64,000 nucleotides of DNA, from positions 1,240,001-1,304,000 of the forward strand of contig NZ_CP053985.1 in assembly GCF_013267355.1 (NCBI RefSeq). The letters run 5' to 3'. This DNA is from Achromobacter pestifer (GTDB taxonomy: Bacteria; Pseudomonadota; Gammaproteobacteria; Burkholderiales; Burkholderiaceae_B). Shown piece by piece: positions 1 through 64,000 of this stretch. The notes below the pieces were generated by a model. The model saw only the letters and a program-made list of their open reading frames with translations. It did no database searches and was not told the origin of the DNA. The translations under genes and the position numbers were made by a program. Numbering within the stretch: the first letter of the stretch is position 1; each line of letters opens with the position of its first letter.

Positions 1-218
1 TGGTGCTCGACGCCGGCCTGAAGCGCGGCGATGGGCTTGCCTGCCGCGTCGGTGGCGGAGGCCAGGCGCCAGTAATAGGCAGGCAGGCTCACGGCGGGAT
101 TGGCGGGCGAGGTGGCGGTAGTGGGCATGGAGGACGATCCTTCGCGGGGAGAGGAAGTCGGAGCGCAAGCTTGCAGCAGCGCGGCGCATACGGACGCAAG
201 GAGGATGGTTTTCTTCAT
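1..218 (-). CDS. Partial lipoprotein, possible META/HslJ-type
   Basis: The 5-prime end of a minus-strand gene that runs out of the window. The first 18 residues form a lipoprotein signal peptide (MKKTILLASVCAALLQAC) with a lipobox ending in LQAC, so the mature protein should be anchored to a membrane by a diacylglyceryl cysteine. After a Ser/Thr/Pro-rich linker comes a YYWRLASATDAAG stretch resembling the start of META/HslJ domains, which are found in heat-shock or chaperone-like lipoproteins. That family call rests on a short segment and is tentative. The start is supported by an AAAGGA motif about 8 bases upstream. Confidence 0.6.
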   Translation of the reverse strand, partial: MKKTILLASVCAALLQACAPTSSPREGSSSMPTTATSPANPAVSLPAYYWRLASATDAAGKPIAALQAGVEH

Positions 219-554
219 GGTTCGTTCCTTTCAGCCGGATGGCACTGATGAAAAGCGGGATTCTACGTTCGCGGGATGGACGTTTTGGACGCACGGCCAT
301 CCAGTCGGTTTCAAAATCTTGCCGCAGATCGGGCCTGAAGAACACCCGCCGAAGCGCTCGAAATACGGGTTTTCCCTAGGAAACAGATATCACCCTTGCC
401 CGTACACGTGTGTCTGCGAAGCCCTCGACAACTTACAACTCAACACATTACCCGCAAAATACTGCAAGTATTGCCAATACGGCACTAACGGCACGCAATA
501 CGCAAAAACCGCCGCGGTACAAGGCCGATCGCGGGCGCGATCGGCTCACCGGCG
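219..554. other. Intergenic region, 336 bases, no gene seen
   Basis: This stretch separates two minus-strand genes. It is less GC-rich than its surroundings, especially around 360-510, and should hold the promoter of the partial lipoprotein gene plus the end of the LprI-like transcript. No convincing coding frame was found on either strand. The only clear structure is the hairpin listed at 524-545. Confidence 0.5.
524..545 (-). terminator. Perfect hairpin after the LprI-like gene
   Basis: A 10-base-pair perfect stem (GCCGATCGCG / CGCGATCGGC) with a two-base loop lies 10 bases beyond the stop of the minus-strand gene at 555. It is placed like a terminator, but no T-tract follows on the minus strand, so intrinsic termination is uncertain. 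It could instead stabilise the 3-prime end of the mRNA. Confidence 0.4.
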
Positions 555-1379
555 TCAATTGGCGGGGTAGGTCGCGCCCGTCAGGCAGGCCCGGGCCCAG
601 TCATAGTCGTCGTCGCTCACGATCTCTCCGTCGATCTTGGGCAGCGGCTTGGCGGGATACAAGAAGTCCGGCTGTTGCGGCTTCATGTTCCATTTCGTCT
701 CGCCCGCTGTATCGGAGCATGCCTCGTCCGAGTTGCTGAAGGAGCACGACGCCGCCAGCTGGGGCTTGCCATCCACCACGTTGGCGACATAACGCTTGGT
801 ATAGACGCTGCCCGAGGCCCAGTATTCGTCGACGGAGCAGATGCGATCCTTGTTCTGGTAATGCCGCGTCGCGAAGCAGCCGTAGTAGGCATGTTCGCCC
901 GGAAAGATGTCGCATGAAGTCGAGTAGCCGGCGTAAGCGCCGCCGGTGAATTGCGCCTGGAACTGCTTCTGACTGAGCGCGCGGCTGATGAGCTCCGGCA
1001 ATTCAGCGCCCTTGCGCGTGGCCTTGAGTTCAGCCGCGCGGTCGCGGATCAGTTCGCGGGCGGCTGCGCCGGCCGTCTTGCCGGCGGGAACCGAGCCCGG
1101 ATCCTCGATCAGGTTCGCGAGCGCCTCGTCGCGCGCGGCGATCCAGCGCTTCTGGTTGTGCGCCAGCATGGCGCGGATGTCGCCATCAGGCGCCTGCTTC
1201 AGTATCGCGGCATAAGCCCGGTTCAGTTCGGCATCCGCGGACACCGTCTTGCGGTCCGAGCAGATCAGTTTTTCCACGGCGCTGGCGGCTTTGGCGCAAT
1301 CGATCGCGTAGGCAGGCGCGGCGAGCGCCAACAGACCCGCCACGCACAACAAGCGGCCTGCGGTGATTCCAGATTTCAT
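555..1379 (-). CDS. LprI/DUF1311-domain secreted protein
   Basis: A 274-residue exported protein. Residues 1-24 form a Sec signal peptide ending in APAYA. It is followed directly by a DUF1311 / lysozyme-inhibitor LprI-type domain (DCAKAASAVEKLICSDR then AELNRAYAAIL), a cysteine-paired helical module common in periplasmic proteins. The C-terminal 130 residues are not recognised. They carry several cysteines (TSCDIFPG, YYGCFATR, AASCSF, EACSD) that could form disulfides in the periplasm. The start at MKSGITAG was preferred over an upstream frame extension because it begins the signal peptide. Whether it inhibits lysozyme is unknown; family members have diverse or undefined roles. Confidence 0.7.
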   Translation of the reverse strand: MKSGITAGRLLCVAGLLALAAPAYAIDCAKAASAVEKLICSDRKTVSADAELNRAYAAILKQAPDGDIRAMLAHNQKRWIAARDEALANLIEDPGSVPAGKTAGAAARELIRDRAAELKATRKGAELPELISRALSQKQFQAQFTGGAYAGYSTSCDIFPGEHAYYGCFATRHYQNKDRICSVDEYWASGSVYTKRYVANVVDGKPQLAASCSFSNSDEACSDTAGETKWNMKPQQPDFLYPAKPLPKIDGEIVSDDDYDWARACLTGATYPAN

Positions 1380-1664
1380 GTGAAGTTTCTCGTTGAGGAT
1401 GCGCCTTGCAGGGTCTCGATGCCTGAAGACCGTGTTGTCGCCCATCGCGAGGCGGCGGCAAGGCTGCAATTTTGCACGGGACTTTTTAACAGACTGGAAA
1501 CAGAGTTCTACGCTCTGCAACGTCCTCGCCGGAATATTCCCCTTCCCTTGCGCGTCTACCGGGTGGCGAGCCGCATTGAAGACCTCGCGGCGCTCTATGG
1601 ATCAACCAGCCGATCACGCCGGTTATCGCAACCGGCCTCACGGCGCAGAACGGAAGTACTTGAT

Positions 1665-2432
1665 ATGAAGTCGATCAGATCCCTTGCCTGCGGCATTGCC
1701 CTGGCGTGCACGACGGCCGCCAGCGCCTGGGCCGCTCCCAGCCTGAACGTGTACGGACCGGGCGGACCCGCACCCGCGATGAAGGAAGCGGCCGCGGCGT
1801 TCGGCAAGCTGCACGGCATCGAGGTTGCCGTCATCGCGGGGCCGACGCCGGCCTGGGCCGACAAGGCCAAACAGGACGCCGACGTGATTTACAGCGGCGC
1901 CGAGAACATGATGAGCGGCTTTGCCACGGCGCTTCCGGGCGTGTTCGAACTGCGCGAGGCCCGCACGCTGTACCTGCGGCCCTCCGCCATCCTGGTGCGC
2001 CCGGGCAACCCCAAGGCCATCAACGGTTTCAAGGACCTGCTCAAGCCGGGCATCAAGGTCATGGCCGTGTCAGGCGCGGGACAGACCGGATTGTGGGAAG
2101 ACGTGGCGGGCCGACTCGGCGACATCGAGACCGTGCGCGCCTTCCGCGCCAATCTGGTGCTGCCGGAAGCCGGCAACAGCGCGCAGGCGCGTGCCCAATG
2201 GACCGAGGACAAGTCCATAGACGCCTGGCTGATCTGGAACATCTGGCAGGTGTCGAACCCCGAGCTGGCCGGCGTGGTCGAGGTGGAAGAGCCGTACCGC
2301 ATCTATCGCGACGCGGGCGCCGTCATCACCAAGAAAGGCAAGGGCAATGCGCAAGCGCAGGCCTTTGTCGACTTCCTGACGGCGCCCGAAGGCCGGGCGA
2401 TCTTCAAGAAGTGGGGCTGGAAGACGGATTGA
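1665..2432 (+). CDS. AcfC-like periplasmic substrate-binding protein
   Basis: A 255-residue exported protein with a signal peptide ending in ASAWA. The mature N-terminus LNVYGPGGPAPAMKEAAAAF matches the AcfC (accessory colonization factor) branch of the periplasmic binding protein fold, related to molybdate and sulfate binding proteins. AcfC was named in Vibrio cholerae, where it is linked to colonization; its ligand is not established, and sulfate or another oxyanion is only a guess. No ABC permease or ATPase gene lies beside it, so it may be an orphan binding protein or work in chemotaxis. It converges with the GntR gene after 27 bases. Confidence 0.7.
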   Translation: MKSIRSLACGIALACTTAASAWAAPSLNVYGPGGPAPAMKEAAAAFGKLHGIEVAVIAGPTPAWADKAKQDADVIYSGAENMMSGFATALPGVFELREARTLYLRPSAILVRPGNPKAINGFKDLLKPGIKVMAVSGAGQTGLWEDVAGRLGDIETVRAFRANLVLPEAGNSAQARAQWTEDKSIDAWLIWNIWQVSNPELAGVVEVEEPYRIYRDAGAVITKKGKGNAQAQAFVDFLTAPEGRAIFKKWGWKTD

Positions 2433-2459
2433 AGTCCGTCAGCCGCCTGGCGCGCCGGG

Positions 2460-3122
2460 TCAGGTCTTGACCATGGAACGGGGCAGGTTGATCAGGAAAT
2501 CCGCCAGCCCCTTGGCGCCCTGGGCCAGCGAAATGTGGCGCATCATCATCTGGTGCGCCCGATCTGGATCGTTGGCCAGGATTGCCTCCAGCAATTCGCC
2601 GTGTTGCTCGTACGAGGCGCGCACGCGGCCCACCGCGCTGAACGCATGGCGCAGGTATGCGCCAGTGCGGGCGCGCAGGCTCAGCAGTTCCTGCCGCAGA
2701 TAGGGATTGCGGCAACCGCGGTACAGAACCTCGTGAAACGCGTGGTTGGCCTCGCGCCACCCCTGGGCGTCGTCGGCTTGCGCCAGCGCGGCCGCCTCGC
2801 GATGGATCCGCGCCAGTTCCTGGCGCTCTTCGGACGACATGCGCTGACAGGCCATGCGCGTGCAAACCCCCTCCATCTCCGCCATCAGCTCCCAGATGGC
2901 CAATAGCTCCTGCACGTCCAGCCTCGCCACTTCCATGCCGTTGCGGGGCTGGCTCGCCAGCATGCCCTGCACTTTCAGCTGAATCAGCGCCTCGCGCACA
3001 GGCGTGCGCGACACGCCGAAGCGCGCAGCAAGCTCCTGCTCATCTATCGGGTCGCCAGGCAGCAGGACGCCGGCGCGGATGTCCTCCTCGACGGCCAAAC
3101 GGATGCGTTCGCTGACTTTCAT
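2460..3122 (-). CDS. GntR/FadR-type transcriptional regulator (FCD domain)
   Basis: A 220-residue regulator. Residues 1-65 form a GntR winged helix (ARFGVSRTPVREALIQLKVQGML), and residues 75-205 form an all-helical FCD effector domain with the usual H-rich metal or ligand pocket (HEVLYRG, HGELLEAI, MMRHI). It is transcribed divergently from the amidase/CoA operon, with the palindrome at 3169-3184 between them, so it most likely represses that operon and itself. Its effector is probably an acid or an intermediate of the pathway. ATG at 3122 is taken as the start; a GTG nine bases upstream is possible. Confidence 0.9.
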   Translation of the reverse strand: MKVSERIRLAVEEDIRAGVLLPGDPIDEQELAARFGVSRTPVREALIQLKVQGMLASQPRNGMEVARLDVQELLAIWELMAEMEGVCTRMACQRMSSEERQELARIHREAAALAQADDAQGWREANHAFHEVLYRGCRNPYLRQELLSLRARTGAYLRHAFSAVGRVRASYEQHGELLEAILANDPDRAHQMMMRHISLAQGAKGLADFLINLPRSMVKT

Positions 3123-3168
3123 TCTTCTCACATATAAAAATTCTGTTGCTGTAAATTATCCCTTGTTC

Positions 3169-3184
3169 TATAAATATATTTATA
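3169..3184. promoter_or_regulatory. Perfect AT palindrome, candidate GntR operator
   Basis: TATAAATATATTTATA is a perfect 16-base palindrome in the AT-rich gap between the divergent GntR gene and the amidase operon, 33 bases before the ATG at 3217. Its position and symmetry fit an operator bound by a dimeric GntR protein, probably covering promoters in both directions. It also contains TATAAT-like sequence, so part of it may simply be a promoter element. Confidence 0.5.
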
Positions 3185-3216
3185 AAGATTCAAAAAATAC
3201 ATTGCAAGGGAAGAAT

Positions 3217-3402
3217 ATGACTGTTCCAGATCTGGCCAAAGGTTCGCCGCCCGGCAATTCCGGCGCGGCATCATTGGCCCAGGGCTTGCGCGAACTCCTG
3301 GCGCTGCAAGGCATGGAGGCCAGCGAGGCACAGGCCCGCGGCGTCGCCAAGACGCTGATGCGCCTCGCGCCGCCGGCGCGCCCGCAGGAGCCCTTGCGAT
3401 GA
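3217..3402 (+). CDS. Small AtzG-like (DUF4089-type) amidase partner
   Basis: A 61-residue protein with a good ribosome-binding site (AAGGGAAGA) and a stop that overlaps the next ATG in an ATGA junction, so it is translationally coupled to the amidase. Its helical region LRELLALQGMEASEAQARGVAKTLMRLA resembles GatC/AtzG-type small subunits. In the atrazine/cyanuric acid pathway AtzG is needed for AtzE amidase assembly. The similarity here is short, so the assignment leans on size, position and coupling. Confidence 0.6.
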   Translation: MTVPDLAKGSPPGNSGAASLAQGLRELLALQGMEASEAQARGVAKTLMRLAPPARPQEPLR

Positions 3403-4772
3403 CGCCGGCCGGGCTGCCCGCCAGCATCGCGGAATTGCGTGCCGCCCTGCAGCGGGGCGAGGTCGGCCTGCAAGAAGCCCTGTCGAGACAACAGGCGGCC
3501 TTCGCCGCCGATACGCGGCATAGCTGCGCCACCGTGTTCGAGACGCCCCAGCGGTTGCCGGATCCGTCCCTGCCGCTGGCCGGCGTGGGCCTGGCGCACA
3601 AGGACATCTACACCCTCGACGGCCGCGCGCCGGGCTGCGGCGCCAAGCCGGCCCGGCCCGCAGCGCGCGCCGCGGCCGCGACATTGATCCGCCGCCTGGA
3701 CCAGGCGGGCAGCCAGCCCCTGGCAGCCCTGGTCATGGCGGAACATGCTTGCGGCGCCACCGGCGAAAACCCGCATTACCCGCTGCCCCGAAACCCGCTC
3801 GATGCGCAAGCCGCGGTGGGCGGATCGTCGAGCGGATCCGCAGTCGCGGTCGCCGCCGGCCTGTGCTACGGGTCGCTGGGCACCGACACCGCCGGATCGG
3901 TGCGCATCCCGGCCGCGACTTGCGGCATCCTGGGACTCAAACCCACCCGAGGCCTGCTGCCCACCCGCGGCATCGCACCGCTGGCTTCCAGCCTGGACAC
4001 CGCGGGAATACTTGCGCGTAGCGCCGCCGACGCAGCGCTCCTGCTGGAAAACCTGGTCGCTGCGGCACAGGCAAGGCGTCTCTTTCCCTTGGGCGCAGGC
4101 GCGCTGGCCCAGACGGGCGCAACAGCGGACTGGCGTGTCGCCACGTGTTGGGAGCATCCGAATCCGGCCGTGACTTTGGATGATGAGGTCGGCCAGGTTC
4201 TGCAAGGCCTGGTGGACGCGCTACCGCGAGGCATGGCAGCCTCCCCGGTCAAGCTCGCGGACCTGCCGACGTGGAGCCGGCTGGCGGAAACCTTGCTGCA
4301 TGCCGAAGCCGCCACCGTGCACCAGGCCGCGCTGCGCGGACAGGCCCCGCCGCTGGCGCCGCTCACGCGCACCATCGCGCTCGCTGGCGCGGCGCTGCCC
4401 TCCCCCTGGTACATCGACGCACTGCGCCAGCGCGGCGCCCATGCCCGCCGATTCATCGCGACCGCGCTGCGCCATGCCGACCTGCTGCTGACGCCAGCAC
4501 TGCCGCGCGGCGTGCCCGACTGGCGGCAAGTGCTGACCGAATCCAGCGAATTCGAACCGCGCCGGCTGCTGGACCTGTTCTCCTGGATGTCGTTCGTCAA
4601 CTACCTGGGCCTGCCCGCGATCGTCGTTCCCATCGGACTGGACCGCCGCCAGCGCCCTATCAGCATCCAGGCGATCGCCCGGCCCGGACAAGAAGCCCGG
4701 CTGCTGGCGTTCGCCCGCCACGTGGAGCAAGCGCGCCCCGGCGCGGCTCCTCTTCTTCCATCCACTCCTTGA
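3399..4772 (+). CDS. Amidase-signature hydrolase, AtzE/GatA-like
   Basis: A 457-residue cytoplasmic amidase. The Ser-cisSer-Lys catalytic set is visible: Lys68 in AHKDIYTLDG, the cis-Ser in GGSSSGS (141-147) and the nucleophile Ser167 in GTDTAGSVRIP. It should hydrolyse a carboxamide or a related C-N bond. With the small protein encoded just upstream it likely forms an AtzE/AtzG-type complex. It is the first catabolic enzyme of the operon, followed after 10 bases by a CoA-transferase, which would activate the acid it releases. The substrate cannot be read from the sequence. Confidence 0.9.
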   Translation: MTPAGLPASIAELRAALQRGEVGLQEALSRQQAAFAADTRHSCATVFETPQRLPDPSLPLAGVGLAHKDIYTLDGRAPGCGAKPARPAARAAAATLIRRLDQAGSQPLAALVMAEHACGATGENPHYPLPRNPLDAQAAVGGSSSGSAVAVAAGLCYGSLGTDTAGSVRIPAATCGILGLKPTRGLLPTRGIAPLASSLDTAGILARSAADAALLLENLVAAAQARRLFPLGAGALAQTGATADWRVATCWEHPNPAVTLDDEVGQVLQGLVDALPRGMAASPVKLADLPTWSRLAETLLHAEAATVHQAALRGQAPPLAPLTRTIALAGAALPSPWYIDALRQRGAHARRFIATALRHADLLLTPALPRGVPDWRQVLTESSEFEPRRLLDLFSWMSFVNYLGLPAIVVPIGLDRRQRPISIQAIARPGQEARLLAFARHVEQARPGAAPLLPSTP

Positions 4773-4782
4773 CGCCGAGACC

Positions 4783-5979
4783 ATGCCACAACTCTCCGCC
4801 TCGCCTGCCTTGCGGCGCTTTCGCGTGCTAGACCTCTCCCGTGTGCGGGCCGGCCCCACTTGCGTGCGCATGCTCGCGGATTTTGGCGCGGACGTGATCC
4901 GCATCGAACCGCCGCCCGGCGTCGATCCCAACGAGGCCATGTTCGCGGCCGACCGCTGGAGCGGGGACTTCCAGAACCTCAACCGCAACAAGCGGTCGTT
5001 GACGCTCAACCTGAAGAAACCCGAAGGCCTGGCGGTGTTCAAGCGCCTGGCCGCCGAGGCGGACGTGGTGGTGGAGAACTGGCGCCCGGACGTCAAACAG
5101 CGGCTTGGGCTCGACTATGAATCGTTGCGCCAGCTCAATCCCCGCCTGATACTCGCCAGCATTTCCGGATTTGGCCAGACCGGCCCCTATGCAGGGCGGC
5201 CGGGCTTCGACCAGATCATCCAGGGCATGGGCGGACTGATGTCGGTCACCGGGCTGCCGGGCCAGGGCCCCGTGCGCGCGGGCCTCGCGGTGGCGGATTC
5301 GAGCACGGGCCTGTACGCCGCGCTGGGCATCCTGACGGCCTTGCTGGAACGCGAACAGTCCGGCCAGGGCCAGTGGGTCCACGCCTCCCTGCTCCATGCC
5401 CAGATCGCCATGATGGACTTCCAGGCGGCGCGCTACCTGAACGACGGCGACGTCCCCCGCCAGGAAGGCAACGACCATCCGACCAGCAGTCCGATGGGCC
5501 TGTTCCACGCGAACGACGGCATGTTCAATCTGGGCGCCGCTGGCGAAGGCAATTGGAAGCGCTTCTGCAGGGCGCTGGAACGCCAGGATTGGGAAACCGA
5601 TCCCGAATTCGCCACGGAAAAGCTGCGCGTGGCCAATCGCCAGCGTTTGAACCGCGAGATCCAGGCGGTTTTCCTGAACGCGGACGTGAACCACTGGGTC
5701 ACGCTGCTGAACGAGGCAGGCGTGCCCGCCGGTCCGGTCTATTCCGTGCCGCAAATGTTCGAGGATCCCCAGGTGAAACACCTGGAGACCGCGCGCGCGT
5801 GCCCGGCCTGGCAAGGCGGCGAACGCACACTGATCACTCAACCGGTCACCTTGGCCAGGACGCCCGCGGACATCGCCCGCACCGCGCCGGGCTGGGGCGA
5901 ACATACCGAGGAAATCCTGCTCGAAGCCGGCTACGCCGATGCCGACATCGAGCGCCTGCGCGCAGCCCGCGCCATCTGA
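4783..5979 (+). CDS. Class III CoA-transferase (CaiB/BaiF family)
   Basis: A 398-residue family III acyl-CoA:carboxylate CoA-transferase, which moves CoA through an aspartyl-CoA anhydride. The catalytic aspartate is probably Asp172 (GLAVADSSTG), matching Asp169 of formyl-CoA transferase. N-terminal LDLSRVRAGPTCVRMLADFGADVIRIEPP and the NRNKRSLTLNLK stretch are typical of the family. Located between the amidase and an enoyl-CoA hydratase, it likely activates the free acid of the pathway. There is one CoA-transferase here and two more in the unrelated cluster at 28.6-33.2 kb. Confidence 0.9.
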   Translation: MPQLSASPALRRFRVLDLSRVRAGPTCVRMLADFGADVIRIEPPPGVDPNEAMFAADRWSGDFQNLNRNKRSLTLNLKKPEGLAVFKRLAAEADVVVENWRPDVKQRLGLDYESLRQLNPRLILASISGFGQTGPYAGRPGFDQIIQGMGGLMSVTGLPGQGPVRAGLAVADSSTGLYAALGILTALLEREQSGQGQWVHASLLHAQIAMMDFQAARYLNDGDVPRQEGNDHPTSSPMGLFHANDGMFNLGAAGEGNWKRFCRALERQDWETDPEFATEKLRVANRQRLNREIQAVFLNADVNHWVTLLNEAGVPAGPVYSVPQMFEDPQVKHLETARACPAWQGGERTLITQPVTLARTPADIARTAPGWGEHTEEILLEAGYADADIERLRAARAI

Positions 5980-5998
5980 GGTCCAAGCGAAATCCTCC

Positions 5999-6805
5999 AT
6001 GACCCAAACCTCTGCCCCCACCGCCGGCCGCCTGGACATTGAGTCCGAGGGCAACGTCGTGCGCGTGCGCATCGTCAATCCCGCGCGCTACAACGCCATG
6101 TCCCTGGCCATGTGGGAAGACCTGGCGCGCGTGCTGCGCGATACCGAAAACATGGCGGGCGCGCGCGCCGTCGTCCTGATGGGCGCGGGCCAACGCGCCT
6201 TCGTGTCCGGCGCCGACATCTCCGAATTCGCCTCGCAGCGCAAGGATCCCGCGCAGGTCGCCCGCTACGACGCGGCAGTGGCCGCAGCCCTGCGCGCCTT
6301 GAGCGCATGCCCGCTGCCGGTGATTGCAGCGATACGCGGCATCTGCATGGGCGGCGGCATGGCCCTGGCGCTGGCCTGCGACCTGCGCTACTGCACGCCA
6401 GCCTCGCGCTTCCGGATGCCGGCGGGCCGGCTGGGCCTGGGCTACGCGACGGAGGGCCTGCAGCGCATGCGCGACATGTTGGGCACGGCGCGTACCGCCG
6501 ACCTGTTCCTGACCGCGCGTACCGTGGACGGCCTGGAGGCTGCCCGCATCGGTCTGGTGCAGGAAGTCTATGCCGAGGACGTGTTCGAGCAGGCCGTCGC
6601 GCAGCGTATCAGCGACGTGGCGGGCAACGCGCCGCTTACCTTGCGCGCCGCCAAGATGGCCTTGCGCCACCTTGCCGGCGAGCCCTCGGCGCCAACCGCG
6701 CAAGCGGTGGACCAAGCCGTGGGCGCCTGCTTTCTCAGCCAGGATTACCAGGAAGGGCAGCTCGCCTTCCGCGAAAAAAGACCGCCAGTCTTTACCGGAG
6801 GCTGA
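5999..6805 (+). CDS. Enoyl-CoA hydratase/isomerase family protein
   Basis: A 268-residue crotonase-fold enzyme. The two oxyanion-hole segments are present (FVSGADISEF and GICMGGGMALALACDLR). The usual acidic catalytic pair is not obvious in the GLGYATEG segment, so it may hydrate, isomerise or hydrolyse a CoA ester with altered chemistry. It starts 20 bases after the CoA-transferase and probably acts on its product. Length is normal for the family. Confidence 0.88.
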   Translation: MTQTSAPTAGRLDIESEGNVVRVRIVNPARYNAMSLAMWEDLARVLRDTENMAGARAVVLMGAGQRAFVSGADISEFASQRKDPAQVARYDAAVAAALRALSACPLPVIAAIRGICMGGGMALALACDLRYCTPASRFRMPAGRLGLGYATEGLQRMRDMLGTARTADLFLTARTVDGLEAARIGLVQEVYAEDVFEQAVAQRISDVAGNAPLTLRAAKMALRHLAGEPSAPTAQAVDQAVGACFLSQDYQEGQLAFREKRPPVFTGG

Positions 6806-6885
6806 GCGCAGGCGCGCCCGGCTTCTTCCTGGCGCGGCGCCGCCGCGCCGCTCGCAGTGTTTATCAAGCAACAAGGGGAAAATGC

Positions 6886-7863
6886 ATGAAAACGCTCCAT
6901 AGGATGACCCTGGCCGGCGCTCTTTGCGCCTATGCCGCGGCCAGCCACGCCGTCGGCCCGCGGCCGGCGCCCGCTCCGCAGAAGCAGACCCTGACGGTGG
7001 GCTACGTCAAGGTCGGCCATCTTTCGCCCATCATCTTCGTCGCCGACGAACTGAAGGCCTGCAACGTGGAGGTCAAGCCCGTCGAATTCGTCCGCTACGC
7101 CGACGCACGCACCGCCCTGCTTTCCGGATCGGTGGATGTCTCCGGCATCGGCCCCGCGGACCTGGCCATCGCACTCGCCCAGGGCAGCCAGAAACTGATT
7201 GGCCTGTCGGGAGTCGCGTCCTCGCCCAAATATCTGGTGACGCGCAAAGGCGTCAAGATGGACGATTGGAAAGATCTGGCCGGCAAGCGCATCGGCATCG
7301 CGCCGGGATCCGCCGTCTGGTTCCAATGGGCCGCCATGCTGGCCGAAAAGGGCGTGCCGTACAACACTTTCACCGCCGTCAACATCCAGGGCGGCGGCAC
7401 GGCCTTCGTCCAGTCGCTGCAGCGCGGCGACGTCGACGCCGTCGCCTTGTGGGAGCCCTTCGAGTCGCAGCTGGTCGCGGATGGCACGGCCTTCTTCGCC
7501 AAGAATCTCGAATACAGCCAGAGCAAGGCGGTCGGCGCGGAGTTGGGACTGCTTGCCGCCACGCGCGACGCGTTGCGCGACAAGCGCGAAGCGGTCAAGT
7601 GCTTCCTGTGGGCCTACAAGAACGCGGAGGAAAAGCTGGCCAAGGATCCGGAGGCGTTCGCGGCAGCCTATTCCAAATACACCGGGTTGCCCTTGAACGT
7701 CACACGTGAATCGGCCAAGCTGATCAAGCTCGGCGGCGTGCTGGACCTGGAGCAGATGCGGCGCCAGGCCAAGACCTTCAATGAACTGGGCGTCATTCCC
7801 AAGGACGTGAGCGGGCAGATCGATACGGTATGGGATGCCGCTTTGCTCAAGGAAATCATGTGA
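6886..7863 (+). CDS. ABC transporter substrate-binding protein (NMT1/SsuA type)
   Basis: A 325-residue periplasmic binding protein with a signal peptide (first about 22 residues) and the TLTVGYVKVGHLSPIIFVADEL start typical of the NMT1/TauA/SsuA group, which bind sulfonates, pyrimidine precursors, nitrilotriacetate-like compounds or aromatic acids. AAGGGG is placed well before the ATG. It forms a complete importer with the permease and ATPase that follow. An importer in the middle of a catabolic operon suggests it brings in the operon substrate. Confidence 0.9.
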   Translation: MKTLHRMTLAGALCAYAAASHAVGPRPAPAPQKQTLTVGYVKVGHLSPIIFVADELKACNVEVKPVEFVRYADARTALLSGSVDVSGIGPADLAIALAQGSQKLIGLSGVASSPKYLVTRKGVKMDDWKDLAGKRIGIAPGSAVWFQWAAMLAEKGVPYNTFTAVNIQGGGTAFVQSLQRGDVDAVALWEPFESQLVADGTAFFAKNLEYSQSKAVGAELGLLAATRDALRDKREAVKCFLWAYKNAEEKLAKDPEAFAAAYSKYTGLPLNVTRESAKLIKLGGVLDLEQMRRQAKTFNELGVIPKDVSGQIDTVWDAALLKEIM

Positions 7864-7915
7864 TTGCGCCGCTGGCGGCAGGCTTGGACGCCGGCCGCCA
7901 GCCAGGGAGATACAG

Positions 7916-8752
7916 GTGAACGCTTCAACATTGAAATACGCAACGCCGATCCGCCGCTCCCGCCGCGCGATCGGCCAGGCCGGGCTGGCCTTGGCCGTGC
8001 CCGTCCTTATCCTGATCGTCTGGCAGTTGGTGGGGCAGTCTCCGGACATGGCAGGCGTGGTGCCCACGCCGGTCCAGGTCGCCCGCGCCTGGTATGCCTG
8101 GATCTTCGGCTCTCCCGGCATGGGCCTTAACCCCTATCAGGGAACCTGGGTGGGCAACGTGCAGTACTCGGCCATGCGCGTGCTCCAGGGCTTCGCCCTG
8201 GCGATGCTGCTGGGCATTCCGCTGGGCCTGACCATAGGCTGGAGCCGCCTGGCCTCGCAGATGCTGGACCCGCTGGTCCAGGGACTGCGGCCGATTCCCA
8301 TCACGGCATGGCTGCCCTTCTCCATCGCGCTGTTCGGCATACGCGACATGGGTTCGATCTTCCTGATCTTCCTGGGCGGCTTCTACGCCATCGTCGTCAA
8401 CACCACGCAGGGCGCCCGCGACGTCGACCGCAACCTGGTACGCGCAGCCAGCATGATGGGCGCGTCTTCGGGACAGTTGTTGCGCCGGGTCGTGCTGCCC
8501 GCCGCCATGCCGGCCATTTTCACCGGGCTGCGCATCGGCCTGGGCATCTCCTGGACGGCGGTGATCGTCTCTGAAATGGTGGCCGTGAAGTCGGGCCTGG
8601 GCTACGTGCTCTGGGACGCCTACTACGTCGGCCGCATGGACATCGTGCTGGCGGACATGGTGTCCATCGGCCTGATGGGCTTTCTCAGCGACCGCCTGAT
8701 CGTCATCATCGAGCGCCGCGTCCTGGTCTGGCGCATGCTGCAGAATCATTGA
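7916..8752 (+). CDS. ABC transporter permease (SsuC/TauC type)
   Basis: A 278-residue inner-membrane permease with about six hydrophobic segments. It has the EAA-type loop that contacts the ATPase (RAASMMGASSGQLLRRVVLP). The start is a GTG with AGGGAGA upstream. It pairs with the binding protein 52 bases upstream and with the ATPase 7 bases downstream. The length is slightly above that of SsuC because of an N-terminal cytoplasmic extension. Confidence 0.92.
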   Translation: MNASTLKYATPIRRSRRAIGQAGLALAVPVLILIVWQLVGQSPDMAGVVPTPVQVARAWYAWIFGSPGMGLNPYQGTWVGNVQYSAMRVLQGFALAMLLGIPLGLTIGWSRLASQMLDPLVQGLRPIPITAWLPFSIALFGIRDMGSIFLIFLGGFYAIVVNTTQGARDVDRNLVRAASMMGASSGQLLRRVVLPAAMPAIFTGLRIGLGISWTAVIVSEMVAVKSGLGYVLWDAYYVGRMDIVLADMVSIGLMGFLSDRLIVIIERRVLVWRMLQNH

Positions 8753-8759
8753 GGGTGCC

Positions 8760-9509
8760 ATGTCTGATATCTCAGTCTCGAATTTGAGCAAGACCTATCC
8801 GGGAGCGACCCCCGTGCTTGCGCTGGACCACATTGACCTGCATGTCCCCGCAGGCGAATTCGTGGCCCTGCTCGGACCCTCGGGTTGCGGCAAGTCCACC
8901 TTGCTGAACCTCATTGCCGGCTTCGAATCGCCCTCCTCCGGCGTGCTCGCGGTTGACAACAAGCCGGTGTCGCGCCCCGGTCCGGAACGCGGCGTGGTGT
9001 TTCAGGAAGCAGCGCTGTTCCCCTGGTTGAACGTGTGGGAAAACGTGGTCTTCGGCCCAAAAATTGCAGGCCAGCCCAAGGCCGAGTATGCCGAGCGCGC
9101 GGAAGAAATGCTGCGCATCACCGGCCTGTCGGCATTCACCCGCCACCTGCCCATTCAGCTCTCGGGCGGCATGCGCCAACGCGTCGGCATCGCCCGCGTG
9201 CTTACGCTCGGATCCAAGGTGCTGCTGATGGACGAGCCCTTCGGCGCGCTGGACGCGCAGACGCGCCTCACCATGCAGGAACTGCTGCTGTCCGTCTGGC
9301 AAAAGCTGCGGACCACGGTGGTGTTCGTGACGCACGACATCGACGAAGCCATCCTGCTGGCCGACACCATCTACGTCATGTCGGCCCGGCCCGGGCGCAT
9401 CGCCACGCGCATCACCGTGCCCATCGACCGCCCGCGCTCGCTCGACCTGATCACGGGCGAAGCGTTCAACAGCCTCAAGCGCGAAATCCTCGGAAAAATG
9501 CGGCACTGA
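8760..9509 (+). CDS. ABC transporter ATPase (SsuB/TauB type)
   Basis: A 249-residue ATPase with Walker A (GPSGCGKST), Q-loop (VFQEAALFPW), signature ([13 protein letters not shown]), Walker B (VLLMDEPFGALD) and switch histidine (FVTHDIDEA). It drives uptake through the permease encoded just upstream. Sequence pattern and context place it with nitrate/sulfonate/bicarbonate-type importers. Confidence 0.95.
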   Translation: MSDISVSNLSKTYPGATPVLALDHIDLHVPAGEFVALLGPSGCGKSTLLNLIAGFESPSSGVLAVDNKPVSRPGPERGVVFQEAALFPWLNVWENVVFGPKIAGQPKAEYAERAEEMLRITGLSAFTRHLPIQLSGGMRQRVGIARVLTLGSKVLLMDEPFGALDAQTRLTMQELLLSVWQKLRTTVVFVTHDIDEAILLADTIYVMSARPGRIATRITVPIDRPRSLDLITGEAFNSLKREILGKMRH

Positions 9510-9524
9510 CCCAGCGGACCCATC

Positions 9525-10409
9525 ATGTCGACACCCCGTATTCCCCATGCCTTTTCCGCCGATCTCCCCACCCTCGCCGACACGGGGCAAGGCAGGATCA
9601 TGGTGCACCTGGTCATCAACGTCGAACACTGGCCATTCGATCAGCCCATGCCGCGCACCATCATCACCCCGCCGCACGGGCGGGAAACCGTGCCCGACGT
9701 GCCCAACTTCAGCTGGGCAGAGTACGGCATGCGCGCCGGGCTGCCGCGCATGCTCAATGCCATCCAGGCGCGCGGCCTGCCCGCCTCCACCAGCTGCAAC
9801 GCCAGCGTGATCGACGCCTATCCCCGCGCGGCCGAGGCGATGCTGGCCGCAGGTTGGGAGTTCATCGGACACGGCATGCACCAGAAGTCCCTCAACCAGG
9901 CCGAAGCCGAAGGCGCGCTCATCGAAGCATGCCTCGAGAAGCTGCGCGCCTTCACCGGCAGCCGTCCGCGCGGCTGGCTCAGCCCCGGCTTGCGCGAAAC
10001 CCCCGACACGCCCGACCTGCTGGCCGAGGCCGGCGTGGAATACGTATGCGACTGGGTGTTGGACGATGTGCCCAACTGGATGCACGTCAAGCGCGGCTCG
10101 CTGATCCAGATGCCCTACAACCTGGAGCTCAACGACTCGATCATCTACGCCATCGAAAAACACTCCTCGCCGGAGTTCCTGCTACGGCTGACGCGGACCC
10201 TGGCCTTGTTCGAACACGAATGCGAGGCGCAGCCTCGCGTGCTGGCGCTGGGCCTGCATCCGCATCTGATGGGTGTGCCGCACCGCTACGGTTACTTCGA
10301 GGAAATGCTGGACCTGCTGATCCGGCATCCCAAGGTGGACTTCATGACCGGCGGCCAGATCGCCGACTGGTTCAAGCTGCGCCGCCCCCTTCCCCCTTCC
10401 GCCCCGTGA
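9525..10409 (+). CDS. Polysaccharide-deacetylase family protein, PuuE-like
   Basis: A 294-residue NodB-fold protein of the branch that contains PuuE allantoinase: VHLVINVEHWPFD near the start, GMRAGLPRMLNAIQARGLPAS, EFIGHGMHQ and SPGLRETPDTPDLLAEAGVEYVCDW. In this branch the canonical metal-binding Asp-Asp pair is altered, and members hydrolyse cyclic or acyclic amide bonds rather than acetylated sugars. It lies in a catabolic operon with an amidase, so a ring-opening amidohydrolase role is plausible but not shown. Confidence 0.8.
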   Translation: MSTPRIPHAFSADLPTLADTGQGRIMVHLVINVEHWPFDQPMPRTIITPPHGRETVPDVPNFSWAEYGMRAGLPRMLNAIQARGLPASTSCNASVIDAYPRAAEAMLAAGWEFIGHGMHQKSLNQAEAEGALIEACLEKLRAFTGSRPRGWLSPGLRETPDTPDLLAEAGVEYVCDWVLDDVPNWMHVKRGSLIQMPYNLELNDSIIYAIEKHSSPEFLLRLTRTLALFEHECEAQPRVLALGLHPHLMGVPHRYGYFEEMLDLLIRHPKVDFMTGGQIADWFKLRRPLPPSAP

Positions 10410-10414
10410 ATGCC

Positions 10415-11293
10415 ATGCCTTGCGCCCTCACCCATGACGGTTATCGCCTGCATATGGAAGAAGCTGGGCAGGGTTCCCCGGTGGTCTTCGTCCACGAGTT
10501 CGCCGGCAATCACCTCAGCTGGGAACCGCAGCTGCAGGCCTTCGCCCGCCGCCATCGCTGCATCGCCTACGCCGCCCGCGGCTATCCGCCGTCCGATGTG
10601 CCGTCCGACCCGGCCGCCTACTCTCAAGAAAACGCGGTCTGCGATATCGCCTCGGTGCTGACGGCCGCCGGCGTCGATCAGGCTCACATCGTCGGGTTGT
10701 CCATGGGCGGCTTTGCCGCGCTGCACTTCGGCCTGGCGCATCCTGAGCGCGCCCGCTCGCTCACGATTGCAGGCGCCGGATACGGCGCGCTCACGCCGGA
10801 CCACGCCGCCTTCCGCCAGGCCTCGCTGCTGGCGGCCGAACGCTTCGAAGCGCTGGGCAGCGCAGGCTATGGTCCTACCTATGCCGCCGGCGCGGCCCGC
10901 GTCCAGTACCAGAACAAGGACCCGCGCGGCTGGCAGGCGTTCGCCGACGCGTTGAGCCGTCACGACGCCGCAGGCGCCGCGCTGACGCTGCGCGGCGTCC
11001 AGGCAGGCCGTCCCGCGCTCGATACGCTGGCCGGTCCGCTGCGCGGACTGCACGTGCCCACGCTCATCATCGCCGGCGACGAGGACGACCATGCCTTGGA
11101 ACCAGCGCTGTTCCTCAAGCGCACACTGCCGTGCAGCGGCTTGCTGGTGTTGTCCAAGACCGGCCACACCTTGAATCTGGAAGAACCGGAAGCCTTCAAC
11201 CGCGCCGTGCTGGATTTCATCGCCATGGTCGAGGCGGGCCGCTGGACGGCGCGCGATCCACGCGCCTCCGGCGAGGTCATGAAGCTCTCATGA
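10415..11293 (+). CDS. Alpha/beta hydrolase
   Basis: A 292-residue alpha/beta hydrolase. The nucleophile elbow is GLSMGG, the acid is probably in AGDEDDHALE, and the base is the His in KTGHTLNLE. HEFAGNHLSWEPQ supplies the oxyanion region. It resembles enol-lactonase or ester hydrolases used in ring-cleavage pathways. A GTG at 10406 overlapping the upstream stop is an alternative start nine bases earlier. It is coupled to the next gene by an ATGA overlap. Confidence 0.88.
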   Translation: MPCALTHDGYRLHMEEAGQGSPVVFVHEFAGNHLSWEPQLQAFARRHRCIAYAARGYPPSDVPSDPAAYSQENAVCDIASVLTAAGVDQAHIVGLSMGGFAALHFGLAHPERARSLTIAGAGYGALTPDHAAFRQASLLAAERFEALGSAGYGPTYAAGAARVQYQNKDPRGWQAFADALSRHDAAGAALTLRGVQAGRPALDTLAGPLRGLHVPTLIIAGDEDDHALEPALFLKRTLPCSGLLVLSKTGHTLNLEEPEAFNRAVLDFIAMVEAGRWTARDPRASGEVMKLS

Positions 11294-12630
11294 GCCTCGT
11301 TCTCGAACTCGCCCGGATCTGCGCGCGGCCCGCGACGCCGGCGGATCTGGCACGCGCCGCCCTGCACGTCGCAGCCTGGACCGGCGCCGCGGCGCTTGCC
11401 GCCAACACCCCCCTGGCCGCCAGGCTGCGACGAGGCTACACCGCGCCGGGCGCGGCGGCGCCGGGGCCGGAAAATGGCTGGAGCCGGCTGCTGCATGACG
11501 CGTCGCTGGGCTGCATGCATGAGCTGGACGACTTCCACCGCGGCGCGCTGGTGCATCCCGGTCCGATCGTCATTCCCGCGGCCCTGCATACCGCGGAACA
11601 CGTCGGTGCCAGCGGCGCCGACATCCTGCTTGCCATCCTGCGGGGTTATGAGGCGATGATCCGGATCGGCGAATCCGTCGGCGCGGGCCATTACGAGCAT
11701 TGGCACAACACCTCGACCTGCGGCACGGCCGGCGCGGCGGCGGCTGCCGCCAGCCTGCTGGAACTGGATACCGCGCAGACCGCCGACGCGCTGGCGCTGG
11801 CGCTCACGCAGTCGTCCGGCCTGTGGCAGGTCCGACTGGACCCATGCGACGCCAAACCGTGGCACGCCGCCAGGGCCGCACAAACAGGCGTGCAGGCGGC
11901 GCTGCTGGCCTGCGCGGGAATCCGCGGCCCGGCACACGTGCTGGAAGGAGAAAAGGGGTTCTATGCCGCGATGTGCTCCGATCCGCTACCCGACCGGATA
12001 CGCGCCCGCGCCGACGGGCCTTGGAAAATCCACCAGACCACCTTCAAGCCCTGGGCGTCCTGCCGCCATACCCATCCGGTCATCGACGCGGCCCTGACGC
12101 TGCGCGAGGGCTGGCAAGCGCAAGATGGGTGGCGACAGCCTCCCCTGGACGACATTCTTGCGATCCGACTGGAAACCTATGCCGACGCCATCGCCTTCTG
12201 CGATCGCGCCGACCCTGCCACCGATCTGGAAGCCCGCTTCAGCCTGCATCACGCCGTAGCCGTGACGCTGTCCAAAGGCGCTCCCAGCGTCGACGACTTC
12301 TGCTCCGGGACCGTCACGAATCCCGCCTGCCTGCGCTTGCGCGCGCTCACCCGCGCGCACCCGTCCAACGCCTACTCGGCTAGGTATCCAAGCCATTTCG
12401 GCGCCGAAGTTACGGTGATGCTCAAGAACGGCCGGACCTTGCGGCACGCCGTGCAGGACGCGCTCGGCGACCCGGAGCGCCCCTTGACGCCGTCCCAGGT
12501 GCTCGAGCTTGCGCTGCGCCTGATGACGGCAGCAGGATGGGAACCTGGCGAAGCCAGCCAGCGGCTGGCGGAGATCATGGCGCTGGACGTACAAAAGCCC
12601 GCGCTCCTGCTGCGGAACGCGGGCTTTTGA
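11290..12630 (+). CDS. MmgE/PrpD family protein
   Basis: A 446-residue member of the MmgE/PrpD family, which includes 2-methylcitrate dehydratase, cis-aconitate decarboxylase and iminodisuccinate epimerase. Visible marks are the HELDDFH motif, the GHYEHWHNTSTCGTAGAAAAA segment and FKPWASCRHTHPVIDAAL. It is the last gene of the operon and overlaps the hydrolase stop by four bases. Its presence suggests a dehydration, decarboxylation or epimerisation of a dicarboxylate-like intermediate, although the exact reaction is unknown. The terminator at 12593-12628 lies inside its last codons. Confidence 0.85.
   Translation: MSLVLELARICARPATPADLARAALHVAAWTGAAALAANTPLAARLRRGYTAPGAAAPGPENGWSRLLHDASLGCMHELDDFHRGALVHPGPIVIPAALHTAEHVGASGADILLAILRGYEAMIRIGESVGAGHYEHWHNTSTCGTAGAAAAAASLLELDTAQTADALALALTQSSGLWQVRLDPCDAKPWHAARAAQTGVQAALLACAGIRGPAHVLEGEKGFYAAMCSDPLPDRIRARADGPWKIHQTTFKPWASCRHTHPVIDAALTLREGWQAQDGWRQPPLDDILAIRLETYADAIAFCDRADPATDLEARFSLHHAVAVTLSKGAPSVDDFCSGTVTNPACLRLRALTRAHPSNAYSARYPSHFGAEVTVMLKNGRTLRHAVQDALGDPERPLTPSQVLELALRLMTAAGWEPGEASQRLAEIMALDVQKPALLLRNAGF
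12593..12628. terminator. Intrinsic terminator inside the 3-prime end of the PrpD-like gene
   Basis: The 11-base-pair stem AAAAGCCCGCG / CGCGGGCTTTT with a 14-base loop ends two bases before the end of the CDS. The A-run on one side and T-run on the other make it usable in both directions. It sits between two convergent genes (PrpD-like and nitroreductase-like). Confidence 0.75.
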
Positions 12631-12665
12631 GTTGGCTTGGCGGCGCCCCTGGGCGCCCCGTTGCC

Positions 12666-13265
12666 TCAGCCGATCACGCGGAAGCGCTCGGCATCGTCCA
12701 TGAACGCCTTTTCGCCGAAGCCGTTTTCATTGGAGCCGAACGGCATCTGCGCGCGCAGCTTCCAGTACGCCGGAATGTTCCATTCGCGGGCAACGGCGGC
12801 GTCGATCAGCGGGTTGTAGTGCTGCAGGCTGGCGCCCACGCCGGCGCTGGCCAGGGTGCTCCAGACCGACAGCTGGGCCATGCCCGTCGAATGCTCGGAC
12901 CAGACCGGGAAGTTGTCCGCGTACAGCGCGAATTTTTCCTGCAGGCCCTGCACCACGCCCTGGTCTTCGTAGAACAGCACGGTGCCCACGCCCGCGGCGA
13001 AGCTCTTGAGCTTGCCTTCGGTCTGGGCAAAGCTCTCGGCCGGCGCGACCTTGCGCACTTCTTCGATGGCGATGTTCCAGAGCTTTTCGCTCTCGGCGCC
13101 GAACAGGATCACGGCGCGCGAGCTTTGCGAATTGAACGACGAGGGGCTGTGCTTGATCGCGTCCTGGATCAGGGAGGCCAATTCCTCCTTGGAGATCGAC
13201 AGGTTGCGGCCCAGCGAATACTGCGTACGACGCTGCTTGAGGGCGTCCAGGTAAGCGTTGCTCAT
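12666..13265 (-). CDS. Nitroreductase family protein, Frm2/Hbn1-like
   Basis: A 199-residue FMN-dependent oxidoreductase. The KQRRTQYSLGRNLSISKEEL start and SPSSFNSQSSRAVILFG segment fit the COG3560 branch (yeast Frm2/Hbn1) rather than NfsA/NfsB. Members act as small homodimers on nitro compounds or in lipid signalling. The start at MSNAYL fits the domain boundary; an upstream in-frame extension of 68 residues is unlike any domain and was excluded. It is alone on the minus strand and converges with the previous operon. Confidence 0.88.
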   Translation of the reverse strand: MSNAYLDALKQRRTQYSLGRNLSISKEELASLIQDAIKHSPSSFNSQSSRAVILFGAESEKLWNIAIEEVRKVAPAESFAQTEGKLKSFAAGVGTVLFYEDQGVVQGLQEKFALYADNFPVWSEHSTGMAQLSVWSTLASAGVGASLQHYNPLIDAAVAREWNIPAYWKLRAQMPFGSNENGFGEKAFMDDAERFRVIG

Positions 13266-13373
13266 GGCGATATGGCCTTCCGACGAGTAGATAGGGGAAA
13301 ATGCATGAGGAATTCTAACGACCGGCGATTGTTCCGAATACGTGCCAGAGCCAAAAAAACACCCTCTCAAACG

Positions 13374-13386
13374 GAACAAACTGTTC
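13374..13386. promoter_or_regulatory. Short palindrome upstream of the nitroreductase gene
   Basis: GAACA-AAC-TGTTC lies about 110 bases upstream of the nitroreductase start, in the divergent promoter region shared with the FAD oxidase gene. A related TTGTTCCG is found about 50 bases closer to the gene. It could be an operator; short palindromes also occur by chance. Confidence 0.3.
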
Positions 13387-13517
13387 TGCTCATGAAGTGA
13401 ATCGCGCCGTTTCGGACGACCAGGTGACCAACGGCACCCGACTGCACTGCCCCTCCTGAAATTCTCCATTGAGGGCTTTCCCCTATTACCTGTCTGTCGC
13501 CAAAAAACTATCGTATT

Positions 13518-13545
13518 CGAGAATTATCAAATAAGAGAATTCTCG
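13518..13545. promoter_or_regulatory. Inverted repeat before the D-amino-acid operon
   Basis: CGAGAATT and AATTCTCG are perfect inverted arms separated by 12 bases, ending 11 bases before the ATG of the FAD oxidase gene. Being that close to the start, a bound protein would block transcription or translation initiation. The best candidate ligand is the XRE-cupin regulator encoded at the end of the same operon. Confidence 0.5.
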
Positions 13546-13556
13546 CTTCCGACAAA

Positions 13557-14693
13557 ATGACAGCAGAAACCCTATTCGATTACGCCGTGATCGGCGCCGG
13601 CATCGCCGGCGCTTCCGTGGCCTACCGCCTGAGCGCCACGGCCTCGGTCGCCGTATTGGAACGCGAGGCCCAGCCGGGCTATCACTCCACTGGCCGTTCC
13701 GCGGCCATGTTCATGGAAACCTACGGCACGGCGCAGATCAAGGCGCTGACGCGCGCCAGCCGCGCGTTCTATGAGAATCCGCCGCAAGGCTTCAGCGAAC
13801 ATCCCTTGCTCAGCCCGCGCGGCGTGCTGTACATCGCCACGGCCGAACAACAGGACCTGCTGCGCGAGGTCTACGACGATTTCCGCAGCCAATCGCCCAA
13901 TGTGGCGCTGATCGACGCCGAAGCGGCCGTCGAGCGCGTGCCCTGCCTGCGCGGCGACCAGATCTGCGGCGCCATCGAAGAGCCGGACGCCCGCGACATC
14001 GACGTGCACGCGCTGCACCAGGGCTTTCTGCGCGGCATGGCGCGCCAGGGCGCGGTGCTACACAACAATGCCGAAGTGATGTCGGCCGCGCATGCGGACG
14101 GCGTCTGGACGCTGACGCTTGCCGACGGCCGCAGTCTGCGGGCGCGGGCGCTGGTCAACGCCGCCGGCGCCTGGGCGGACCACGCCGCGGCCCTGTGCGG
14201 CGCAGCGCCCGTCGGCCTGCAACCCTGCCGGCGCACCGCCTTCACGTTCTCCGGTCCGCAGGACCTGGACTTTTCCCATTGGCCGGCCGTGGTCGGGGTC
14301 GACGAAAGCTATTACTTCAAGCCCGATGCCGGCCAACTGCTGGGATCGCCAGCCAACGCCGATCCGGTCGCGGCCCACGACGTGGTGCCGGAAGAACTGG
14401 ACGTGGCCACCGGCATCTACCGCATCGAATCCGCGACCTCGCTTACCATCCGCCGCCCCAAGCACACCTGGGCCGGCCTGCGCTCCTTCGTGCGCGACGG
14501 CGATTTCGTGGTCGGCTGGGATGCCGACGCGCCGTCCTTCTTCTGGCTGGCGGCGCAAGGCGGCTATGGTATCCAGACGGCCGCGGCGACCTCCGAACTG
14601 GCCGCCGCGCTGCTCATGCGCCAGCCGCTGCCCGCCCATCTGCATGCGCACGGCGTGGACGCCGAAGCCGTGCGTCCCGCGCGATTGCGCTGA
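13557..14693 (+). CDS. FAD-dependent oxidase/dehydrogenase, DadA-like (DAO family)
   Basis: A 378-residue flavoprotein of the D-amino-acid oxidase/glycine oxidase family. The dinucleotide-binding motif GAGIAG is at residues 13-18, followed by STGRSAAMF and the C-terminal GLRSFVRDGDFVVGWD and GGYGIQTAAA segments. It should oxidise the amine of an amino acid to an imine. First gene of the operon; RidA follows, which hydrolyses such imines, and D-aminoacylase and a peptide importer are downstream. A D-amino acid is therefore the likely substrate. Confidence 0.9.
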   Translation: MTAETLFDYAVIGAGIAGASVAYRLSATASVAVLEREAQPGYHSTGRSAAMFMETYGTAQIKALTRASRAFYENPPQGFSEHPLLSPRGVLYIATAEQQDLLREVYDDFRSQSPNVALIDAEAAVERVPCLRGDQICGAIEEPDARDIDVHALHQGFLRGMARQGAVLHNNAEVMSAAHADGVWTLTLADGRSLRARALVNAAGAWADHAAALCGAAPVGLQPCRRTAFTFSGPQDLDFSHWPAVVGVDESYYFKPDAGQLLGSPANADPVAAHDVVPEELDVATGIYRIESATSLTIRRPKHTWAGLRSFVRDGDFVVGWDADAPSFFWLAAQGGYGIQTAAATSELAAALLMRQPLPAHLHAHGVDAEAVRPARLR

Positions 14694-14722
14694 ACCATAC
14701 CCCTAGCCTGCGAGAGCCCACC

Positions 14723-15139
14723 ATGACCACCATTGCCCGCTACCCCAGCTCCCTGCCCCTGCCGTTTTCCCGCGCCACTCAGGCCGGCGGCTTCCTGTTC
14801 CTGTCGGGCCAGATCCCGATGGACGCCAACGGCCAGGTCGTGCGCGGCGACATCACCGTCCAGACCCATGCCGCCATCGAACGCATCAAGGAAACGCTGG
14901 CCCTGGCCGGCGCCACGCTCAAGGACGTGGTGCGCGTGACGGTGTGGCTGTCGGACCTGGAACTCTTCGCGCAGTTCAACGACGCCTACCGCAGCCATTT
15001 TTCTTCTGACTTCCCCTCGCGTTCGACGGTCGAGGCCAAGCTGGCCATGGGCGTGGACGTGGAAATCGAGGTGCAGGCCTGGCTGGGCGCGGCGGCGGGC
15101 CGCGGCGGCTACACGCCGGGCCCCGTGTCCGAAGCCTGA
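14723..15139 (+). CDS. RidA family deaminase
   Basis: A 138-residue YjgF/RidA protein. The key arginine lies in FPSRSTVEAKLA, followed by VDVEIEVQAW, and GGFLFLSGQIPMD is also typical. RidA proteins hydrolyse reactive enamines and imines to ketones and ammonia, which fits the amine oxidase encoded 29 bases upstream. They usually form trimers in the cytoplasm. Confidence 0.93.
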   Translation: MTTIARYPSSLPLPFSRATQAGGFLFLSGQIPMDANGQVVRGDITVQTHAAIERIKETLALAGATLKDVVRVTVWLSDLELFAQFNDAYRSHFSSDFPSRSTVEAKLAMGVDVEIEVQAWLGAAAGRGGYTPGPVSEA

Positions 15140-15265
15140 TCCCGCTCTGCGGGCCTGTCCGATGGTTTGACACTGCCTGGCCCGGCGCCAGGCGGTGCGG
15201 CCTTTCCCTCGCGCTCGCGGCGACGCCTGCGCCCCCTTGTGCACCTCTTTACGCGGAGCCGCAGC

Positions 15266-16711
15266 ATGAAAATCTTTTCCGGGTCCCTGGCGACCGAGAC
15301 GAACACCTTCTCTCCCATCCCGACCGGGCTGTCCGCCTACCGGGCGCGCGGCTACTATCCTGCGGGCCAGCATCCGGACCGCATGCAGATGTTCTCCGGG
15401 CCGCTGTGGGCGGCGCGCCAACGCGCACAGGACAAGGACTGGACCCTGGTAGAAGGCCTGACCGCGGGCGCCACGCCGGCCGGCATCACCACCCGCCACG
15501 CCTATGAAACCCTGCGCGACGAACTGCTGGACGATCTGAAGCGCGCCGGCCGCGTCGACATCGCCCTGTTCGGCTTGCACGGCGCCATGGTGGCCGACGG
15601 CTATGACGATTGCGAAGGCGACCTGCTGCGCCGGGCGCGCGCGATCGTCGGCCCCGACACGGTGATCGGCGCCGAACTGGACCCGCATTGCCACATGACG
15701 GCCGACATGGTGGAAAGCGCCGACTTCCTGGTCTGCTTCAAGGAATATCCGCACACCGACATCCTGGAGCGCGCCTACGACCTGGTGGACCTGTGCGTGG
15801 CGCGCGCCGAAGGCCGCATCAAGCCGACGCGCGCCGTGTACGACTGCGCGATGATCTCCATCATGCACACCAGCCGCGAACCCATGCGCGGCTTCGTGGA
15901 CCGCCTGCTCGCCATGGAAGGCAAGGAAGGCGTGCTGTCCGTGTCCATCGCGCATGGATTCCCCTGGGGCGACACGCCCGACATGGGCTCCAAAGTGCTG
16001 GTCTACACCGATGGCGACCAGGCCCAGGCCGAGGCCCTGGCGCGCGCGCTGGGCGAAGAGATCATCGGCTTTCGCGACCAGTTGGCGCCGCCCTACCCCG
16101 GCGCCGATGAAGCGCTGGACCAGGCGCTGGCTTTGAACGACTTCCCCATCGTGCTGGCGGATTCCGCCGATAACGCCGGCGGCGGCGCGCCCAGCGACGC
16201 CACCTTCATCCTGGAGCGCGTGCTGGCGCGCGGCATCACCGATGTCGCGACCGGCCCGTTCTGGGATCCGGTGGCGGTACAGCTCTGTTTCGAGGCGGGC
16301 GAAGGCGCGCGCATCCAGCTGCGCATCGGCGGCAAGGTCGCGCCCGTATCGGGCCAGCCGCTGGACCTGGACTGCGAAATCGTGGCGCTCAAGCGCGACG
16401 CCATCATGACCGGGCTGGCCGGCACGCCCGCGCTGCTGGGCGACGTGGCCGTCGTGCGCAGCCAGGGCGTGACCATCGCCCTGACCACCAACCGCACCCA
16501 GGCCATGGGCACCGACCTGTTCACGCAGTTCGGGGTGGACCTGCAGGCCATGAAACTCATCATCGTGAAATCGTCGCAGCACTTCTACGCCTCGTACTCG
16601 CAGGTCGGCCGCCACGTCATCTACGTGGAGACGCCGGGCGCCATCACGACCGACTACAACGCGCTGCCTTACACCAAGCGCAAATTGCCGAAGTGGCCGT
16701 TCACGGCCTGA
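15266..16711 (+). CDS. M81-family peptidase (MlrC-like)
   Basis: A 481-residue protein of the microcystin-degradation MlrC family (peptidase M81). The zinc-binding pattern is seen as AELDPHCH and FKEYPHTD, the N-terminus is MKIFSGSLATETNTFSP, and the C-terminal half contains DSADNAGGGAPSDAT. MlrC cleaves a small linear peptide. In soil and water bacteria relatives are often placed with peptide importers, as here. It lies 126 bases after RidA with a GC-rich hairpin (GCCTGG/CCAGGC, about 15172-15194) in between, so it may also have its own transcript level. Confidence 0.9.
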   Translation: MKIFSGSLATETNTFSPIPTGLSAYRARGYYPAGQHPDRMQMFSGPLWAARQRAQDKDWTLVEGLTAGATPAGITTRHAYETLRDELLDDLKRAGRVDIALFGLHGAMVADGYDDCEGDLLRRARAIVGPDTVIGAELDPHCHMTADMVESADFLVCFKEYPHTDILERAYDLVDLCVARAEGRIKPTRAVYDCAMISIMHTSREPMRGFVDRLLAMEGKEGVLSVSIAHGFPWGDTPDMGSKVLVYTDGDQAQAEALARALGEEIIGFRDQLAPPYPGADEALDQALALNDFPIVLADSADNAGGGAPSDATFILERVLARGITDVATGPFWDPVAVQLCFEAGEGARIQLRIGGKVAPVSGQPLDLDCEIVALKRDAIMTGLAGTPALLGDVAVVRSQGVTIALTTNRTQAMGTDLFTQFGVDLQAMKLIIVKSSQHFYASYSQVGRHVIYVETPGAITTDYNALPYTKRKLPKWPFTA

Positions 16712-16764
16712 GGCGCCACCCATCACCGCCCGGCATGGGCGCAGGAACAATCAAGGGGATAACA

Positions 16765-18336
16765 ATGATCAGACGTTTCAGTTTGCTGGGTGCAGCCGCC
16801 CTGCTGGCCATGGGGGCCGCCACCGGCGCACTGGCGCAGACCAAGACCCTGCGCCTGGTGCCGCACGCGGACCTCAAGACGCTGGACCCGCTGTTCAACA
16901 CGGCCTACATCACGCGCAACCACGGCTACATGGTGTTCGACACCTTGTTCTCGCAGGACAGCCGCGGCCAGGTCAAGCCGCAGATGGTGGACAGCTGGAC
17001 CTCGTCCGATGACGGCAAGACCTGGACCTTCACCTTGCGCCCCGGCCTGAAGTTCAACGACGGCACGCCGGTCAAGGCCGAGGACTGCGTCGCGTCGATC
17101 CAGCGCTGGGCCAAGAAGGACACGCTGGGCCAGGCCATGATGGCCGCCGGCGCCGAACTCGCGGCCACGGGCGACAACAGCTTCACGCTGACGCTCAAGG
17201 AGCCCTTCGGCCTGGTGCTGGACGCCTTGTCCAAGCCCTCCGGCATGCCGCCCTTCATCATGCCCAAGCGCCTGGCCATGACGGACCCGAACACCCAGGT
17301 CACGGAAATGGTCGGCTCGGGCCCCTTTCTCTTCAAGCGCGATGAATGGGTGCCGGGCAACAAGGTCGTGTACGTGAAGAACCCGGCCTACGTGCCGCGC
17401 GCAGAGCCTGCCGACGGCCTGGCGGGCGGCAAGAACGTCAAGGTGGACCGCGTCGAATGGGTCTACATCCCCGACGGCAACACGGCCACCGCCGCCCTGA
17501 TGAACGGCGAGGTCGACATGATCGAACAGACCACGCCCGACTTCCTGCCCGTGCTGGAGACCAACAAGGACATCACCCTGAACACGTCCGTCGCGACGCA
17601 GGGCATGGTCATCCTCAATTCGCTGCATCCGCCCTTCGACAATCAGCTTGCACGCCAGGCGCTCTACCACCTGGTGAACCAGAAGGAAATGCTGTCGGCC
17701 ATGGGCTACCCGGAGAAATACCGCGTCGACTATTGCCCCAGCCTCTTTATTTGCGGCTCGCCCCTGGCCAGCGACGCGGGCGCGGCGCCCTACGCCAAGA
17801 CCGATCCGGCGCGCGCCAAACAACTGCTGCAGGAAGCCGGCTACAAGGGCGAGAAGGTCGTGGTCCTGTACCCCACGGACCATCTGAGCGCGCCCGCGGT
17901 CATGGTGCTGACGCAGAACATGAAGAAGGCCGGCATCAACGTCGACCTGCAATCCATGGACTGGGCCTCGCTGGCCGGACGCCGCCTGAAGAAGGATCCG
18001 CCCGCGCAAGGCGGCTGGAACGTCTTCCTGACCTGGGGCGGCTACTACGACGCCAGCACGCCGGTGACCAACCCCTGGATGTCCGCGGCCTGCGGCAACA
18101 GCCTGCCGGGCTGGCCCTGCGACAAGGAACTCGACGCGCTGCGCACCAGCTGGATCCGCGAAACGGACCCGGCCAAGCGCAAGGACCTGGCCGCACAGAT
18201 GCAGGCGCGCGCCTACCAGAGCGTGCCCTACGTCATGTGGGGCGAGTTCAAGCCCGTGTCCGCGTTCCGCGGCTTGCAGCACACCGAACTGCTGAAGACC
18301 GGCATCCCGGTGATGTGGAACATCGAGAAGCCGTAA
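16765..18336 (+). CDS. Peptide/solute ABC binding protein (family 5)
   Basis: A 523-residue periplasmic binding protein of the DppA/OppA type, with a signal peptide ending in GALAQ. LDPLFNTAYITRNHGYMVFDTLF and WTFTLRPGLKFNDGTPVKAEDCVASIQRW are hallmark SBP_bac_5 segments. AAGGGGAT precedes the ATG. It delivers peptides or modified amino acids to the DppBC-like permeases downstream. Confidence 0.95.
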   Translation: MIRRFSLLGAAALLAMGAATGALAQTKTLRLVPHADLKTLDPLFNTAYITRNHGYMVFDTLFSQDSRGQVKPQMVDSWTSSDDGKTWTFTLRPGLKFNDGTPVKAEDCVASIQRWAKKDTLGQAMMAAGAELAATGDNSFTLTLKEPFGLVLDALSKPSGMPPFIMPKRLAMTDPNTQVTEMVGSGPFLFKRDEWVPGNKVVYVKNPAYVPRAEPADGLAGGKNVKVDRVEWVYIPDGNTATAALMNGEVDMIEQTTPDFLPVLETNKDITLNTSVATQGMVILNSLHPPFDNQLARQALYHLVNQKEMLSAMGYPEKYRVDYCPSLFICGSPLASDAGAAPYAKTDPARAKQLLQEAGYKGEKVVVLYPTDHLSAPAVMVLTQNMKKAGINVDLQSMDWASLAGRRLKKDPPAQGGWNVFLTWGGYYDASTPVTNPWMSAACGNSLPGWPCDKELDALRTSWIRETDPAKRKDLAAQMQARAYQSVPYVMWGEFKPVSAFRGLQHTELLKTGIPVMWNIEKP

Positions 18337-18388
18337 GGCAGACGCCGGGCGCCGCGCGCGCCCGGCCACAAGCCTGGGGGAAACCAGC

Positions 18389-19324
18389 GTGAAATACATA
18401 CTGCGCCGCATCGCGGCAGTCATTCCTGTCATGGCCGTGGTCGCGGTCGTGGTGTTCCTGCTGATCCATCTGTCGCCGGGCGATCCCGCGGCGGTGATCG
18501 CGGGCGACAACGCCACCGCCGACGACGTGGAAAAGATCCGCCAGAACCTGGGCCTGGACAAGCCGCTGCTGCAGCAATTCGGCATCTGGGTCAGCCATAT
18601 CGCCACCGGCGACCTGGGCACCTCGATGTCGACGCAGATGCCGGTTTCGCAACTGATCGGCCAGCGCATGGGACCGACGCTGTCCATCGCCGTCTTCACC
18701 ATGCTGTTCGCGGTGATCGTGGCGATTCCGCTGGGCGTGCTGGCGGCCTGGCACGCGGGACGCTGGCTGGACCGGCTGGTCATGATAGGCGCGGTCTGCG
18801 CGTTCTCGGTGCCGGTGTTCCTGATCGGCTACAGCCTGGTCTACGGTTTTTCGATCAAGCTGGGCTGGCTGCCGGTGCAAGGCTACAAGCCCATGGCCGA
18901 CGGCCTGGTGCCCTACCTGCGCCACTTGGTGCTGCCCTGCCTGTCCCTGGGTCTGGTGTACATGGCGCTGCTGACCCGCATGACGCGCGCCACCATGCTG
19001 GAGGCCCTGTCCGAGGACTACATCCGCACTGCCCGCGCCAAGGGCCTGGCGGCCGGCCCCATCGTGTGGCACGCGCTGAAAAACGCGGCCAATCCCATCG
19101 TCACCACCATAGGCGTGGGCGTGGCCCTGCTGATCGGCGGCGTGGTGGTCACGGAAACCGTGTTCGCGATTCCCGGCCTGGGCCGGCTGACCATCGACGC
19201 CGTGCTGCGCCACGACTATCCGGTCATCCAGGGCGTGCTGCTGGTGGCCTCCGGCATCTATGTCCTGATCAACCTGCTGGTCGACCTGAGCTATCGGCTC
19301 TTCGATCCGCGCATCCGCTATTGA
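18389..19324 (+). CDS. Peptide ABC permease, DppB-like
   Basis: A 311-residue permease with six predicted membrane segments and the binding-protein-dependent transport signature (YIRTARAKGLAAGPIVWHALKNA). The start is GTG with GGGGGAAA upstream. First permease of the five-gene importer. Confidence 0.95.
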   Translation: MKYILRRIAAVIPVMAVVAVVVFLLIHLSPGDPAAVIAGDNATADDVEKIRQNLGLDKPLLQQFGIWVSHIATGDLGTSMSTQMPVSQLIGQRMGPTLSIAVFTMLFAVIVAIPLGVLAAWHAGRWLDRLVMIGAVCAFSVPVFLIGYSLVYGFSIKLGWLPVQGYKPMADGLVPYLRHLVLPCLSLGLVYMALLTRMTRATMLEALSEDYIRTARAKGLAAGPIVWHALKNAANPIVTTIGVGVALLIGGVVVTETVFAIPGLGRLTIDAVLRHDYPVIQGVLLVASGIYVLINLLVDLSYRLFDPRIRY

Positions 19325-19337
19325 ACGGGGGCAACGC

Positions 19338-20213
19338 ATGACCACCACTACCCTGTCCCTGCCCGCGCGGCGCCCGCGCCACCGCCGTGTGCTGCGCTCG
19401 CTGCGTCGCCATCCCATGCTGTACATAGGCGGCGCCATCCTGCTGGCGCTGGCCGCGATTGCGCTCGCCGCGCCCTGGCTGGCCACCGTCGACCCGCAGG
19501 ACATCAACCCGCTGGCGCGCATGAAGCCGCCTTCGTCCGAACACTTCTTCGGCACCGACGCGCTGGGCCGCGACGTCTATTCGCGCACCGTCTGGGGCGC
19601 CCGCGTCTCGCTGGTGGTCGGCATCGTGGTGGCGGTGGTTTCCACAGTCGCTGGCGTGGCCCTGGGCATGGCGGCAGGCTACTTCCGCCGCATCGACGCC
19701 TTCATCATGCGCATCATGGACGGCTTGATGGCGATTCCCGGCGTGCTGCTGGCCATCGCCCTGATGGCCACCCTGAAGGGCGGCCTGGGCACCGTGATCA
19801 TTGCCATCGTCATTCCCGAGGTGCCGCGCGTGGTGCGGCTGGTGCGCGCGCTGGTGCTGACGATACGCGAGCAGCCCTATATCGAGGCCGCCATTTCGTC
19901 GGGCACGCGCGTGCCCGCGATCCTGCTGCGCCACATCCTGCCCAATCTGTTCGCTCCGCTGATGGTGCAGGCCACCTTCATCGCGGCATCCGCCATCCTG
20001 ACCGAGGCGGTGCTGAGCTTCCTGGGCGTGGGCATTCCGCCCCACATCCCCAGTTGGGGCAACATCATGGCCGAAGGCCGCAACTTCGTCGCCGTGGCCT
20101 TCCACATCATCCTGTATCCAGGCCTGTTCCTGGGCGTGGCCGTCCTGGCCGTCAATCTGGTGGGCGACGGGCTACGCGACATGCTCGATCCCCGCCTGGC
20201 GAAAAAGCTGTAG
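19338..20213 (+). CDS. Peptide ABC permease, DppC-like
   Basis: A 291-residue permease with a cytoplasmic N-terminus rich in Arg, the periplasmic [21 protein letters not shown] motif typical of DppC, and an EAA loop ([21 protein letters not shown]). It starts 13 bases after dppB-like and forms a heterodimer with it. Confidence 0.95.
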
Positions 20214-20221
20214 GAGCGCCC

Positions 20222-21229
20222 ATGCAAACCCAACCCGTCTTGCGCGTGCGCGACCTCACCACCTGTTTCGACGGCGACGAAACCACGGTGCTTGCCGTGG
20301 ACCGCCTGTCCTTCGACCTGATGCCCGGCGAAACCCTGGGCTTGGTCGGCGAATCCGGCTGCGGCAAGAGCGTCACGTCCCTGTCCATCATGCGGCTCTT
20401 GCGCGCTCCCGGGCGCGTGGCCGGCGGCAGCATCGAGTTCGACGGCCAGGATCTGCTGGCGCTGCCTGAAAAGGCCATGCGCGCCATCCGCGGCAACCAG
20501 ATCTCGATGATCTTCCAGGAGCCCATGACCTCGCTGAACCCGGTGTTCACGGTGGGCAAGCAAATCAGCGAATCGCTCATGCTGCACCAAGGCCTGTCGC
20601 GCCGCGAGGCCATGGCGCAGGCCGAATCGCTGCTGGAGCTGGTGCAGATATCCGACCCGGCGCGCCGCGTGCGCGAATATCCCTACCAGTTGTCGGGCGG
20701 CATGCGCCAGCGCGCCATGATCGCCATGGCGCTGGCCTGCCAGCCCAAGGTCCTGATCGCCGACGAGCCGACCACCGCGCTGGACGTCACCATCCAGGCG
20801 CAGATCCTGCACCTGTTGCGGGAAATCCAGCAGCGGCTGGGCACCTCCATCGTGCTGATCACCCATGACCTGGGCGTGGTCGCACAGATGTGCCAGCGCG
20901 TCATCGTGATGTATGCGGGGCGCAAGGTCGAGGAAGGCAGCGTCGACGACATCCTGGACCGCGCCCAACATCCCTACACCCAGGCGCTGATCCGCTCCCT
21001 GCCCGACTTCGCCGAGGGCCAGGACCATACGGCGCGGCTGGCCGAGCTGCCCGGTATCGTGCCGGTGATGACGCCCGAGTCGCGCGGCTGCGCCTTCGCG
21101 GCGCGCTGCCCGGAAGCGCAACCGCGCTGCACCGAGCAAGCGCCGCCTGCCGCCGATGCGGGCAACCGTCACCGCGTCTGGTGCTGGGCCCGCGCGGCCG
21201 AACCTGCCCCCGCCGCCCTGACCGCCTGA
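20222..21229 (+). CDS. Peptide ABC ATPase, DppD-like
   Basis: A 335-residue ATPase: Walker [10 protein letters not shown]-loop [11 protein letters not shown], signature [12 protein letters not shown], Walker [14 protein letters not shown]. The C-terminus carries the oligopeptide-transporter extension with [19 protein letters not shown] precedes the ATG. Confidence 0.95.
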
Positions 21230-21237
21230 GGCCCGCC

Positions 21238-22248
21238 ATGAACCTGCACGACATCCCCCTTGCGAGCGCCATGTCCGCGCCCGCCGCCGACGCCCCGCCC
21301 ATGCTGGAGGTCATCGGCCTGAAGAAGCACTATCCCGTGGACAGCGGCAGCGGCGCCAAGGTGCTGCGCGCGGTCGACGGCGTGTCCCTGTCGGTGCCGC
21401 GCGGCCAGACGCTGAGCCTGGTGGGCGAATCCGGCTGCGGCAAGTCCACCACCGGCAAATGCCTGATCCGCCTGACCGACCCCACCGAGGGCCGCATCCT
21501 GCTGGAAGGCCGCGACCTGGCCGCCATGAACAGCCGCGAGCTGCGCGCCATGCGCCAGCGCATGCAGTTCATCTTCCAGGATCCGTTCTCGTCGATGAAC
21601 CCGCGCATGCGGGTGCGCGACATCATCGGCGAGCCGCTGCGCGCCTTCGGCCACGGCCGCGCCGCCATCCGCGACCGCGTCGCGCAGCTGCTGGCCCGCG
21701 TCAGCCTGCGTCCGGACGCCGCCGACCGCTATCCCCACGAGTTCTCCGGCGGGCAGCGCCAGCGCATCGTGATCGCCCGCGCCCTGGCTTTGGACCCTGG
21801 CCTGATCGTCTGCGACGAACCGGTATCGGCGCTGGACGTCTCGGTGCAGGCGCAGGTCATCAACCTGCTGATGGATCTGCAGCGCGATCTGGGCCTGACC
21901 TATGTGTTCATCTCACACGATCTGAGCGTGGTGCGCCACATCAGCCACCGCGTCGCCGTGATGTACCTGGGCAAGATCGTCGAGACCGGCACCCGCGAGG
22001 CCATCTTCGAACGCCCCGCCCATCCCTATACCCGCGCCCTGCTGGCCGCCGTGCCTTCCGCCCGCCAGGGCGAACGCAAGCCCGTGGAAGTGCTGAAGGG
22101 CGAGATTCCCAGCCCGCTGTCGCCGCCCTCGGGCTGCGCCTTCCGTACCCGTTGCCCGGTGGCGCAGCCGCGCTGCGCCGAGGAAGCGCCGCAGCCCCGC
22201 CTGATCGCCCCCGAACAGCAGGTCGCCTGCCATTTCGCCACCATTTAG
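21238..22248 (+). CDS. Peptide ABC ATPase, DppF-like
   Basis: A 336-residue ATPase partner of the preceding one: Walker [23 protein letters not shown], signature FSGGQRQRIVIAR and Walker B LIVCDEPVSALDV. The C-terminal Cys-containing extension is GCAFRTRCPVAQPRC. The first 20 residues form an unusual N-terminal tail before the ABC domain; ATG codons at residues 11 or 22 are alternative starts. Confidence 0.95.
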   Translation: MNLHDIPLASAMSAPAADAPPMLEVIGLKKHYPVDSGSGAKVLRAVDGVSLSVPRGQTLSLVGESGCGKSTTGKCLIRLTDPTEGRILLEGRDLAAMNSRELRAMRQRMQFIFQDPFSSMNPRMRVRDIIGEPLRAFGHGRAAIRDRVAQLLARVSLRPDAADRYPHEFSGGQRQRIVIARALALDPGLIVCDEPVSALDVSVQAQVINLLMDLQRDLGLTYVFISHDLSVVRHISHRVAVMYLGKIVETGTREAIFERPAHPYTRALLAAVPSARQGERKPVEVLKGEIPSPLSPPSGCAFRTRCPVAQPRCAEEAPQPRLIAPEQQVACHFATI

Positions 22249-22260
22249 CCGGAGATACCC

Positions 22261-23715
22261 ATGTCCCAGACTGACGCCACCCCGTTCGACTACATCCTTG
22301 CCGGCGGCACCGTCATCGACGGCACCAACTCGCCGGGCCGGCTTGCCGACGTCGGCGTGCGCGGCGACCGGATCGCCGCCGTCGGCGACCTTAGCGCCAG
22401 CAGCGCCCGCCGGCGCATCGACGTGGCCGGCAAAGTGGTGTCGCCGGGTTTCATCGACTCGCACACGCACGACGACAACTACCTGCTCAAGCACCGCGAC
22501 ATGACGCCCAAGATCTCGCAGGGCGTCACCACCGTGGTCACCGGCAACTGCGGCATCAGCCTGGCGCCGCTGGCGCACGCCAACCCGCCCGCGCCGCTGG
22601 ACCTGCTGGACGAAGGCGGCTCGTTCCGCTTCGAACGCTTCTCCGACTACCTGGAAGCCTTGCGCGCGGCCCCGCCCGCCGTCAACGCCGCCTGCATGGT
22701 GGGCCATTCCACCCTGCGCGCCGCCGTCATGCCCGACCTGCGGCGCGAGGCCACGGCCGAGGAAATCCAGGCCATGCAGGCGCTGGCCGACGACGCGCTC
22801 GCCAGCGGCGCCATCGGCATCTCCACCGGCGCGTTCTACCCGCCCGCGGCCCATGCCAGCACCGAGGAAATCATCGAAGTCTGCCGCCCGCTGGGCACGC
22901 ATGGCGGCGTCTACGCCACCCATATGCGCGACGAAGGCGAACACATCGTGGCGGCGCTGGAAGAGACCTTCCGCATCGGCCGCGAGTTGGACGTGCCGGT
23001 GGTGATCTCGCACCACAAGGTCATGGGCAAGCCCAACTTCGGCCGCTCCAAGGAAACGCTGGCGCTGATCGAGGCCGCCATGGCCAGCCAGGACGTGTCG
23101 CTGGACGCCTATCCCTACGTGGCCGGCTCCACCATGCTCAAGCAGGACCGCGTGCTGCTGGCGGGCCGCACGCTCATCACCTGGTGCAAGCCCTTTCCCG
23201 AACTGAGCGGGCGCGACCTGGAGGAAATCGCCGCCGAACGCGGCAAGTCCAAGTACGACGTGGTGCCGGAACTGCAGCCCGCCGGCGCCATCTACTTCAT
23301 GATGGACGAGCCCGACGTGCAGCGCATCCTGGCGTTTGGGCCCACCATGATCGGCTCCGACGGCCTGCCCCACGACGAACGTCCGCACCCGCGCCTGTGG
23401 GGCACCTTCCCGCGCGTGCTGGGCCATTACTCGCGCGACCTGGGCCTGTTCCCGCTGGAGACCGCGGTCTGGAAGATGACCGGCCTGACCGCCGCCAAAT
23501 TCGGCCTGGCCGAACGCGGCCAGGTGCAGCCCGGCTACTACGCCGACCTGGTGGTCTTCGACCCCGCCACCGTGGCCGACTCGGCCACCTTCGAACGCCC
23601 CACCGAGCGCGCCGCGGGCATCCACTCGGTCTACGTCAACGGCGCGCCCGTCTGGGAAGGCCAGGCCTTCACCGGCCAGCACGCGGGCCGCGTCCTCAAC
23701 CGCGCCGGAGCCTGA
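22261..23715 (+). CDS. N-acyl-D-amino-acid deacylase (D-aminoacylase)
   Basis: A 484-residue amidohydrolase. The metal-binding HTH is at 68-70 in GFIDSHTHDD; GNCGIS supplies the metal-bridging Cys region; later histidines appear in YATHMRDEGEH and ISHHKVMGK; GSDGLPHDERPHPR holds the catalytic Asp. The pattern follows the Alcaligenes D-aminoacylases, which release free D-amino acids from N-acyl forms. The product would be oxidised by the FAD oxidase encoded first in the operon, giving a coherent route from N-acyl-D-amino acids or D-peptides to keto acids. Confidence 0.92.
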   Translation: MSQTDATPFDYILAGGTVIDGTNSPGRLADVGVRGDRIAAVGDLSASSARRRIDVAGKVVSPGFIDSHTHDDNYLLKHRDMTPKISQGVTTVVTGNCGISLAPLAHANPPAPLDLLDEGGSFRFERFSDYLEALRAAPPAVNAACMVGHSTLRAAVMPDLRREATAEEIQAMQALADDALASGAIGISTGAFYPPAAHASTEEIIEVCRPLGTHGGVYATHMRDEGEHIVAALEETFRIGRELDVPVVISHHKVMGKPNFGRSKETLALIEAAMASQDVSLDAYPYVAGSTMLKQDRVLLAGRTLITWCKPFPELSGRDLEEIAAERGKSKYDVVPELQPAGAIYFMMDEPDVQRILAFGPTMIGSDGLPHDERPHPRLWGTFPRVLGHYSRDLGLFPLETAVWKMTGLTAAKFGLAERGQVQPGYYADLVVFDPATVADSATFERPTERAAGIHSVYVNGAPVWEGQAFTGQHAGRVLNRAGA

Positions 23716-23798
23716 GCGCCGCCAGCCCTTACAATCCGGCATACGCGGCGGGGCTTGCGGGCCCTGCCCCCACCACCCCCTACCTGCCAGATCGCTAC

Positions 23799-24431
23799 AT
23801 GGCCCTACCCGGCACTACATCCCCCCCCGAGATCGTGGGCAAGGAAGAAATGGGCGCTCGCCTGCGGGCCGAGCGCAAGGCGCGCAAGATGACCCTGCAG
23901 GCGCTGTCCGCCGCCAGCGGCATCGCGGTCTCGACGCTGTCGAAAGCGGAGCTGGGACAGATCGCCCTGAGCTACGAGAAGTTCGCCGCGCTGGCGGGCG
24001 CGCTGGGCATAGACATGACCCGCATGTTCATGCTGCCCGACGCCTCGCAAGCCGCCGTCGCCCCGACCTTCGTCAAGAACAAGCTCAGCGACGCCCGCGA
24101 CTACGTCACGGAAAACTACCACTACCGCTTGCTCATGGGCGAGTACCCCGGCAAGAAGATGACGCCCATGCTGGCGCTCATCGACTCGCGCAAGGTGGTC
24201 GAGTTCGAGGACTACATCCGGCACCCTGGCCAGGAATTCGCGGTGGTGCTGTCGGGCAAGGTCCGCATCCAGTTCGAAAACGGCGACAGCGTCGTGCTGG
24301 GCAAGCTGGAAACCGCCTATTTCGACAGCAGCATCGGCCACGTCTACCTGTCCATGAGCCGGAAGCCCGCCGAAGTGCTGGCGGTGTGCAGCGACGTGGG
24401 CGAAGTACCGTCGCGGCTGAAGGCGCCCTGA
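23799..24431 (+). CDS. XRE-type regulator with C-terminal cupin
   Basis: A 210-residue regulator. An XRE helix-turn-helix occupies about residues 18-70 (LRAERKARKMTLQALSAASGIAVSTLSKAELG) and a cupin domain covers 120-205 (HPGQEFAVVLSGKVRIQFENGDSVVLGKLETAYFDSSIGH). Such proteins often control amino acid or amine catabolism and bind a small ligand or metal in the cupin. As last gene of the D-amino-acid operon, 83 bases after the deacylase, it probably regulates it. The ribosome-binding site at this ATG is weak; an inner ATG at 23850 is less likely because it would cut the N-terminal segment. Confidence 0.9.
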   Translation: MALPGTTSPPEIVGKEEMGARLRAERKARKMTLQALSAASGIAVSTLSKAELGQIALSYEKFAALAGALGIDMTRMFMLPDASQAAVAPTFVKNKLSDARDYVTENYHYRLLMGEYPGKKMTPMLALIDSRKVVEFEDYIRHPGQEFAVVLSGKVRIQFENGDSVVLGKLETAYFDSSIGHVYLSMSRKPAEVLAVCSDVGEVPSRLKAP

Positions 24432-24688
24432 GCCGACAGCCGCGCCACGAGCGTCCTTGCCCGGAAGGCCAGTGCGCACGCCAGGCCGTCCCCGGCCGAG
24501 CGGCCGCGCGCGGCGCTGGCATATGACTGTCATACTCGCAGGCGATACTGGCGTTCGGATATCCGCCAGCCCCCGAATCCCGGGCGCGCGCCGGATATTC
24601 ATATAAAAGGTAATTCGTTGGCCGCCGCCCCTGGCCGCCTTACGATACCTGGCATCGACTGGGCCTGACGCCCGCAGGAATGCTCCAT

Positions 24689-24868
24689 ATGCAACGCTTG
24701 ATATCCCCGATTCTTACCCGCCGCCCGGTGCTGCTGGCCGGTCCGCTCAGCGCGCGCCGCTACGACGCCGTGATTTCCCTCAACGCCCACCGCGAAGCCC
24801 GCAAGCTGCGCGAATCCGCCCAGCGCATCCTGGCCGTTTCCGCCCGCTACATGCTGCCGGGCGCCTGA
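24689..24868 (+). CDS. Small basic protein of unknown function
   Basis: A 59-residue reading frame with AGGA nine bases before the chosen ATG and a TATAAAA-like promoter element about 80 bases upstream. The product is basic with Arg-rich, amphipathic stretches (AHREARKLRESAQRILAVSARYM) and no signal peptide or recognised domain. It stands alone between the XRE regulator and the reductase. A palindrome TATGACTGTCATA at 24522-24534 lies upstream and could regulate it. Coding status is likely but unproven. Confidence 0.45.
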   Translation: MQRLISPILTRRPVLLAGPLSARRYDAVISLNAHREARKLRESAQRILAVSARYMLPGA

Positions 24869-25008
24869 ACCTGTCCCCCAACGCCGCGGCCTGACCTCAT
24901 CCGAGCGCGCAGCGCCCTTCGCCTCCTGCATGCAGTTCCTCCAGCCGCCACCTGCGGTAGCATTGCCGATTCGGCCCGAAACCGGGCCAGGCAGAACAGG
25001 AGTCATGC

Positions 25009-26217
25009 ATGCAGAAGGTGGTAATCGTCGGCGGCGGCCACGCGGCGGCGCAATTGTGCGCCAGCCTGATAGAAGGCGGCTTTCCCGGCAGCCTGACGCT
25101 GGTGTGCGAAGAGGCCTCGCTGCCCTACCACCGCCCGCCGCTCTCCAAGACCTACATCAAGGATCCGGAAGCTCCGATCCAGCTGCTGCGCCCCGAAGCG
25201 GTCTACGCCGACGCCGGCGTGCAGGTCCTGCTGGCCGATCCCGCCGTCGGCATAGACCGCGACGCGCGCCGCTTGACGCTGGCTTCGGGCAAACAGCTGG
25301 ATTACGACGCGCTGGTGCTGGCCACCGGCACGCGCGCACGGCGCCTGCCCGACGTCCCGGATGAACTGCAGAACCTGATCTACCTGCGCAACGCCGACGA
25401 CGCCGCGCGCCTGCGCGCCGCGATCGCCGACGCGCCTTCGGTCACCGTCGTGGGCGGCGGCTTCATCGGCCTGGAAATCGCCGCCACGGCGGGCGCCCTG
25501 GGCAAGCCGGTCACCGTCTTCGAATCCGCGCCGCGCCTGCTGGCGCGTTCCGTGTCGCCCGAGGCCTCGGACCACGTCGCCCGCGTATTGCACGAGTCCG
25601 GCGTCGACCTGCGCCTGTCCTCCGACCTGCAACATATCCGGACGGAGAACGGCCGCGTGCGCAGCGTCGTGGTCAACGAAGTGGAACATCCGGTGGACCT
25701 GCTGGTCGCCGGCATCGGCGCCGTGCCCGAGATCACGCTGGCGCAGGCCGCCGGCCTGGACTGCCTGAACGGCATCGTGGTGGACGCGCTGATGCAGACC
25801 TCGGCGCCGGGCATCTACGCCATCGGCGACTGCACCTCGTTTCCGTATGCGCGCTGGGGCAAGACCCTGCGCCTGGAATCGGTGCAGAACGCCAACGACC
25901 AGGCCCGCACCCTGGCCGGCGTGCTGCTTGGCACGAAGACGCCGTATCACGCCCTGCCCTGGTTCTGGTCCGACCAGGGCGCCCTGCGCCTGCAGATCGC
26001 CGGCCTGGCGCCTCCGGATACCGAGCGCGTCCTGCGCCCGGGCGCCAAGCCCGGCAGCTTCTCGATCCTGCACTTCGCCGACGGCCATCTGGTCTGCGTC
26101 GAGTCGATCAACGCCCCGATGGACCACCTGGCGGCGCGCAAGCTGTTGGAATTGGGACTGAACCCGCCTCGCGAAGTCCTGGCTGACCCGGCCGTGCCGC
26201 TCAAGAGCCACTACTGA
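25009..26217 (+). CDS. NAD(P)H-dependent ferredoxin reductase (BphA4/PdR-like)
   Basis: A 402-residue FAD/NAD flavoprotein with both dinucleotide motifs (VIVGGGHAAAQL at the N-terminus, VTVVGGGFIGLEIAA near 145) and the FAD-binding IYAIGDCTSF. The C-terminal PWFWSDQGALRLQIAG is typical of putidaredoxin/rubredoxin/BphA4 reductases, which feed electrons to ferredoxins of oxygenases. No ferredoxin or oxygenase gene is adjacent, so its partner lies elsewhere. AGGAG precedes the ATG. Confidence 0.92.
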   Translation: MQKVVIVGGGHAAAQLCASLIEGGFPGSLTLVCEEASLPYHRPPLSKTYIKDPEAPIQLLRPEAVYADAGVQVLLADPAVGIDRDARRLTLASGKQLDYDALVLATGTRARRLPDVPDELQNLIYLRNADDAARLRAAIADAPSVTVVGGGFIGLEIAATAGALGKPVTVFESAPRLLARSVSPEASDHVARVLHESGVDLRLSSDLQHIRTENGRVRSVVVNEVEHPVDLLVAGIGAVPEITLAQAAGLDCLNGIVVDALMQTSAPGIYAIGDCTSFPYARWGKTLRLESVQNANDQARTLAGVLLGTKTPYHALPWFWSDQGALRLQIAGLAPPDTERVLRPGAKPGSFSILHFADGHLVCVESINAPMDHLAARKLLELGLNPPREVLADPAVPLKSHY

Positions 26218-26250
26218 AGCAGATAGCGGATATGCCCGCGCCGGCGCGCC

Positions 26251-26817
26251 TCAGATAAAGCCGGCGGCGCGGAACATGCGCTCGTAGATCTGGCGCAGGA
26301 CATCTTCCTTGCGCTTGTTGTACTCCATGACCTGCATCACGCCAGCCGCCGCATCGCGCTTGGCCTGGGCATACCGATCGCGGTCGGCGTCATGCTGGCG
26401 CAGCCAGTCGCGGAACATCCGGTGCCGGATGTTCTCGGGACAGTCCGGGCCGAACACGTGCAGGTTCACGCGCGGAGCGGCCAGCTGCAAAAGGCGGTGC
26501 TGGTGCCAGGACGGTTCCCGCAAGATCAGCAGATAACCGGCGGCTTCCAGGGCGGGGACATAAGCGTCCTCCCGCGCGGGGTCGGCCACCGTCAGGTCGA
26601 TGTCTATCACCGGCTTGGCCGGCAGGCCCGGGACCGCCGTCGAACCCATATGCTCGACCGCTAGCGCGGCCGGTCCCAATGCCTCGCGCACCTGCGCCTC
26701 CAGCTGGCCATAACGGGCCGGCCAAGCGGGGTCATAGGGCACAACCGCGACCCGCTCCGGCGCCGGCTTGCCACGGACCCAAGGGTCCTCGTCCGGGTCC
26801 GCATCGTAATGCCGCAT
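26251..26817 (-). CDS. GrpB family protein (UPF0157)
   Basis: A 188-residue protein of the GrpB/UPF0157 family, which has a nucleotidyltransferase fold. The core VEHMGSTAVPGLPAKPVIDIDLTV is diagnostic, as is the HLLFRDWLR-type helix near the C-terminus (FRDWLRQHDADRDRYAQAKR). The molecular role is unknown; in some bacteria it is fused to dephospho-CoA kinase. The start at MRHYDAD has GAAGAA upstream. Confidence 0.88.
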   Translation of the reverse strand: MRHYDADPDEDPWVRGKPAPERVAVVPYDPAWPARYGQLEAQVREALGPAALAVEHMGSTAVPGLPAKPVIDIDLTVADPAREDAYVPALEAAGYLLILREPSWHQHRLLQLAAPRVNLHVFGPDCPENIRHRMFRDWLRQHDADRDRYAQAKRDAAAGVMQVMEYNKRKEDVLRQIYERMFRAAGFI

Positions 26818-26858
26818 GATTTCTTCAGGCGTGGGCGCGCGCCGGTTTCCTGCCTGGG

Positions 26859-27128
26859 TCAATTGCCGAAAGCGCGGCGCAGGCGCTCCAGTTCGGCCAT
26901 GTTCAGGCGCTTCGCTTCCGCTTCGGCGTAGTTCCGTTCCCCTGATTCGTACGCACCCTTGTAGATGCACTTGCCGCGGCTCGCGCACTCTCCGCCGGCG
27001 CGGGCGGTGGAGGAATAAGACTTGGCGGCACCCTGCTCCGAAGTCTTGGAACCGCTGGAGGAGCAGCCGGCCATCAGCGCAGCCGCAAAAATCGCCACAC
27101 CACAGCGGCTCAACGTTTGAATGGACAT
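26859..27128 (-). CDS. Small Cys-containing lipoprotein
   Basis: An 89-residue lipoprotein: signal peptide with lipobox LMAGC, a Ser/Thr-rich linker, then GGECASRGKCIYKGAYESGERNYAEAEA, where two cysteines could pair, and a C-terminal Arg/Leu helix. No known family. It lies 41 bases upstream of the GrpB gene in the same direction, so the two may be co-transcribed. The AGGAA before the ATG is unusually close. Confidence 0.65.
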   Translation of the reverse strand: MSIQTLSRCGVAIFAAALMAGCSSSGSKTSEQGAAKSYSSTARAGGECASRGKCIYKGAYESGERNYAEAEAKRLNMAELERLRRAFGN

Positions 27129-27377
27129 TTCCTGGCCCTACAGAAAAGCTGTAGCCGACTTTATAGCAGGCTCTTCAAATCGCCGATCCACGGGGAATTG
27201 CTTCGAAACGTTGCCGGTCAGAGAGCAAGAGAGTGTTGGCAACCTTTGGCGGCGCCCTGGATTGCCGGCTAGACTGCCGCAGCCGGCCAACCCACGCCGG
27301 CAAACCAATTATGCCGCTGCAAGCTCATTGCAACGGCTAACCTCGTTCCCGAACACTGCCGTGGATGCGCCATCCTC

Positions 27378-27629
27378 ATGAAAATTGCGCTCAAGCTCAT
27401 CGCCGCCTATCTGGCGGCAAGCCTTGTGATGACGGTGCTGTCCGTCGTCCTGAATCCTCCGCATGCGCATCTGCCGACTTCGGTGGTGTTTCTTACTTTC
27501 CCCTTGGTGCCGCTGGTCACGGCGCAGAATATCTACGCAGGAAACGCCGGGGCGGATGGCCCGCTGCTTGGAGGTGTTTTTCTTCTGGTGTTTGGCGGAC
27601 TGGCGTGGCTGGCGTTGCGATCCAGATAA
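27378..27629 (+). CDS. Small inner-membrane protein, unknown function
   Basis: An 83-residue hydrophobic protein with two to three predicted membrane segments (residues 3-24, 34-50, 63-79) and a short C-terminal Arg tail. No family was recognised. The gene stands alone between the divergent lipoprotein gene and the convergent IclR gene. Its composition (few charged residues, regular hydrophobic blocks) supports it being real. Confidence 0.55.
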   Translation: MKIALKLIAAYLAASLVMTVLSVVLNPPHAHLPTSVVFLTFPLVPLVTAQNIYAGNAGADGPLLGGVFLLVFGGLAWLALRSR

Positions 27630-27699
27630 CGGCCGGCGCGCCGATTCGCTGCACGCACCCTCGATACCGGGCCCGCGGCGGGAAGCCGCGAGCGACGTG

Positions 27700-28575
27700 T
27701 CACGCCTCGTCCGGCACGCTCATCGCCCTGCGGATTTTCTCGGCGACTTCCACGAGTTGCGGGCCGTAGACTTCGACCAGTTCGCGTTCGGGCAGCAGAT
27801 AGGCCGCACCGCCCAGATTCAAGCCGTACAGGCTGCCGTCGGAAAGGCGTATGGCGGTGCCTACGCCGTGGATATAGCTCTGCCATTCGCCCAGCGAAGT
27901 ACAAAATCCGTGGCGGTCCATATCGCGCATGGCTTTCTGCAGACCAACCAGGGCGGTAGCCCAATCGGCGCCGAACTGGGGCCGCAGGACTTCCAGCAGA
28001 TTTTCGCGCTCGGTTTCTTCCATGCGGGCCAGATAGGCCCGCCCCATGGCGCTGGTGATGACGGGAATACGCGAGCCATTGAACAGGCGCAGGCCGAGCA
28101 GACCCGAGCCTTCGCAGGTCTCGATGTAAAGCATCATGCGCTTGTGCAGGATGCCCAGGCCGACGTTACCGTTGCTACGGTCGGCAAGCTCCTGCATGAG
28201 GGGCGCGGCGACCTGGCGGATATTGCGCCGGGCCAAGGCGACCTGCCCCAGCGCTACGGTGCTGCTGCCCAGTTCGTAGTTTTCCTGGCGCGCATTGAAT
28301 TCCAGATAACCGAGACGGCACAGGGTATAGGTCAGCCGCGATACCGTTGCGGCGGGCATGCCGGTGCGCTCTGACAATTCACGGTTGCCCAGCGGACCCT
28401 CGCGCAACCGGAATGCCTTGAGTATGTCCAGGCCGCGCGCCAGTGCCACGACGAATTGCCTGTCGGAGCTGTCTTTCAAATCGTCACGGGCGACCGTATT
28501 GTCAGCGGGGCTGGCGCCCATCGCCTTGCGGCGCCGGCCATTCGCGGGCGCGGGGATGCGGTCAGTCTTGCTCAT
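27700..28575 (-). CDS. IclR family transcriptional regulator
   Basis: A 291-residue regulator. The winged helix spans about residues 43-100 (ALARGLDILKAFRLREGPLGNRELSERTGMPAATVSRLTYTL), followed by an IclR effector domain (115-285). It is the last gene of the minus-strand acyl-CoA operon, 55 bases after the racemase gene. IclR proteins usually regulate their own cluster in response to an aromatic or organic acid; the dyads at 34017 and 34115 are the natural candidates for its sites. The first 40 residues form a disordered basic extension. Confidence 0.93.
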   Translation of the reverse strand: MSKTDRIPAPANGRRRKAMGASPADNTVARDDLKDSSDRQFVVALARGLDILKAFRLREGPLGNRELSERTGMPAATVSRLTYTLCRLGYLEFNARQENYELGSSTVALGQVALARRNIRQVAAPLMQELADRSNGNVGLGILHKRMMLYIETCEGSGLLGLRLFNGSRIPVITSAMGRAYLARMEETERENLLEVLRPQFGADWATALVGLQKAMRDMDRHGFCTSLGEWQSYIHGVGTAIRLSDGSLYGLNLGGAAYLLPERELVEVYGPQLVEVAEKIRRAMSVPDEA

Positions 28576-28630
28576 GGGGAAATTCCGGATTCAGGCATAT
28601 GAGTCTAGCAGACGGGTTGGACGGCCGAAC

Positions 28631-29782
28631 CTACGCAGCGGGGCCGACTGCAGGGTTCCCGCGCCAGTGAGCAATCGCCGTATCCGGCCAGCCCCACGCG
28701 CGCAAGCATTGCTCGTAGCTGCTGTTGACGGGTTCGGGCGGACGGGGCGTGGCGCTAGGAGTGCCACTGAAGCGCGGAGCCGGCGCGGGCTGTGAAACGC
28801 CGTCCACGTCGATGAATGTGGCACGGGTCCGGGTGTGAGGGTGCAGGGGAGCCTCGGCAATGGACAAGACTGGAGCGACGCAGGCGTCGGTGCCGTCGAA
28901 AATTGCGCACCATTGCTCCTGTGTGCGGGATGCGATGCGCGCCGCAATCCGCTCGCGCAAGGCTTCCCAGCCGGCGCGCGGATCGCCGGCCTGGATATCG
29001 CTGTCCAGCCCGAGCTTGTCGAAGAAGGTCTTCCGGAAACGGGTTTCAATGGGTGCAACGGACAGGTACTTGCCGTCGGCGCAGCGATAGACGTCGTAGT
29101 ACGGCGCACCGGAGTCCAGGACATTGGTGCCGCGCTCGGGATTGAGCAGTCCGGCCGCCGCCATGCCGAAGAACGGAGTCATGAGCGAGGCGGCCCCATC
29201 CACCATGGCCGCGTCGACCACCTGCCCCGCGCCGCCGCTGCGTACCGTGTAGACCGCTGCCATGACCCCCAGGGCCAGGTACAGGGCGCCGCCGCCAAAA
29301 TCACCGACCAGGTTCAAGGGCGGCGTGGGCGGCTGCCCTTTGCGGCCGATGGCGTCAAGCGCGCCCGTCAGGGCGATGTAGTTGAGGTCATGGCCAGCCA
29401 TGGCGGCATAGGGGCCGGTCTGCCCCCATCCGGTCATGCGGCCGTACACCAGACGCGGATTGCGGGCCAGGCAGGGTTCCGGTCCGAATCCCATGCGCTC
29501 CATAGTGCCGGGCCGGAAGCCTTCGAGCAGCGCGTCGGCGGAGTCGAGCAGTTCCATGGCGAAGCGCGCACCGTCGGGCGTCTTCAGGTCCACGCTGATG
29601 CTGGGCCGGTTGCGCAGCAGCAAGTTGTACTTGAGCGGACGTTCCACACCCAGATCAGCCGCCGGTTGCTGCCGCTCCAGCCGTATGACGGTAGCCCCGA
29701 GATCGGCGAGCAGCATTCCGCACATCGGAACCGGGCCGATGGCCGGGAACTCCACCACTTTCAGTCCTGCCAAGGGACCCAT
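28631..29782 (-). CDS. Alpha-methylacyl-CoA racemase (AMACR/Mcr) family
   Basis: A 383-residue enzyme of the CoA-transferase fold but with racemase residues: His131 in AGHDLNYIALTG and Asp161 in LNLVGDFGGG, matching the His126/Asp156 pair of mycobacterial Mcr. It should epimerise the alpha-methyl centre of an acyl-CoA. AAGGAG eight bases upstream decides the start at MGPLAGL; an ATG eight codons earlier lacks such a site. Its presence points to a branched-chain, isoprenoid or sterol-side-chain-like acyl-CoA substrate for this cluster. Confidence 0.9.
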   Translation of the reverse strand: MGPLAGLKVVEFPAIGPVPMCGMLLADLGATVIRLERQQPAADLGVERPLKYNLLLRNRPSISVDLKTPDGARFAMELLDSADALLEGFRPGTMERMGFGPEPCLARNPRLVYGRMTGWGQTGPYAAMAGHDLNYIALTGALDAIGRKGQPPTPPLNLVGDFGGGALYLALGVMAAVYTVRSGGAGQVVDAAMVDGAASLMTPFFGMAAAGLLNPERGTNVLDSGAPYYDVYRCADGKYLSVAPIETRFRKTFFDKLGLDSDIQAGDPRAGWEALRERIAARIASRTQEQWCAIFDGTDACVAPVLSIAEAPLHPHTRTRATFIDVDGVSQPAPAPRFSGTPSATPRPPEPVNSSYEQCLRAWGWPDTAIAHWRGNPAVGPAA

Positions 29783-29807
29783 TGCTTTCTCCTTGTTCAA
29801 TGTCATT

Positions 29808-30668
29808 TCAAGCCCCCAACCCGGCCCGGCCGTTGTTCAGCACGACGGTGCCGCGCTCCAGCGCACTGCTGCGGAACAGCGCCGAGCCATGGTCGATCCA
29901 GATTTCCGTGCGCAAGGTTTCCCCTGGGTATACCGGCGCGGAGAAGCGCACATCCATGGACTGCAAGCGTTGCGGCTCATTGCCGCAGGCTGCGTCGAGC
30001 AAGGCGCGGCCGGCCATGCCGAAAGTGCACAGGCCATGCAGTATGGGTGCCTTGAAACCTGCGTCCGCCGCCAGTTGCGGATCCACGTGCAAGGGGTTGT
30101 AGTCGCCCGATAAACGATAGATGAAGGCGGCCTGCGGCAGGATGGCCTGATCCCGCACATAGTCGGGAGCGCGCTCAGGCATGGCCGCGCTGTGACGCGC
30201 CGGTGGTGGCGGCCCGCCAAAGCCGCCGTCGGCGCGCAGCACGGACGTGACGAACAAGCTGCACAGCAGTTCGTCCGTCGCCGCGTCGACGACGTCGCGC
30301 CGGGTATGCACGACCGCGCCCTTCTCCGGCCCGCGATCGTACACATCGGTGACACGGGTACGGCCGATCACCGTACCCGCCGTGGGCAGCGGCCGGTATA
30401 GCGCCATGCCCTGTTCGCTGTGCAGCATCTTGTGCCATTGCAGGCCGAGCCCCGGATCGCGCATCCATAGCCCTGGGTAGCCCAGCACCACCGCCATGGT
30501 GGGCAGCGCAAGCAGATCGCGCTCGAAGGCGAAGCGCATGGCCTGGGAGGATTGCGGATTGTCCCCTACCCCCAGGCCCAGCGCGTACAGCATGGTGTCG
30601 CGCTCAGTATAGGCATGGCGGACGTCGGGGATGGTCCAGTTCAATAGCAGTTCGCGGTCGATGGGCAT
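29808..30668 (-). CDS. MaoC-like enoyl-CoA hydratase (two-domain hydratase 2 type)
   Basis: A 286-residue double-hotdog protein. The hydratase 2 motif is in the C-terminal half: YRLSGDYNPLHVDP then AGFKAPILHGLCTFGMAGRAL, with the catalytic Asp and His. The N-terminal half is a degenerate hotdog that shapes the acyl pocket. It should hydrate trans-2-enoyl-CoA to (R)-3-hydroxyacyl-CoA, as in peroxisomal-type beta-oxidation. It ends 25 bases before the racemase start and is preceded by AGGAG. Confidence 0.92.
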   Translation of the reverse strand: MPIDRELLLNWTIPDVRHAYTERDTMLYALGLGVGDNPQSSQAMRFAFERDLLALPTMAVVLGYPGLWMRDPGLGLQWHKMLHSEQGMALYRPLPTAGTVIGRTRVTDVYDRGPEKGAVVHTRRDVVDAATDELLCSLFVTSVLRADGGFGGPPPPARHSAAMPERAPDYVRDQAILPQAAFIYRLSGDYNPLHVDPQLAADAGFKAPILHGLCTFGMAGRALLDAACGNEPQRLQSMDVRFSAPVYPGETLRTEIWIDHGSALFRSSALERGTVVLNNGRAGLGA

Positions 30669-30692
30669 CGCCTTGCTCCTGTGGGCAGCGCC

Positions 30693-31946
30693 TTACTGGC
30701 GCGACGGTGCTTCGAAGATGCCGACCACGCAAGCGGCTTCTTCAAGCCCATAGAAGCCGCCGCCGTTCTCGGTCATGCCCAGGCGCGGATTGCCTGCCAC
30801 CTGGCGCTGGCCCGCCTCGCCGCGCAGCTGCGTCACGATCTCGTGCACCTGTATGGCGCCCGTGGCGCCGATGGGATGCCCCTTGGAAAGCAGGCCGCCG
30901 GATACGTTCAGCGGCAAGCGCCCGCCCAGGCGTGTCGCACCGCTTTCGACCAGCGCGCCGCCGTCGCCATAGTCGCAAAAGCCGCAATTCTCGCTGTGCA
31001 GGATCTCGGCGATGGCCGATGCGTCATGAAGTTCGGCCAGTGAGATGTCCTGCGGGCCCACGCCAGCGGCCTCGTAGGCGCGCCAGGCGGCAACCCGGGT
31101 CAAATGGCGATCGACCTGCTCGGCAGTACGCTGCGAACCGCTGCTCACCGCGATGCCGCGGATTCTCACCGCCCGGCGGGCGTCCAGGCGCTTGAGCGCT
31201 TTCTCGGACACGACGACCAGGGCAGCGGCTCCGTCGCTCATGGGTGCGCACATCGAGCGCGTCATGGGCCAGGCGATCAGCTTGTCGGCCAGCACTTCCT
31301 CCACGGTCATGGGTGTGCGGTATTGAGCCAACGGGTTGAACTGCGAATGCCAGTGGTTCTTGGCGGCCACGGCCGCAATCTGGCGTTGCGTGGTGCCGAA
31401 GGTCTTCATGTGAAACCGTGCCTGCGCGGCATAGATGTCCATGAAGACCGAGCGTTCGCCCACATCGGCCAGCGCTTCGGGCGGCAGCGCCATGCCTTCG
31501 CCCATGGCCAGCAAGGCCTCCATGTGTTGCTCGGCCAGGTCACGGTCCCAGCTGCCCTTGAAAGCCTCGAACATCTGTTGGCGCTTTTCGGGGTAGTTCA
31601 TTTTTTCCGCGCCCACGACCAGGGCGACGTCGTACAGCCCTGCCTTGACCGCGGCGTGGGCCTGCATCAAGCCCGAACTCGAACTGGCGCAGGCGTTGTC
31701 GGTATTGAAGATGGCAATGCCTTGGAAGCCATAGGCGCGCAGCGAACATTGCCCGCGCACGCCGTGCTGGCCCTCCAGCGCGCCCTGGCGCGTATTGCAA
31801 AACCAGGCGGCCTCGATGGCCTCGCGTTCCAGCCCCGCGTCCCGCAGCGCCTGGTCCACGGCCATGGCCGACAACTGTTTCACGCTCAGGTCCAGGTGCT
31901 TGCCCAGCGGCGTCATGCCTATGCCAACAATGTACGTCTCGCTCAT
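30693..31946 (-). CDS. Thiolase family protein (SCP-x/sterol thiolase-like)
   Basis: A 417-residue thiolase of the SCP2/SCP-x branch, with the nucleophilic Cys86 in NTDNACASSSSG and the GGLLSKGHPIGATGAIQVHE segment near the C-terminus. Enzymes of this branch cleave branched or bulky 3-ketoacyl-CoA. Together with the racemase, hydratase and short-chain dehydrogenase of this operon it completes a beta-oxidation spiral. Confidence 0.92.
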   Translation of the reverse strand: MSETYIVGIGMTPLGKHLDLSVKQLSAMAVDQALRDAGLEREAIEAAWFCNTRQGALEGQHGVRGQCSLRAYGFQGIAIFNTDNACASSSSGLMQAHAAVKAGLYDVALVVGAEKMNYPEKRQQMFEAFKGSWDRDLAEQHMEALLAMGEGMALPPEALADVGERSVFMDIYAAQARFHMKTFGTTQRQIAAVAAKNHWHSQFNPLAQYRTPMTVEEVLADKLIAWPMTRSMCAPMSDGAAALVVVSEKALKRLDARRAVRIRGIAVSSGSQRTAEQVDRHLTRVAAWRAYEAAGVGPQDISLAELHDASAIAEILHSENCGFCDYGDGGALVESGATRLGGRLPLNVSGGLLSKGHPIGATGAIQVHEIVTQLRGEAGQRQVAGNPRLGMTENGGGFYGLEEAACVVGIFEAPSRQ

Positions 31947-31973
31947 GTCTCTCTCTATTTTTCTATTGGCCGG

Positions 31974-33170
31974 TCAGGCCAGCTTGACCACGCCGCGCTG
32001 GCGCAGGGCTTCAATCTGTTCGTCGGCGTATCCCAGCTCATCCAGGATGGCGCGCGTATGCTCGCCATGGGCAGGCGCCGGCGCGTTGGCGATACTGCGC
32101 TGGCCATTGAACTTGACCGGCTGTCCGACCGTGCGCATGGGACCGTAGCGCTCGCTGTCCACGTCGACCAGAATGCCGCTGGCCAGGGTGTGAGGGTGAT
32201 TCAACGCATCGGCGAATGTATTGATCTGCGCGCCCGGGATGCCGTTTTCCATCAGCAAATCCTGCCAATGGGCCGCATCCTCCCTCGCCAGCACCTCGTT
32301 CAGGCATTGCGCGACCAGGCTGCGGTTCTGCACGCGCATGGCATTGTTCTCGAAGCGCGGATCGTCCCGCATGCCCTCCAGGCCCAGCACGTCGCACAAA
32401 CGCCGCCACAAGGCTTCGCTGGCCACGCCGATCAGGATTTTCTTGTCACGCGCCTGGTAGGCCTCGTAGGGGCAGAGGGATTCGTGGGCGCAGCCGAAGC
32501 GCTGCGGTTCGGTGCCCCGCTCCCAGAAACTTTGGAACATGTAGCCCAGAAAGGCCATGCCGGTTTCGAACAGGGAGGCCTCGATGCGGCATCCTTCGCC
32601 AGTCTGGCCGCGCTGCATCAATGCGGCCAGGATGGCGCTGGTGGCCTGCATGCCGGTGCCCTGATCCACCGGCGAAAAGGGTGCGCGCACCGGACCGCTG
32701 CCCTGCTCGCCCATGATCGAGCACATGCCGACGAAGGCTTGCAGAATCATGTCATAGCCCTTGCCGTGCGCCAGCGGACCGCTGCGTCCGTAGCCAGAAA
32801 TACTGCAATACACCAGCCGCGGATTGATGGCGGACAAGGTCTCGAAGTCGATCTTCAGCCGCTCGGCCACGCCCGGGCCGAAGCTCTCGACGATCACGTC
32901 GGCGCTTTCAACCAGTTTGCGCACCACCGCCAGGCCCTCGGCGGATCTCAGGTCCAGCGCGATGCTGCGCTTGCCCCGGTTGGCATAGTGGAAGACCGCG
33001 CCTTCGCCATTGCGGAAGGGAGGCCAGCCGCGGGTGTCGTCGCCGACATCCCGCGCTTCCACCTTGATGACTTCGGCGCCCAGGTCTTGCAACGCCTGGG
33101 TGCAGATGGGGCCCGCCAGCACCTTGCTGAAATCCAGGATGCGTATGCCCGCGAGAGGTTTGATGGACAT
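31974..33170 (-). CDS. Class III CoA-transferase (CaiB/BaiF family)
   Basis: A 398-residue family III CoA-transferase. Asp169 in SPVDQGTGMQ aligns with the catalytic Asp169 of formyl-CoA transferase, and the N-terminus (LAGIRILDFSKVLAGPICTQALQDLGAEVIKVE) is canonical. GGAGG lies 8 bases before the chosen ATG. It likely activates the pathway acid using another acyl-CoA as donor, since no acyl-CoA ligase is encoded in this cluster. Confidence 0.93.
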   Translation of the reverse strand: MSIKPLAGIRILDFSKVLAGPICTQALQDLGAEVIKVEARDVGDDTRGWPPFRNGEGAVFHYANRGKRSIALDLRSAEGLAVVRKLVESADVIVESFGPGVAERLKIDFETLSAINPRLVYCSISGYGRSGPLAHGKGYDMILQAFVGMCSIMGEQGSGPVRAPFSPVDQGTGMQATSAILAALMQRGQTGEGCRIEASLFETGMAFLGYMFQSFWERGTEPQRFGCAHESLCPYEAYQARDKKILIGVASEALWRRLCDVLGLEGMRDDPRFENNAMRVQNRSLVAQCLNEVLAREDAAHWQDLLMENGIPGAQINTFADALNHPHTLASGILVDVDSERYGPMRTVGQPVKFNGQRSIANAPAPAHGEHTRAILDELGYADEQIEALRQRGVVKLA

Positions 33171-33192
33171 GGTGTGTTTCCTCCCGGGCCGT

Positions 33193-33939
33193 TCAGTAGC
33201 GGCCGCCAGTGACATGGATGACATCCCCGGTCAGGTAGCCCGCGGGCTCCGAGGCCAGGAACGTGACGACGCTGGCCACGTCATTCACATGACCGATGCG
33301 GGGGATGGGCGTCGTCGTCTGAGCCGCCTCTCGGATTTTTTCGTAGTGCGGCAGCCGCCGCACCGCCTCGGTGTCGATGATGCCCGGCGCCACGGCATTG
33401 ACCGTTACGTTGTGGCGGCCGTGCTCCAGCGCCATGGCTCGCGTAAAGCCGATAAGGCCGGCCTTCGCGGCCGAATAATTGGCTTGCCCGGGATTCCCCA
33501 GGTGGGCGCGCGACGAGATGTTGATGACACGCCCCCAGTTCTTCTGGGCGAAATGCCGCGCCGCTTCGCGGGTGCACAGGAAGGCGCCCTTGAGAATGAC
33601 GTCGACCACGCTGTCCCAGTCATCGAGGCCCATCTTGGTGATACGCATATCGCGCGTGAAACCGGCGTTGTTCACCAGAATGTCCACGCCTCCGTACTCG
33701 GCGCCAGCGCGCTCGAAGAGCTTGAGCACGGAAGCCTCGTCAGTGACATCCACTTGGCAGGCATGGGCCCGCCCGCCCGCGCGAACCAGATCGTCCGCGT
33801 GAGCCTGGGCGGCCTGGCCGTTGATGTCGGCCACGACGACCGCGGCGCCTTCACGGGCCAGCTGCGCGCATATCGCGGCGCCGATGCCGCTCCCGCCGCC
33901 CGTGACGACGGCCACTTTCCCATCCAATCCCAAATCCAT
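33193..33939 (-). CDS. Short-chain dehydrogenase (hydroxyacyl-CoA dehydrogenase type)
   Basis: A 248-residue SDR. NAD(P) motif TGGGSGIG (13-20), NNAG at 90-93, catalytic Ser in ISSRAHLG (about 142), Tyr155 and Lys159 in YSAAK. An Asp at the end of the second strand (VVVADINGQ) suggests NAD preference. In this operon it would oxidise the (R)-3-hydroxyacyl-CoA produced by the MaoC hydratase. First gene of the minus-strand operon, with GGAG before the ATG. Confidence 0.93.
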   Translation of the reverse strand: MDLGLDGKVAVVTGGGSGIGAAICAQLAREGAAVVVADINGQAAQAHADDLVRAGGRAHACQVDVTDEASVLKLFERAGAEYGGVDILVNNAGFTRDMRITKMGLDDWDSVVDVILKGAFLCTREAARHFAQKNWGRVINISSRAHLGNPGQANYSAAKAGLIGFTRAMALEHGRHNVTVNAVAPGIIDTEAVRRLPHYEKIREAAQTTTPIPRIGHVNDVASVVTFLASEPAGYLTGDVIHVTGGRY

Positions 33940-34016
33940 CCAGGTCTCCAGTCTTGTGTTGTTGTTCGATGCCGCTGCACTGCTGTCCACAACAGCGTGT
34001 CCGCAGCTTGAATTGA

Positions 34017-34039
34017 AATGCAGAAATGATTTCCGCAAT
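34017..34039. promoter_or_regulatory. Dyad operator 1 (SDR side)
   Basis: AATGCAGAAAT-G-ATTTCCGCAAT: an 11+1+11 inverted repeat with two mismatches, lying 78 bases upstream of the SDR start. Its right arm is identical, in reverse complement, to the left arm of the second dyad 98 bases away. The pair frames the divergent promoter region and is most simply explained as binding sites for the IclR regulator of the cluster. Confidence 0.6.
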
Positions 34040-34114
34040 ATATCCCAAAGTTCATTCCCGCTGCAATGTGATAAAAATTCTGGCCAATTTCCCCTATACA
34101 AATCCAATCGGACA

Positions 34115-34137
34115 ATTGCGGAAATAATTTTCGTAAT
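34115..34137. promoter_or_regulatory. Dyad operator 2 (MaoC side)
   Basis: ATTGCGGAAAT-A-ATTTTCGTAAT: the same 11+1+11 architecture as the site at 34017, ending 45 bases before the ATG of the small MaoC gene. Arms agree at 9 of 11 positions within the dyad. Confidence 0.6.
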
Positions 34138-34182
34138 GTACATTGGCCTCGCTTTCAGCCTCAAGAACAGGAGACACAAGTA

Positions 34183-34668
34183 ATGCCGAACACAGGCTTC
34201 GACCCCACTTCGCACCAGATGTGCGAGCAACGCTATTTCGACGATTTCAAGATTGGCGAACGCTTTGTCCTGCCCTCGCGCACGATGACCGACGCCCTGT
34301 TCGCCGCGTTCCAGCTGGCCAGCGGCGACAACCACCCCATTCACTACGACATCGAGTACTGCCGCGCCAACGGCATGCCGCACATGCTGGCCCACGGCTT
34401 CCAGGTGGCGATCCAGACAGCTGCGGGCGCTGGGCTGTTTCCGCACATGACCGAAGCGTCGATGAAGGGCTTTATTGAGCAAAGCTCGCGCTTCCTCGGC
34501 CCCGTCTATGTGGGCGACACCCTGTACAGCTCGCTGGAAATCGTGGAACTCAAGCCCGGCCGCAGCACCGGCACTGTCCGCATGGCGACCCGCGTGGTGA
34601 ACCAGCGCGGCGAAACCGTGATGGATGGAACCCAGACCTATTTGCTGAAGAAACGTCCGACCGAATAA
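34183..34668 (+). CDS. MaoC family dehydratase (single hotdog)
   Basis: A 161-residue single-hotdog protein: FDDFKIGERFVLPSRTMTDALFAAF, then ASGDNHPIHYD with the catalytic Asp/His and MPHMLAHGFQV. It is a hydratase of the MaoC group and diverges from the main operon of the cluster while sharing its control region. AGGAG precedes the ATG. It may act on a different chain-length or configuration than the two-domain hydratase. Confidence 0.9.
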   Translation: MPNTGFDPTSHQMCEQRYFDDFKIGERFVLPSRTMTDALFAAFQLASGDNHPIHYDIEYCRANGMPHMLAHGFQVAIQTAAGAGLFPHMTEASMKGFIEQSSRFLGPVYVGDTLYSSLEIVELKPGRSTGTVRMATRVVNQRGETVMDGTQTYLLKKRPTE

Positions 34669-34706
34669 CGAAAAGCGCTCAAGCCAGCGCACAGGAGAGA
34701 GACAAC

Positions 34707-35684
34707 ATGAAGCAATCGGCAGCCCGCCTCATCATGGCCGCGAGCATCGCCGCGGCGCCGCTGGCCGCGCATGCGGCCCAGGATGACTATCCGCAAAAGC
34801 CAATCACGCTGCAGCTCGGCTTCCCGCCGGGCCAGGCCACCGACACCGTGGCCCGCATGCTGGCCGAGCGCGCCGCACCCCGACTAGGCCAGCCCGTGAT
34901 CGTCGAAAACAAGCCCGGCCAGGGCGGCAGCGTGCTGCTTTCGTCATTCGTGCGCCAGCCGCCGGACGGCTATACGCTGACGATTGCCGCAACCGGGGCC
35001 GCGGTCACGAATCACTTCCTGTACAAGACGGTGAACTACAAAACCCCGGACGACTTCACCCCGGTCGGCCAGGTGGCGGATCTGCCTCTGGTGCTGGTGG
35101 CCCGCCCGGGCATGCCGTTCAACGACATAGCCGGCCTGGTTGCCTATGCCAAGCAGAACCCCGGCAAGCTGAACTACGCCAGCCCGGGCACAGGCACCTC
35201 ATCCAACCTGGCGATGGAAACGCTGAAGTTCCAGAACGGACTGCGCATTGAACACATCCCGTACCCGGGTAGCGCGCGCGCCATGACCGACCTGCTGGCA
35301 GGACAGGTCGACATCGCCTTCGATACCGTGCCGGCGGTGCAGGCGTTTGTCAGTTCCGGAAAATTGAAGGCGCTGGCGATCGGTTCGGAACAGCGTCTCA
35401 AGCTGTTTCCGCAAGTGCCGACCATGAAGGAAAGCGGCTTTGGCACCGTGCCGGCCCACGTCTGGATCGGTTTCCTGCTACCCAAGGGAGCATCGCCCGC
35501 GGTGGTTCAGAAGCTGAACAGCGTATTCAATGCCGTGCTTCAGGACAAAGAGGTCATCGAGAAACTGGAGGGGCTGGGAGTCGTGGCGCACACGACCACC
35601 CCAGAAGGCTTCGAGGCCATGCTGCGCCAGGAGTTGCCGCGCTGGGGCGGCATCGTCAAGCAGGCGGGCCTGGAACCACAATAG
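34707..35684 (+). CDS. Bug-type tripartite tricarboxylate transporter receptor
   Basis: A 325-residue periplasmic receptor with a signal peptide ending in AHAAQ and the Bug signatures YPQKPITLQLGFPPGQATDTVARMLAERA, LVYAK-type helix (GLVAYAKQNPGKLNYASPGTG) and HIPYPGSARAMTDLLAGQVDIAFDT. It binds a carboxylate or similar ligand. It follows the MaoC gene by 38 bases, so it likely captures the cluster substrate. No TctAB membrane genes are nearby, as is common for Bug proteins. Confidence 0.93.
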   Translation: MKQSAARLIMAASIAAAPLAAHAAQDDYPQKPITLQLGFPPGQATDTVARMLAERAAPRLGQPVIVENKPGQGGSVLLSSFVRQPPDGYTLTIAATGAAVTNHFLYKTVNYKTPDDFTPVGQVADLPLVLVARPGMPFNDIAGLVAYAKQNPGKLNYASPGTGTSSNLAMETLKFQNGLRIEHIPYPGSARAMTDLLAGQVDIAFDTVPAVQAFVSSGKLKALAIGSEQRLKLFPQVPTMKESGFGTVPAHVWIGFLLPKGASPAVVQKLNSVFNAVLQDKEVIEKLEGLGVVAHTTTPEGFEAMLRQELPRWGGIVKQAGLEPQ

Positions 35685-35705
35685 ACGCCTCAGACCGACC
35701 GCAAC

Positions 35706-35742
35706 AAAAAACCCGCACTCTCTGACGAGAAATGCGGGTTTT
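35706..35742. terminator. Bidirectional intrinsic terminator
   Basis: Stem AAAACCCGCA / TGCGGGTTTT with a 15-base loop. On the minus strand it is followed by a run of six T, so it ends the tRNA-Leu transcript well; on the plus strand it has four T and can end the Bug receptor transcript. Confidence 0.8.
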
Positions 35743-35775
35743 GTGCATTTCCAGGGATGGCCTGGAAAAAATTCT

Positions 35776-35860
35776 TGGTGCCGACGGCGAGACTCGAACT
35801 CGCACAGCTTTCGCCACTACCCCCTCAAGATAGCGTGTCTACCAATTTCACCACGTCGGC
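35776..35860 (-). tRNA. tRNA-Leu(GAG)
   Basis: An 85-base class II tRNA with encoded CCA. Acceptor GCCGACG pairs with CGTCGGC, the D-arm contains GGTGAAATTGGTAGACAC, the anticodon stem-loop is CTATC-TTGAGGG-GGTAG giving anticodon GAG, and the T-arm is GCGAGTTCGAGTCTCGC. The variable arm is short for a leucine tRNA but forms a stem. Confidence 0.95.
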
Positions 35861-36017
35861 TAACTTCAGCCAGAAAAGCGTGCTTTCCTGGAAAGTCGAA
35901 TATTCTATCACGCAAATCGGGAACCGGGTGCTTCCGTGCCGCTGTGTCGCTGGAACGCCACCAACCCGTCCCCAAGAGCTCGCCAGAGGGGCCATGGACG
36001 GCCCCTCCCCCGGTCTA

Positions 36018-37007
36018 TTAGTTGATCTGCAGGTTGGTCGCCTTGACGACTTCACCCCACTTGCGGGTTTCGCTTTCCATGAAGGCCTTGAACGCCTGCG
36101 GCGTGTTGGGCGGCGGAGGCATCAGGAAGCCGTTGGTCTGGTAGCTGGCGGCCAGGGCGGCGTCGGAGGTCAGGGCCTTGTTGATGGCGGCGTTGACCTT
36201 CTGCACGACTTCCGGCGGGGTGCCGGCGGGCGCGAACAGGCCGAACCAGGCGGCCACGTCGAAGCCTTCCACGCCGGATTCGGCGATGGTGGGGATTTCC
36301 GGGGCGAACGGCACGCGGCTGCCGGTGGTAACGGCCAGGCCGGTCAGCTTGCCGGCGCGCACGTGGGGCAGCAGCGGCGGCAGGTTGTCGAAGATCGAGT
36401 CCACCTGGCCGCCCAGCAGGTCGGCCACGGCCGGGCCGCTGCCGCGGTACGGGACGTGCAGGATATCGATGCCGGTCTTCATCTTGAAGAGTTCGCAGCC
36501 CAGATGCGCGGACGAGCCGTTGCCGGGCGAGGCGCAGGTCAGCTTGCCGGGATTCTTCTTGGCGTAGGCGATGTATTCCTGCACCGACTTGACTGGCACG
36601 CTGGCGTTGACGGCCAGGATGTTGGGCACCACATTCAACAGGGCGACCGTGTCCAGGTCCTTGAGCGCGTCATAGGACATCTTGGAGTAGAGCGACTGGT
36701 TGATCGCGGTGGAAATCGATCCCACGAACAAGGTATAGCCGTCGGGCGCCGAACGGGCGACCGACTCGGCGCCGATGTTGCTGTTGGCGCCGGGCTTGTT
36801 CTCCACCACGAAGGTCTGGCCGAATTCCTTGCCCAGCACGTCGGCGATCATGCGGGCGCTGATGTCGGTGGTGCCGCCCGGGGCATAGCCCACGACCAGC
36901 CGCACCGGCTTGGCAGGATAGGCCCCGGCCTGGGCCTGCGCCGGTCCGCTGGCGATGCACGCCAGCACCGCCGCCACGCCGGCCAGTTTGGTATAGATCT
37001 TCTTCAT
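36018..37007 (-). CDS. Bug-type tripartite tricarboxylate transporter receptor
   Basis: A 329-residue periplasmic receptor: signal peptide ending in PAQAQ, then YPAKPVRLVVGYAPGGTTDISARMIAD, VENKPGANSNIGAE and HVPYRGSGPAVADLLGGQVDSIFDN. AGGAGG precedes the ATG. It is the distal gene of a minus-strand group with hglS and the FMN hydroxyacid dehydrogenase, so a dicarboxylic acid such as 2-hydroxyglutarate or a lysine-derived acid is a reasonable ligand guess. Confidence 0.93.
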   Translation of the reverse strand: MKKIYTKLAGVAAVLACIASGPAQAQAGAYPAKPVRLVVGYAPGGTTDISARMIADVLGKEFGQTFVVENKPGANSNIGAESVARSAPDGYTLFVGSISTAINQSLYSKMSYDALKDLDTVALLNVVPNILAVNASVPVKSVQEYIAYAKKNPGKLTCASPGNGSSAHLGCELFKMKTGIDILHVPYRGSGPAVADLLGGQVDSIFDNLPPLLPHVRAGKLTGLAVTTGSRVPFAPEIPTIAESGVEGFDVAAWFGLFAPAGTPPEVVQKVNAAINKALTSDAALAASYQTNGFLMPPPPNTPQAFKAFMESETRKWGEVVKATNLQIN

Positions 37008-37105
37008 GTTTCCTCCTGTCGAAAACGGATGGGCGCGCAGGGGGATGCGCGCCGCTTTTTGTTGTTGTGTGGGCAGTCCTGCCCGGGGCGGCGGCGCCGC
37101 CCGTG

Positions 37106-38281
37106 TCAGGCGGCGCGCGCCGGACGCAAGGGCGCGATCAGGTCCGGCGTGAGGTCGGCCAGCGTCGCGCAGCCGAGCAGCGCCATGTTGGTCGAGATTT
37201 CGCTGCGGAATATGTCCGCCACTTTGCGGATGCCGGCGCTGCCGGCCACGGCCGCGCCAAACAATTGGGGCCGGCCGGTGAAGACCATGCGCGCGCCCAG
37301 GGCCACGGCCTTGAGCACATCGGAGCCGCGGCGAAAGCCGCCATCGACCATGACCGGGAAAGCGGGCGGCACCGCGGCCACCACGTCGGGCAGCGCCTGT
37401 AGCGGCGAAATGCAGCCGTCGAGCTGGCGTCCGCCGTGGTTGGACACGATCACGCCGTCGGCCCCTGCCGCGCAGGCCAGGCGCGCGTCGTCGGGATGCA
37501 TCACACCCTTGAGCACCAGTTTGCCCGGCCAGTTCTCGCGGATCCAGCGGATGTGCTCCCACGACAGCTTGTCGCGTTCGCCGCGAAAGCCGTTGGGCGG
37601 GTCCTGGGTGATGGGGGGGCCGATGTCCTCGTACAGGTTCGAGAACCGGGGCACGCCGCTGCCCAGCAGCGTGCGCAGGAAGACATTGAAGCTCCAGCGC
37701 GGGTGGCGCATGCCATCCAGCATGACGCTGGGACTGAGCTTGAAGGGCACGGTGAACGAGAGCTTCTGCAAGTTCTCGCGGTTGGCGCCGACGCAGGTGT
37801 CTATGGTCACCACCAGCACCGGGATCTCGGCCTGTCGCAGCCGCGCCAGCAGCTTGGCGATGCGCTCGGTATTGCCGGGCAGATAGGCCTGATACCAGCA
37901 GCGCTTGCCCGTGGCTTGCTGCAAGCGTTCCAGCGGCACGCTGGAAGCGCCGCTGATGATGAACGGAATCTCGGCCTGCTGGGCGGCCTGCGCCAGCGCC
38001 AGGTCGCACTCATGCATGACGATGGCGGCGAACCCGGTAGGCGCGAACCCCACCGGCATGGCGTAACGCTGGCCGTAGAGTTCGACCCCGCTGCTGCGCT
38101 GGTCCACCACGCGCAGGCCGCGCGGCCGCAAGCCGACGTCGCCCAGCGCGCGCACGCTCTCGGAGAGCGAGGCGCCGTCCTCGGTGCCGCCGCAGACGTA
38201 GCCTTCGACGCAGCGCGGCATGATGCGCCGCGCCTCGCGTTCGAAGTCGCGCACGGACAGGCAGCGGTCCAGACGGCTCAT
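37106..38281 (-). CDS. FMN-dependent alpha-hydroxyacid dehydrogenase
   Basis: A 391-residue enzyme of the glycolate oxidase/LldD family. Lys258 (KLVLKGVMHPDD), the catalytic His282 and Arg285 in SNHGGRQLDG, and the FMN phosphate-binding VDGGFRRGSDVLKA and FTGRPQLFG are present. It oxidises a 2-hydroxy acid to a 2-oxo acid, normally the L-enantiomer. Its ATG overlaps the hglS stop in an ATGA junction, so translation is coupled. Since HglS makes 2-hydroxyglutarate, oxidation of that product to 2-oxoglutarate would complete the route, although the known HglS product is the D form. Confidence 0.9.
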   Translation of the reverse strand: MSRLDRCLSVRDFEREARRIMPRCVEGYVCGGTEDGASLSESVRALGDVGLRPRGLRVVDQRSSGVELYGQRYAMPVGFAPTGFAAIVMHECDLALAQAAQQAEIPFIISGASSVPLERLQQATGKRCWYQAYLPGNTERIAKLLARLRQAEIPVLVVTIDTCVGANRENLQKLSFTVPFKLSPSVMLDGMRHPRWSFNVFLRTLLGSGVPRFSNLYEDIGPPITQDPPNGFRGERDKLSWEHIRWIRENWPGKLVLKGVMHPDDARLACAAGADGVIVSNHGGRQLDGCISPLQALPDVVAAVPPAFPVMVDGGFRRGSDVLKAVALGARMVFTGRPQLFGAAVAGSAGIRKVADIFRSEISTNMALLGCATLADLTPDLIAPLRPARAA

Positions 38282-39675
38282 GCAGCCACCGGCGAGCCGG
38301 CCTGCGCGCCCAGCGCCTGCATGCACGCGGCCAGCGAACGGTCCTGCGTGTCCTGGTAAAGCGTCAGCTCGTCCTGCACCTTGGCGCCCAGGGCCTGCTC
38401 GAAGGCGGCCTGGCTGGCGTTCTGCGCGTATTCGGCCTGCGCCTTGTCGCCCAGGTTCGACTGGAAGATGCCGGCAGCGCTGACGGGCAGGAAGTCCTCG
38501 TACACCAGCGGCTCGAAGCGGAGGTAGCCCTGGGCGATCAGGTCTTGCAGGCCGGCCTCGGGATCCCCGCCCTGCTTGCCGGTCAGGAAGTAGCGGAAAT
38601 AGGCCAGCCCTTGCGCATGCAGTTCGGCATGGTCGTCGGGGAATGCGGCAAAGCAGTCCTGCAGGTTCTGCATGTAGGCGGCGGCATTGCCTTCGTTGGG
38701 CGCGCCGCTGATGCGGCTGCGGGCCAGGTCCAGCAAGTGGTCGTAGAGCGCCCGGCCCTTGCGGGTCAGCGCGACGCCGCGCTGCTCGATCTCGCCGAAG
38801 CGCGCCGTATGGCTGCCGGCCGCGGCCTGGCCGTCGGCGCCGGCGAACAGGACCGCTTCCTCCAGCGCTTTGAAGCTGGTCTGGCGCAGCAGGATCGGGC
38901 ACTTGCGCGGCGGCGGGCCTTCGATCACGGCCTTGGCGGACACGCCGCGGCGCGGCATCTCGGCCTGGGCCTCGTCGATGTCCAGCGTGCGCGGAGTCAG
39001 GTGGTTGATGTGCGGCCCCTTGAAGGCCACCACATCGGCGATCAGGCGGTGCTGGCCGTGCAGTTCCTCGTAGTCTTCCAGGCTGACGGTCGCCTCGCTG
39101 TGCCAGCGGAAGGTGTGCAGGGCCTCGGCCACGAATTCGCGGGCGTCGGCATCCATCAGCCCGCCCTGCGCCTCAAAGCGGGCCGCGAGTTCCAGCGTGC
39201 GCGCGGTGAAGATCTGGCGCGCGGCCAGGATGCGGGCGGCCTTCTCGCGCAGCGCTTCGTCGGCGATCAGCTCCAGCCGCAGCAGCGAGGTGAAGACGCG
39301 GAACGGGCTGGCCTGCAGCGAGGCTTCGTGGGTGGCGCGAAAGGCGGTGGAATGCACCGGCACGCCGGCCGGCGACAGATCGTAGTATCCCACCGGCTGC
39401 ATGCCCATCACGGCGAACACGCGCCGCATATTGGCCAGTTCCTGCGCGGTGCCGACGCGGATTGCGCCGTGGCGCTCGATGTCCAGGCGCTCGATCTCGC
39501 CCGTGCGGGCCAGCTGCGCGGCCAGCTCGGGCTGTTCGGCCAGCGTCTTGGCGTTGACCTGGGCGACCAGGTCCAGCAGCGTGTCGTACAGCGGCACTTC
39601 CGACTTGTACATGTCGGACATGGCGCGGGAGAACCAGGCGCGGATCTGATCCGGATTGACGAAATTCTGACTCAT
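38278..39675 (-). CDS. hglS: 2-oxoadipate dioxygenase/decarboxylase (HglS, YdcJ/DUF1338)
   Basis: A 465-residue protein of the DUF1338/YdcJ family. The HglS metal ligands known from Pseudomonas putida (His70, His226, Glu294) have clear counterparts at His69, His225 and Glu295, and the substrate arginine is at Arg73. FKGPHINHLTPRTLDID is diagnostic. HglS uses Fe(II) and oxygen to turn 2-oxoadipate into D-2-hydroxyglutarate and CO2 in D-lysine catabolism. The start at MSQNFVN matches family length; the upstream extension of 22 codons was excluded. Confidence 0.92.
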   Translation of the reverse strand: MSQNFVNPDQIRAWFSRAMSDMYKSEVPLYDTLLDLVAQVNAKTLAEQPELAAQLARTGEIERLDIERHGAIRVGTAQELANMRRVFAVMGMQPVGYYDLSPAGVPVHSTAFRATHEASLQASPFRVFTSLLRLELIADEALREKAARILAARQIFTARTLELAARFEAQGGLMDADAREFVAEALHTFRWHSEATVSLEDYEELHGQHRLIADVVAFKGPHINHLTPRTLDIDEAQAEMPRRGVSAKAVIEGPPPRKCPILLRQTSFKALEEAVLFAGADGQAAAGSHTARFGEIEQRGVALTRKGRALYDHLLDLARSRISGAPNEGNAAAYMQNLQDCFAAFPDDHAELHAQGLAYFRYFLTGKQGGDPEAGLQDLIAQGYLRFEPLVYEDFLPVSAAGIFQSNLGDKAQAEYAQNASQAAFEQALGAKVQDELTLYQDTQDRSLAACMQALGAQAGSPVAA

Positions 39676-39710
39676 TGCGGGCTCGGCACATCGGTAAACA
39701 AGGATGGCCC

Positions 39711-39724
39711 GCATGACATCATGC
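39711..39724. promoter_or_regulatory. Palindrome before hglS, candidate LysR site
   Basis: GCATGA-CA-TCATGC is a perfect 6+2+6 inverted repeat, 36 bases upstream of the hglS ATG and 32 bases downstream of the LysR stop. It could be an activator or repressor site for the hglS operon. Confidence 0.4.
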
Positions 39725-39756
39725 GCCGCGCGCGCAATCAAATGAAAAAAATCGGC

Positions 39757-40698
39757 TTAATCAGTCCGTTTTTTCATGGATCGCGCACGCTGGGGGGCGC
39801 TCTCGCGCTTGCGTGCGGCCTCGCCCTCCACCCAGGCGACGAACTGCTTGATCTTGGGCACTTCGGCCGAGTGCTCGGAGTAGGCGACGAAGTACGCGCC
39901 GTCGCTGGGCTGCACGTAGTCCCAGGGAATCACCAGCTTGCCGGCCTGCAGCTCCTCTTCGGCCAGCAGGCGCGGCGTCAACGCCACGCCGCAGCCTCCT
40001 TCGGCCGCGCGCACGCACATGTGGAAGGTATCGAAGCGCGGACCGTGGTAGCTGCGGTCGGACTGGAAGCGCTGGCGCGAAAAGTAGTCATGCCAGGCTT
40101 CCGGGCGCGAGGCGCACTGGATCAGCGCCTGCGCGCTCAGCGCCTCCAGGCTGTCGACCCTGTCCCCCGGAAGGAAGCCGGGCGCGCAGACCGGCACCAC
40201 CTCGGCCTCGAACAACTCCCGGCACTGGGCTCCCGGCAGGGTGCCGTGGCCGAAGAAGAAGGAGATGTCGATCTTGGCCTGCATCAGGTCGAAGGGCCGG
40301 GTTTCGCTGCGCACCTTGACCTGGATGTCCGGATGCGCGGCCATGAAGCCTTGCAGCCGCGGGATCAGCCAGCGCGCGCCGAAGGTGGGCTGGGTGCCGA
40401 TGGTGAGCACCTGGGTCTCGCTGCCGTAGGTCAGGATGTAGCGCGAGGACATGTCCACCTGGTTCAGGATGGCCTTGACCTCGGACTGGTACAGGGCGCC
40501 CGCGGGCGTGAGCTGCAGGCGCCGCCGCACGCGCAGGAACAGCGGATTGCGCAGCAGCGCCTCCAGCTGCGCGATCTGCTTGCTGATCGCGCTCTGGGTC
40601 ATGTGCAGTTCCTCGGCGGCGCGCGTGAAGCTCATGTGCCGCGCCACCGCCTCGAAACATTGCAGCGCCATCATCGATGGCATCAAACGCTTTTCCAT
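39757..40698 (-). CDS. LysR family transcriptional regulator
   Basis: A 313-residue regulator. N-terminal winged helix at residues 8-66 (LQCFEAVARHMSFTRAAEELHMTQSAISKQIAQLE), then a periplasmic-binding-protein-like effector domain. The pattern (GcvA-like start MPSMMALQCFEAVAR) fits the GcvA/AmpR branch. It is directly upstream of hglS in the same direction and is the likely regulator of the 2-oxoadipate operon. The C-terminal 20 residues are a basic tail. ATG at MEKR is used; MPSMM five codons later is possible. Confidence 0.92.
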   Translation of the reverse strand: MEKRLMPSMMALQCFEAVARHMSFTRAAEELHMTQSAISKQIAQLEALLRNPLFLRVRRRLQLTPAGALYQSEVKAILNQVDMSSRYILTYGSETQVLTIGTQPTFGARWLIPRLQGFMAAHPDIQVKVRSETRPFDLMQAKIDISFFFGHGTLPGAQCRELFEAEVVPVCAPGFLPGDRVDSLEALSAQALIQCASRPEAWHDYFSRQRFQSDRSYHGPRFDTFHMCVRAAEGGCGVALTPRLLAEEELQAGKLVIPWDYVQPSDGAYFVAYSEHSAEVPKIKQFVAWVEGEAARKRESAPQRARSMKKRTD

Positions 40699-40725
40699 GG
40701 GGCCGATCCGGGTATGCCTGTGCTG

Positions 40726-40757
40726 GCGGCGGCCGGCGTTCCATCGCCGGCCGCCGC
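40726..40757 (-). terminator. Strong GC hairpin after the YadA-like gene
   Basis: A perfect 13-base-pair stem (GCGGCGGCCGGCG / CGCCGGCCGCCGC) with a six-base loop, 28 bases past the adhesin stop. No T-tract follows, so it may slow polymerase or protect the mRNA end rather than be a full intrinsic terminator. Confidence 0.5.
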
Positions 40758-40784
40758 GCTTGCGGCATTATCGCAGGCCCGGCC

Positions 40785-42206
40785 TCACCATTGATATCCG
40801 ACCCCCGCCGCGCCGCCGAAGTCGCCGCGCGAGGTGCCGTTGGCCGACACCTTGTAGACCCAGCGCCCGCCGCTGGAAACGCGCGACAGCCCCATGGCGT
40901 AACCCGATTCGCCGTTCCAGGTGCCGCCCGCCATGGACAGCATGTTGCGTCCCGGCAGGTAGGCTTGAGGCAGCGAGGCCGTCGCCATGGCGGCGGCCAC
41001 GCCGGCGCTCAGCATGCGTTCCTGGGAATCCAGGTCGCCACGCAGGTCCTGCAGGGAACGTTCGACGGCGCCCACCCGCGCCTCGCCGGCGCTGCTGGCG
41101 GCGCGCAACTGCCCCAGGTTGACGGCATCGGTGTCTTCGCTGCCTGCCGCCACGCCCGTGATCTGGCGCCCGCCCACGTTCACCTCGCCCGTGGAATTCT
41201 GGGGCTGTGCCATGCCGTGAGCCTGGTAGTTTTCCTGTGCGCCGCGCGCCGCCGTGGACCCCGCCCCCAGCGCAACGCTGTTGCCCGCGCTGGCCACCGC
41301 GCCCGCGCCGACCGCGACGCTCTGCGTGGCCGCGGACGAGTCCGCGCCCACCGACACGCTGCGGTCGGCAACGGAACCGCGCCCGGCATTCGATCCCATG
41401 GACACGTTGTCGCTGCCGCGCACGCCGGAACCCGCGGCCGTGCCCTGCGCCACGTTGTGGTGGCCGACCACGTCGCGGCCGGCGGCCAGGCCGCTTGCCG
41501 TGTTGCCATCGCCCTGCACGCCATAGCCGGCGTAGGCGCCGGCAGCCAGGTTGTTGGCGCCGGTCACGTTCTGCCCGGCGTTCTTGCCCTGCGCCAGATT
41601 GCCCTCGCCCTCCACGTTCTGGCCCGCGTTCTGGCCCAGCGCCAAGTTGCCGTCGCCGACGACATTGCGGCCCGCTTCCTGGCCGAAGGCCGAGTTGCCA
41701 TTGCCGGCGACGTTGCGTCCGGCGTTGGTGCCATAGGCGGCATTGTTGTTGCCCACCGTGTCCGTGCCGGCCCAGAAGCCAAAGGCATCGTTGTAGTCGC
41801 CCGCGACGTTCTGGCCGGCGCTGCGGCCGAACGACTGGTTCCAGCCGCCCTGCACGTTGGTGCCGGCGTAGTAGCCGATGGCCTGGTTGGCGTTCTTGCC
41901 GCCGACTTTGGAGCCCGCGCCCTCGCCGATCGCGAGGTTCCAGTTGGTGCTGACGTCCTGGCCCGCGCCATTGCCCAGGCCGATGTTGTTGCTGCCGGCC
42001 ACGTTGGCGCCGGCGTTCTTGCCTATCGCGTGGTTACCCTTGCCCGTGACGCCCTGGCCGGCGCCCGGCCCGTAGCCGAGGTTGCTGCCGTCCCATTTCA
42101 CGGGCGGCGCGGTCTGCGCCTGCGCGGCCGATCCCCCGGCCAGCGCGCCCACCAGAACCGCCACCGACAAGCCGTTGGCGGCCAGAATTGCGTATGTGTG
42201 CTTCAT
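40785..42206 (-). CDS. YadA-type trimeric autotransporter adhesin
   Basis: A 473-residue surface protein. Signal peptide 1-31 (ending AAQAQ); a head of fifteen 16-residue repeats (about 46-280); two to three canonical 14-residue YadA head repeats (SVSVGADSSAATQ, SVAVGAGAVASAGN, SVALGAGSTAARG; 283-322); a neck (GEVNVGGRQITGVAAGSEDTDAVNLGQLRA; 340-370); a very short coiled-coil stalk (about 375-400); and a C-terminal YadA anchor with four beta strands ending in Trp (407-473). It would be exported and trimerise in the outer membrane, presenting a compact head. Regulation is not visible. Confidence 0.92.
   Translation of the reverse strand: MKHTYAILAANGLSVAVLVGALAGGSAAQAQTAPPVKWDGSNLGYGPGAGQGVTGKGNHAIGKNAGANVAGSNNIGLGNGAGQDVSTNWNLAIGEGAGSKVGGKNANQAIGYYAGTNVQGGWNQSFGRSAGQNVAGDYNDAFGFWAGTDTVGNNNAAYGTNAGRNVAGNGNSAFGQEAGRNVVGDGNLALGQNAGQNVEGEGNLAQGKNAGQNVTGANNLAAGAYAGYGVQGDGNTASGLAAGRDVVGHHNVAQGTAAGSGVRGSDNVSMGSNAGRGSVADRSVSVGADSSAATQSVAVGAGAVASAGNSVALGAGSTAARGAQENYQAHGMAQPQNSTGEVNVGGRQITGVAAGSEDTDAVNLGQLRAASSAGEARVGAVERSLQDLRGDLDSQERMLSAGVAAAMATASLPQAYLPGRNMLSMAGGTWNGESGYAMGLSRVSSGGRWVYKVSANGTSRGDFGGAAGVGYQW
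41367..42071 (-). repeat. Fifteen 16-residue (48-base) repeats in the adhesin head
   Basis: The Ala-Gly pair of the unit recurs at residues 49, 65, 81, 97, 114, 130, 146, 162, 178, 194, 210, 226, 242, 258 and 274: a strict 16-residue period with a single one-residue insertion. The unit reads roughly G-x-x-A-G-x-x-V-x-G-x-x-N-x-A-x. At DNA level the copies are diverged, so slippage is unlikely to be frequent. Confidence 0.85.
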
Positions 42207-42236
42207 GAGTATGTTGGTAGTTTGTTGTTGCGGACC

Positions 42237-42268
42237 GGCCGGACGCGCACCCCGATGCGCGCCCGGCC
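42237..42268 (-). terminator. GC hairpin between plcC-like and adhesin genes
   Basis: A 13-base-pair stem with one mismatch (GGCCGGACGCGCA pairing TGCGCGCCCGGCC) lies 17 bases past the phospholipase stop. No T-tract follows. It may separate the phospholipase transcript from the adhesin gene downstream. Confidence 0.45.
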
Positions 42269-42285
42269 CGTTCAGGCCTGGACCA

Positions 42286-44541
42286 TCACAGATGCAGCGC
42301 CATGGCGGGATCGCTGACGCTCGCGCGGCCGTTCTCCATGCGCCCGGCGAAGCGGCGCTCAAAGCCCTCGGCGGTGACGGTGAAGTCGTACCAATTGCCG
42401 CTTTCCTTGATGGACCAGTGGTGTTCGGCCACCGCGCCCGGCTCGACCGCCAGAGCCCAGGGACCGTCCTTGCGGTAGGCGTTGGATTGCAGGTTCGCCT
42501 GCAGGCGGGCCGTGCCGCGGTTGGAGACCTTCACGTACAGGGCGCCGCCCGCGGGCTCGTAGCAGACCTGCACTTCCAGGGCCGCGCCGCGCTGCGTGTT
42601 GCCGGCGAAGGTCCGCACGAAGCCGTTGCTGCTGTAGACCCACAGGTCATAGTCGCCGCCGGTCCAGGTGTCGGACAGCGTCTTGCCGGCTTCGACGGTG
42701 TAACGCCGCGGGATCAGGTCCAGGTTGCGCTTGTCGTATACATGGAACACGGCGCCGGCTACACCCGTGTTGCTGAACAGCAGTTCGACTGCGCCGTCCG
42801 CGCCGAGCCGGGCGCTGGTGTGCAGTTCGTAGGGCAGCGCGCGCGACAGCCGCGTGCCGGTCTCCTGGAACAGCGGCTGCGGGATGGCGGGCGCCTGGGT
42901 CACCGCGGTCGTGGGCAGGAGCTTTTGTGCCGCATTGACCGCGGGAAAGTTGCTGGTGTCGGGCAGCGTGGGCACGCGGGGATCGTTGGGGCTGACGAAA
43001 TCGAAGCAGGTGGTCAGGTCGCCGCAGACCGCGCGGCTCCACGGACTGATGGCATCGACCTTGATGTCGAAGCGCTGCTCCAGGAACCGGCCCACCGAGG
43101 TGTGATCGAACACCTGCGAGTTGACCCAGCCGCCCTTGCTCCACGGCGACACCACGTACATCGGCACGCGTGAACTCAGGCCCCACGGCCGGATGTTGCC
43201 GGTGATCTTGTCCTCGGCCTTCAGGTAGTTGCCCACCGAGGCATCGAAGTACTCGCCCTCCAGCGGCACCGTGGACTTGCCCATCAGCACGCCGTTGGCG
43301 TCATAGGACGGCACCGCGGGCATGGCGGCATGGTCGAAGAAACCGTCGTTCTCGTCGAACGTCACGAACAGCGCGGTCTTGCTCCAGACTTCGGGATTGG
43401 AGGTCAACGCGTCCAGCACGTCGGAGATGAAATCGGCCGCGCCGGCCACGCCTTCGCTGCTGCCCGGATGCTCGGCCAGGGCCTGCGTGGGCAGCACCCA
43501 CGACACCTGCGGCAAGGTGCCATTGGCCACGTCCTGCTTGAGCTGGGCAAGGAAATTGACGGCGCCGTCGTTCTTCTCGGGACCGCCCGTCAGGCCATGC
43601 TCATAGATCGGCGAACCCGGCTGCGCGGTGCGGAAGCTCTTGAAGGCCAGGCAGCCGTGCATGGCGCCCGTCCAGTTGTTGTTCATGTTCTGGTAGATGT
43701 GCCAGCTGACCCCGGCGCGCTGCAACAGGTCGGGCAAGGTATCCCACTTGAAGGCGCTGTTCTTGTACTTGTAGTTGTAGGCGCCGGTCACGGGGTCGAC
43801 CTGGCCCGAGCCATCGGCCAGCTGCGCGCGGCCCGCGGCCCAGTTGGATGGGCTGGGCCAGCAGCGCGAGTTGACGGGTTCGGAATCGGTGTCCGTACTA
43901 TTGACGCCCAGCTTGCGCAGTTCGGGATTGGCGTTGGCGCCCGACCAGAACACGATGCGGTTCGGATCGGTGCCGGTCAGGATGGAACAGTGGTAGCCGT
44001 CGCAGACCGTGAAGGCGTCGGCCAGCGCGAACTGGTACGGAATGTCCTCGCGCATGAAGAAGCCCATGGTGGCCTGGTTCTTGAACTGGATCCACTGGTC
44101 CATCTTGCCCTGGTTCCAGGCCGCCTGCTGGTCGGGAAAATTGTGCGGCGTGCCCGATCCGATCAGCGCGTTGCTGGTCCTGGAATCGCGGCGGAAGGGC
44201 TGGATATCCTGGCCGCCCTTGGGGTTGGGCTGGAAGAACACCGATTTGCCGCTGGCCAGCGGAATCGGGAAGCGGTCGCCGAAGCCGCGCACGCCGCGCA
44301 TGGTGCCGAAATAGTGGTCGAACGAGCGGTTCTCCTGCATCAGGATCACGATGTGCTTGATGTCCTTGATGGTGCCGCTTTCAACCGCCGCGGGAACCGC
44401 CAGCGCGCGCTGGATCGAGGCGGGCAGCAAGGCCATCGCCGACAGGGCGCCGGCGGCCTGGGCCGAGGCGCGGAAGAACTGCCGCCGTCCCGGCAAGGCC
44501 GGGGACGCGATGGCGGACTGCGAGGTGTAGGTCTTGGTCAT
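42286..44541 (-). CDS. Phospholipase C, phosphocholine-specific type, Tat-exported
   Basis: A 751-residue secreted phospholipase of the PlcN/PlcH (acid-phosphatase superfamily) type. Tat signal GRRQFFRASAQAAGALSAMA with Arg19-Arg20. The catalytic core includes HIVILMQENRSFDHYFGTMRGVRGFGDR, CDGYHCSILTGTDPNR, SWHIYQNMNNNW and VTFDENDGFFDHA; two C-terminal DUF756 domains follow (about 555-740). It hydrolyses phosphatidylcholine and sphingomyelin-type lipids. A small lipoprotein gene precedes it. The start at MTKTYT keeps a normal Tat n-region. Confidence 0.93.
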   Translation of the reverse strand: MTKTYTSQSAIASPALPGRRQFFRASAQAAGALSAMALLPASIQRALAVPAAVESGTIKDIKHIVILMQENRSFDHYFGTMRGVRGFGDRFPIPLASGKSVFFQPNPKGGQDIQPFRRDSRTSNALIGSGTPHNFPDQQAAWNQGKMDQWIQFKNQATMGFFMREDIPYQFALADAFTVCDGYHCSILTGTDPNRIVFWSGANANPELRKLGVNSTDTDSEPVNSRCWPSPSNWAAGRAQLADGSGQVDPVTGAYNYKYKNSAFKWDTLPDLLQRAGVSWHIYQNMNNNWTGAMHGCLAFKSFRTAQPGSPIYEHGLTGGPEKNDGAVNFLAQLKQDVANGTLPQVSWVLPTQALAEHPGSSEGVAGAADFISDVLDALTSNPEVWSKTALFVTFDENDGFFDHAAMPAVPSYDANGVLMGKSTVPLEGEYFDASVGNYLKAEDKITGNIRPWGLSSRVPMYVVSPWSKGGWVNSQVFDHTSVGRFLEQRFDIKVDAISPWSRAVCGDLTTCFDFVSPNDPRVPTLPDTSNFPAVNAAQKLLPTTAVTQAPAIPQPLFQETGTRLSRALPYELHTSARLGADGAVELLFSNTGVAGAVFHVYDKRNLDLIPRRYTVEAGKTLSDTWTGGDYDLWVYSSNGFVRTFAGNTQRGAALEVQVCYEPAGGALYVKVSNRGTARLQANLQSNAYRKDGPWALAVEPGAVAEHHWSIKESGNWYDFTVTAEGFERRFAGRMENGRASVSDPAMALHL

Positions 44542-44578
44542 GGGGCTACTCTTGCGTGGGGTTGGACGGATCGGGCGT

Positions 44579-44749
44579 TCAAGGCGCGCAGCGCAGTTGC
44601 GGCGCGGGCGGCGGCGTCTCGGGCTGTCCGGTCTCGGGCGGCGAAGTCGCGCCGTCATCCGAGTCGTCGTCGCCGCCGCAGGCGGCAAGGGTCAGGCTCA
44701 GGGCGATGGCCGCAACAAGGGCGCGGCCCAGTGCAAAGTACGGGGTCAT
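44579..44749 (-). CDS. Small lipoprotein upstream of phospholipase C
   Basis: A 56-residue lipoprotein: signal peptide with lipobox LTLAAC, then GGDDDSDDG and a Pro/Thr/Glu-rich tail (SPPETGQPETPPPAPQ) ending in LRCAP. GGAG lies 6 bases before the ATG. The acidic start after the lipidated Cys and the lack of any fold suggest a surface or periplasmic tether. It ends 37 bases before the phospholipase start, so they form an operon. In P. aeruginosa, plcR products act as chaperones next to plcH; this protein is far smaller and unrelated by sequence. Confidence 0.7.
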   Translation of the reverse strand: MTPYFALGRALVAAIALSLTLAACGGDDDSDDGATSPPETGQPETPPPAPQLRCAP

Positions 44750-44835
44750 GAAAACTCCTGGTCAGGGAACGTTGCCGGGTCCGTCCGGCAGAAAACCTAT
44801 CGGGGCGCGGCGGCCTGGCTGGCCGCCGCGCCGGC

Positions 44836-45855
44836 TCAGCTCAAGCGGCGCCGCAAGCGGGCGGCAACCTGGTCCAGCAAGAACACGGTGATGAAGATCA
44901 CGACGAGAATGGTCCCGACGTGCGCGTACTGGTACATGTCGTAGCGGCCCTTCAGTTCCTGGCCGATGCCGCCCGCGCCCACCAGGCCCACGACCGTGGC
45001 CATGCGCACGTTGCGGTCCAGGATGTACAGGGTGTAGCCGGTGAACTTGGGCATGACCTGCGGCAGCACGGCGTAGGCCAGCACGCGCGGCTTGCTGGCG
45101 CCGATCGCGGCCAGCGCCTCTTGCGGCTTGGTGTCAGCCGTTTCGATGTCCTCGGCGTAGAACTTGCCCAGGAATCCCATCGAATGGATGGCCAGCGCCA
45201 GCACCCCGGCAATCGGGCCGAAGCCGTAGGCCAGCACCAGGAACAGCGCGCAGATCAGTTCGGGCATGGCGCGGAACATGCTGACCGTGGCTCGCGCCGC
45301 CACGTACAGCAGCCGGTTGGGCGCGTAATTGCGGGCGCTGCAATAGGCCAGCGGCACACTGCCCAACACCGCCAGCAAGGTCGCCCAGATCGCGATCTCG
45401 AAGGTCTCGACCATCTTGACCGCCACCCGCCACAGATAGCCCAGGGGCTCGACCAGATAGGTCTGCGTGGAGACCTCGTCTTCCATCTTCAAGGTGTGCG
45501 GATTCAGCCGGCTCTCGGTCACCTGCAGCGTTTCCACATGCGCCAGCCACGGCAGCTTGTCCGGATCGAAGCCCTCTATGCGCGAGGTCTCGGTGCGGTA
45601 CGAAACCTGCAGCGGGAACAGGTTGTCGGCCAGGGCGCCCAGGCCCGACGTAACCTGGGACTGCTCTTTCAGGCCGACCGCGGCCAGCGCGCCGTCCAGG
45701 GTCAGCGCCGCCATGCGGCCCATCTCGACCCGTTGGCCGGTGTAGAGGAACAGCATCAACGCGGCGATCACGATCAGCAGCGCGCGGGCGCCGTAGGGCG
45801 GATCCAGGCGCCAGGCCGCGTTGCCGGCCGGCGTTTTCAATGCATGCGTGTTCAT
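44836..45855 (-). CDS. phnE: Phosphonate-type ABC permease, PhnE-like
   Basis: A 339-residue permease. After an N-terminal membrane segment (28-50) comes a periplasmic stretch of about 90 residues, then five membrane segments with the EAA loop ALAAIGASKPRVLAYAVLPQVMPKFTGYTLYILDRNVR and GAGGIGQELKGRYDMYQY. The size and inserted region fit long-form PhnE proteins. It overlaps the ATPase gene by four bases (ATGA). The substrate may be a phosphonate or phosphate ester. Confidence 0.9.
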   Translation of the reverse strand: MNTHALKTPAGNAAWRLDPPYGARALLIVIAALMLFLYTGQRVEMGRMAALTLDGALAAVGLKEQSQVTSGLGALADNLFPLQVSYRTETSRIEGFDPDKLPWLAHVETLQVTESRLNPHTLKMEDEVSTQTYLVEPLGYLWRVAVKMVETFEIAIWATLLAVLGSVPLAYCSARNYAPNRLLYVAARATVSMFRAMPELICALFLVLAYGFGPIAGVLALAIHSMGFLGKFYAEDIETADTKPQEALAAIGASKPRVLAYAVLPQVMPKFTGYTLYILDRNVRMATVVGLVGAGGIGQELKGRYDMYQYAHVGTILVVIFITVFLLDQVAARLRRRLS

Positions 45856-46718
45856 TGCGCGCCTCCCGCCGACAACACCGCCGGCCGCATCGGCCTGGCG
45901 GCGCGCGGCTCGGCATGGCCGCGGCCCGCGAGATCGGCGGCAGCCATGCCGCTCTCTGGCAGCGGGGCCTGATAGAGCGCACGGGCAGTGGCCTCATCGA
46001 ATGCGCCCGCCGGTCCGTCGAACACCATGACGCCATGACGCAAGGCCACGATGCGGTCGGCGAACTCCCGGGCCAGGTCGACCTGGTGCAGGCTGCACAG
46101 CACGGTGGCGCCGCGTTCCCGCGCCTGATTGCGCAACAGTTCCAGGATGTCGCGGCTGATGCGCGGATCCAGGCTGGCCACCGGTTCATCGGCCAGCAGC
46201 AAGGCGGGGGCCAGCATGAAGGCGCGGGCGATGCCCACGCGCTGCTGCTGGCCGCCGGACAATTCGCTCACGCGGCGTTGCAGATGTTCGGGCTGCAGGC
46301 CGACTTCGCGCACCAGCCGGCAGGCGCGCTCACGCAACTCCACCGGGAAACGCATCAGATACGCGCGCCATGCCGGCAGGCCGGGCAGCGCGCCCGACAG
46401 CACGTTGGTCGCCACCGTGGCGCGCGACACCAGGTTGAAGTGCTGATGCACCATGCCGATGCGCGGCCGCACGGCAGCCAGCGTCGAGGGCTGCACCTGC
46501 GTGCCATCGACCCACACCGCGCCCTGGGTCGGCGCGGTCAGTCCGTTGGCCATGCGCAGCAAGGTCGACTTGCCCGCGCCCGAGGCGCCCAGGATCACGC
46601 AGAACTGGCCGCGCGGCACCTGCAGCGACACCGAATTCAGGGCCGTGGTCCCGTCGGCGTAGCGCATGCCTACGGCGTCGTAGCGCAGCATGTCCATTTC
46701 GCTTGCGCCGGCGCTCAC
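45852..46718 (-). CDS. phnC: Phosphonate-type ABC ATPase, PhnC-like
   Basis: A 288-residue ATPase with Walker A GASGAGKST, Q-loop MVHQHFNLV, signature LSGGQQQRVGIAR and Walker B LLLADEPVASLD. Spacing and the MANGLTAPTQG segment match PhnC. The C-terminal 40 residues are a Pro/Ala/Arg extension beyond the normal fold. ATGA overlaps link it to phnD-like upstream and phnE-like downstream. Confidence 0.93.
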   Translation of the reverse strand: MSAGASEMDMLRYDAVGMRYADGTTALNSVSLQVPRGQFCVILGASGAGKSTLLRMANGLTAPTQGAVWVDGTQVQPSTLAAVRPRIGMVHQHFNLVSRATVATNVLSGALPGLPAWRAYLMRFPVELRERACRLVREVGLQPEHLQRRVSELSGGQQQRVGIARAFMLAPALLLADEPVASLDPRISRDILELLRNQARERGATVLCSLHQVDLAREFADRIVALRHGVMVFDGPAGAFDEATARALYQAPLPESGMAAADLAGRGHAEPRAARPMRPAVLSAGGAQ

Positions 46719-47650
46719 CGCTGTGCCGCCTTCTGCAGGATCTCGCCCTTGATCTCGTCGGTCAGCAGGGCCATCTTCGAAGCCGGGCCCGCGAACTGCG
46801 CCTCGGAAAACTCGGTATCGAAGCGGTCGAGCTTGGCGCCGCCGTAGCCTCGCACCATGTCCGGCGTCACGCCGGGCGCCTGGTGCACCGTGGCAAAGGC
46901 TTGCTTGAGCGTCGCCTTCAGCGGCTCGGGCAGCTTGGTGTTCATGGCCAGCGGCGGATACGGAATGGGTTCGCTCTTGAAGATCACCTTCACCGACTTC
47001 GGGTCCACCGCGCCTTGGCGCACCGCCTTGTCGAAGGAATCGAACGACAGCGCGGCCGCGTCGACCTGGCCCTGCACCAGCGCGGCCAGGCTGCTGGCGT
47101 GGCTGCCGGTCAGTTGCAGCGCCGCCAGGTCCTTGGCCGGGTCCATGCCGTCCTTGATCATGGACGCCACCTGGAAGGTGAAGCTGGAGGCCGAATTCAC
47201 GTCGCCGAACGCGGCGCGCTTGCCCTTCAGGTCGGCCAGCGTATTGATGGGCGAATCAGCCCGGGCGAACATCGCGGCGTAGTAGGCGGACTCGCCCTTC
47301 TGCACGCCCACGGCCAGCAATTGCGCGCATTGGCGCTCATGCGCCTGCACGTAGGAAACCGGACCCAGGAACGCAACCTCGGCCAGCTGATTGCACATGC
47401 CTTCGACCACGGCGCCGTAGGACTGGCCCACCGTCAGCTGGAAATGCAGGCCGGTGCTGCGCGTGATCGCGTTGAAGATCGGTGCGTAGTCGGCCTTGGT
47501 GCCCGACTCGGTGCCGCCGTCGGCGGGAATGAGCAGCACGCGCAGCGGACGCTGCTGCGAGCCGTCGGCCAGCGATTGGGCTTGCGCCAGAGGCGCGGCG
47601 GCCAGCAGGGAAACGAGCGCCAGAGCGGGCGCGCAGGTGCGGATTTTCAT
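46715..47650 (-). CDS. phnD: Phosphonate-type ABC binding protein, PhnD-like
   Basis: A 311-residue periplasmic binding protein: signal peptide ending in LAQAQ, then RVLLIPADGGTESGTKADYAPIFNAITRSTG, and VAFLGPVSYVQAHER typical of the PhnD/PtxB group. First gene of the importer operon, divergent from the HAD phosphatase gene with which it shares an AT-rich control region. Confidence 0.93.
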   Translation of the reverse strand: MKIRTCAPALALVSLLAAAPLAQAQSLADGSQQRPLRVLLIPADGGTESGTKADYAPIFNAITRSTGLHFQLTVGQSYGAVVEGMCNQLAEVAFLGPVSYVQAHERQCAQLLAVGVQKGESAYYAAMFARADSPINTLADLKGKRAAFGDVNSASSFTFQVASMIKDGMDPAKDLAALQLTGSHASSLAALVQGQVDAAALSFDSFDKAVRQGAVDPKSVKVIFKSEPIPYPPLAMNTKLPEPLKATLKQAFATVHQAPGVTPDMVRGYGGAKLDRFDTEFSEAQFAGPASKMALLTDEIKGEILQKAAQR

Positions 47651-47746
47651 TTGTCTGTTCCTGGTCTTGTTGAGGTTGCCATCGGGGCGCAGCGTGCCCG
47701 GCCCTGATTCCGGAACGCAGATTAGTCACCGCACATGACAGGAAAA

Positions 47747-47787
47747 TGAAAATTTCTCAAATCAAAAAAATGAATTTTTGAATTTTG
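47747..47787. promoter_or_regulatory. AT-rich repeats, candidate RpiR operator
   Basis: In the gap between divergent phnD-like and HAD genes there are three TGAAWWTTT-type elements (47747 TGAAAATTT, 47771 TGAATTTTT, 47779 TGAATTTTG) and the inverted repeat TCAAAAA/TTTTTGA. The regular spacing and extreme AT content in a GC-rich genome point to a protein binding region, probably for the RpiR regulator encoded next to the HAD gene. Confidence 0.4.
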
Positions 47788-47881
47788 TTCAGATAGAATC
47801 ACAGCCGCCGGGCATGCCCCAACCGTAGCGGGCGCCCACTCCTGCAACCCTGCACGCGTTTCGACGCCACCACGCCGATCC

Positions 47882-48721
47882 ATGACCCGCATTGCCTGCA
47901 CTCCCCTCTCCTCCTCTCCCCAAGCCCCGGCGGCGGAACCGCCCTGGACCGTCCGCTCGCGCGGCCTGATCCTGGACCTGGACGGGACCTTGATACGCGG
48001 ACATGAAGTGATACCGGGCGCCAGCGAGCTGCTGACCCGCTGGGCGGGACGCTGCGTCATCGTGTCCAACAACTCCACCGACACGGCGGCGGGCCTGGCG
48101 CCGCGCCTGCGGGCGATGGGCCTGCCGGTGGAGGCCGAGACGCTGGTCCTGGCCGGCGAGCAGGCCGTGCGCCATATCGCCCGGCAGCACCCGCGCGCCA
48201 GGGTGCTGCTCTGCGCCTCGGAAGCGCTACGGACCTGCGCCGCCGGACTGGGGCTGGCGCTGGTGGCCCGCGACGCGGACATCGTGCTGTTGGCGCGCGA
48301 TCTCGGTTTCGGCTACGGCACGCTGCAGACCCTGGCAAGGGAGTTGGCGCGAGGCGCGGCATTGATGGTCAGCAATGGCGATCTCACCCATCCCGGCCCG
48401 CAAGGCGCCATCGTTCCCGAGACGGGCGCGCTGCTGCAATCAGTGCTGGCCTGCGCGCCCGGCGCACGGCCGCGCATACTCGGCAAGCCAGGCGCCATGC
48501 TGCTGAAGGAAGGATTGCGCCGGCTGGGCCTGGCGCCGGCGGACGCCACGGTCATCGGCGACAACGTGCGCACCGATGCGCTGGGCGCAGTGCGACTGGG
48601 CATCGGTTATCTGCTGGTCGGCAATGCGCCCTATGCGGATGCGCCAGACGTGGCGGGCCTGCTGGATAGCGCATGCCCACGCCGGCACGCGCTGCCGGCG
48701 GGCATTGAAGGTGGTCAGTAG
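47882..48721 (+). CDS. HAD-superfamily phosphatase (class IIA, NagD-like)
   Basis: A 279-residue HAD hydrolase. Motif I is LDLDGTL (nucleophile Asp32, Asp34), motif II VSNNSTD, motif III Lys in RILGKPGAMLLKEGL and motif IV VIGDNVRTDALGAV. The class IIA cap lies between motifs II and III. It likely dephosphorylates the imported phosphoester. Divergent from phnDCE-like genes; its last 7 bases overlap the convergent regulator gene. Confidence 0.9.
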   Translation: MTRIACTPLSSSPQAPAAEPPWTVRSRGLILDLDGTLIRGHEVIPGASELLTRWAGRCVIVSNNSTDTAAGLAPRLRAMGLPVEAETLVLAGEQAVRHIARQHPRARVLLCASEALRTCAAGLGLALVARDADIVLLARDLGFGYGTLQTLARELARGAALMVSNGDLTHPGPQGAIVPETGALLQSVLACAPGARPRILGKPGAMLLKEGLRRLGLAPADATVIGDNVRTDALGAVRLGIGYLLVGNAPYADAPDVAGLLDSACPRRHALPAGIEGGQ

Positions 48722-49617
48722 CGCTTGTTCGACAGCACGTCGAAGGTGCTGCGCAGCGTGGAGACGGCCTTGTCATAGTCGGACAAGGCCAGGCAGGCGA
48801 TGAGGGTGTCGATGATGGCGAGCTGGGCCAGCCGGCTGGTCATGGCCTCGGTGCGGAAACGGGTCTCGCGCGACATGGTGTGCAGCACCACGTCCGCGTG
48901 TTCCTGGATCGGCGATTTGCCGAAATTGGTGATGCAGATCGTGCGCGCGCCGGCTTCCTTGGCCAGCCGCGTGGCCAGCACGGTTTCGTGCGTGCTGCCC
49001 GAGTGCGAAATGGTCAGCACGGCGACGTCCGGCCCGGTCAGCGACGCGCTGATGGCCTGCACGTGGGAATCGGTCACTGCCGTGGCATGCAGCCCGATGC
49101 GCAGCATGCGGTAGTGCGCGTCGTGCGCGATGACGGCCGAGCTGCCGATGCCATAGATTTCCACGCGGCGGGCGCCGCGGATCAGCTCCACCGCGGCCGA
49201 CAGCGCGGCGACATCCAGCACCGATTCGGTGTCCTGCAGCGTCTGGATATTGCTGTGGAAGATCTTGCTGACGACCTGCTCGGGCGTGTCCTGGGCGGCC
49301 AGGTCTTCGTGGATGTACTGCACCGGCTGCACGATCTGCTGGGCCAGCGCGATCTTCAGCTGCTGAAATCCCGTGGCGCCCAGCAGCTTGCAAAAGCCCA
49401 CCACGCTGCCTTCGCTGCACTGGGTGCGCTCCGCCACTTCGCTGACCGACATGTGCACCACCTCGGCCGGGTTGCGTATGACGAACTCGCCGATGCGCTG
49501 CGAGGCCGCCCCCATCGACGGCAACAGGCTCTGGATGCGCGCCAGCATGGCCTGCGGCGAGCCCCGCTGCGGATCGGCGGCGGGTTGCGTGCGGGGAGAG
49601 CGTTTGGATGTGGCCAT
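48715..49617 (-). CDS. MurR/RpiR family transcriptional regulator
   Basis: A 300-residue regulator: an HTH_6 domain (about 25-100; IGEFVIRNPAEVVHMSVSEVAERTQCSEGSVVGFCKLLG) and a SIS sugar-phosphate-binding domain (about 135-270; VEIYGIGSSAVIAHDA, LTISHSGSTHETV). The effector is usually a phosphorylated compound, which matches the neighbouring phosphoester import and phosphatase genes. Confidence 0.93.
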   Translation of the reverse strand: MATSKRSPRTQPAADPQRGSPQAMLARIQSLLPSMGAASQRIGEFVIRNPAEVVHMSVSEVAERTQCSEGSVVGFCKLLGATGFQQLKIALAQQIVQPVQYIHEDLAAQDTPEQVVSKIFHSNIQTLQDTESVLDVAALSAAVELIRGARRVEIYGIGSSAVIAHDAHYRMLRIGLHATAVTDSHVQAISASLTGPDVAVLTISHSGSTHETVLATRLAKEAGARTICITNFGKSPIQEHADVVLHTMSRETRFRTEAMTSRLAQLAIIDTLIACLALSDYDKAVSTLRSTFDVLSNKRY

Positions 49618-49744
49618 GGCGGAGATCGAGGAACGGAAACCGGATGCGCAGGCAACGATACCCTACACCTTGCCGGCGCGGCGACGGCGCATGCTACCGG
49701 CCGCTGATGACAGGATATCCGGGCAGCCGCAAGCCGCCCATGAA

Positions 49745-49768
49745 AAAGGCCGGCATGTGCCGGCCTTT
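49745..49768 (-). terminator. Intrinsic terminator of secG
   Basis: An 11-base-pair stem (AAAGGCCGGCA / TGCCGGCCTTT) with a two-base loop, 14 bases past the secG stop. The minus strand continues with T, giving a five-T tract. It closes the qor-tpiA-secG block. Confidence 0.8.
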
Positions 49769-49782
49769 CCGTTTGCTGTGGC

Positions 49783-50262
49783 TTACTTCGCCGGCGCTGC
49801 GGGCGCTTCGGCGGGCTTGTCGCCAGCGGCCGGAACGGCCGGGGTGGCGGGCGCCGCCGGCACCGAGGCGTCGGGCTTGGCCGGAGCGGCGGGCACCGAG
49901 CTGGCGCCCGGGACCGACGACGCGCCAGCGGGAGCGGCAGGCGCAGCGCCCGGCACTTGCGGCACCGAACGGTCCGCCGGGAAGCTTTGCATCACGCCGG
50001 AATCGACGGCCGGGCCGCTGGTGCCCTTGTGGCTGACATAAGCCAGGCCGGCGGTGGACGCGAAGAAGACCACGGCGGCCCACTTGGTCGCGCGCGACAG
50101 GAAGTTCGCCGCGCCGGTGGCGCCGAACAGGCTGCCGGACGAGCCGCTACCGAAAGCGGACCCCATGTCGGCGCCTTTGCCCTGCTGAAGCAGAACCAGG
50201 ACGATGATAGCCAGCGCCGAGATCACTTGGACGGCCAGCAGGATTTTGAGCATCAAGGGCAT
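49783..50262 (-). CDS. secG: Preprotein translocase subunit SecG
   Basis: A 159-residue SecG: two membrane segments (about 5-24 and 59-77) joined by the conserved QQGKGADMGSAFGSGSSGSLFG loop. Beyond residue 80 there is an unusually long Ala/Pro/Ser-rich periplasmic tail. SecG assists SecYEG in protein translocation. It follows tpiA by 21 bases. Confidence 0.96.
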   Translation of the reverse strand: MPLMLKILLAVQVISALAIIVLVLLQQGKGADMGSAFGSGSSGSLFGATGAANFLSRATKWAAVVFFASTAGLAYVSHKGTSGPAVDSGVMQSFPADRSVPQVPGAAPAAPAGASSVPGASSVPAAPAKPDASVPAAPATPAVPAAGDKPAEAPAAPAK

Positions 50263-50283
50263 TACAGACTCCGGAACGGAAAC

Positions 50284-51030
<747 letters not shown>

Positions 51031-51087
51031 GGCGAGGTATCTGTATCGGTTGGACTGGGGCGAGCCAAGGGCTGCATAGCAACCGCC

Positions 51088-51126
51088 CACGGGCCTGCCT
51101 GGAAAAAATTCCAGGCGAAACCCGTG
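51088..51126 (-). other. Two-part stem-loop in the qor-tpiA gap
   Basis: On the tpiA strand, CACGGG pairs with CCCGTG, enclosing the perfect inner stem GCCTGGAA / TTCCAGGC with a TTTT loop. It lies 58 bases before the tpiA ATG and 45 bases after the qor stop. It might stop qor transcription or act as a leader structure; a TACAAT -10-like box lies just outside it. Confidence 0.45.
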
Positions 51127-51170
51127 ATTGTATCCTGTTGCGGGACGCTACGCCGAGCGCCCCCCATTTC

Positions 51171-52148
51171 TTACATGGTCAGGATGATTTTGCCAATATT
51201 TTCACCGCTTTCCATCATGGCATGGGCGCGCGAAGCCTCGGCCAGCGGGAAGGTGGCGTGCACGATGGGCTTGATGGCCCCTTTTTCCAGCAGGGGCCAG
51301 GCCTGTTCGCGCAGGGCGCGGGCGATGGCGCCCTTGAAGGCGACCGGACGGGGACGCAAGGTCGAGCCGGTGATGGTCAGGCGGCGGCGCATGACCTGGG
51401 CCGTATCCACGTTGGCGTGGGAGCCGCCCAGCTGGGCGATGATGACGATGCGGCCGTCGTCGGCCAGGCACTGCATGTCGCGGCCGATGTAATCGCCGGC
51501 CACCATGTCCAGGATCACGTCCACGCCGCGTCCGCCGGTGGCGTCCAGGACTTCCTTCACGAAATCCTGGGTCTTGTAGTTGATGCCGCGCTCGGCGCCC
51601 AGCGCTTCCACGGCGCGGGCCCGGTCATCGCTGCCGACGGTGGCATAGACCTTGTGGCCCATGGCGCGGGCCAGCTGGATGGCCGTGGTACCGATGCCGC
51701 TGGCGCCGCCGTGCACCAGCAGCGCTTCGCCTTCGGACAGGCGGCCGCGGTCGAACACGTTGCTCCAGACGGTGAAATAGGTTTCCGGCAGGCCGGCCGC
51801 CTCGATGTCGGACAGGCCCTTGGGGATGGGCAGGCATTGGGCCGCGGGCGCGACGCAATACTCGGCGTAGCCGCCGCCCGCCACCAGGGCGCAGACCTTG
51901 TCACCCAGGGCGAAACCGCTGCCGGCCAGGTCGCCGCCGACGATCTCGCCGGCCACTTCCAGGCCCGGCAGATCCGAGGCGCCGCGCGGCGGCGCGTAGT
52001 TGCCCTTGCGCTGGAACACGTCGGGACGATTGACGCCCGCGGCGCTCACTTTGATCAAGACTTCACCCGCGCCGGTTTCCGGCGTGGGCCGTTCGACGGG
52101 GACCAGGACCTCGGGGCCACCAGGGCGAGAGATTTCTACGGCGTGCAT
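51171..52148 (-). CDS. NAD(P)H quinone oxidoreductase (PIG3/Qor type)
   Basis: A 325-residue zinc-independent MDR family oxidoreductase. MHAVEISRPGGPEVL, the AAGVNRPDVFQRKGNYAPP segment, GGASGIGTTAIQLARAMG nucleotide motif and the C-terminal GKIILTM identify the PIG3/TP53I3-like branch. It probably reduces quinones or detoxifies carbonyls. AAAGGAGG gives a strong ribosome-binding site; the longer frame upstream reads through tRNA-Ser antisense and was rejected. Confidence 0.93.
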   Translation of the reverse strand: MHAVEISRPGGPEVLVPVERPTPETGAGEVLIKVSAAGVNRPDVFQRKGNYAPPRGASDLPGLEVAGEIVGGDLAGSGFALGDKVCALVAGGGYAEYCVAPAAQCLPIPKGLSDIEAAGLPETYFTVWSNVFDRGRLSEGEALLVHGGASGIGTTAIQLARAMGHKVYATVGSDDRARAVEALGAERGINYKTQDFVKEVLDATGGRGVDVILDMVAGDYIGRDMQCLADDGRIVIIAQLGGSHANVDTAQVMRRRLTITGSTLRPRPVAFKGAIARALREQAWPLLEKGAIKPIVHATFPLAEASRAHAMMESGENIGKIILTM

Positions 52149-52263
52149 CGCGTGCCTCCTTTGCAGCAAATGGATTATTATTGCGCCCTTTACGGCGTAT
52201 CGTGTCCCCACCCAGGCAGATTGTTTGCCTGATGGCCGGATCGCCGGAATATACGCAATACCA

Positions 52264-52351
52264 GGAAGCGTGGCAGAGTGGTCGATTGCACCGGTCTTGA
52301 AAACCGGCAACGGGCAACCGTTCGTGAGTTCGAATCTCACCGCTTCCGCCA
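52264..52351 (+). tRNA. tRNA-Ser(UGA)
   Basis: An 88-base class II tRNA with encoded CCA. Acceptor GGAAGCG pairs with CGCTTCC, the anticodon stem-loop is CCGGT-CTTGAAA-ACCGG giving anticodon TGA, a long variable arm (ACGGGCAACCGT) is present, and the T-loop is GTTCGAATC. Confidence 0.97.
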
Positions 52352-52399
52352 GAACACCCGATGCCAGCGCGCATCACCGCCCCCCAAGGCGGCAGAGGC

Positions 52400-53761
52400 C
52401 TATAGGCTGCCGTACGAATGCAGCCCCGACAGGAACATGTTGACCCCCAGGAAGGCGAAGCTCGTCACGACCAGTCCGGCGAGCGCCCAGTAGGCCGCCA
52501 CCTCTCCCCGCAAGCCCTTGAGCAGCCGCATGTGCAGCCAGGCGGCATAGTTCAGCCACACGATCAGCGCCCAGGTTTCCTTGGGATCCCATTGCCAGTA
52601 TGCGCCCCAGGCGTCGGCCGCCCACAGCGCGCCCAATACCGTGGCCACGGTGAAGAAGGCGAAGCCCAGCGCAATGGCCCGGTACATGATGTCCTCCAGC
52701 ACCTCCAGGGACGGCAGCCGGCGGGCGATGGGCCGACGCAGCGCCAATACCGCGCCGACCGCCATGGCGCCCACGCCGAAATACAACATCCACACGCGAG
52801 AAAACCGCCCTGAGCCGAAGATCATCGGCTCGGCGCATAGCAGCGCGCCCAGCAGGAACACCGGAATCAGGCGCTTGCCCGCGGCGCTCTGCCCGTGCAG
52901 CTTGACCAGGTACGCGAAGCCCACCGCGCCCGCCAGCGAGAACGTGCCGTAGCCGACGAAATTGGCCGGCACGTGCAGCTTCATCCACCAGCTTTGCAGC
53001 GCGGGAACCAGCGGCTGGATCTGATGGGCGCCGCGCGTGAGCGAGTACCAGGACAGGAACACGACCATCGAGGCGACCACCAGCATGACGAAGCCGCCCA
53101 GCGCCCGCGTGGCGTAGCGGGCCTCGTAATAGAGGTAGAACAGCGCCGTGACCAGCGCGAAGAAAACGAACACCTCGTACAGGTTGCTGACCGGAATGTG
53201 TCCTACATCCGGTCCCAGCAAATGCCCTTCGCGCCAGCGCACCAGAAGACCGGTCAGGCCCGCCCATACCCCGCCCCAGGTCAGGACCGTGCCCAGCCAG
53301 GCGATCGCGGGCCTGGCCAGGCCCGCCCAGTAGCAGAGCGTGCCCAGGACGAACAGGCAGCTCATCCAGAGTATGGCCGACTGCGACGACAGCAGGTACT
53401 TGAGCAGGAAGACGCTCTCGGCGCGCCCCAGATCGCCCTGGAGCAGCCCTGCCCCGCCCGCATACAGCCACACCGCCAGCAGCGCACTGGCGCCGCTGGC
53501 CAGGACCAGAGACCGCAAGGGACGCCACAGCCACCCCAGCCACGCCAACGCCGGCACGGCGCCGACCAGCATCGCTTTCTCGTAGCCGTTCAGGAATTGA
53601 CCAAAATCCGCCAGCGCATAGGCGCAGCCGGCAAGGCAGATCAGCAGGAACCCGGCATCGGTCCGGTTCAAACGCCTGCCGGTCCGGGCTGCGGCATTCG
53701 CAACATCCGGCACGGACTGGCGGGAAGTCAGCGGGGCGGGCCCGGCGGCGGTAAGCGGCAT
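52400..53761 (-). CDS. ccsB: Cytochrome c biogenesis protein CcsB/CcsA type
   Basis: A 453-residue polytopic protein with 11-12 predicted membrane segments and the tryptophan-rich WWD-type motif WAADAWGAYWQWDPKETWALI near the C-terminus, plus conserved His residues (MKLHVPANFVGYG, HMRLLKG). It handles heme export and ligation to CXXCH motifs in the system II pathway. A partner ResB-type gene is not in the window. Its promoter holds the shared MocR-type element, linking it to the two or three c-type cytochromes encoded in the nir locus. Confidence 0.9.
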   Translation of the reverse strand: MPLTAAGPAPLTSRQSVPDVANAAARTGRRLNRTDAGFLLICLAGCAYALADFGQFLNGYEKAMLVGAVPALAWLGWLWRPLRSLVLASGASALLAVWLYAGGAGLLQGDLGRAESVFLLKYLLSSQSAILWMSCLFVLGTLCYWAGLARPAIAWLGTVLTWGGVWAGLTGLLVRWREGHLLGPDVGHIPVSNLYEVFVFFALVTALFYLYYEARYATRALGGFVMLVVASMVVFLSWYSLTRGAHQIQPLVPALQSWWMKLHVPANFVGYGTFSLAGAVGFAYLVKLHGQSAAGKRLIPVFLLGALLCAEPMIFGSGRFSRVWMLYFGVGAMAVGAVLALRRPIARRLPSLEVLEDIMYRAIALGFAFFTVATVLGALWAADAWGAYWQWDPKETWALIVWLNYAAWLHMRLLKGLRGEVAAYWALAGLVVTSFAFLGVNMFLSGLHSYGSL

Positions 53762-53822
53762 CGCAGCATCTCCATGCGTGACGGCCCGCCCGCAGCCTGG
53801 CCGCAGGAGAGTCCAATCACAT

Positions 53823-53840
53823 ATTTGTCATAGGACAAAT
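53823..53840. promoter_or_regulatory. Operator copy A, upstream of ccsB
   Basis: ATTTGTC-ATAG-GACAAAT is a perfect 7+4+7 inverted repeat, 62 bases upstream of the ccsB start. It contains CATAGGACAAAT, the same 12-base element found twice in the mocR-nir gap. Confidence 0.65.
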
Positions 53841-53930
53841 TCATTCTAAGTACGACCCAGTAACGCTGCATAGCCACGCCGCCGGCCCTCGCGCCGCGCC
53901 GCCATCCCTACCGGAAACGCCGCAACCGTG

Positions 53931-55457
53931 CTAAATGCCCCCGCAGCGCGCTTCCTCCAGGGACAGGCGGGACGCTGCCCGCCCAGGACAGCTTTCCTGC
54001 AGCTGCGTGCAGGCCGCAAGCACCCGCGCCATGGCCTGGGCGATTTCGCCGGTTTCCAGGCCGGCATAGCCGAACAGCAGATGCCGGGGCTCGGCGCCGT
54101 CGGCCGCGCTGGCGGCGGCCTGGGCCAGCGGGTACAGCCTCACGCCCTGCGCCAGCGCGGCGGCGGCGACCACATCGGCGTCCGGACTGTCCGCCGGCAG
54201 TTCGAAGGCCAGATGCATCCCCGAATTCTGTCCGCTGACCCGGCCGCGTCCGCCCCAGACCTTGCGGATGCCGCGCAGCAGCTCGTCACGCTGCGCCTGA
54301 TAGCGCCGCCGCAGGGTTTGCAGGTGGCGCGCGAAACAGTTCTCGTCGAAGTAGCGGGCCAGCACGGCCTGCGTCAGCCATGGACTGCCGTTGTTGAGCA
54401 ACGCCTTGCGCTCGGTGAAATCGTCGACCAGCGCAGGCGGGCAGACCATGTATCCCAGCCTCAGGCCAGGTCCCAGCGTCTTGGAGAACGTGCCCAGGTA
54501 CGCGACCTGCCGCGGGCTCATCGCCGCCAGCGGCATGGGCAGCACGGATTCGTAGCAAAAGTCGCCGTCGTAGTCGTCCTCGATGATCAGCGCGCCGCTG
54601 CGGCCCGCCCATTCGAGCAGTTGCCGCCGCCTGGACAGGGACATGGCGTGGCCCAGGGGGTACTGGTGCGACGGCGTCACATAGGCCAGCCTGGCCGGCC
54701 CTTCCGGCAGCAGGTCGGTGCGCAGCCCCTCTCCGTCGACCGGGACCGGCGCTTCCTGCGCGCCATGCCGCCGCACCAGATTCCTGAAGCCCGCATAACA
54801 GGGGGACTCGAACACCGCCCGGCCGTGGCGGTCCAGGAAATGCGAGGCGATCAGGCTCAAGGCTTCCTGGCTGCCGGCGGTGATCAGCACCTGTTCCGGC
54901 TCGACCTTCAGCGCCTTGGCCGCCGACAGGTAATCCGCTACCTGCACGCGCAAACCCCACAGGCCGGCCGGCGGCGCGTATTCGGCCATGGCGCGGCCCG
55001 CGTGCCGCAGCAGCTGGTTGGACAGCGTGATGAACTGGCGCAGGGGAAAGGCGTGGACCGAGGGACGGCCGACCTTGAAGTCATAGCGCAGGGGCATGGG
55101 CGCCGGCTGGCCGCAGACGCCGCTGGACAGGGCCTGGCTGACGGCATCGGCGTAGACCGGCGAACGGTCCTGGACAAAATCGGGACAACGCGGATTGATG
55201 ATCAGGCTGCGGTTCAGCGTCACGAAGTAGCCGCGGCTGGGCTTGCTCTGGATCAGGCTGGAATCGATCAACAGCTCATACGCGCCCAGCACGGTGTTCT
55301 TCGATACCTGCAGCAGCGATGACATGCGGTTGATCGCCGGCAGCCGGTCCCCTTCCTGCAGCCGTCCGGCGCGTATCAGCGCCTCGATCTGGTCAGCGAT
55401 CTGCTGCTTGTAGGGTTTTGCATCCAGGCGGGAGAGGGTGAGCGGTAGTGAAAACAT
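53931..55457 (-). CDS. MocR-type regulator (GntR HTH + aminotransferase domain)
   Basis: A 508-residue PLP-binding regulator. GntR winged helix at about 12-80 (QIEALIRAGRLQEGDRLPAINRMSSLLQVSKNTVLGAYELL); aminotransferase-like domain 125-490 with the PLP lysine Lys326 in GTFSKTLGPGLRLGY and IIEDDYDGDF upstream. MocR proteins such as GabR and PdxR sense PLP or amino compounds. It is divergent from the cd1 operon and backs on to ccsB. Its own leader carries one copy of the shared element, so autoregulation is likely. Confidence 0.94.
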   Translation of the reverse strand: MFSLPLTLSRLDAKPYKQQIADQIEALIRAGRLQEGDRLPAINRMSSLLQVSKNTVLGAYELLIDSSLIQSKPSRGYFVTLNRSLIINPRCPDFVQDRSPVYADAVSQALSSGVCGQPAPMPLRYDFKVGRPSVHAFPLRQFITLSNQLLRHAGRAMAEYAPPAGLWGLRVQVADYLSAAKALKVEPEQVLITAGSQEALSLIASHFLDRHGRAVFESPCYAGFRNLVRRHGAQEAPVPVDGEGLRTDLLPEGPARLAYVTPSHQYPLGHAMSLSRRRQLLEWAGRSGALIIEDDYDGDFCYESVLPMPLAAMSPRQVAYLGTFSKTLGPGLRLGYMVCPPALVDDFTERKALLNNGSPWLTQAVLARYFDENCFARHLQTLRRRYQAQRDELLRGIRKVWGGRGRVSGQNSGMHLAFELPADSPDADVVAAAALAQGVRLYPLAQAAASAADGAEPRHLLFGYAGLETGEIAQAMARVLAACTQLQESCPGRAASRLSLEEARCGGI

Positions 55458-55460
55458 GGC

Positions 55461-55479
55461 GGACAACCACAGGACAAAA
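55461..55479. promoter_or_regulatory. Operator copy B, at the mocR start
   Basis: GGACAA is repeated directly with an 11-base step (55461 and 55472), about one helical turn, and the second copy extends to CACAGGACAAAA. It lies only 4-22 bases upstream of the mocR ATG, overlapping its ribosome-binding region. Direct repeats are typical of MocR targets. Confidence 0.6.
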
Positions 55480-55558
55480 GATGGCGCCGGCCTTTCGAAG
55501 CGGCGCGGGCCGGCCGCGCTCCGTTTGCTATCACGGTAGTCCTCCGGCCTTGGCATTG

Positions 55559-55576
55559 TTTTGTCCTATGTCAAAA
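55559..55576. promoter_or_regulatory. Operator copy C, upstream of the cd1 operon
   Basis: TTTTGTCCTATGTCAAAA contains, in reverse complement, CATAGGACAAAA, 116 bases upstream of the cd1-like gene. It is an almost symmetric site (one arm differs by one base from copy A). It could also fit an FNR/DNR-type TTG-N8-CAA box. Confidence 0.6.
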
Positions 55577-55691
55577 AATCGATTGGACCGTAACCATGGC
55601 ACGCGCGGGACCCGTGCCTTATCGGCCCAGGGCCGCGGTGACACAGTGCATGTGCCGCAGTTTCGGCAAGAACCTTACGGGAGAGATCGAC

Positions 55692-57251
55692 ATGCACACC
55701 AAGCTATTGAGCGCGGCCTGGCTGCTCGTCTCGGCCGGCGCCGCCTGGAGTGCGCCGGCCGAGGAGTACCTCAAGGCGAATCAGTTGTTCCAGCAGAACT
55801 GCGCCGTCTGTCATGGCGCCGACCGCGGCGGCTACATCGCGCCGGGCCTGACCAGCGACCGCCTGGTCCAGAGCGAGGCGGCGCTGCGCGGCACCATCAT
55901 GACCGGCATCCCCGACACGCTGATGCCGCCTTTCGTGGGCCGCTTGTCCGACGAGGAGATCCGCTCGCTCGCCCGTCTGATCAAGACCCAGGCGGCGGAC
56001 GATCCGAAATGGGGCCTGGACCAGATCCGCGCCAGCGTGCAGGTGGTGGTCGACGAAGCCACCCTGCCCGCCAAGCCGACCTATGCCATCGACACCGTGT
56101 ACGACCTGATGGTGGTCATGGCGCGCGGGCGCTACGGGCGCGGCGACGCGGGCAACAATGCGCGCACCGTGTTCCTGGACGGCAAGACCAACAAAGTGGT
56201 CGGCGAGATCGCCACGCCGGTGGCGCCGCACATCATGGATTTCAGCCCCGTGGCGGAGCGCTGGGCCTGGCTCAAGAGCGACGACGGCATGGTCTACAAG
56301 ATCGACCTGTATTCGTTGCAGATTGTGCGCCAGGCCAAGGTCGGCCTGACGGGCCCCGGCATCGCCCTGTCCAACGACGGCAAGTGGCTGGCGATCAGCT
56401 CGTTCGTGCCCAAAAGCGTTGCCATCCTGAAGGCGGACACGCTGGAACCAGTCAAGTACATGGACCTGGAGGGCGAGGACCCGGACGGCAAGTTCGTCAA
56501 GTCGGCCGGCGGCCCGGTGATCGGCAGCCGGATCAACAACAAGTTCGCCCTGACGCTGCGCCAGGCGGGCCAGATCTGGATCATTGACCCCGACAAGCCC
56601 GACATGCCCGTGACCAAGCTGGCCAAGGTCGGCCGCATGCTGCATGACACCTTCCTCACGCCCGACGGGCGCTACTCCATGGTGGCGTCCTACGACGACA
56701 ACAAGATCGTCGCGATCGACTTCAAGGAGGACAAGGTGGTGCGCGACATCCCCGCCGGCTGCCAGCCCCACGTCGGCTCGGGCGCGGTGACCGAGGTCAA
56801 CGGCCGCTTCCTGGCGTTCGGCACCAATATCGGCACCTGCGACAAGGGCTCCGTGGTCACGGTGTGGGACACCAAGGACTTTTCCGTGGTCAAGCAGATC
56901 CCCGTGGCGGGAGCCACTGAATCGCCCGCCGCCCATCCGAACGCGCCGTATGTGGCGGTGGACATCGTCGACAAGGACAAGCGCGCAGCCTGGATCCAGC
57001 TGATCGACAAGAACACGCTGGAAGTGGCCAAGACGCTGGACGTGGGCGGGCATGCCTTCTTCCCCGACTACAACCGCACCGGCAACTACCTGTATGTCAG
57101 CTCGGGCTACTGGGGCGACCGCATCAAGATCTACGACAGCAAGACCCTGGAGCTGGTGGCGGAACACAAGATGGAAAGCCCCTCGGGCATCTTCTCCCGC
57201 GCCCGCACCCGCTGGCTGACCATCGGCCTGTCCGAAACGCGCAAATTCTGA
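55692..57251 (+). CDS. Divergent cytochrome cd1-like protein (NirS/NirN family)
   Basis: A 519-residue exported protein. Signal peptide 1-22; a cytochrome c domain with CAVCH at 37-41 and probable axial Met78; then an eight-bladed propeller (about 130-519) of the heme d1 type. Three histidines match known d1-pocket positions: His180, His318 (RMLHDTF) and His360 (QPHVGSG). It lacks the typical NirS ending and instead ends in SPSGIFSRAR, closer to NirF. So it is neither an ordinary NirS nor a clear NirN. It is the first gene of an operon with a small cytochrome c and a CysG-like gene. Reaction unknown: nitrite reduction, dihydro-d1 oxidation or something new. The start at MHTKLL has GGGAGAG upstream. 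Confidence 0.85.
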   Translation: MHTKLLSAAWLLVSAGAAWSAPAEEYLKANQLFQQNCAVCHGADRGGYIAPGLTSDRLVQSEAALRGTIMTGIPDTLMPPFVGRLSDEEIRSLARLIKTQAADDPKWGLDQIRASVQVVVDEATLPAKPTYAIDTVYDLMVVMARGRYGRGDAGNNARTVFLDGKTNKVVGEIATPVAPHIMDFSPVAERWAWLKSDDGMVYKIDLYSLQIVRQAKVGLTGPGIALSNDGKWLAISSFVPKSVAILKADTLEPVKYMDLEGEDPDGKFVKSAGGPVIGSRINNKFALTLRQAGQIWIIDPDKPDMPVTKLAKVGRMLHDTFLTPDGRYSMVASYDDNKIVAIDFKEDKVVRDIPAGCQPHVGSGAVTEVNGRFLAFGTNIGTCDKGSVVTVWDTKDFSVVKQIPVAGATESPAAHPNAPYVAVDIVDKDKRAAWIQLIDKNTLEVAKTLDVGGHAFFPDYNRTGNYLYVSSGYWGDRIKIYDSKTLELVAEHKMESPSGIFSRARTRWLTIGLSETRKF

Positions 57252-57267
57252 GCCGAGGAACCCAGAC

Positions 57268-57615
57268 ATGAAACCGCTATTCCGCATACTCGCTGCGCTG
57301 CTGCTGTCCCAGGCCGCCGCGCACGCGCTGGCCGCCGATGGCCAAGCCGCGCTCATCGCCGGCGGCAATCCCGACACGCTCTCGCCCCACGTTTCCGCCA
57401 TGCTGCCGCTATGCGCGTCCTGCCATGGCGCGGACGGGATCAGCGCCGTCGGCCTATATCCCAATCTTGCAGGGCAGAAAGCTGAATACCTGGTGAAACA
57501 GCTCAATGCCTTCAAAACCCGGGAACGCAACGACCCGGTCATGAGTTCCATGGCCGAGCCCTTGAGCCCCGAAGCCATCCAGGAGCTGGCCCAGTACTTC
57601 TCCAGCCGCAAGTAG
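57268..57615 (+). CDS. Small periplasmic cytochrome c (c553/c4-like)
   Basis: A 115-residue class I cytochrome c: signal peptide ending in HALA, heme site CASCHG, NLAGQKAEYLVKQLNAFKTRERND typical of cytochrome c4/c553 domains, and an axial Met in DPVMSSMAEPLS. It is 16 bases after the cd1-like gene with GAGGAA before its ATG and is the probable electron partner of that protein. Confidence 0.92.
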   Translation: MKPLFRILAALLLSQAAAHALAADGQAALIAGGNPDTLSPHVSAMLPLCASCHGADGISAVGLYPNLAGQKAEYLVKQLNAFKTRERNDPVMSSMAEPLSPEAIQELAQYFSSRK

Positions 57616-57627
57616 GAGGAACCCGCC

Positions 57628-58620
57628 ATGGACGCGCCATCCGCGATGCTGTTCCCGGTGTTCTTCAACCTGGCCGGCCGGCAGGTGGTCGTGGTGGGCG
57701 GCGGGGCCGTGGCCGAGCGCAAGATCAGGCTGCTGCTTGCGGCCGGCGCCGCCATTGCCGTGGCGGCGCCGGCCCTGACGTCCTGGCTGCGGGCGGCCGC
57801 GGACCAGGGCAAGATCCAACATCTGCCCGCCGCGTTCTCGCCGGCCTGCCTGGACGGCGCCTGGCTGGCGGTGGCCGCGACCGATCACGGCGACACGAAC
57901 CAGGCGGTCGCCGCGGCGGCGCTGGCGCGCCGCATTCCCTGCAACGTGGTCGACGATCCCGTACTTTCGACGATACAAGTGCCGGCCATCCTGGACCGTT
58001 CCCCGCTGGTGGTGGCGGTGTCTTCAGGCGGCTGCGCGCCCGTGCTGGCGCGACGCATCCGCGAACGGCTCGAGGCGTTGCTCGACGAGAGCACGGGAGA
58101 TCTGGCAAGGCTCGCGGCGCGCTACCGCAGCCGCATCGTCTCGCGCTTTCGCGACCTGGACGAGCGCCGCGACTTCTACGACTGGATGCTGGACGGCCCG
58201 CTGCCCTCTTTGCTGGCGGCGGGAGACGGCCGGCAGGCCGGTCTGGCGCTCGAAGCCGCGATGCAGGCCGACGCCCCGCCCCGCATGGGCAGCGCGACGA
58301 TACTGGCGGCCGCCGACGGTCCCGCCGATCTGTTGACCCTGCGCGCCTTGCGCATGCTGAACCAGGCCGACCTGGTCGCGCATGTGCCAGCCGTCAATCC
58401 GGCCATCCTGGACAAGGCGAGACGGGACGCGGCGAGGGTCGAGCTGAAAGGCCCCGGTATGCAGCCCGAGCCGGCCGTTGCCGCGGGCGCGGGGCTGGAA
58501 TGGCTGGCCCGGCAGGTACGGGCGGGCCAGCGCGCCGTCCTGCTGTTGGGAGCCGCGCACGATCCGAAGCTGCTGGCGCGGCGCATGGCGGCTTGCGGCG
58601 TGGCGTGCAGCGTGCTGTGA
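57628..58620 (+). CDS. CysG-like precorrin-2 dehydrogenase with a degenerate methyltransferase half
   Basis: A 330-residue protein. Residues 1-215 match the CysG/Met8 dehydrogenase-chelatase module: VVVGGGAVAERK, catalytic Asp109 in CNVVDD (Asp104 in E. coli) and Ser133 in VSSGG (Ser128). Residues 225-330 resemble only the first half of a SUMT domain, but the SAM loop GAGPGD is replaced by AADGPAD and the GGDP motif is lost. It should convert precorrin-2 to sirohydrochlorin and siroheme, the heme d1 precursor, but cannot methylate uroporphyrinogen III. Standard CysG is about 457 residues. AGGAGG precedes the ATG. Confidence 0.85.
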   Translation: MDAPSAMLFPVFFNLAGRQVVVVGGGAVAERKIRLLLAAGAAIAVAAPALTSWLRAAADQGKIQHLPAAFSPACLDGAWLAVAATDHGDTNQAVAAAALARRIPCNVVDDPVLSTIQVPAILDRSPLVVAVSSGGCAPVLARRIRERLEALLDESTGDLARLAARYRSRIVSRFRDLDERRDFYDWMLDGPLPSLLAAGDGRQAGLALEAAMQADAPPRMGSATILAAADGPADLLTLRALRMLNQADLVAHVPAVNPAILDKARRDAARVELKGPGMQPEPAVAAGAGLEWLARQVRAGQRAVLLLGAAHDPKLLARRMAACGVACSVL

Positions 58621-58647
58621 TGCCTTGCCGCCAGGCCCGCGCTTCGA

Positions 58648-60435
58648 TCAGGAACGTCCGTCCTTGGCCGCCTCGCCGGCATTGGCACCCGCCAGCGCCG
58701 CCGCCAGATAAGTCCGGCCCCGCTCGCTGAAAGATAGCGACGCCGCCGCCTGCCTGCCGGCCTCGTCCATCTTGTGCCAGGTCTTCTGCAGCACCGCGAC
58801 GACCTTGTCCGGATAACGGTCGCAGAATTCCTCGTACTGGTGCTCCAGGAACACCAGGCACAGTGCGTTCTCCATGCATTGCACGTCGGCATCGCGCTTG
58901 ATACCCTGCTTGCGCACGATCTTCAGTACCGCCTGTATGGTTTCCTCGTCCTGGCCTGCGCTGGCGAGCAGCCTTGCGGCGATGTCCGCGTGGTGTTCCT
59001 TGAGCGTATTGCGCCATTGCAGATAGCCTGCCCTGCCCGCCGCACAGGCCTCGCGCGGAACCTCCCAGCGGCCGATGTGCTGGCAGCTTGCGGCCAGGCG
59101 CAAGGCGGGGCCGGCCTGCGGGGCCAGCTTCGCCACCCAGTCGTGGAGGAATTGGGCGTACAGCCATTCGCGCGGCTGCATGGCGCCATTCCAGGCGACC
59201 AGATTGGGATCGCGCCGGTTGTAGTCATCGAACAGCTGCAAGGCGCGCTGCAGCGGCGCGTCCTCTCCATTGGCCGGTATGGGCGGGAATTCCATTCGAG
59301 CTCCTGTCTCGTCTTCGTTCAGATAACAGCCGGGATCTTCGGCCCAAAGGTCGCCCGACTGCTTCTGCGCGCGGATGCGGGTGTTGCCGTTGCAGATGTC
59401 CAGGTAAGCGCAGCTGGCGCAACGTCCCTTGACGGGCCGCGGCCGCAGCCGCAACAGCTTGAGCAAGGGCTCGGCGGGATCCGACCAGATTTCCGAGAAG
59501 GGCCGCAGGCGCACGTTTCCCAGAGTGTAGTGCCACCACATGGTGTCGGCGTGGACATTGCCCCGGTTGTCGATGTTGGCAACGTTCATGCCGCTGGCGT
59601 TGCCGCCCCACTGCCGCAGCCTGGCCTCGATATGCGGCGCGCGGTCCGGGAAACGGCGGCGCACCCAATGCAGGAAGAACACGCCATCGGCATCGTTGTT
59701 GCCGGAGGTGAACTCCCGTGGCCTGCCGGCCGCGGCCTGTTCCAGGCAGGTCTCGAAGATCCGCTCCATCGCCGCCCGCGTCATGCGGTGATGGCTGTCC
59801 TCGCCCCGGTTGCGGCCGCCGCGGCCCGCGTAGTTCAGATGCGAAAAGTAAAAACGGTCGACGCTCTCGGTGTCCAGCAGCGCGAGCAGCCCGGGCAGGT
59901 CGCCGGCATTGCCCTGGGTCATGGTGTAGCGGATGCCGACCTTCAGGCCGCGGTCCCGGCACAGCCGGATGCCTTCCAGCGAGGCATCGAATGCCCCCGC
60001 CTCGCCGCGGAAGCGGTCGTGCGTCGCGCCCAGGCCGTCCAGCGAAATGCCCACGTAGTCGAAGCCGCAGCCGGCGATGGATTCGATGTTGCGCCGGTCT
60101 ATCAGGGTGCCGTTGGACGACAGGCCGACGTAAAAGCCCATGGCCTTGGCCCTGCGCGCAATTTCGAAAATGTCGGGCCGCAGCAGCGGTTCGCCGCCAG
60201 ACAGGATCAATGCCCTCACGCCATGGGCATGCAGATCGTCCATGGCTGCGCAGACTTCGGCGTAGTCCAATTCGCCGGCAAAGTCCTTGTCGACCGAGGC
60301 CGAATAGCAATGACGGCAATGCAGGTTGCAGCGCCGGATCAGGTTCCAGATCACCACAGGCCCGGCCGGCCTCCGGCGGGGCGCCAGCGGCGTGGGCCGC
60401 AGCAATTCGGAGACGAAGGCGGAAATGCGGAACAT
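58648..60435 (-). CDS. nirJ: Heme d1 radical SAM protein NirJ fused to a DUF4202-like domain
   Basis: A 595-residue protein. Residues 1-385 are NirJ: CNLHCRHC with Cys36, Cys40 and Cys43 for the radical SAM cluster, LSGGEPLLRPD, and a second cluster region with Cys339, Cys342, Cys348 and Cys370. NirJ removes propionate side chains from the didecarboxysiroheme intermediate. Residues 393-582 are an added helical domain resembling DUF4202 (LFDDYNRRDPN, CQHIGRW, YLQWRNTLKEHH, CLVFLEHQYEEF). Usual NirJ is about 390 residues. The start at MFRISAF was chosen because the family begins there. It converges with the CysG-like gene. Confidence 0.9.
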   Translation of the reverse strand: MFRISAFVSELLRPTPLAPRRRPAGPVVIWNLIRRCNLHCRHCYSASVDKDFAGELDYAEVCAAMDDLHAHGVRALILSGGEPLLRPDIFEIARRAKAMGFYVGLSSNGTLIDRRNIESIAGCGFDYVGISLDGLGATHDRFRGEAGAFDASLEGIRLCRDRGLKVGIRYTMTQGNAGDLPGLLALLDTESVDRFYFSHLNYAGRGGRNRGEDSHHRMTRAAMERIFETCLEQAAAGRPREFTSGNNDADGVFFLHWVRRRFPDRAPHIEARLRQWGGNASGMNVANIDNRGNVHADTMWWHYTLGNVRLRPFSEIWSDPAEPLLKLLRLRPRPVKGRCASCAYLDICNGNTRIRAQKQSGDLWAEDPGCYLNEDETGARMEFPPIPANGEDAPLQRALQLFDDYNRRDPNLVAWNGAMQPREWLYAQFLHDWVAKLAPQAGPALRLAASCQHIGRWEVPREACAAGRAGYLQWRNTLKEHHADIAARLLASAGQDEETIQAVLKIVRKQGIKRDADVQCMENALCLVFLEHQYEEFCDRYPDKVVAVLQKTWHKMDEAGRQAAASLSFSERGRTYLAAALAGANAGEAAKDGRS

Positions 60436-60448
60436 TCGGGTTTCCTCG

Positions 60449-60967
60449 CTATGCGGCCGGACCCTGGCCATCTCTCAGGCGCAAGCCGGTCTTTTTCAGG
60501 ATGGCCGAGGAAAACAGCGCCTCCTGCGCCCGCAGGGCGCCCGGAAAACGAGCCGCCAAGGCCTCGGCGACTTCGGCGATGCGCGCCAGCAACGCCGCGC
60601 GGTCAGTGCCGTGCAGCATGGCGAAGAGGTTGTAGCGCCACTGTGGCGGGCGCCGGGGACGCCGATAGCAATGGCTCACGTCCGCGAGCTGGCCCAGCCA
60701 GGCGCCCACGGCATCGGCCTGTCCATCGTCCACGTCCCAGACCGTCATGCCGTTGGCCACGAATCCCAGCGCATAGTGGTTGGGCACCGCGCCGATGCGC
60801 CGGATGACGCCGCGCGCAAGCATGTCGCGCAAATGCGCCATCACCTCGGCTTCGGCGACGCCCAGCCGCTCGGCCACGGCCCGGTATGGGTCCCGCCGGA
60901 TCGGCAGCCCGTCCTGCGTGGCGCGCACCAGTGACAGCTCGAACGGAGTCAGGCCGACGGCATCCAT
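60449..60967 (-). CDS. nirH: Siroheme decarboxylase subunit NirH-like (AsnC/Lrp fold)
   Basis: A 172-residue protein with an N-terminal winged helix and an Lrp-type RAM domain. The motif HCYRRPRRPPQWRYNLFAMLHG is shared with the C-terminal half of the NirDL fusion protein. These proteins form complexes that decarboxylate siroheme to 12,18-didecarboxysiroheme, the substrate of NirJ. One base separates it from the preceding gene. Assignment to NirH rather than NirL is by position and size. Confidence 0.88.
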   Translation of the reverse strand: MDAVGLTPFELSLVRATQDGLPIRRDPYRAVAERLGVAEAEVMAHLRDMLARGVIRRIGAVPNHYALGFVANGMTVWDVDDGQADAVGAWLGQLADVSHCYRRPRRPPQWRYNLFAMLHGTDRAALLARIAEVAEALAARFPGALRAQEALFSSAILKKTGLRLRDGQGPAA

Positions 60968-60968
60968 C

Positions 60969-61448
60969 TCAGACCTCCAGCTTCATTTCAAGGAAGTACT
61001 CGCGCTCTTTCGGAAACGCCAGCACCGGCAAGCCCGTCTCCTGTTCGATGGCCCGCAGGCAGGCGACGATGTCGGCGGGGTCGGCCGCCGCCAGCACGAA
61101 CCACATGTTCAGGGCGTGCTCGCGGCGGTAGTTGTGCGCCACCTCGATCCGGCGGTTGACCAGTGCCACCACCCGCTCCCATTGCGTCCGCGGCACGGCC
61201 ATCGCCGCCAGGCAGTACGCTCCGCCAGCGCGCTCGATCTGGAACAGCGGGCCGAAACGGCTCAGCGCGCCGCATTGGCGCAAGCGGGCCACGCGCGCGA
61301 TCACGGCGTCTTCGTCCAGCCCCAGCGCCTGCGCGACGTCCGCGAACGGACGCGGGCTGATGGGAAAGCCGCCCTGCAGGCGATTGATCAGCGCGCGGTC
61401 GGCAGCGTCCAGCGGCGCGCCCGCGGCAGGGTCCTTGGGCCTATCCAT
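60969..61448 (-). CDS. nirG: Siroheme decarboxylase subunit NirG-like (AsnC/Lrp fold)
   Basis: A 159-residue protein with a winged helix (about 15-65) and RAM domain. It carries HNYRREHALNMWFVLAAADP, the same motif seen in the N-terminal half of the NirDL fusion, so it belongs to the D/G type. Its ATG lies inside the end of nirDL (8-base overlap), and it ends one base before nirH. It works with NirDL and NirH in siroheme decarboxylation. Confidence 0.9.
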   Translation of the reverse strand: MDRPKDPAAGAPLDAADRALINRLQGGFPISPRPFADVAQALGLDEDAVIARVARLRQCGALSRFGPLFQIERAGGAYCLAAMAVPRTQWERVVALVNRRIEVAHNYRREHALNMWFVLAAADPADIVACLRAIEQETGLPVLAFPKEREYFLEMKLEV

Positions 61449-62439
61449 GCGCCACCTCTTCGGGCATGAGCCTCGCGCCGCGCTGCTTGAAGCACCTGGT
61501 CGAAAACAGCACCGCATGCGGCCAGGCATCCAGCCCGAGCCGGCCGGCGATGGCATCGCGCTGCGCCCGCACCGCTTCCCGCTCTTTGCCGTGGATCATG
61601 CAGAAGAGGTTGTAGGGCCACTGCGGCAGGCTGCGCGCGCGCCGGTAGCAGAGCGTGACGCCGGGCTCGGCCCCCAGTTGCTCCCCCAGCGCATCCACCC
61701 GCGCGTCATCCACGTTCCAGACGCACATCGCATTGGCGCGATAACCAAGCTGGCGGTGCCTCAGCACCACGCCGAAGCGGCGGAACAGGCCTGCCTGCAG
61801 CCATCGCTCCAGCAAGCACAGCGCCTGGTCCTCATCCAGCCCGGCAAGAAGCCCCAGCCGGCGATAAGGTTGCGCGCAGAGGTCCAGCCCGTCCTGCACG
61901 GCGTGGAGCAAGGCTTCTTGCGCGCTGCCGGCGGGCGGCAGCGCCGCCGGCTTGCCGCGGGGCTGCGGCGGCGCGCGGCGTTGCGGCGAGCTCAGGCTGA
62001 ATCCCAGATCGATGTGGTACTCGGCCTGCATGGGCAAGGCCAGCGGCTCGCAGCCGGTATCCTGCCCGATCCGCGCCAGCAAGCGCGCGAGCGCGCCGGG
62101 CGTGCGGCAGGCGGCCACGAACCACAGGTTCAGCGCATGCTCGCGCTCGTAGTTGTGATTGACTTGCGCCAGACCGCTGACGTGGGCGGCGACCTGCTCC
62201 AGACGGACGGCCGGCACATGCATGCCCACCAGCGCGCTGGCGAAGCACGACTGATGCAGCACCGGGCCGATCCGGCTCACCACGCCCTCGCGCTGCCAAC
62301 GGCGAAAGCGCGCCATCACCGCGCCTTCGTCCAGGCCGGCGCGCTCGCCCACCAAGGCGTAGGGCCGCGGCACCAGCGGAAAACTCCGCTGCCAGCCGTC
62401 GAGCAGAAGCAAATCGGAATCGGACAGTTCAAAAGCCAA
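61441..62439 (-). CDS. nirD: Fused siroheme decarboxylase NirDL
   Basis: A 332-residue fusion of two AsnC-like units: a D-type half (about 1-150, HNYEREHALNLWFVAACRTP) and an L-type half (about 175-332, LCYRRARSLPQWPYNLFCMIHG), joined by a Pro-rich linker. The halves are paralogs of NirG and NirH in this operon. The start is TTG, supported by AGGAG eight bases upstream, within the last codons of nirF. Other heme d1 clusters keep D and L either split or fused; fusion is known from Paracoccus. Confidence 0.88.
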   Translation of the reverse strand: MAFELSDSDLLLLDGWQRSFPLVPRPYALVGERAGLDEGAVMARFRRWQREGVVSRIGPVLHQSCFASALVGMHVPAVRLEQVAAHVSGLAQVNHNYEREHALNLWFVAACRTPGALARLLARIGQDTGCEPLALPMQAEYHIDLGFSLSSPQRRAPPQPRGKPAALPPAGSAQEALLHAVQDGLDLCAQPYRRLGLLAGLDEDQALCLLERWLQAGLFRRFGVVLRHRQLGYRANAMCVWNVDDARVDALGEQLGAEPGVTLCYRRARSLPQWPYNLFCMIHGKEREAVRAQRDAIAGRLGLDAWPHAVLFSTRCFKQRGARLMPEEVAHG

Positions 62440-63598
62440 TCCGGCCGCTCCTGTTCGTGAAGAAAATGCCGCTGGGCTGGGAGATGTCCAGCGTGGCGCC
62501 GCGTTGCAGTGTCCGGGTGTCGTACACCAGCACCCGGTCATCGTCGCGCGCAGACAGCCACACCGCCTCGCCGCGCGGCGTGAACTCCATGTGCAGCACG
62601 CCGCGGCCGGGCGCCAGCGTCCGGACCACGGCCAGGGTTTCGGTGTCGATGACCTGTACCTGGCCGTTGTCGGGCACCGCGAAGTTGACCCAGACGCGGC
62701 GGCCATCGGGCTGTGCCATGACGAACACCGGTTGGCCCAGCGTGGCGATGCGGCCGGTTTCCTGCCACGTGGAGGTGTCCACCACCAGCACCTCATGCCT
62801 GCCGATGGCCGGCAGGAACAGGCGTCCGCCCGCCGCGCTCCAGCCTCGCAGATGAGGCATCTTGTAGACCGGCAGCGCTTGTTCGCCGCGCCCATAGCCC
62901 TGCAGGATCTTGCGCACGCCCGCCTCCGGATGCCACAGGTCCATCATGGCCAGCGCATCCTCGCCGAACAGTCCGGCGATGTAGTAGCGGCCATCCGGCG
63001 TGACCAGCGCGTCGTAGGGCTGGCGGCCGGCGTCATAACGCTGCGTGACCGGCCGGGCGGGGTCCGACAGATCCGTGATCCAGATCTCGCCCGCGTCGAA
63101 CAGCGCGTAGGCGAACTTCTGTCCGGGCAGGTCCGCCAGGCCGACCACCTTGGAACGCTTGCCGGGCGCATACTCGGCGGGCACTTCGCTGATCTGGCGC
63201 AAGGTCGCGGCGTCGAAGACCTTGATCCCGCCAGGCGCGTAGTTCTGCACCACGATCAGCCGCCCGTCCTGCGAGATGGCGCCGCCGATCGCATTGCCGG
63301 ACTGGATGATGCGGCGGTCCACGCGCCCCCGCAGCAGATCGACCTTGGTCAGCCCGCCGTCGCGGCCGAAGACGTAGCCATGGCGGCCGTCGCGGGAATA
63401 GGCGATGTGCGCATGGGAAAGGTCGCCCAGTCCTTCGACCCGCGCCAGGCGGGTCTGTCCGCTGGTTTCGACGATGGAGACGGCGCCGTCGGCGCGCTCG
63501 ATCACCATGCCAAGGTCGTTGGTGCCGCGCGGGTCGGTGGCCGCGGCACAACCGGCCAGCGCGATGGCGGCCAGGACGAGCAGGAAACGCAGTTTCAT
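62429..63598 (-). CDS. nirF: Heme d1 biosynthesis protein NirF (lipoprotein)
   Basis: A 389-residue d1-type beta propeller without cytochrome c. A lipobox (LAGC) marks it as a membrane-anchored periplasmic lipoprotein. LSHAHIAYSRDGRHGYVFGRDGGL, VYKMPHLRGW and the end SQPSGIFFTN are typical of NirF, which binds late heme d1 intermediates. It starts 8 bases after nirC and overlaps the nirDL start by 11 bases. Confidence 0.93.
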   Translation of the reverse strand: MKLRFLLVLAAIALAGCAAATDPRGTNDLGMVIERADGAVSIVETSGQTRLARVEGLGDLSHAHIAYSRDGRHGYVFGRDGGLTKVDLLRGRVDRRIIQSGNAIGGAISQDGRLIVVQNYAPGGIKVFDAATLRQISEVPAEYAPGKRSKVVGLADLPGQKFAYALFDAGEIWITDLSDPARPVTQRYDAGRQPYDALVTPDGRYYIAGLFGEDALAMMDLWHPEAGVRKILQGYGRGEQALPVYKMPHLRGWSAAGGRLFLPAIGRHEVLVVDTSTWQETGRIATLGQPVFVMAQPDGRRVWVNFAVPDNGQVQVIDTETLAVVRTLAPGRGVLHMEFTPRGEAVWLSARDDDRVLVYDTRTLQRGATLDISQPSGIFFTNRSGRIGF

Positions 63599-63605
63599 GA
63601 GCCTT

Positions 63606-63953
63606 CTATTCCTCTGGAAAGCCCTCGAGCAGGCGCGCCGCGATCCAGGCGGCCTCGTCGGGCGCAAGCATGCCCTGCCACCCAGGCATGGCGGTCGCGG
63701 GCAGGCCGCGCAGAATCACCTGTTCGAGATAGGCCGGCGGCTTGCCGGCAAGCGCTTGCGGCGTCAGCGCCGGCCCCAGTCCTCCAGTCAGGCGCAGCCC
63801 ATGGCAGGAGCCGCAATCCTGGCGCACCAGATGGATGAGCCGCGGCGGGTCGACGGAGCCGATATCCGGCGGCGCCTGCGCTTGGCCGGCCGCCGCACCC
63901 CACCCTGTACAACACGCCAACATCAGGCATATCAGGCCGCGACCGGGGCGCAT
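63606..63953 (-). CDS. nirC: Cytochrome c NirC-like
   Basis: A 115-residue periplasmic cytochrome c: signal peptide to about residue 26, heme motif CGSCHG, Gly/Leu-rich LTGGLGPALTPQAL and axial Met in LPATAMPGW. Order nirC-nirF-nirDL matches known nir operons. NirC can reduce the cd1 enzyme or assist heme d1 maturation. Confidence 0.88.
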   Translation of the reverse strand: MRPGRGLICLMLACCTGWGAAAGQAQAPPDIGSVDPPRLIHLVRQDCGSCHGLRLTGGLGPALTPQALAGKPPAYLEQVILRGLPATAMPGWQGMLAPDEAAWIAARLLEGFPEE

Positions 63954-64000
63954 GGCTCGGCCGCGTCACGGAAAAGCCGCTGTCCGGCGCCGGCGACGGA
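63932..64000 (-). other. Open frame running in from beyond the window
   Basis: Upstream of nirC on the minus strand a frame is open from the window edge to a TGA at 63932-63934, overlapping the nirC start by 22 bases. It could be the last 22 codons of the preceding gene of the operon. It has no recognised features, so this is only a possibility. Confidence 0.25.

Follow-up and report, generated by a model that had tools for sequence, protein, structure and literature searches.

Predicted operators of the PLP-sensing repressor PtsJ at two promoters of a heme d1 gene cluster in Achromobacter

The closest described counterpart of the system considered here is PtsJ of Salmonella, which represses pdxK and itself and whose repression is enhanced by PLP, according to the available part of the source (PMC6071262). 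Other MocR-family regulators offer partial parallels. MpaR of Pseudomonas aeruginosa controls adjacent respiratory genes by way of a short palindrome that occurs in three promoters, but as far as the accessible part of that paper goes its motif is ATCTGAT, it acts by activation and its signal is cyanide (PMC10790758), whereas the locus described below has another motif and two MocR regulators. The PdxR, PdxW and PdxQ regulons bring together PLP enzymes and proteins of COG325 (the YggS family), with cytochromes in some cases, and the main text on them, in the portion available, does not contain the words “denitrification,” “heme” or “PtsJ” (PMC5320631). In denitrifiers, the available part of another report describes nir promoters controlled by DNR/NnrR via a dyad similar in size to those reported here, although with half-sites that differ from ours and without a link to PLP genes (PMC1274295). 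No study joining MocR, GntR or PtsJ with nirS, heme d1, denitrification or YggS was among the matches listed, where two papers name MocR only in citing DnfR.

The window, by which we mean the whole 64-kb stretch of DNA analysed, carries near one end a cytochrome cd1-type gene, a second ccsB, a mocR gene and a set of heme d1 synthesis genes. The features on which the argument turns are as follows.

52400..53761, minus strand: ccsB2, a second c-type cytochrome biogenesis ccsB (TIGR03144, 248.6 bits)
53825..53838, no strand: copy A, dyad TTGTCATAGGACAA, between mocR and ccsB2, overlapping the 12-mer at 53829-53840; predicted PtsJ operator
53843..53848, minus strand: -10-like hexamer TAGAAT, 4 bp upstream of dyad A in the ccsB2 sense, kept in 5/5 Achromobacter loci; putative promoter element
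53931..55457, minus strand: cluster mocR, with a GntR wHTH and an aminotransferase-like domain (PF00392, PF00155; NF052282 PdxR, 384.7 bits, cut-off 320)
55468..55479, plus strand: copy B, half-box CACAGGACAAAA, adjoining the mocR start; unsupported as an operator
55561..55574, no strand: copy C, dyad TTGTCCTATGTCAA, in the mocR-cd1 gap, overlapping the 12-mer at 55559-55570 (minus); predicted PtsJ operator
55586..55620, plus strand: direct repeat GACCGTAACCAT-N12-ACCCGTGCCTT, upstream of cd1; candidate operator of the cluster MocR
55692..57251, plus strand: cytochrome cd1-type protein (PF02239; PDB 6rtd, 2.7e-45; NirS 1bl9, 4.4e-27)
57268..57615, plus strand: small c-type cytochrome (PF00034), next after cd1; a homologue follows cd1 in the relatives' loci
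57628..58620, plus strand: CysG-like siroheme synthase N-terminal domain protein (TIGR01470)
58648..63953, minus strand: heme d1 synthesis genes (TIGR04051, 590.5 bits, and others), among them siroheme-decarboxylase type genes (nirD/L/G/H kind)
58648-60471, minus strand: nirJ fused to DUF4202, part of the heme d1 synthesis genes
62429-63667, minus strand: nirF-like, named by position and fold
63606-63953, minus strand: small cytochrome c, nirC-like, named by position and fold

A search of the genome for Cytochrom_D1 returned two proteins, cd1 and the NirF-like one, and no canonical NirS. The cd1 protein matches NirN (6rtd) at 158 bits and NirS at 98 bits; on these comparisons it is closer to NirN than to NirS and close to neither; NirS is not its closest solved relative. 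In the alignment with NirS, the cd1 protein retains histidines H180, H318 and H360 at what we take to be the positions of the NirS d1 ligand and catalytic histidine pair; at the position of H318, NirN has Asp. Judged from its sequence, the cd1 protein could be an active, unrecognised nitrite reductase.

Homologues of cd1 with at least 80% identity were found in 12 of 249 other genomes of the family searched (3 Achromobacter and 9 Alcaligenes), and a fifth Achromobacter genome with the cluster (G251) was found through ccsB; a plasmid scan for cd1 at E 1e-60 returned none. The first-pass annotation had named ccsB as a target gene. It is a ccsB gene, but a second, cluster-specific copy, 70% identical to the other ccsB at C2:2770955; a second ccsB occurs in 5 of 43 Achromobacter genomes, all five of them with the cluster. 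This cd1 gene is present in nine Alcaligenes genomes (L041-L049), although one A. faecalis strain has been reported to be without a NirS-type gene (PMC11160463, available part). NirJ matches in the Alcaligenes loci end near residue 388-419, and from these alignments the NirJ-DUF4202 fusion may be limited to Achromobacter.

The 12-mer CAYAGGACAAAW occurs exactly three times in the window, at 53829-53840 (plus), 55468-55479 (plus) and 55559-55570 (minus), as the first-pass annotation had it. Allowing at most one mismatch, 100 dinucleotide shuffles of the window averaged 0.29 matches and none of the 100 reached three, and the three window copies are real and beyond chance. The copies differ in kind: A and C form dyads, and B is a half-box. 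Copy A forms a perfect 7+4+7 dyad (ATTTGTC-ATAG-GACAAAT), a second GGACAA lies 11 bp from copy B, and TTG-N8-CAA is fitted by A and C, not by B; the first-pass description of these details agrees with the sequence throughout.

Across the whole genome (7.18 Mb) there are five exact copies of the 12-mer versus one for a reversed-pattern control. The two beyond the window lie upstream of hisC2 in the ptsJ locus (C2:3496939) and within a predicted coding sequence (C2:6990056). Searches of the window genome with TTGWCNNNNGWCAA gave 17 sites versus 6 for the control; among 15 loci read, 8 sites fell within a predicted ORF and 3 were A, C and the yggS site. The loose pattern TTGNCNTANGNCAA gave no signal (6 versus 9 for the control). 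The 14-mer of copy A is identical in 5/5 Achromobacter cluster loci, where the flanking sequence has diverged, and copy C is also present in 5/5, as the variant dyad TTGTCCTAGGTCAA in L109 (A. denitrificans). Copy B is retained in 4/5 and lost in L109, which retains A and the variant C. In relatives the last base of copy C is G, as is that of copy B in one relative, so the exact 12-mer is not preserved there; its core is. No conserved -10 was found beside copy C in relatives.

We scored the window with two matrices trained on sites elsewhere. The first spans 22 bp and comes from 44 sites (34 distinct) at ptsJ loci only, none from the cd1 cluster. Over the 64 kb on both strands it ranked copy A first (32.2 bits) and copy C second (30.0), ahead of a next site at 13.0, in a test that is not fully independent of the 12-mer, since the training sites were chosen by patterns shaped on it. 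Among 200 first-order shuffles of the window the maximum was 26.1 bits and the 95% point 16.0. A second matrix, built from 22 distinct sites taken from genomes without the cd1 cluster, gave 31.6 bits for A, 28.8 for C and 15.5 for the next site. Copy B scored as background (1.65 bits; 4.15 bits with the matrix of cluster-free genomes). In 20 ptsJ loci (299 kb) the site-picking patterns matched 44 times; 52 other Achromobacter stretches (247 kb) gave a single match, and positions 1-52000 of the window gave none. A motif-blind alignment of 12 yggS leaders produced one long invariant block, CCTATGACAA, directly behind a -10-like stretch; a TGATAATATT-like stretch precedes the box in these leaders. 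On the strength of the matrix scores and the motif-blind alignment, copies A and C belong with the ptsJ/yggS sites, and copy B falls outside this type. The autoregulation of mocR through copy B is unsupported because B scores as background.

The strict form of the box, TTGTCMTAKGWCAA, is present in 17 of the 43 Achromobacter genomes searched. Twelve of the 17 are without a second ccsB, the marker of the cd1 cluster; a direct search for cd1 covered 8 of the 12, and cluster absence in G250-G263 was deduced from the single ccsB (G251 excepted, which has the cluster). Eleven of these 12 genomes, and all five cluster genomes, carry the box upstream of yggS. Each of the 11 yggS loci fetched from other genomes (14-18 kb stretches) has a MocR gene 72-95% identical to one in the window genome, ptsJ, and several have further boxes upstream of ptsJ, a PLP decarboxylase and hisC2. 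The window genome encodes PtsJ at C2:3494689-3495984, 2.2 Mb from the cd1 cluster, and the protein is identified by the curated equivalog NF012025 (699.5 bits, cut-off 573). Box-like sites in its ptsJ locus lie at ptsJ (C2:3494674), hisC2 (C2:3496939) and yggS (C2:3500317).

Box and ptsJ occur together. Of the 38 among the 43 Achromobacter genomes for which ptsJ status was determined, 16 have both, 1 has ptsJ alone, 1 has the box alone and 20 have neither (Fisher 1.2e-8, for genomes that are related and not independent); the five left out (G242, G255, G257, G258 and G260) are all box-negative. Part of the count is biased, since in 10 of the 17 genomes with ptsJ the region inspected was one surrounding a match to the box. 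In the genome with ptsJ alone (G263), the variant TTGGCATAGGACAA adjoins ptsJ and the variant ATGTCATAGGACAA precedes the decarboxylase gene, and in the genome with the box alone (G192) the box is at an unrelated gene.

Two side observations concern other genes with a box. hisC2 (G000:C2:3497004-3498083, L050:8005-9087), which encodes a second histidinol-phosphate aminotransferase and has a box of its own, occurs in 6 of 43 Achromobacter genomes, namely the five cluster genomes and G250. A gene of G259 that we named catalase-like by eye is preceded, at about 40 bp, by the box TTGACCTATGACAA (L200:6491-6504), itself behind an AT-rich -10-like stretch; the PtsJ regulon may thus include another heme enzyme.

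Outside Achromobacter, a genome from another family of the class (G921) carries the box twice in its yggS-ptsJ gap, as CACAGGACAA and CATAGGACAAAA, once with the exact 12-mer and once with CACAGGACAAG. A search of 369 genomes of the class for the PtsJ family at E 1e-110 gave only three matches, including the window genome's own, so the family is too rare there for a wide footprint. The other two are G921, with the box, and G776 (below the cut-off), which has none of the patterns upstream of its gene. E. coli genomes searched with the ptsJ DNA of G921 gave no match. Alcaligenes has a ptsJ homologue (46-49% identity) in 7/7 genomes tested, and the three ptsJ leaders read there (G001, G136 and G180) all carry TGTCATAGGTCAAAATG over the ptsJ start.

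We consider it likely, from these sequence comparisons, that PtsJ, a PLP-sensing MocR-family repressor, has its operators at copies A and C, and that the ccsB2 and mocR-cd1 promoters have been drawn into its regulon. The predicted target of PtsJ is the near-palindrome TTTGTCMTAKGWCAAA, which overlaps the core promoter or adjoins it. The older regulon would be PLP-related, comprising yggS (the PLP carrier), ptsJ, a PLP decarboxylase of the lysine/arginine type and hisC2, and in the few Achromobacter with the heme d1 cluster the ccsB2 and mocR-cd1 promoters would then have been captured into it. By analogy with Salmonella, plentiful PLP would let PtsJ hold the ccsB2 and cd1 promoters down, and scarce PLP would release them. 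We infer that PtsJ is the binder, that it represses and that PLP modulates it; a repressor role fits because the predicted operators lie at or beside core promoters (TAGAAT at A, the -10-like stretch in the yggS leaders). The first-pass annotation had proposed that the element belongs to a MocR-type regulator, and the presence of the box at ptsJ and PLP genes, together with its co-occurrence with ptsJ, bears this out. Its small regulon under a PLP-dependent regulator survives in part: a MocR-family operator at A and C is supported, but the likelier binder is the paralogue PtsJ, and B is unsupported as a site.

A regulator nearer at hand is the neighbouring MocR, which, as the first-pass annotation suggested, might bind all three 12-mers and so control ccsB2, itself and cd1. 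It is the nearest regulator, and the 12-mers flank its gene on both sides. Its linkage to cd1 extends over four groups of genera of the Betaproteobacteria: mocR lies beside cd1 in 12/12 loci with a cd1 homologue of at least 80% identity (Achromobacter 3, Alcaligenes 9), Cupriavidus/Ralstonia have a three-gene cd1-cytochrome-mocR island in 6/6 loci, and in Pseudothauera mocR occurs with cd1, with more cd1 and mocR paralogues in the same stretch. MocR is a conserved partner of the cd1 gene in these groups. At two cd1 homologues of 50% identity no mocR match was found in the 16 kb fetched. In Pseudothauera nasutitermitis two close cd1 genes, at 80% and 43%, share one stretch (L105:4353-12604) with a pair of mocR genes, at 59% and 36%. 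MocR proteins may use both direct and inverted repeats, according to the available part of PMC5320631, and the cluster MocR could have converged on the PtsJ box.

We nonetheless regard the neighbouring MocR as an unlikely owner of the 12-mers. The box stands at yggS/ptsJ loci of genomes that have no cluster mocR; it is absent from the cd1 promoters of Cupriavidus/Ralstonia and Pseudothauera, despite a similar MocR wHTH across genera; the mocR-cd1 gap of Alcaligenes, again despite a similar wHTH, has only an FNR-like box; and copy B, the site at its own gene, is at background and lost in L109. The first-pass choice of binder, including control of its own gene, is therefore not upheld, since the box follows ptsJ instead and B scores as background.

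The cluster MocR is probably a dedicated regulator of cd1 that would act elsewhere, with the direct repeat at 55586-55620 as the likeliest site. Achromobacter, Alcaligenes and Cupriavidus/Ralstonia have a direct repeat of this kind in their cd1 promoters, about 100 bp ahead of the start codon, and by sequence it is the better candidate than the 12-mer for the operator of the cluster MocR. A matrix from the Cupriavidus and Alcaligenes cd1 promoters, trained on 14 of 15 promoters, placed 55586-55620 as the top site of the window at 18.6, a test that alone is weak for the window genome because 1 of 15 shuffles scored higher (18.8). The repeat in L109 is stronger (29.4), and the repeat also fits in L112, which lay outside the training set. 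It was not found in Pseudothauera, upstream of the Cupriavidus/Ralstonia mocR genes, or at the two cd1 homologues without mocR. The same repeat upstream of ccsB2 (CCATCCCT...CCGTGCT, 24-bp period) was considered and set aside, as it lies outside the 12 top matches of the cross-genus matrix. A viral-contig scan with the cluster MocR found no relative. The Cupriavidus/Ralstonia cd1 leaders (L106, L108, L111 and L113) also share TGGCACATTGRWYGCR about 50-55 bp before cd1, which we take to resemble a sigma-54 promoter.

Copies A and C might alternatively be boxes of the FNR/ANR/DNR type, switching genes on without oxygen or with nitric oxide, a competing reading already named in the first-pass annotation. 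Both fit TTG-N8-CAA, FNR-type sites are in excess in the genome (TTGAYNNNNRTCAA, 35 versus 6 for the reversed pattern), and TTGAG-N5-TCAA occurs in the mocR-cd1 gap of 8/9 Alcaligenes loci. DNR half-sites, however, take the form TTGAT-N4-ATCAA in the available part of PMC1274295. Of the two TTGAY-N4-RTCAA half-sites, A matches none and C matches one: A has T, not A, in both (TTGTC...GACAA), and C has it in one. The inner bases of A and C are conserved, and the same box stands at PLP genes and follows ptsJ. We therefore judge the FNR/DNR reading unlikely. The Alcaligenes TTGAG-N5-TCAA (L042-L049) lies nearer mocR than cd1, and an FNR/NnrR-type protein perhaps controls mocR in that genus.

That another regulator owns the box, whether an AraC, a LysR or a further MocR of the yggS locus or one unlinked to it, is very improbable. 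The window genome and 5/11 other loci do have an AraC gene next to yggS, and a further MocR paralogue, 31-32% identical to the cluster MocR, is found close to yggS in 3/11 loci (L192, L193 and L195) and in the window genome (L097), but AraC is missing from 6/11 boxed loci (L189, L190, L191, L194, L195 and L197) and also from L220 and L221, and ptsJ, the only one of the queries ptsJ, cluster mocR, AraC and LysR to be found in all 11 other Achromobacter yggS loci fetched, is the only constant regulator among those queried.

PtsJ, our preferred binder of A and C, resembles its Salmonella counterpart in belonging to the same curated family, in having targets in PLP metabolism and a box at its own gene, and in an operator position over or beside the core promoter that fits repression. 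It differs in being linked here to yggS, a PLP decarboxylase and hisC2, and in its predicted reach to a heme d1 cluster 2.2 Mb away (PMC6071262 and PMC12172467, in the parts available). The Alcaligenes genomes have both a ptsJ homologue and the cd1 cluster, and no PtsJ box at cd1; the predicted link between PtsJ and cd1 is thus limited to Achromobacter. Nothing in the sequence explains why a d1-heme cluster should come under the control of PLP.

We hold it evenly balanced whether two MocR regulators, the dedicated cluster MocR and PtsJ, converge on one heme d1 protein, so that vitamin B6 gates a d1-heme enzyme that is neither NirS nor NirN. The linkage across genera names a MocR regulator as a conserved partner of an unstudied cd1 protein, and the boxes provide a concrete predicted PtsJ operator and regulon outside Salmonella. 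If the assignment to PtsJ is true, control by a vitamin B6 repressor would extend to respiratory heme d1 genes.
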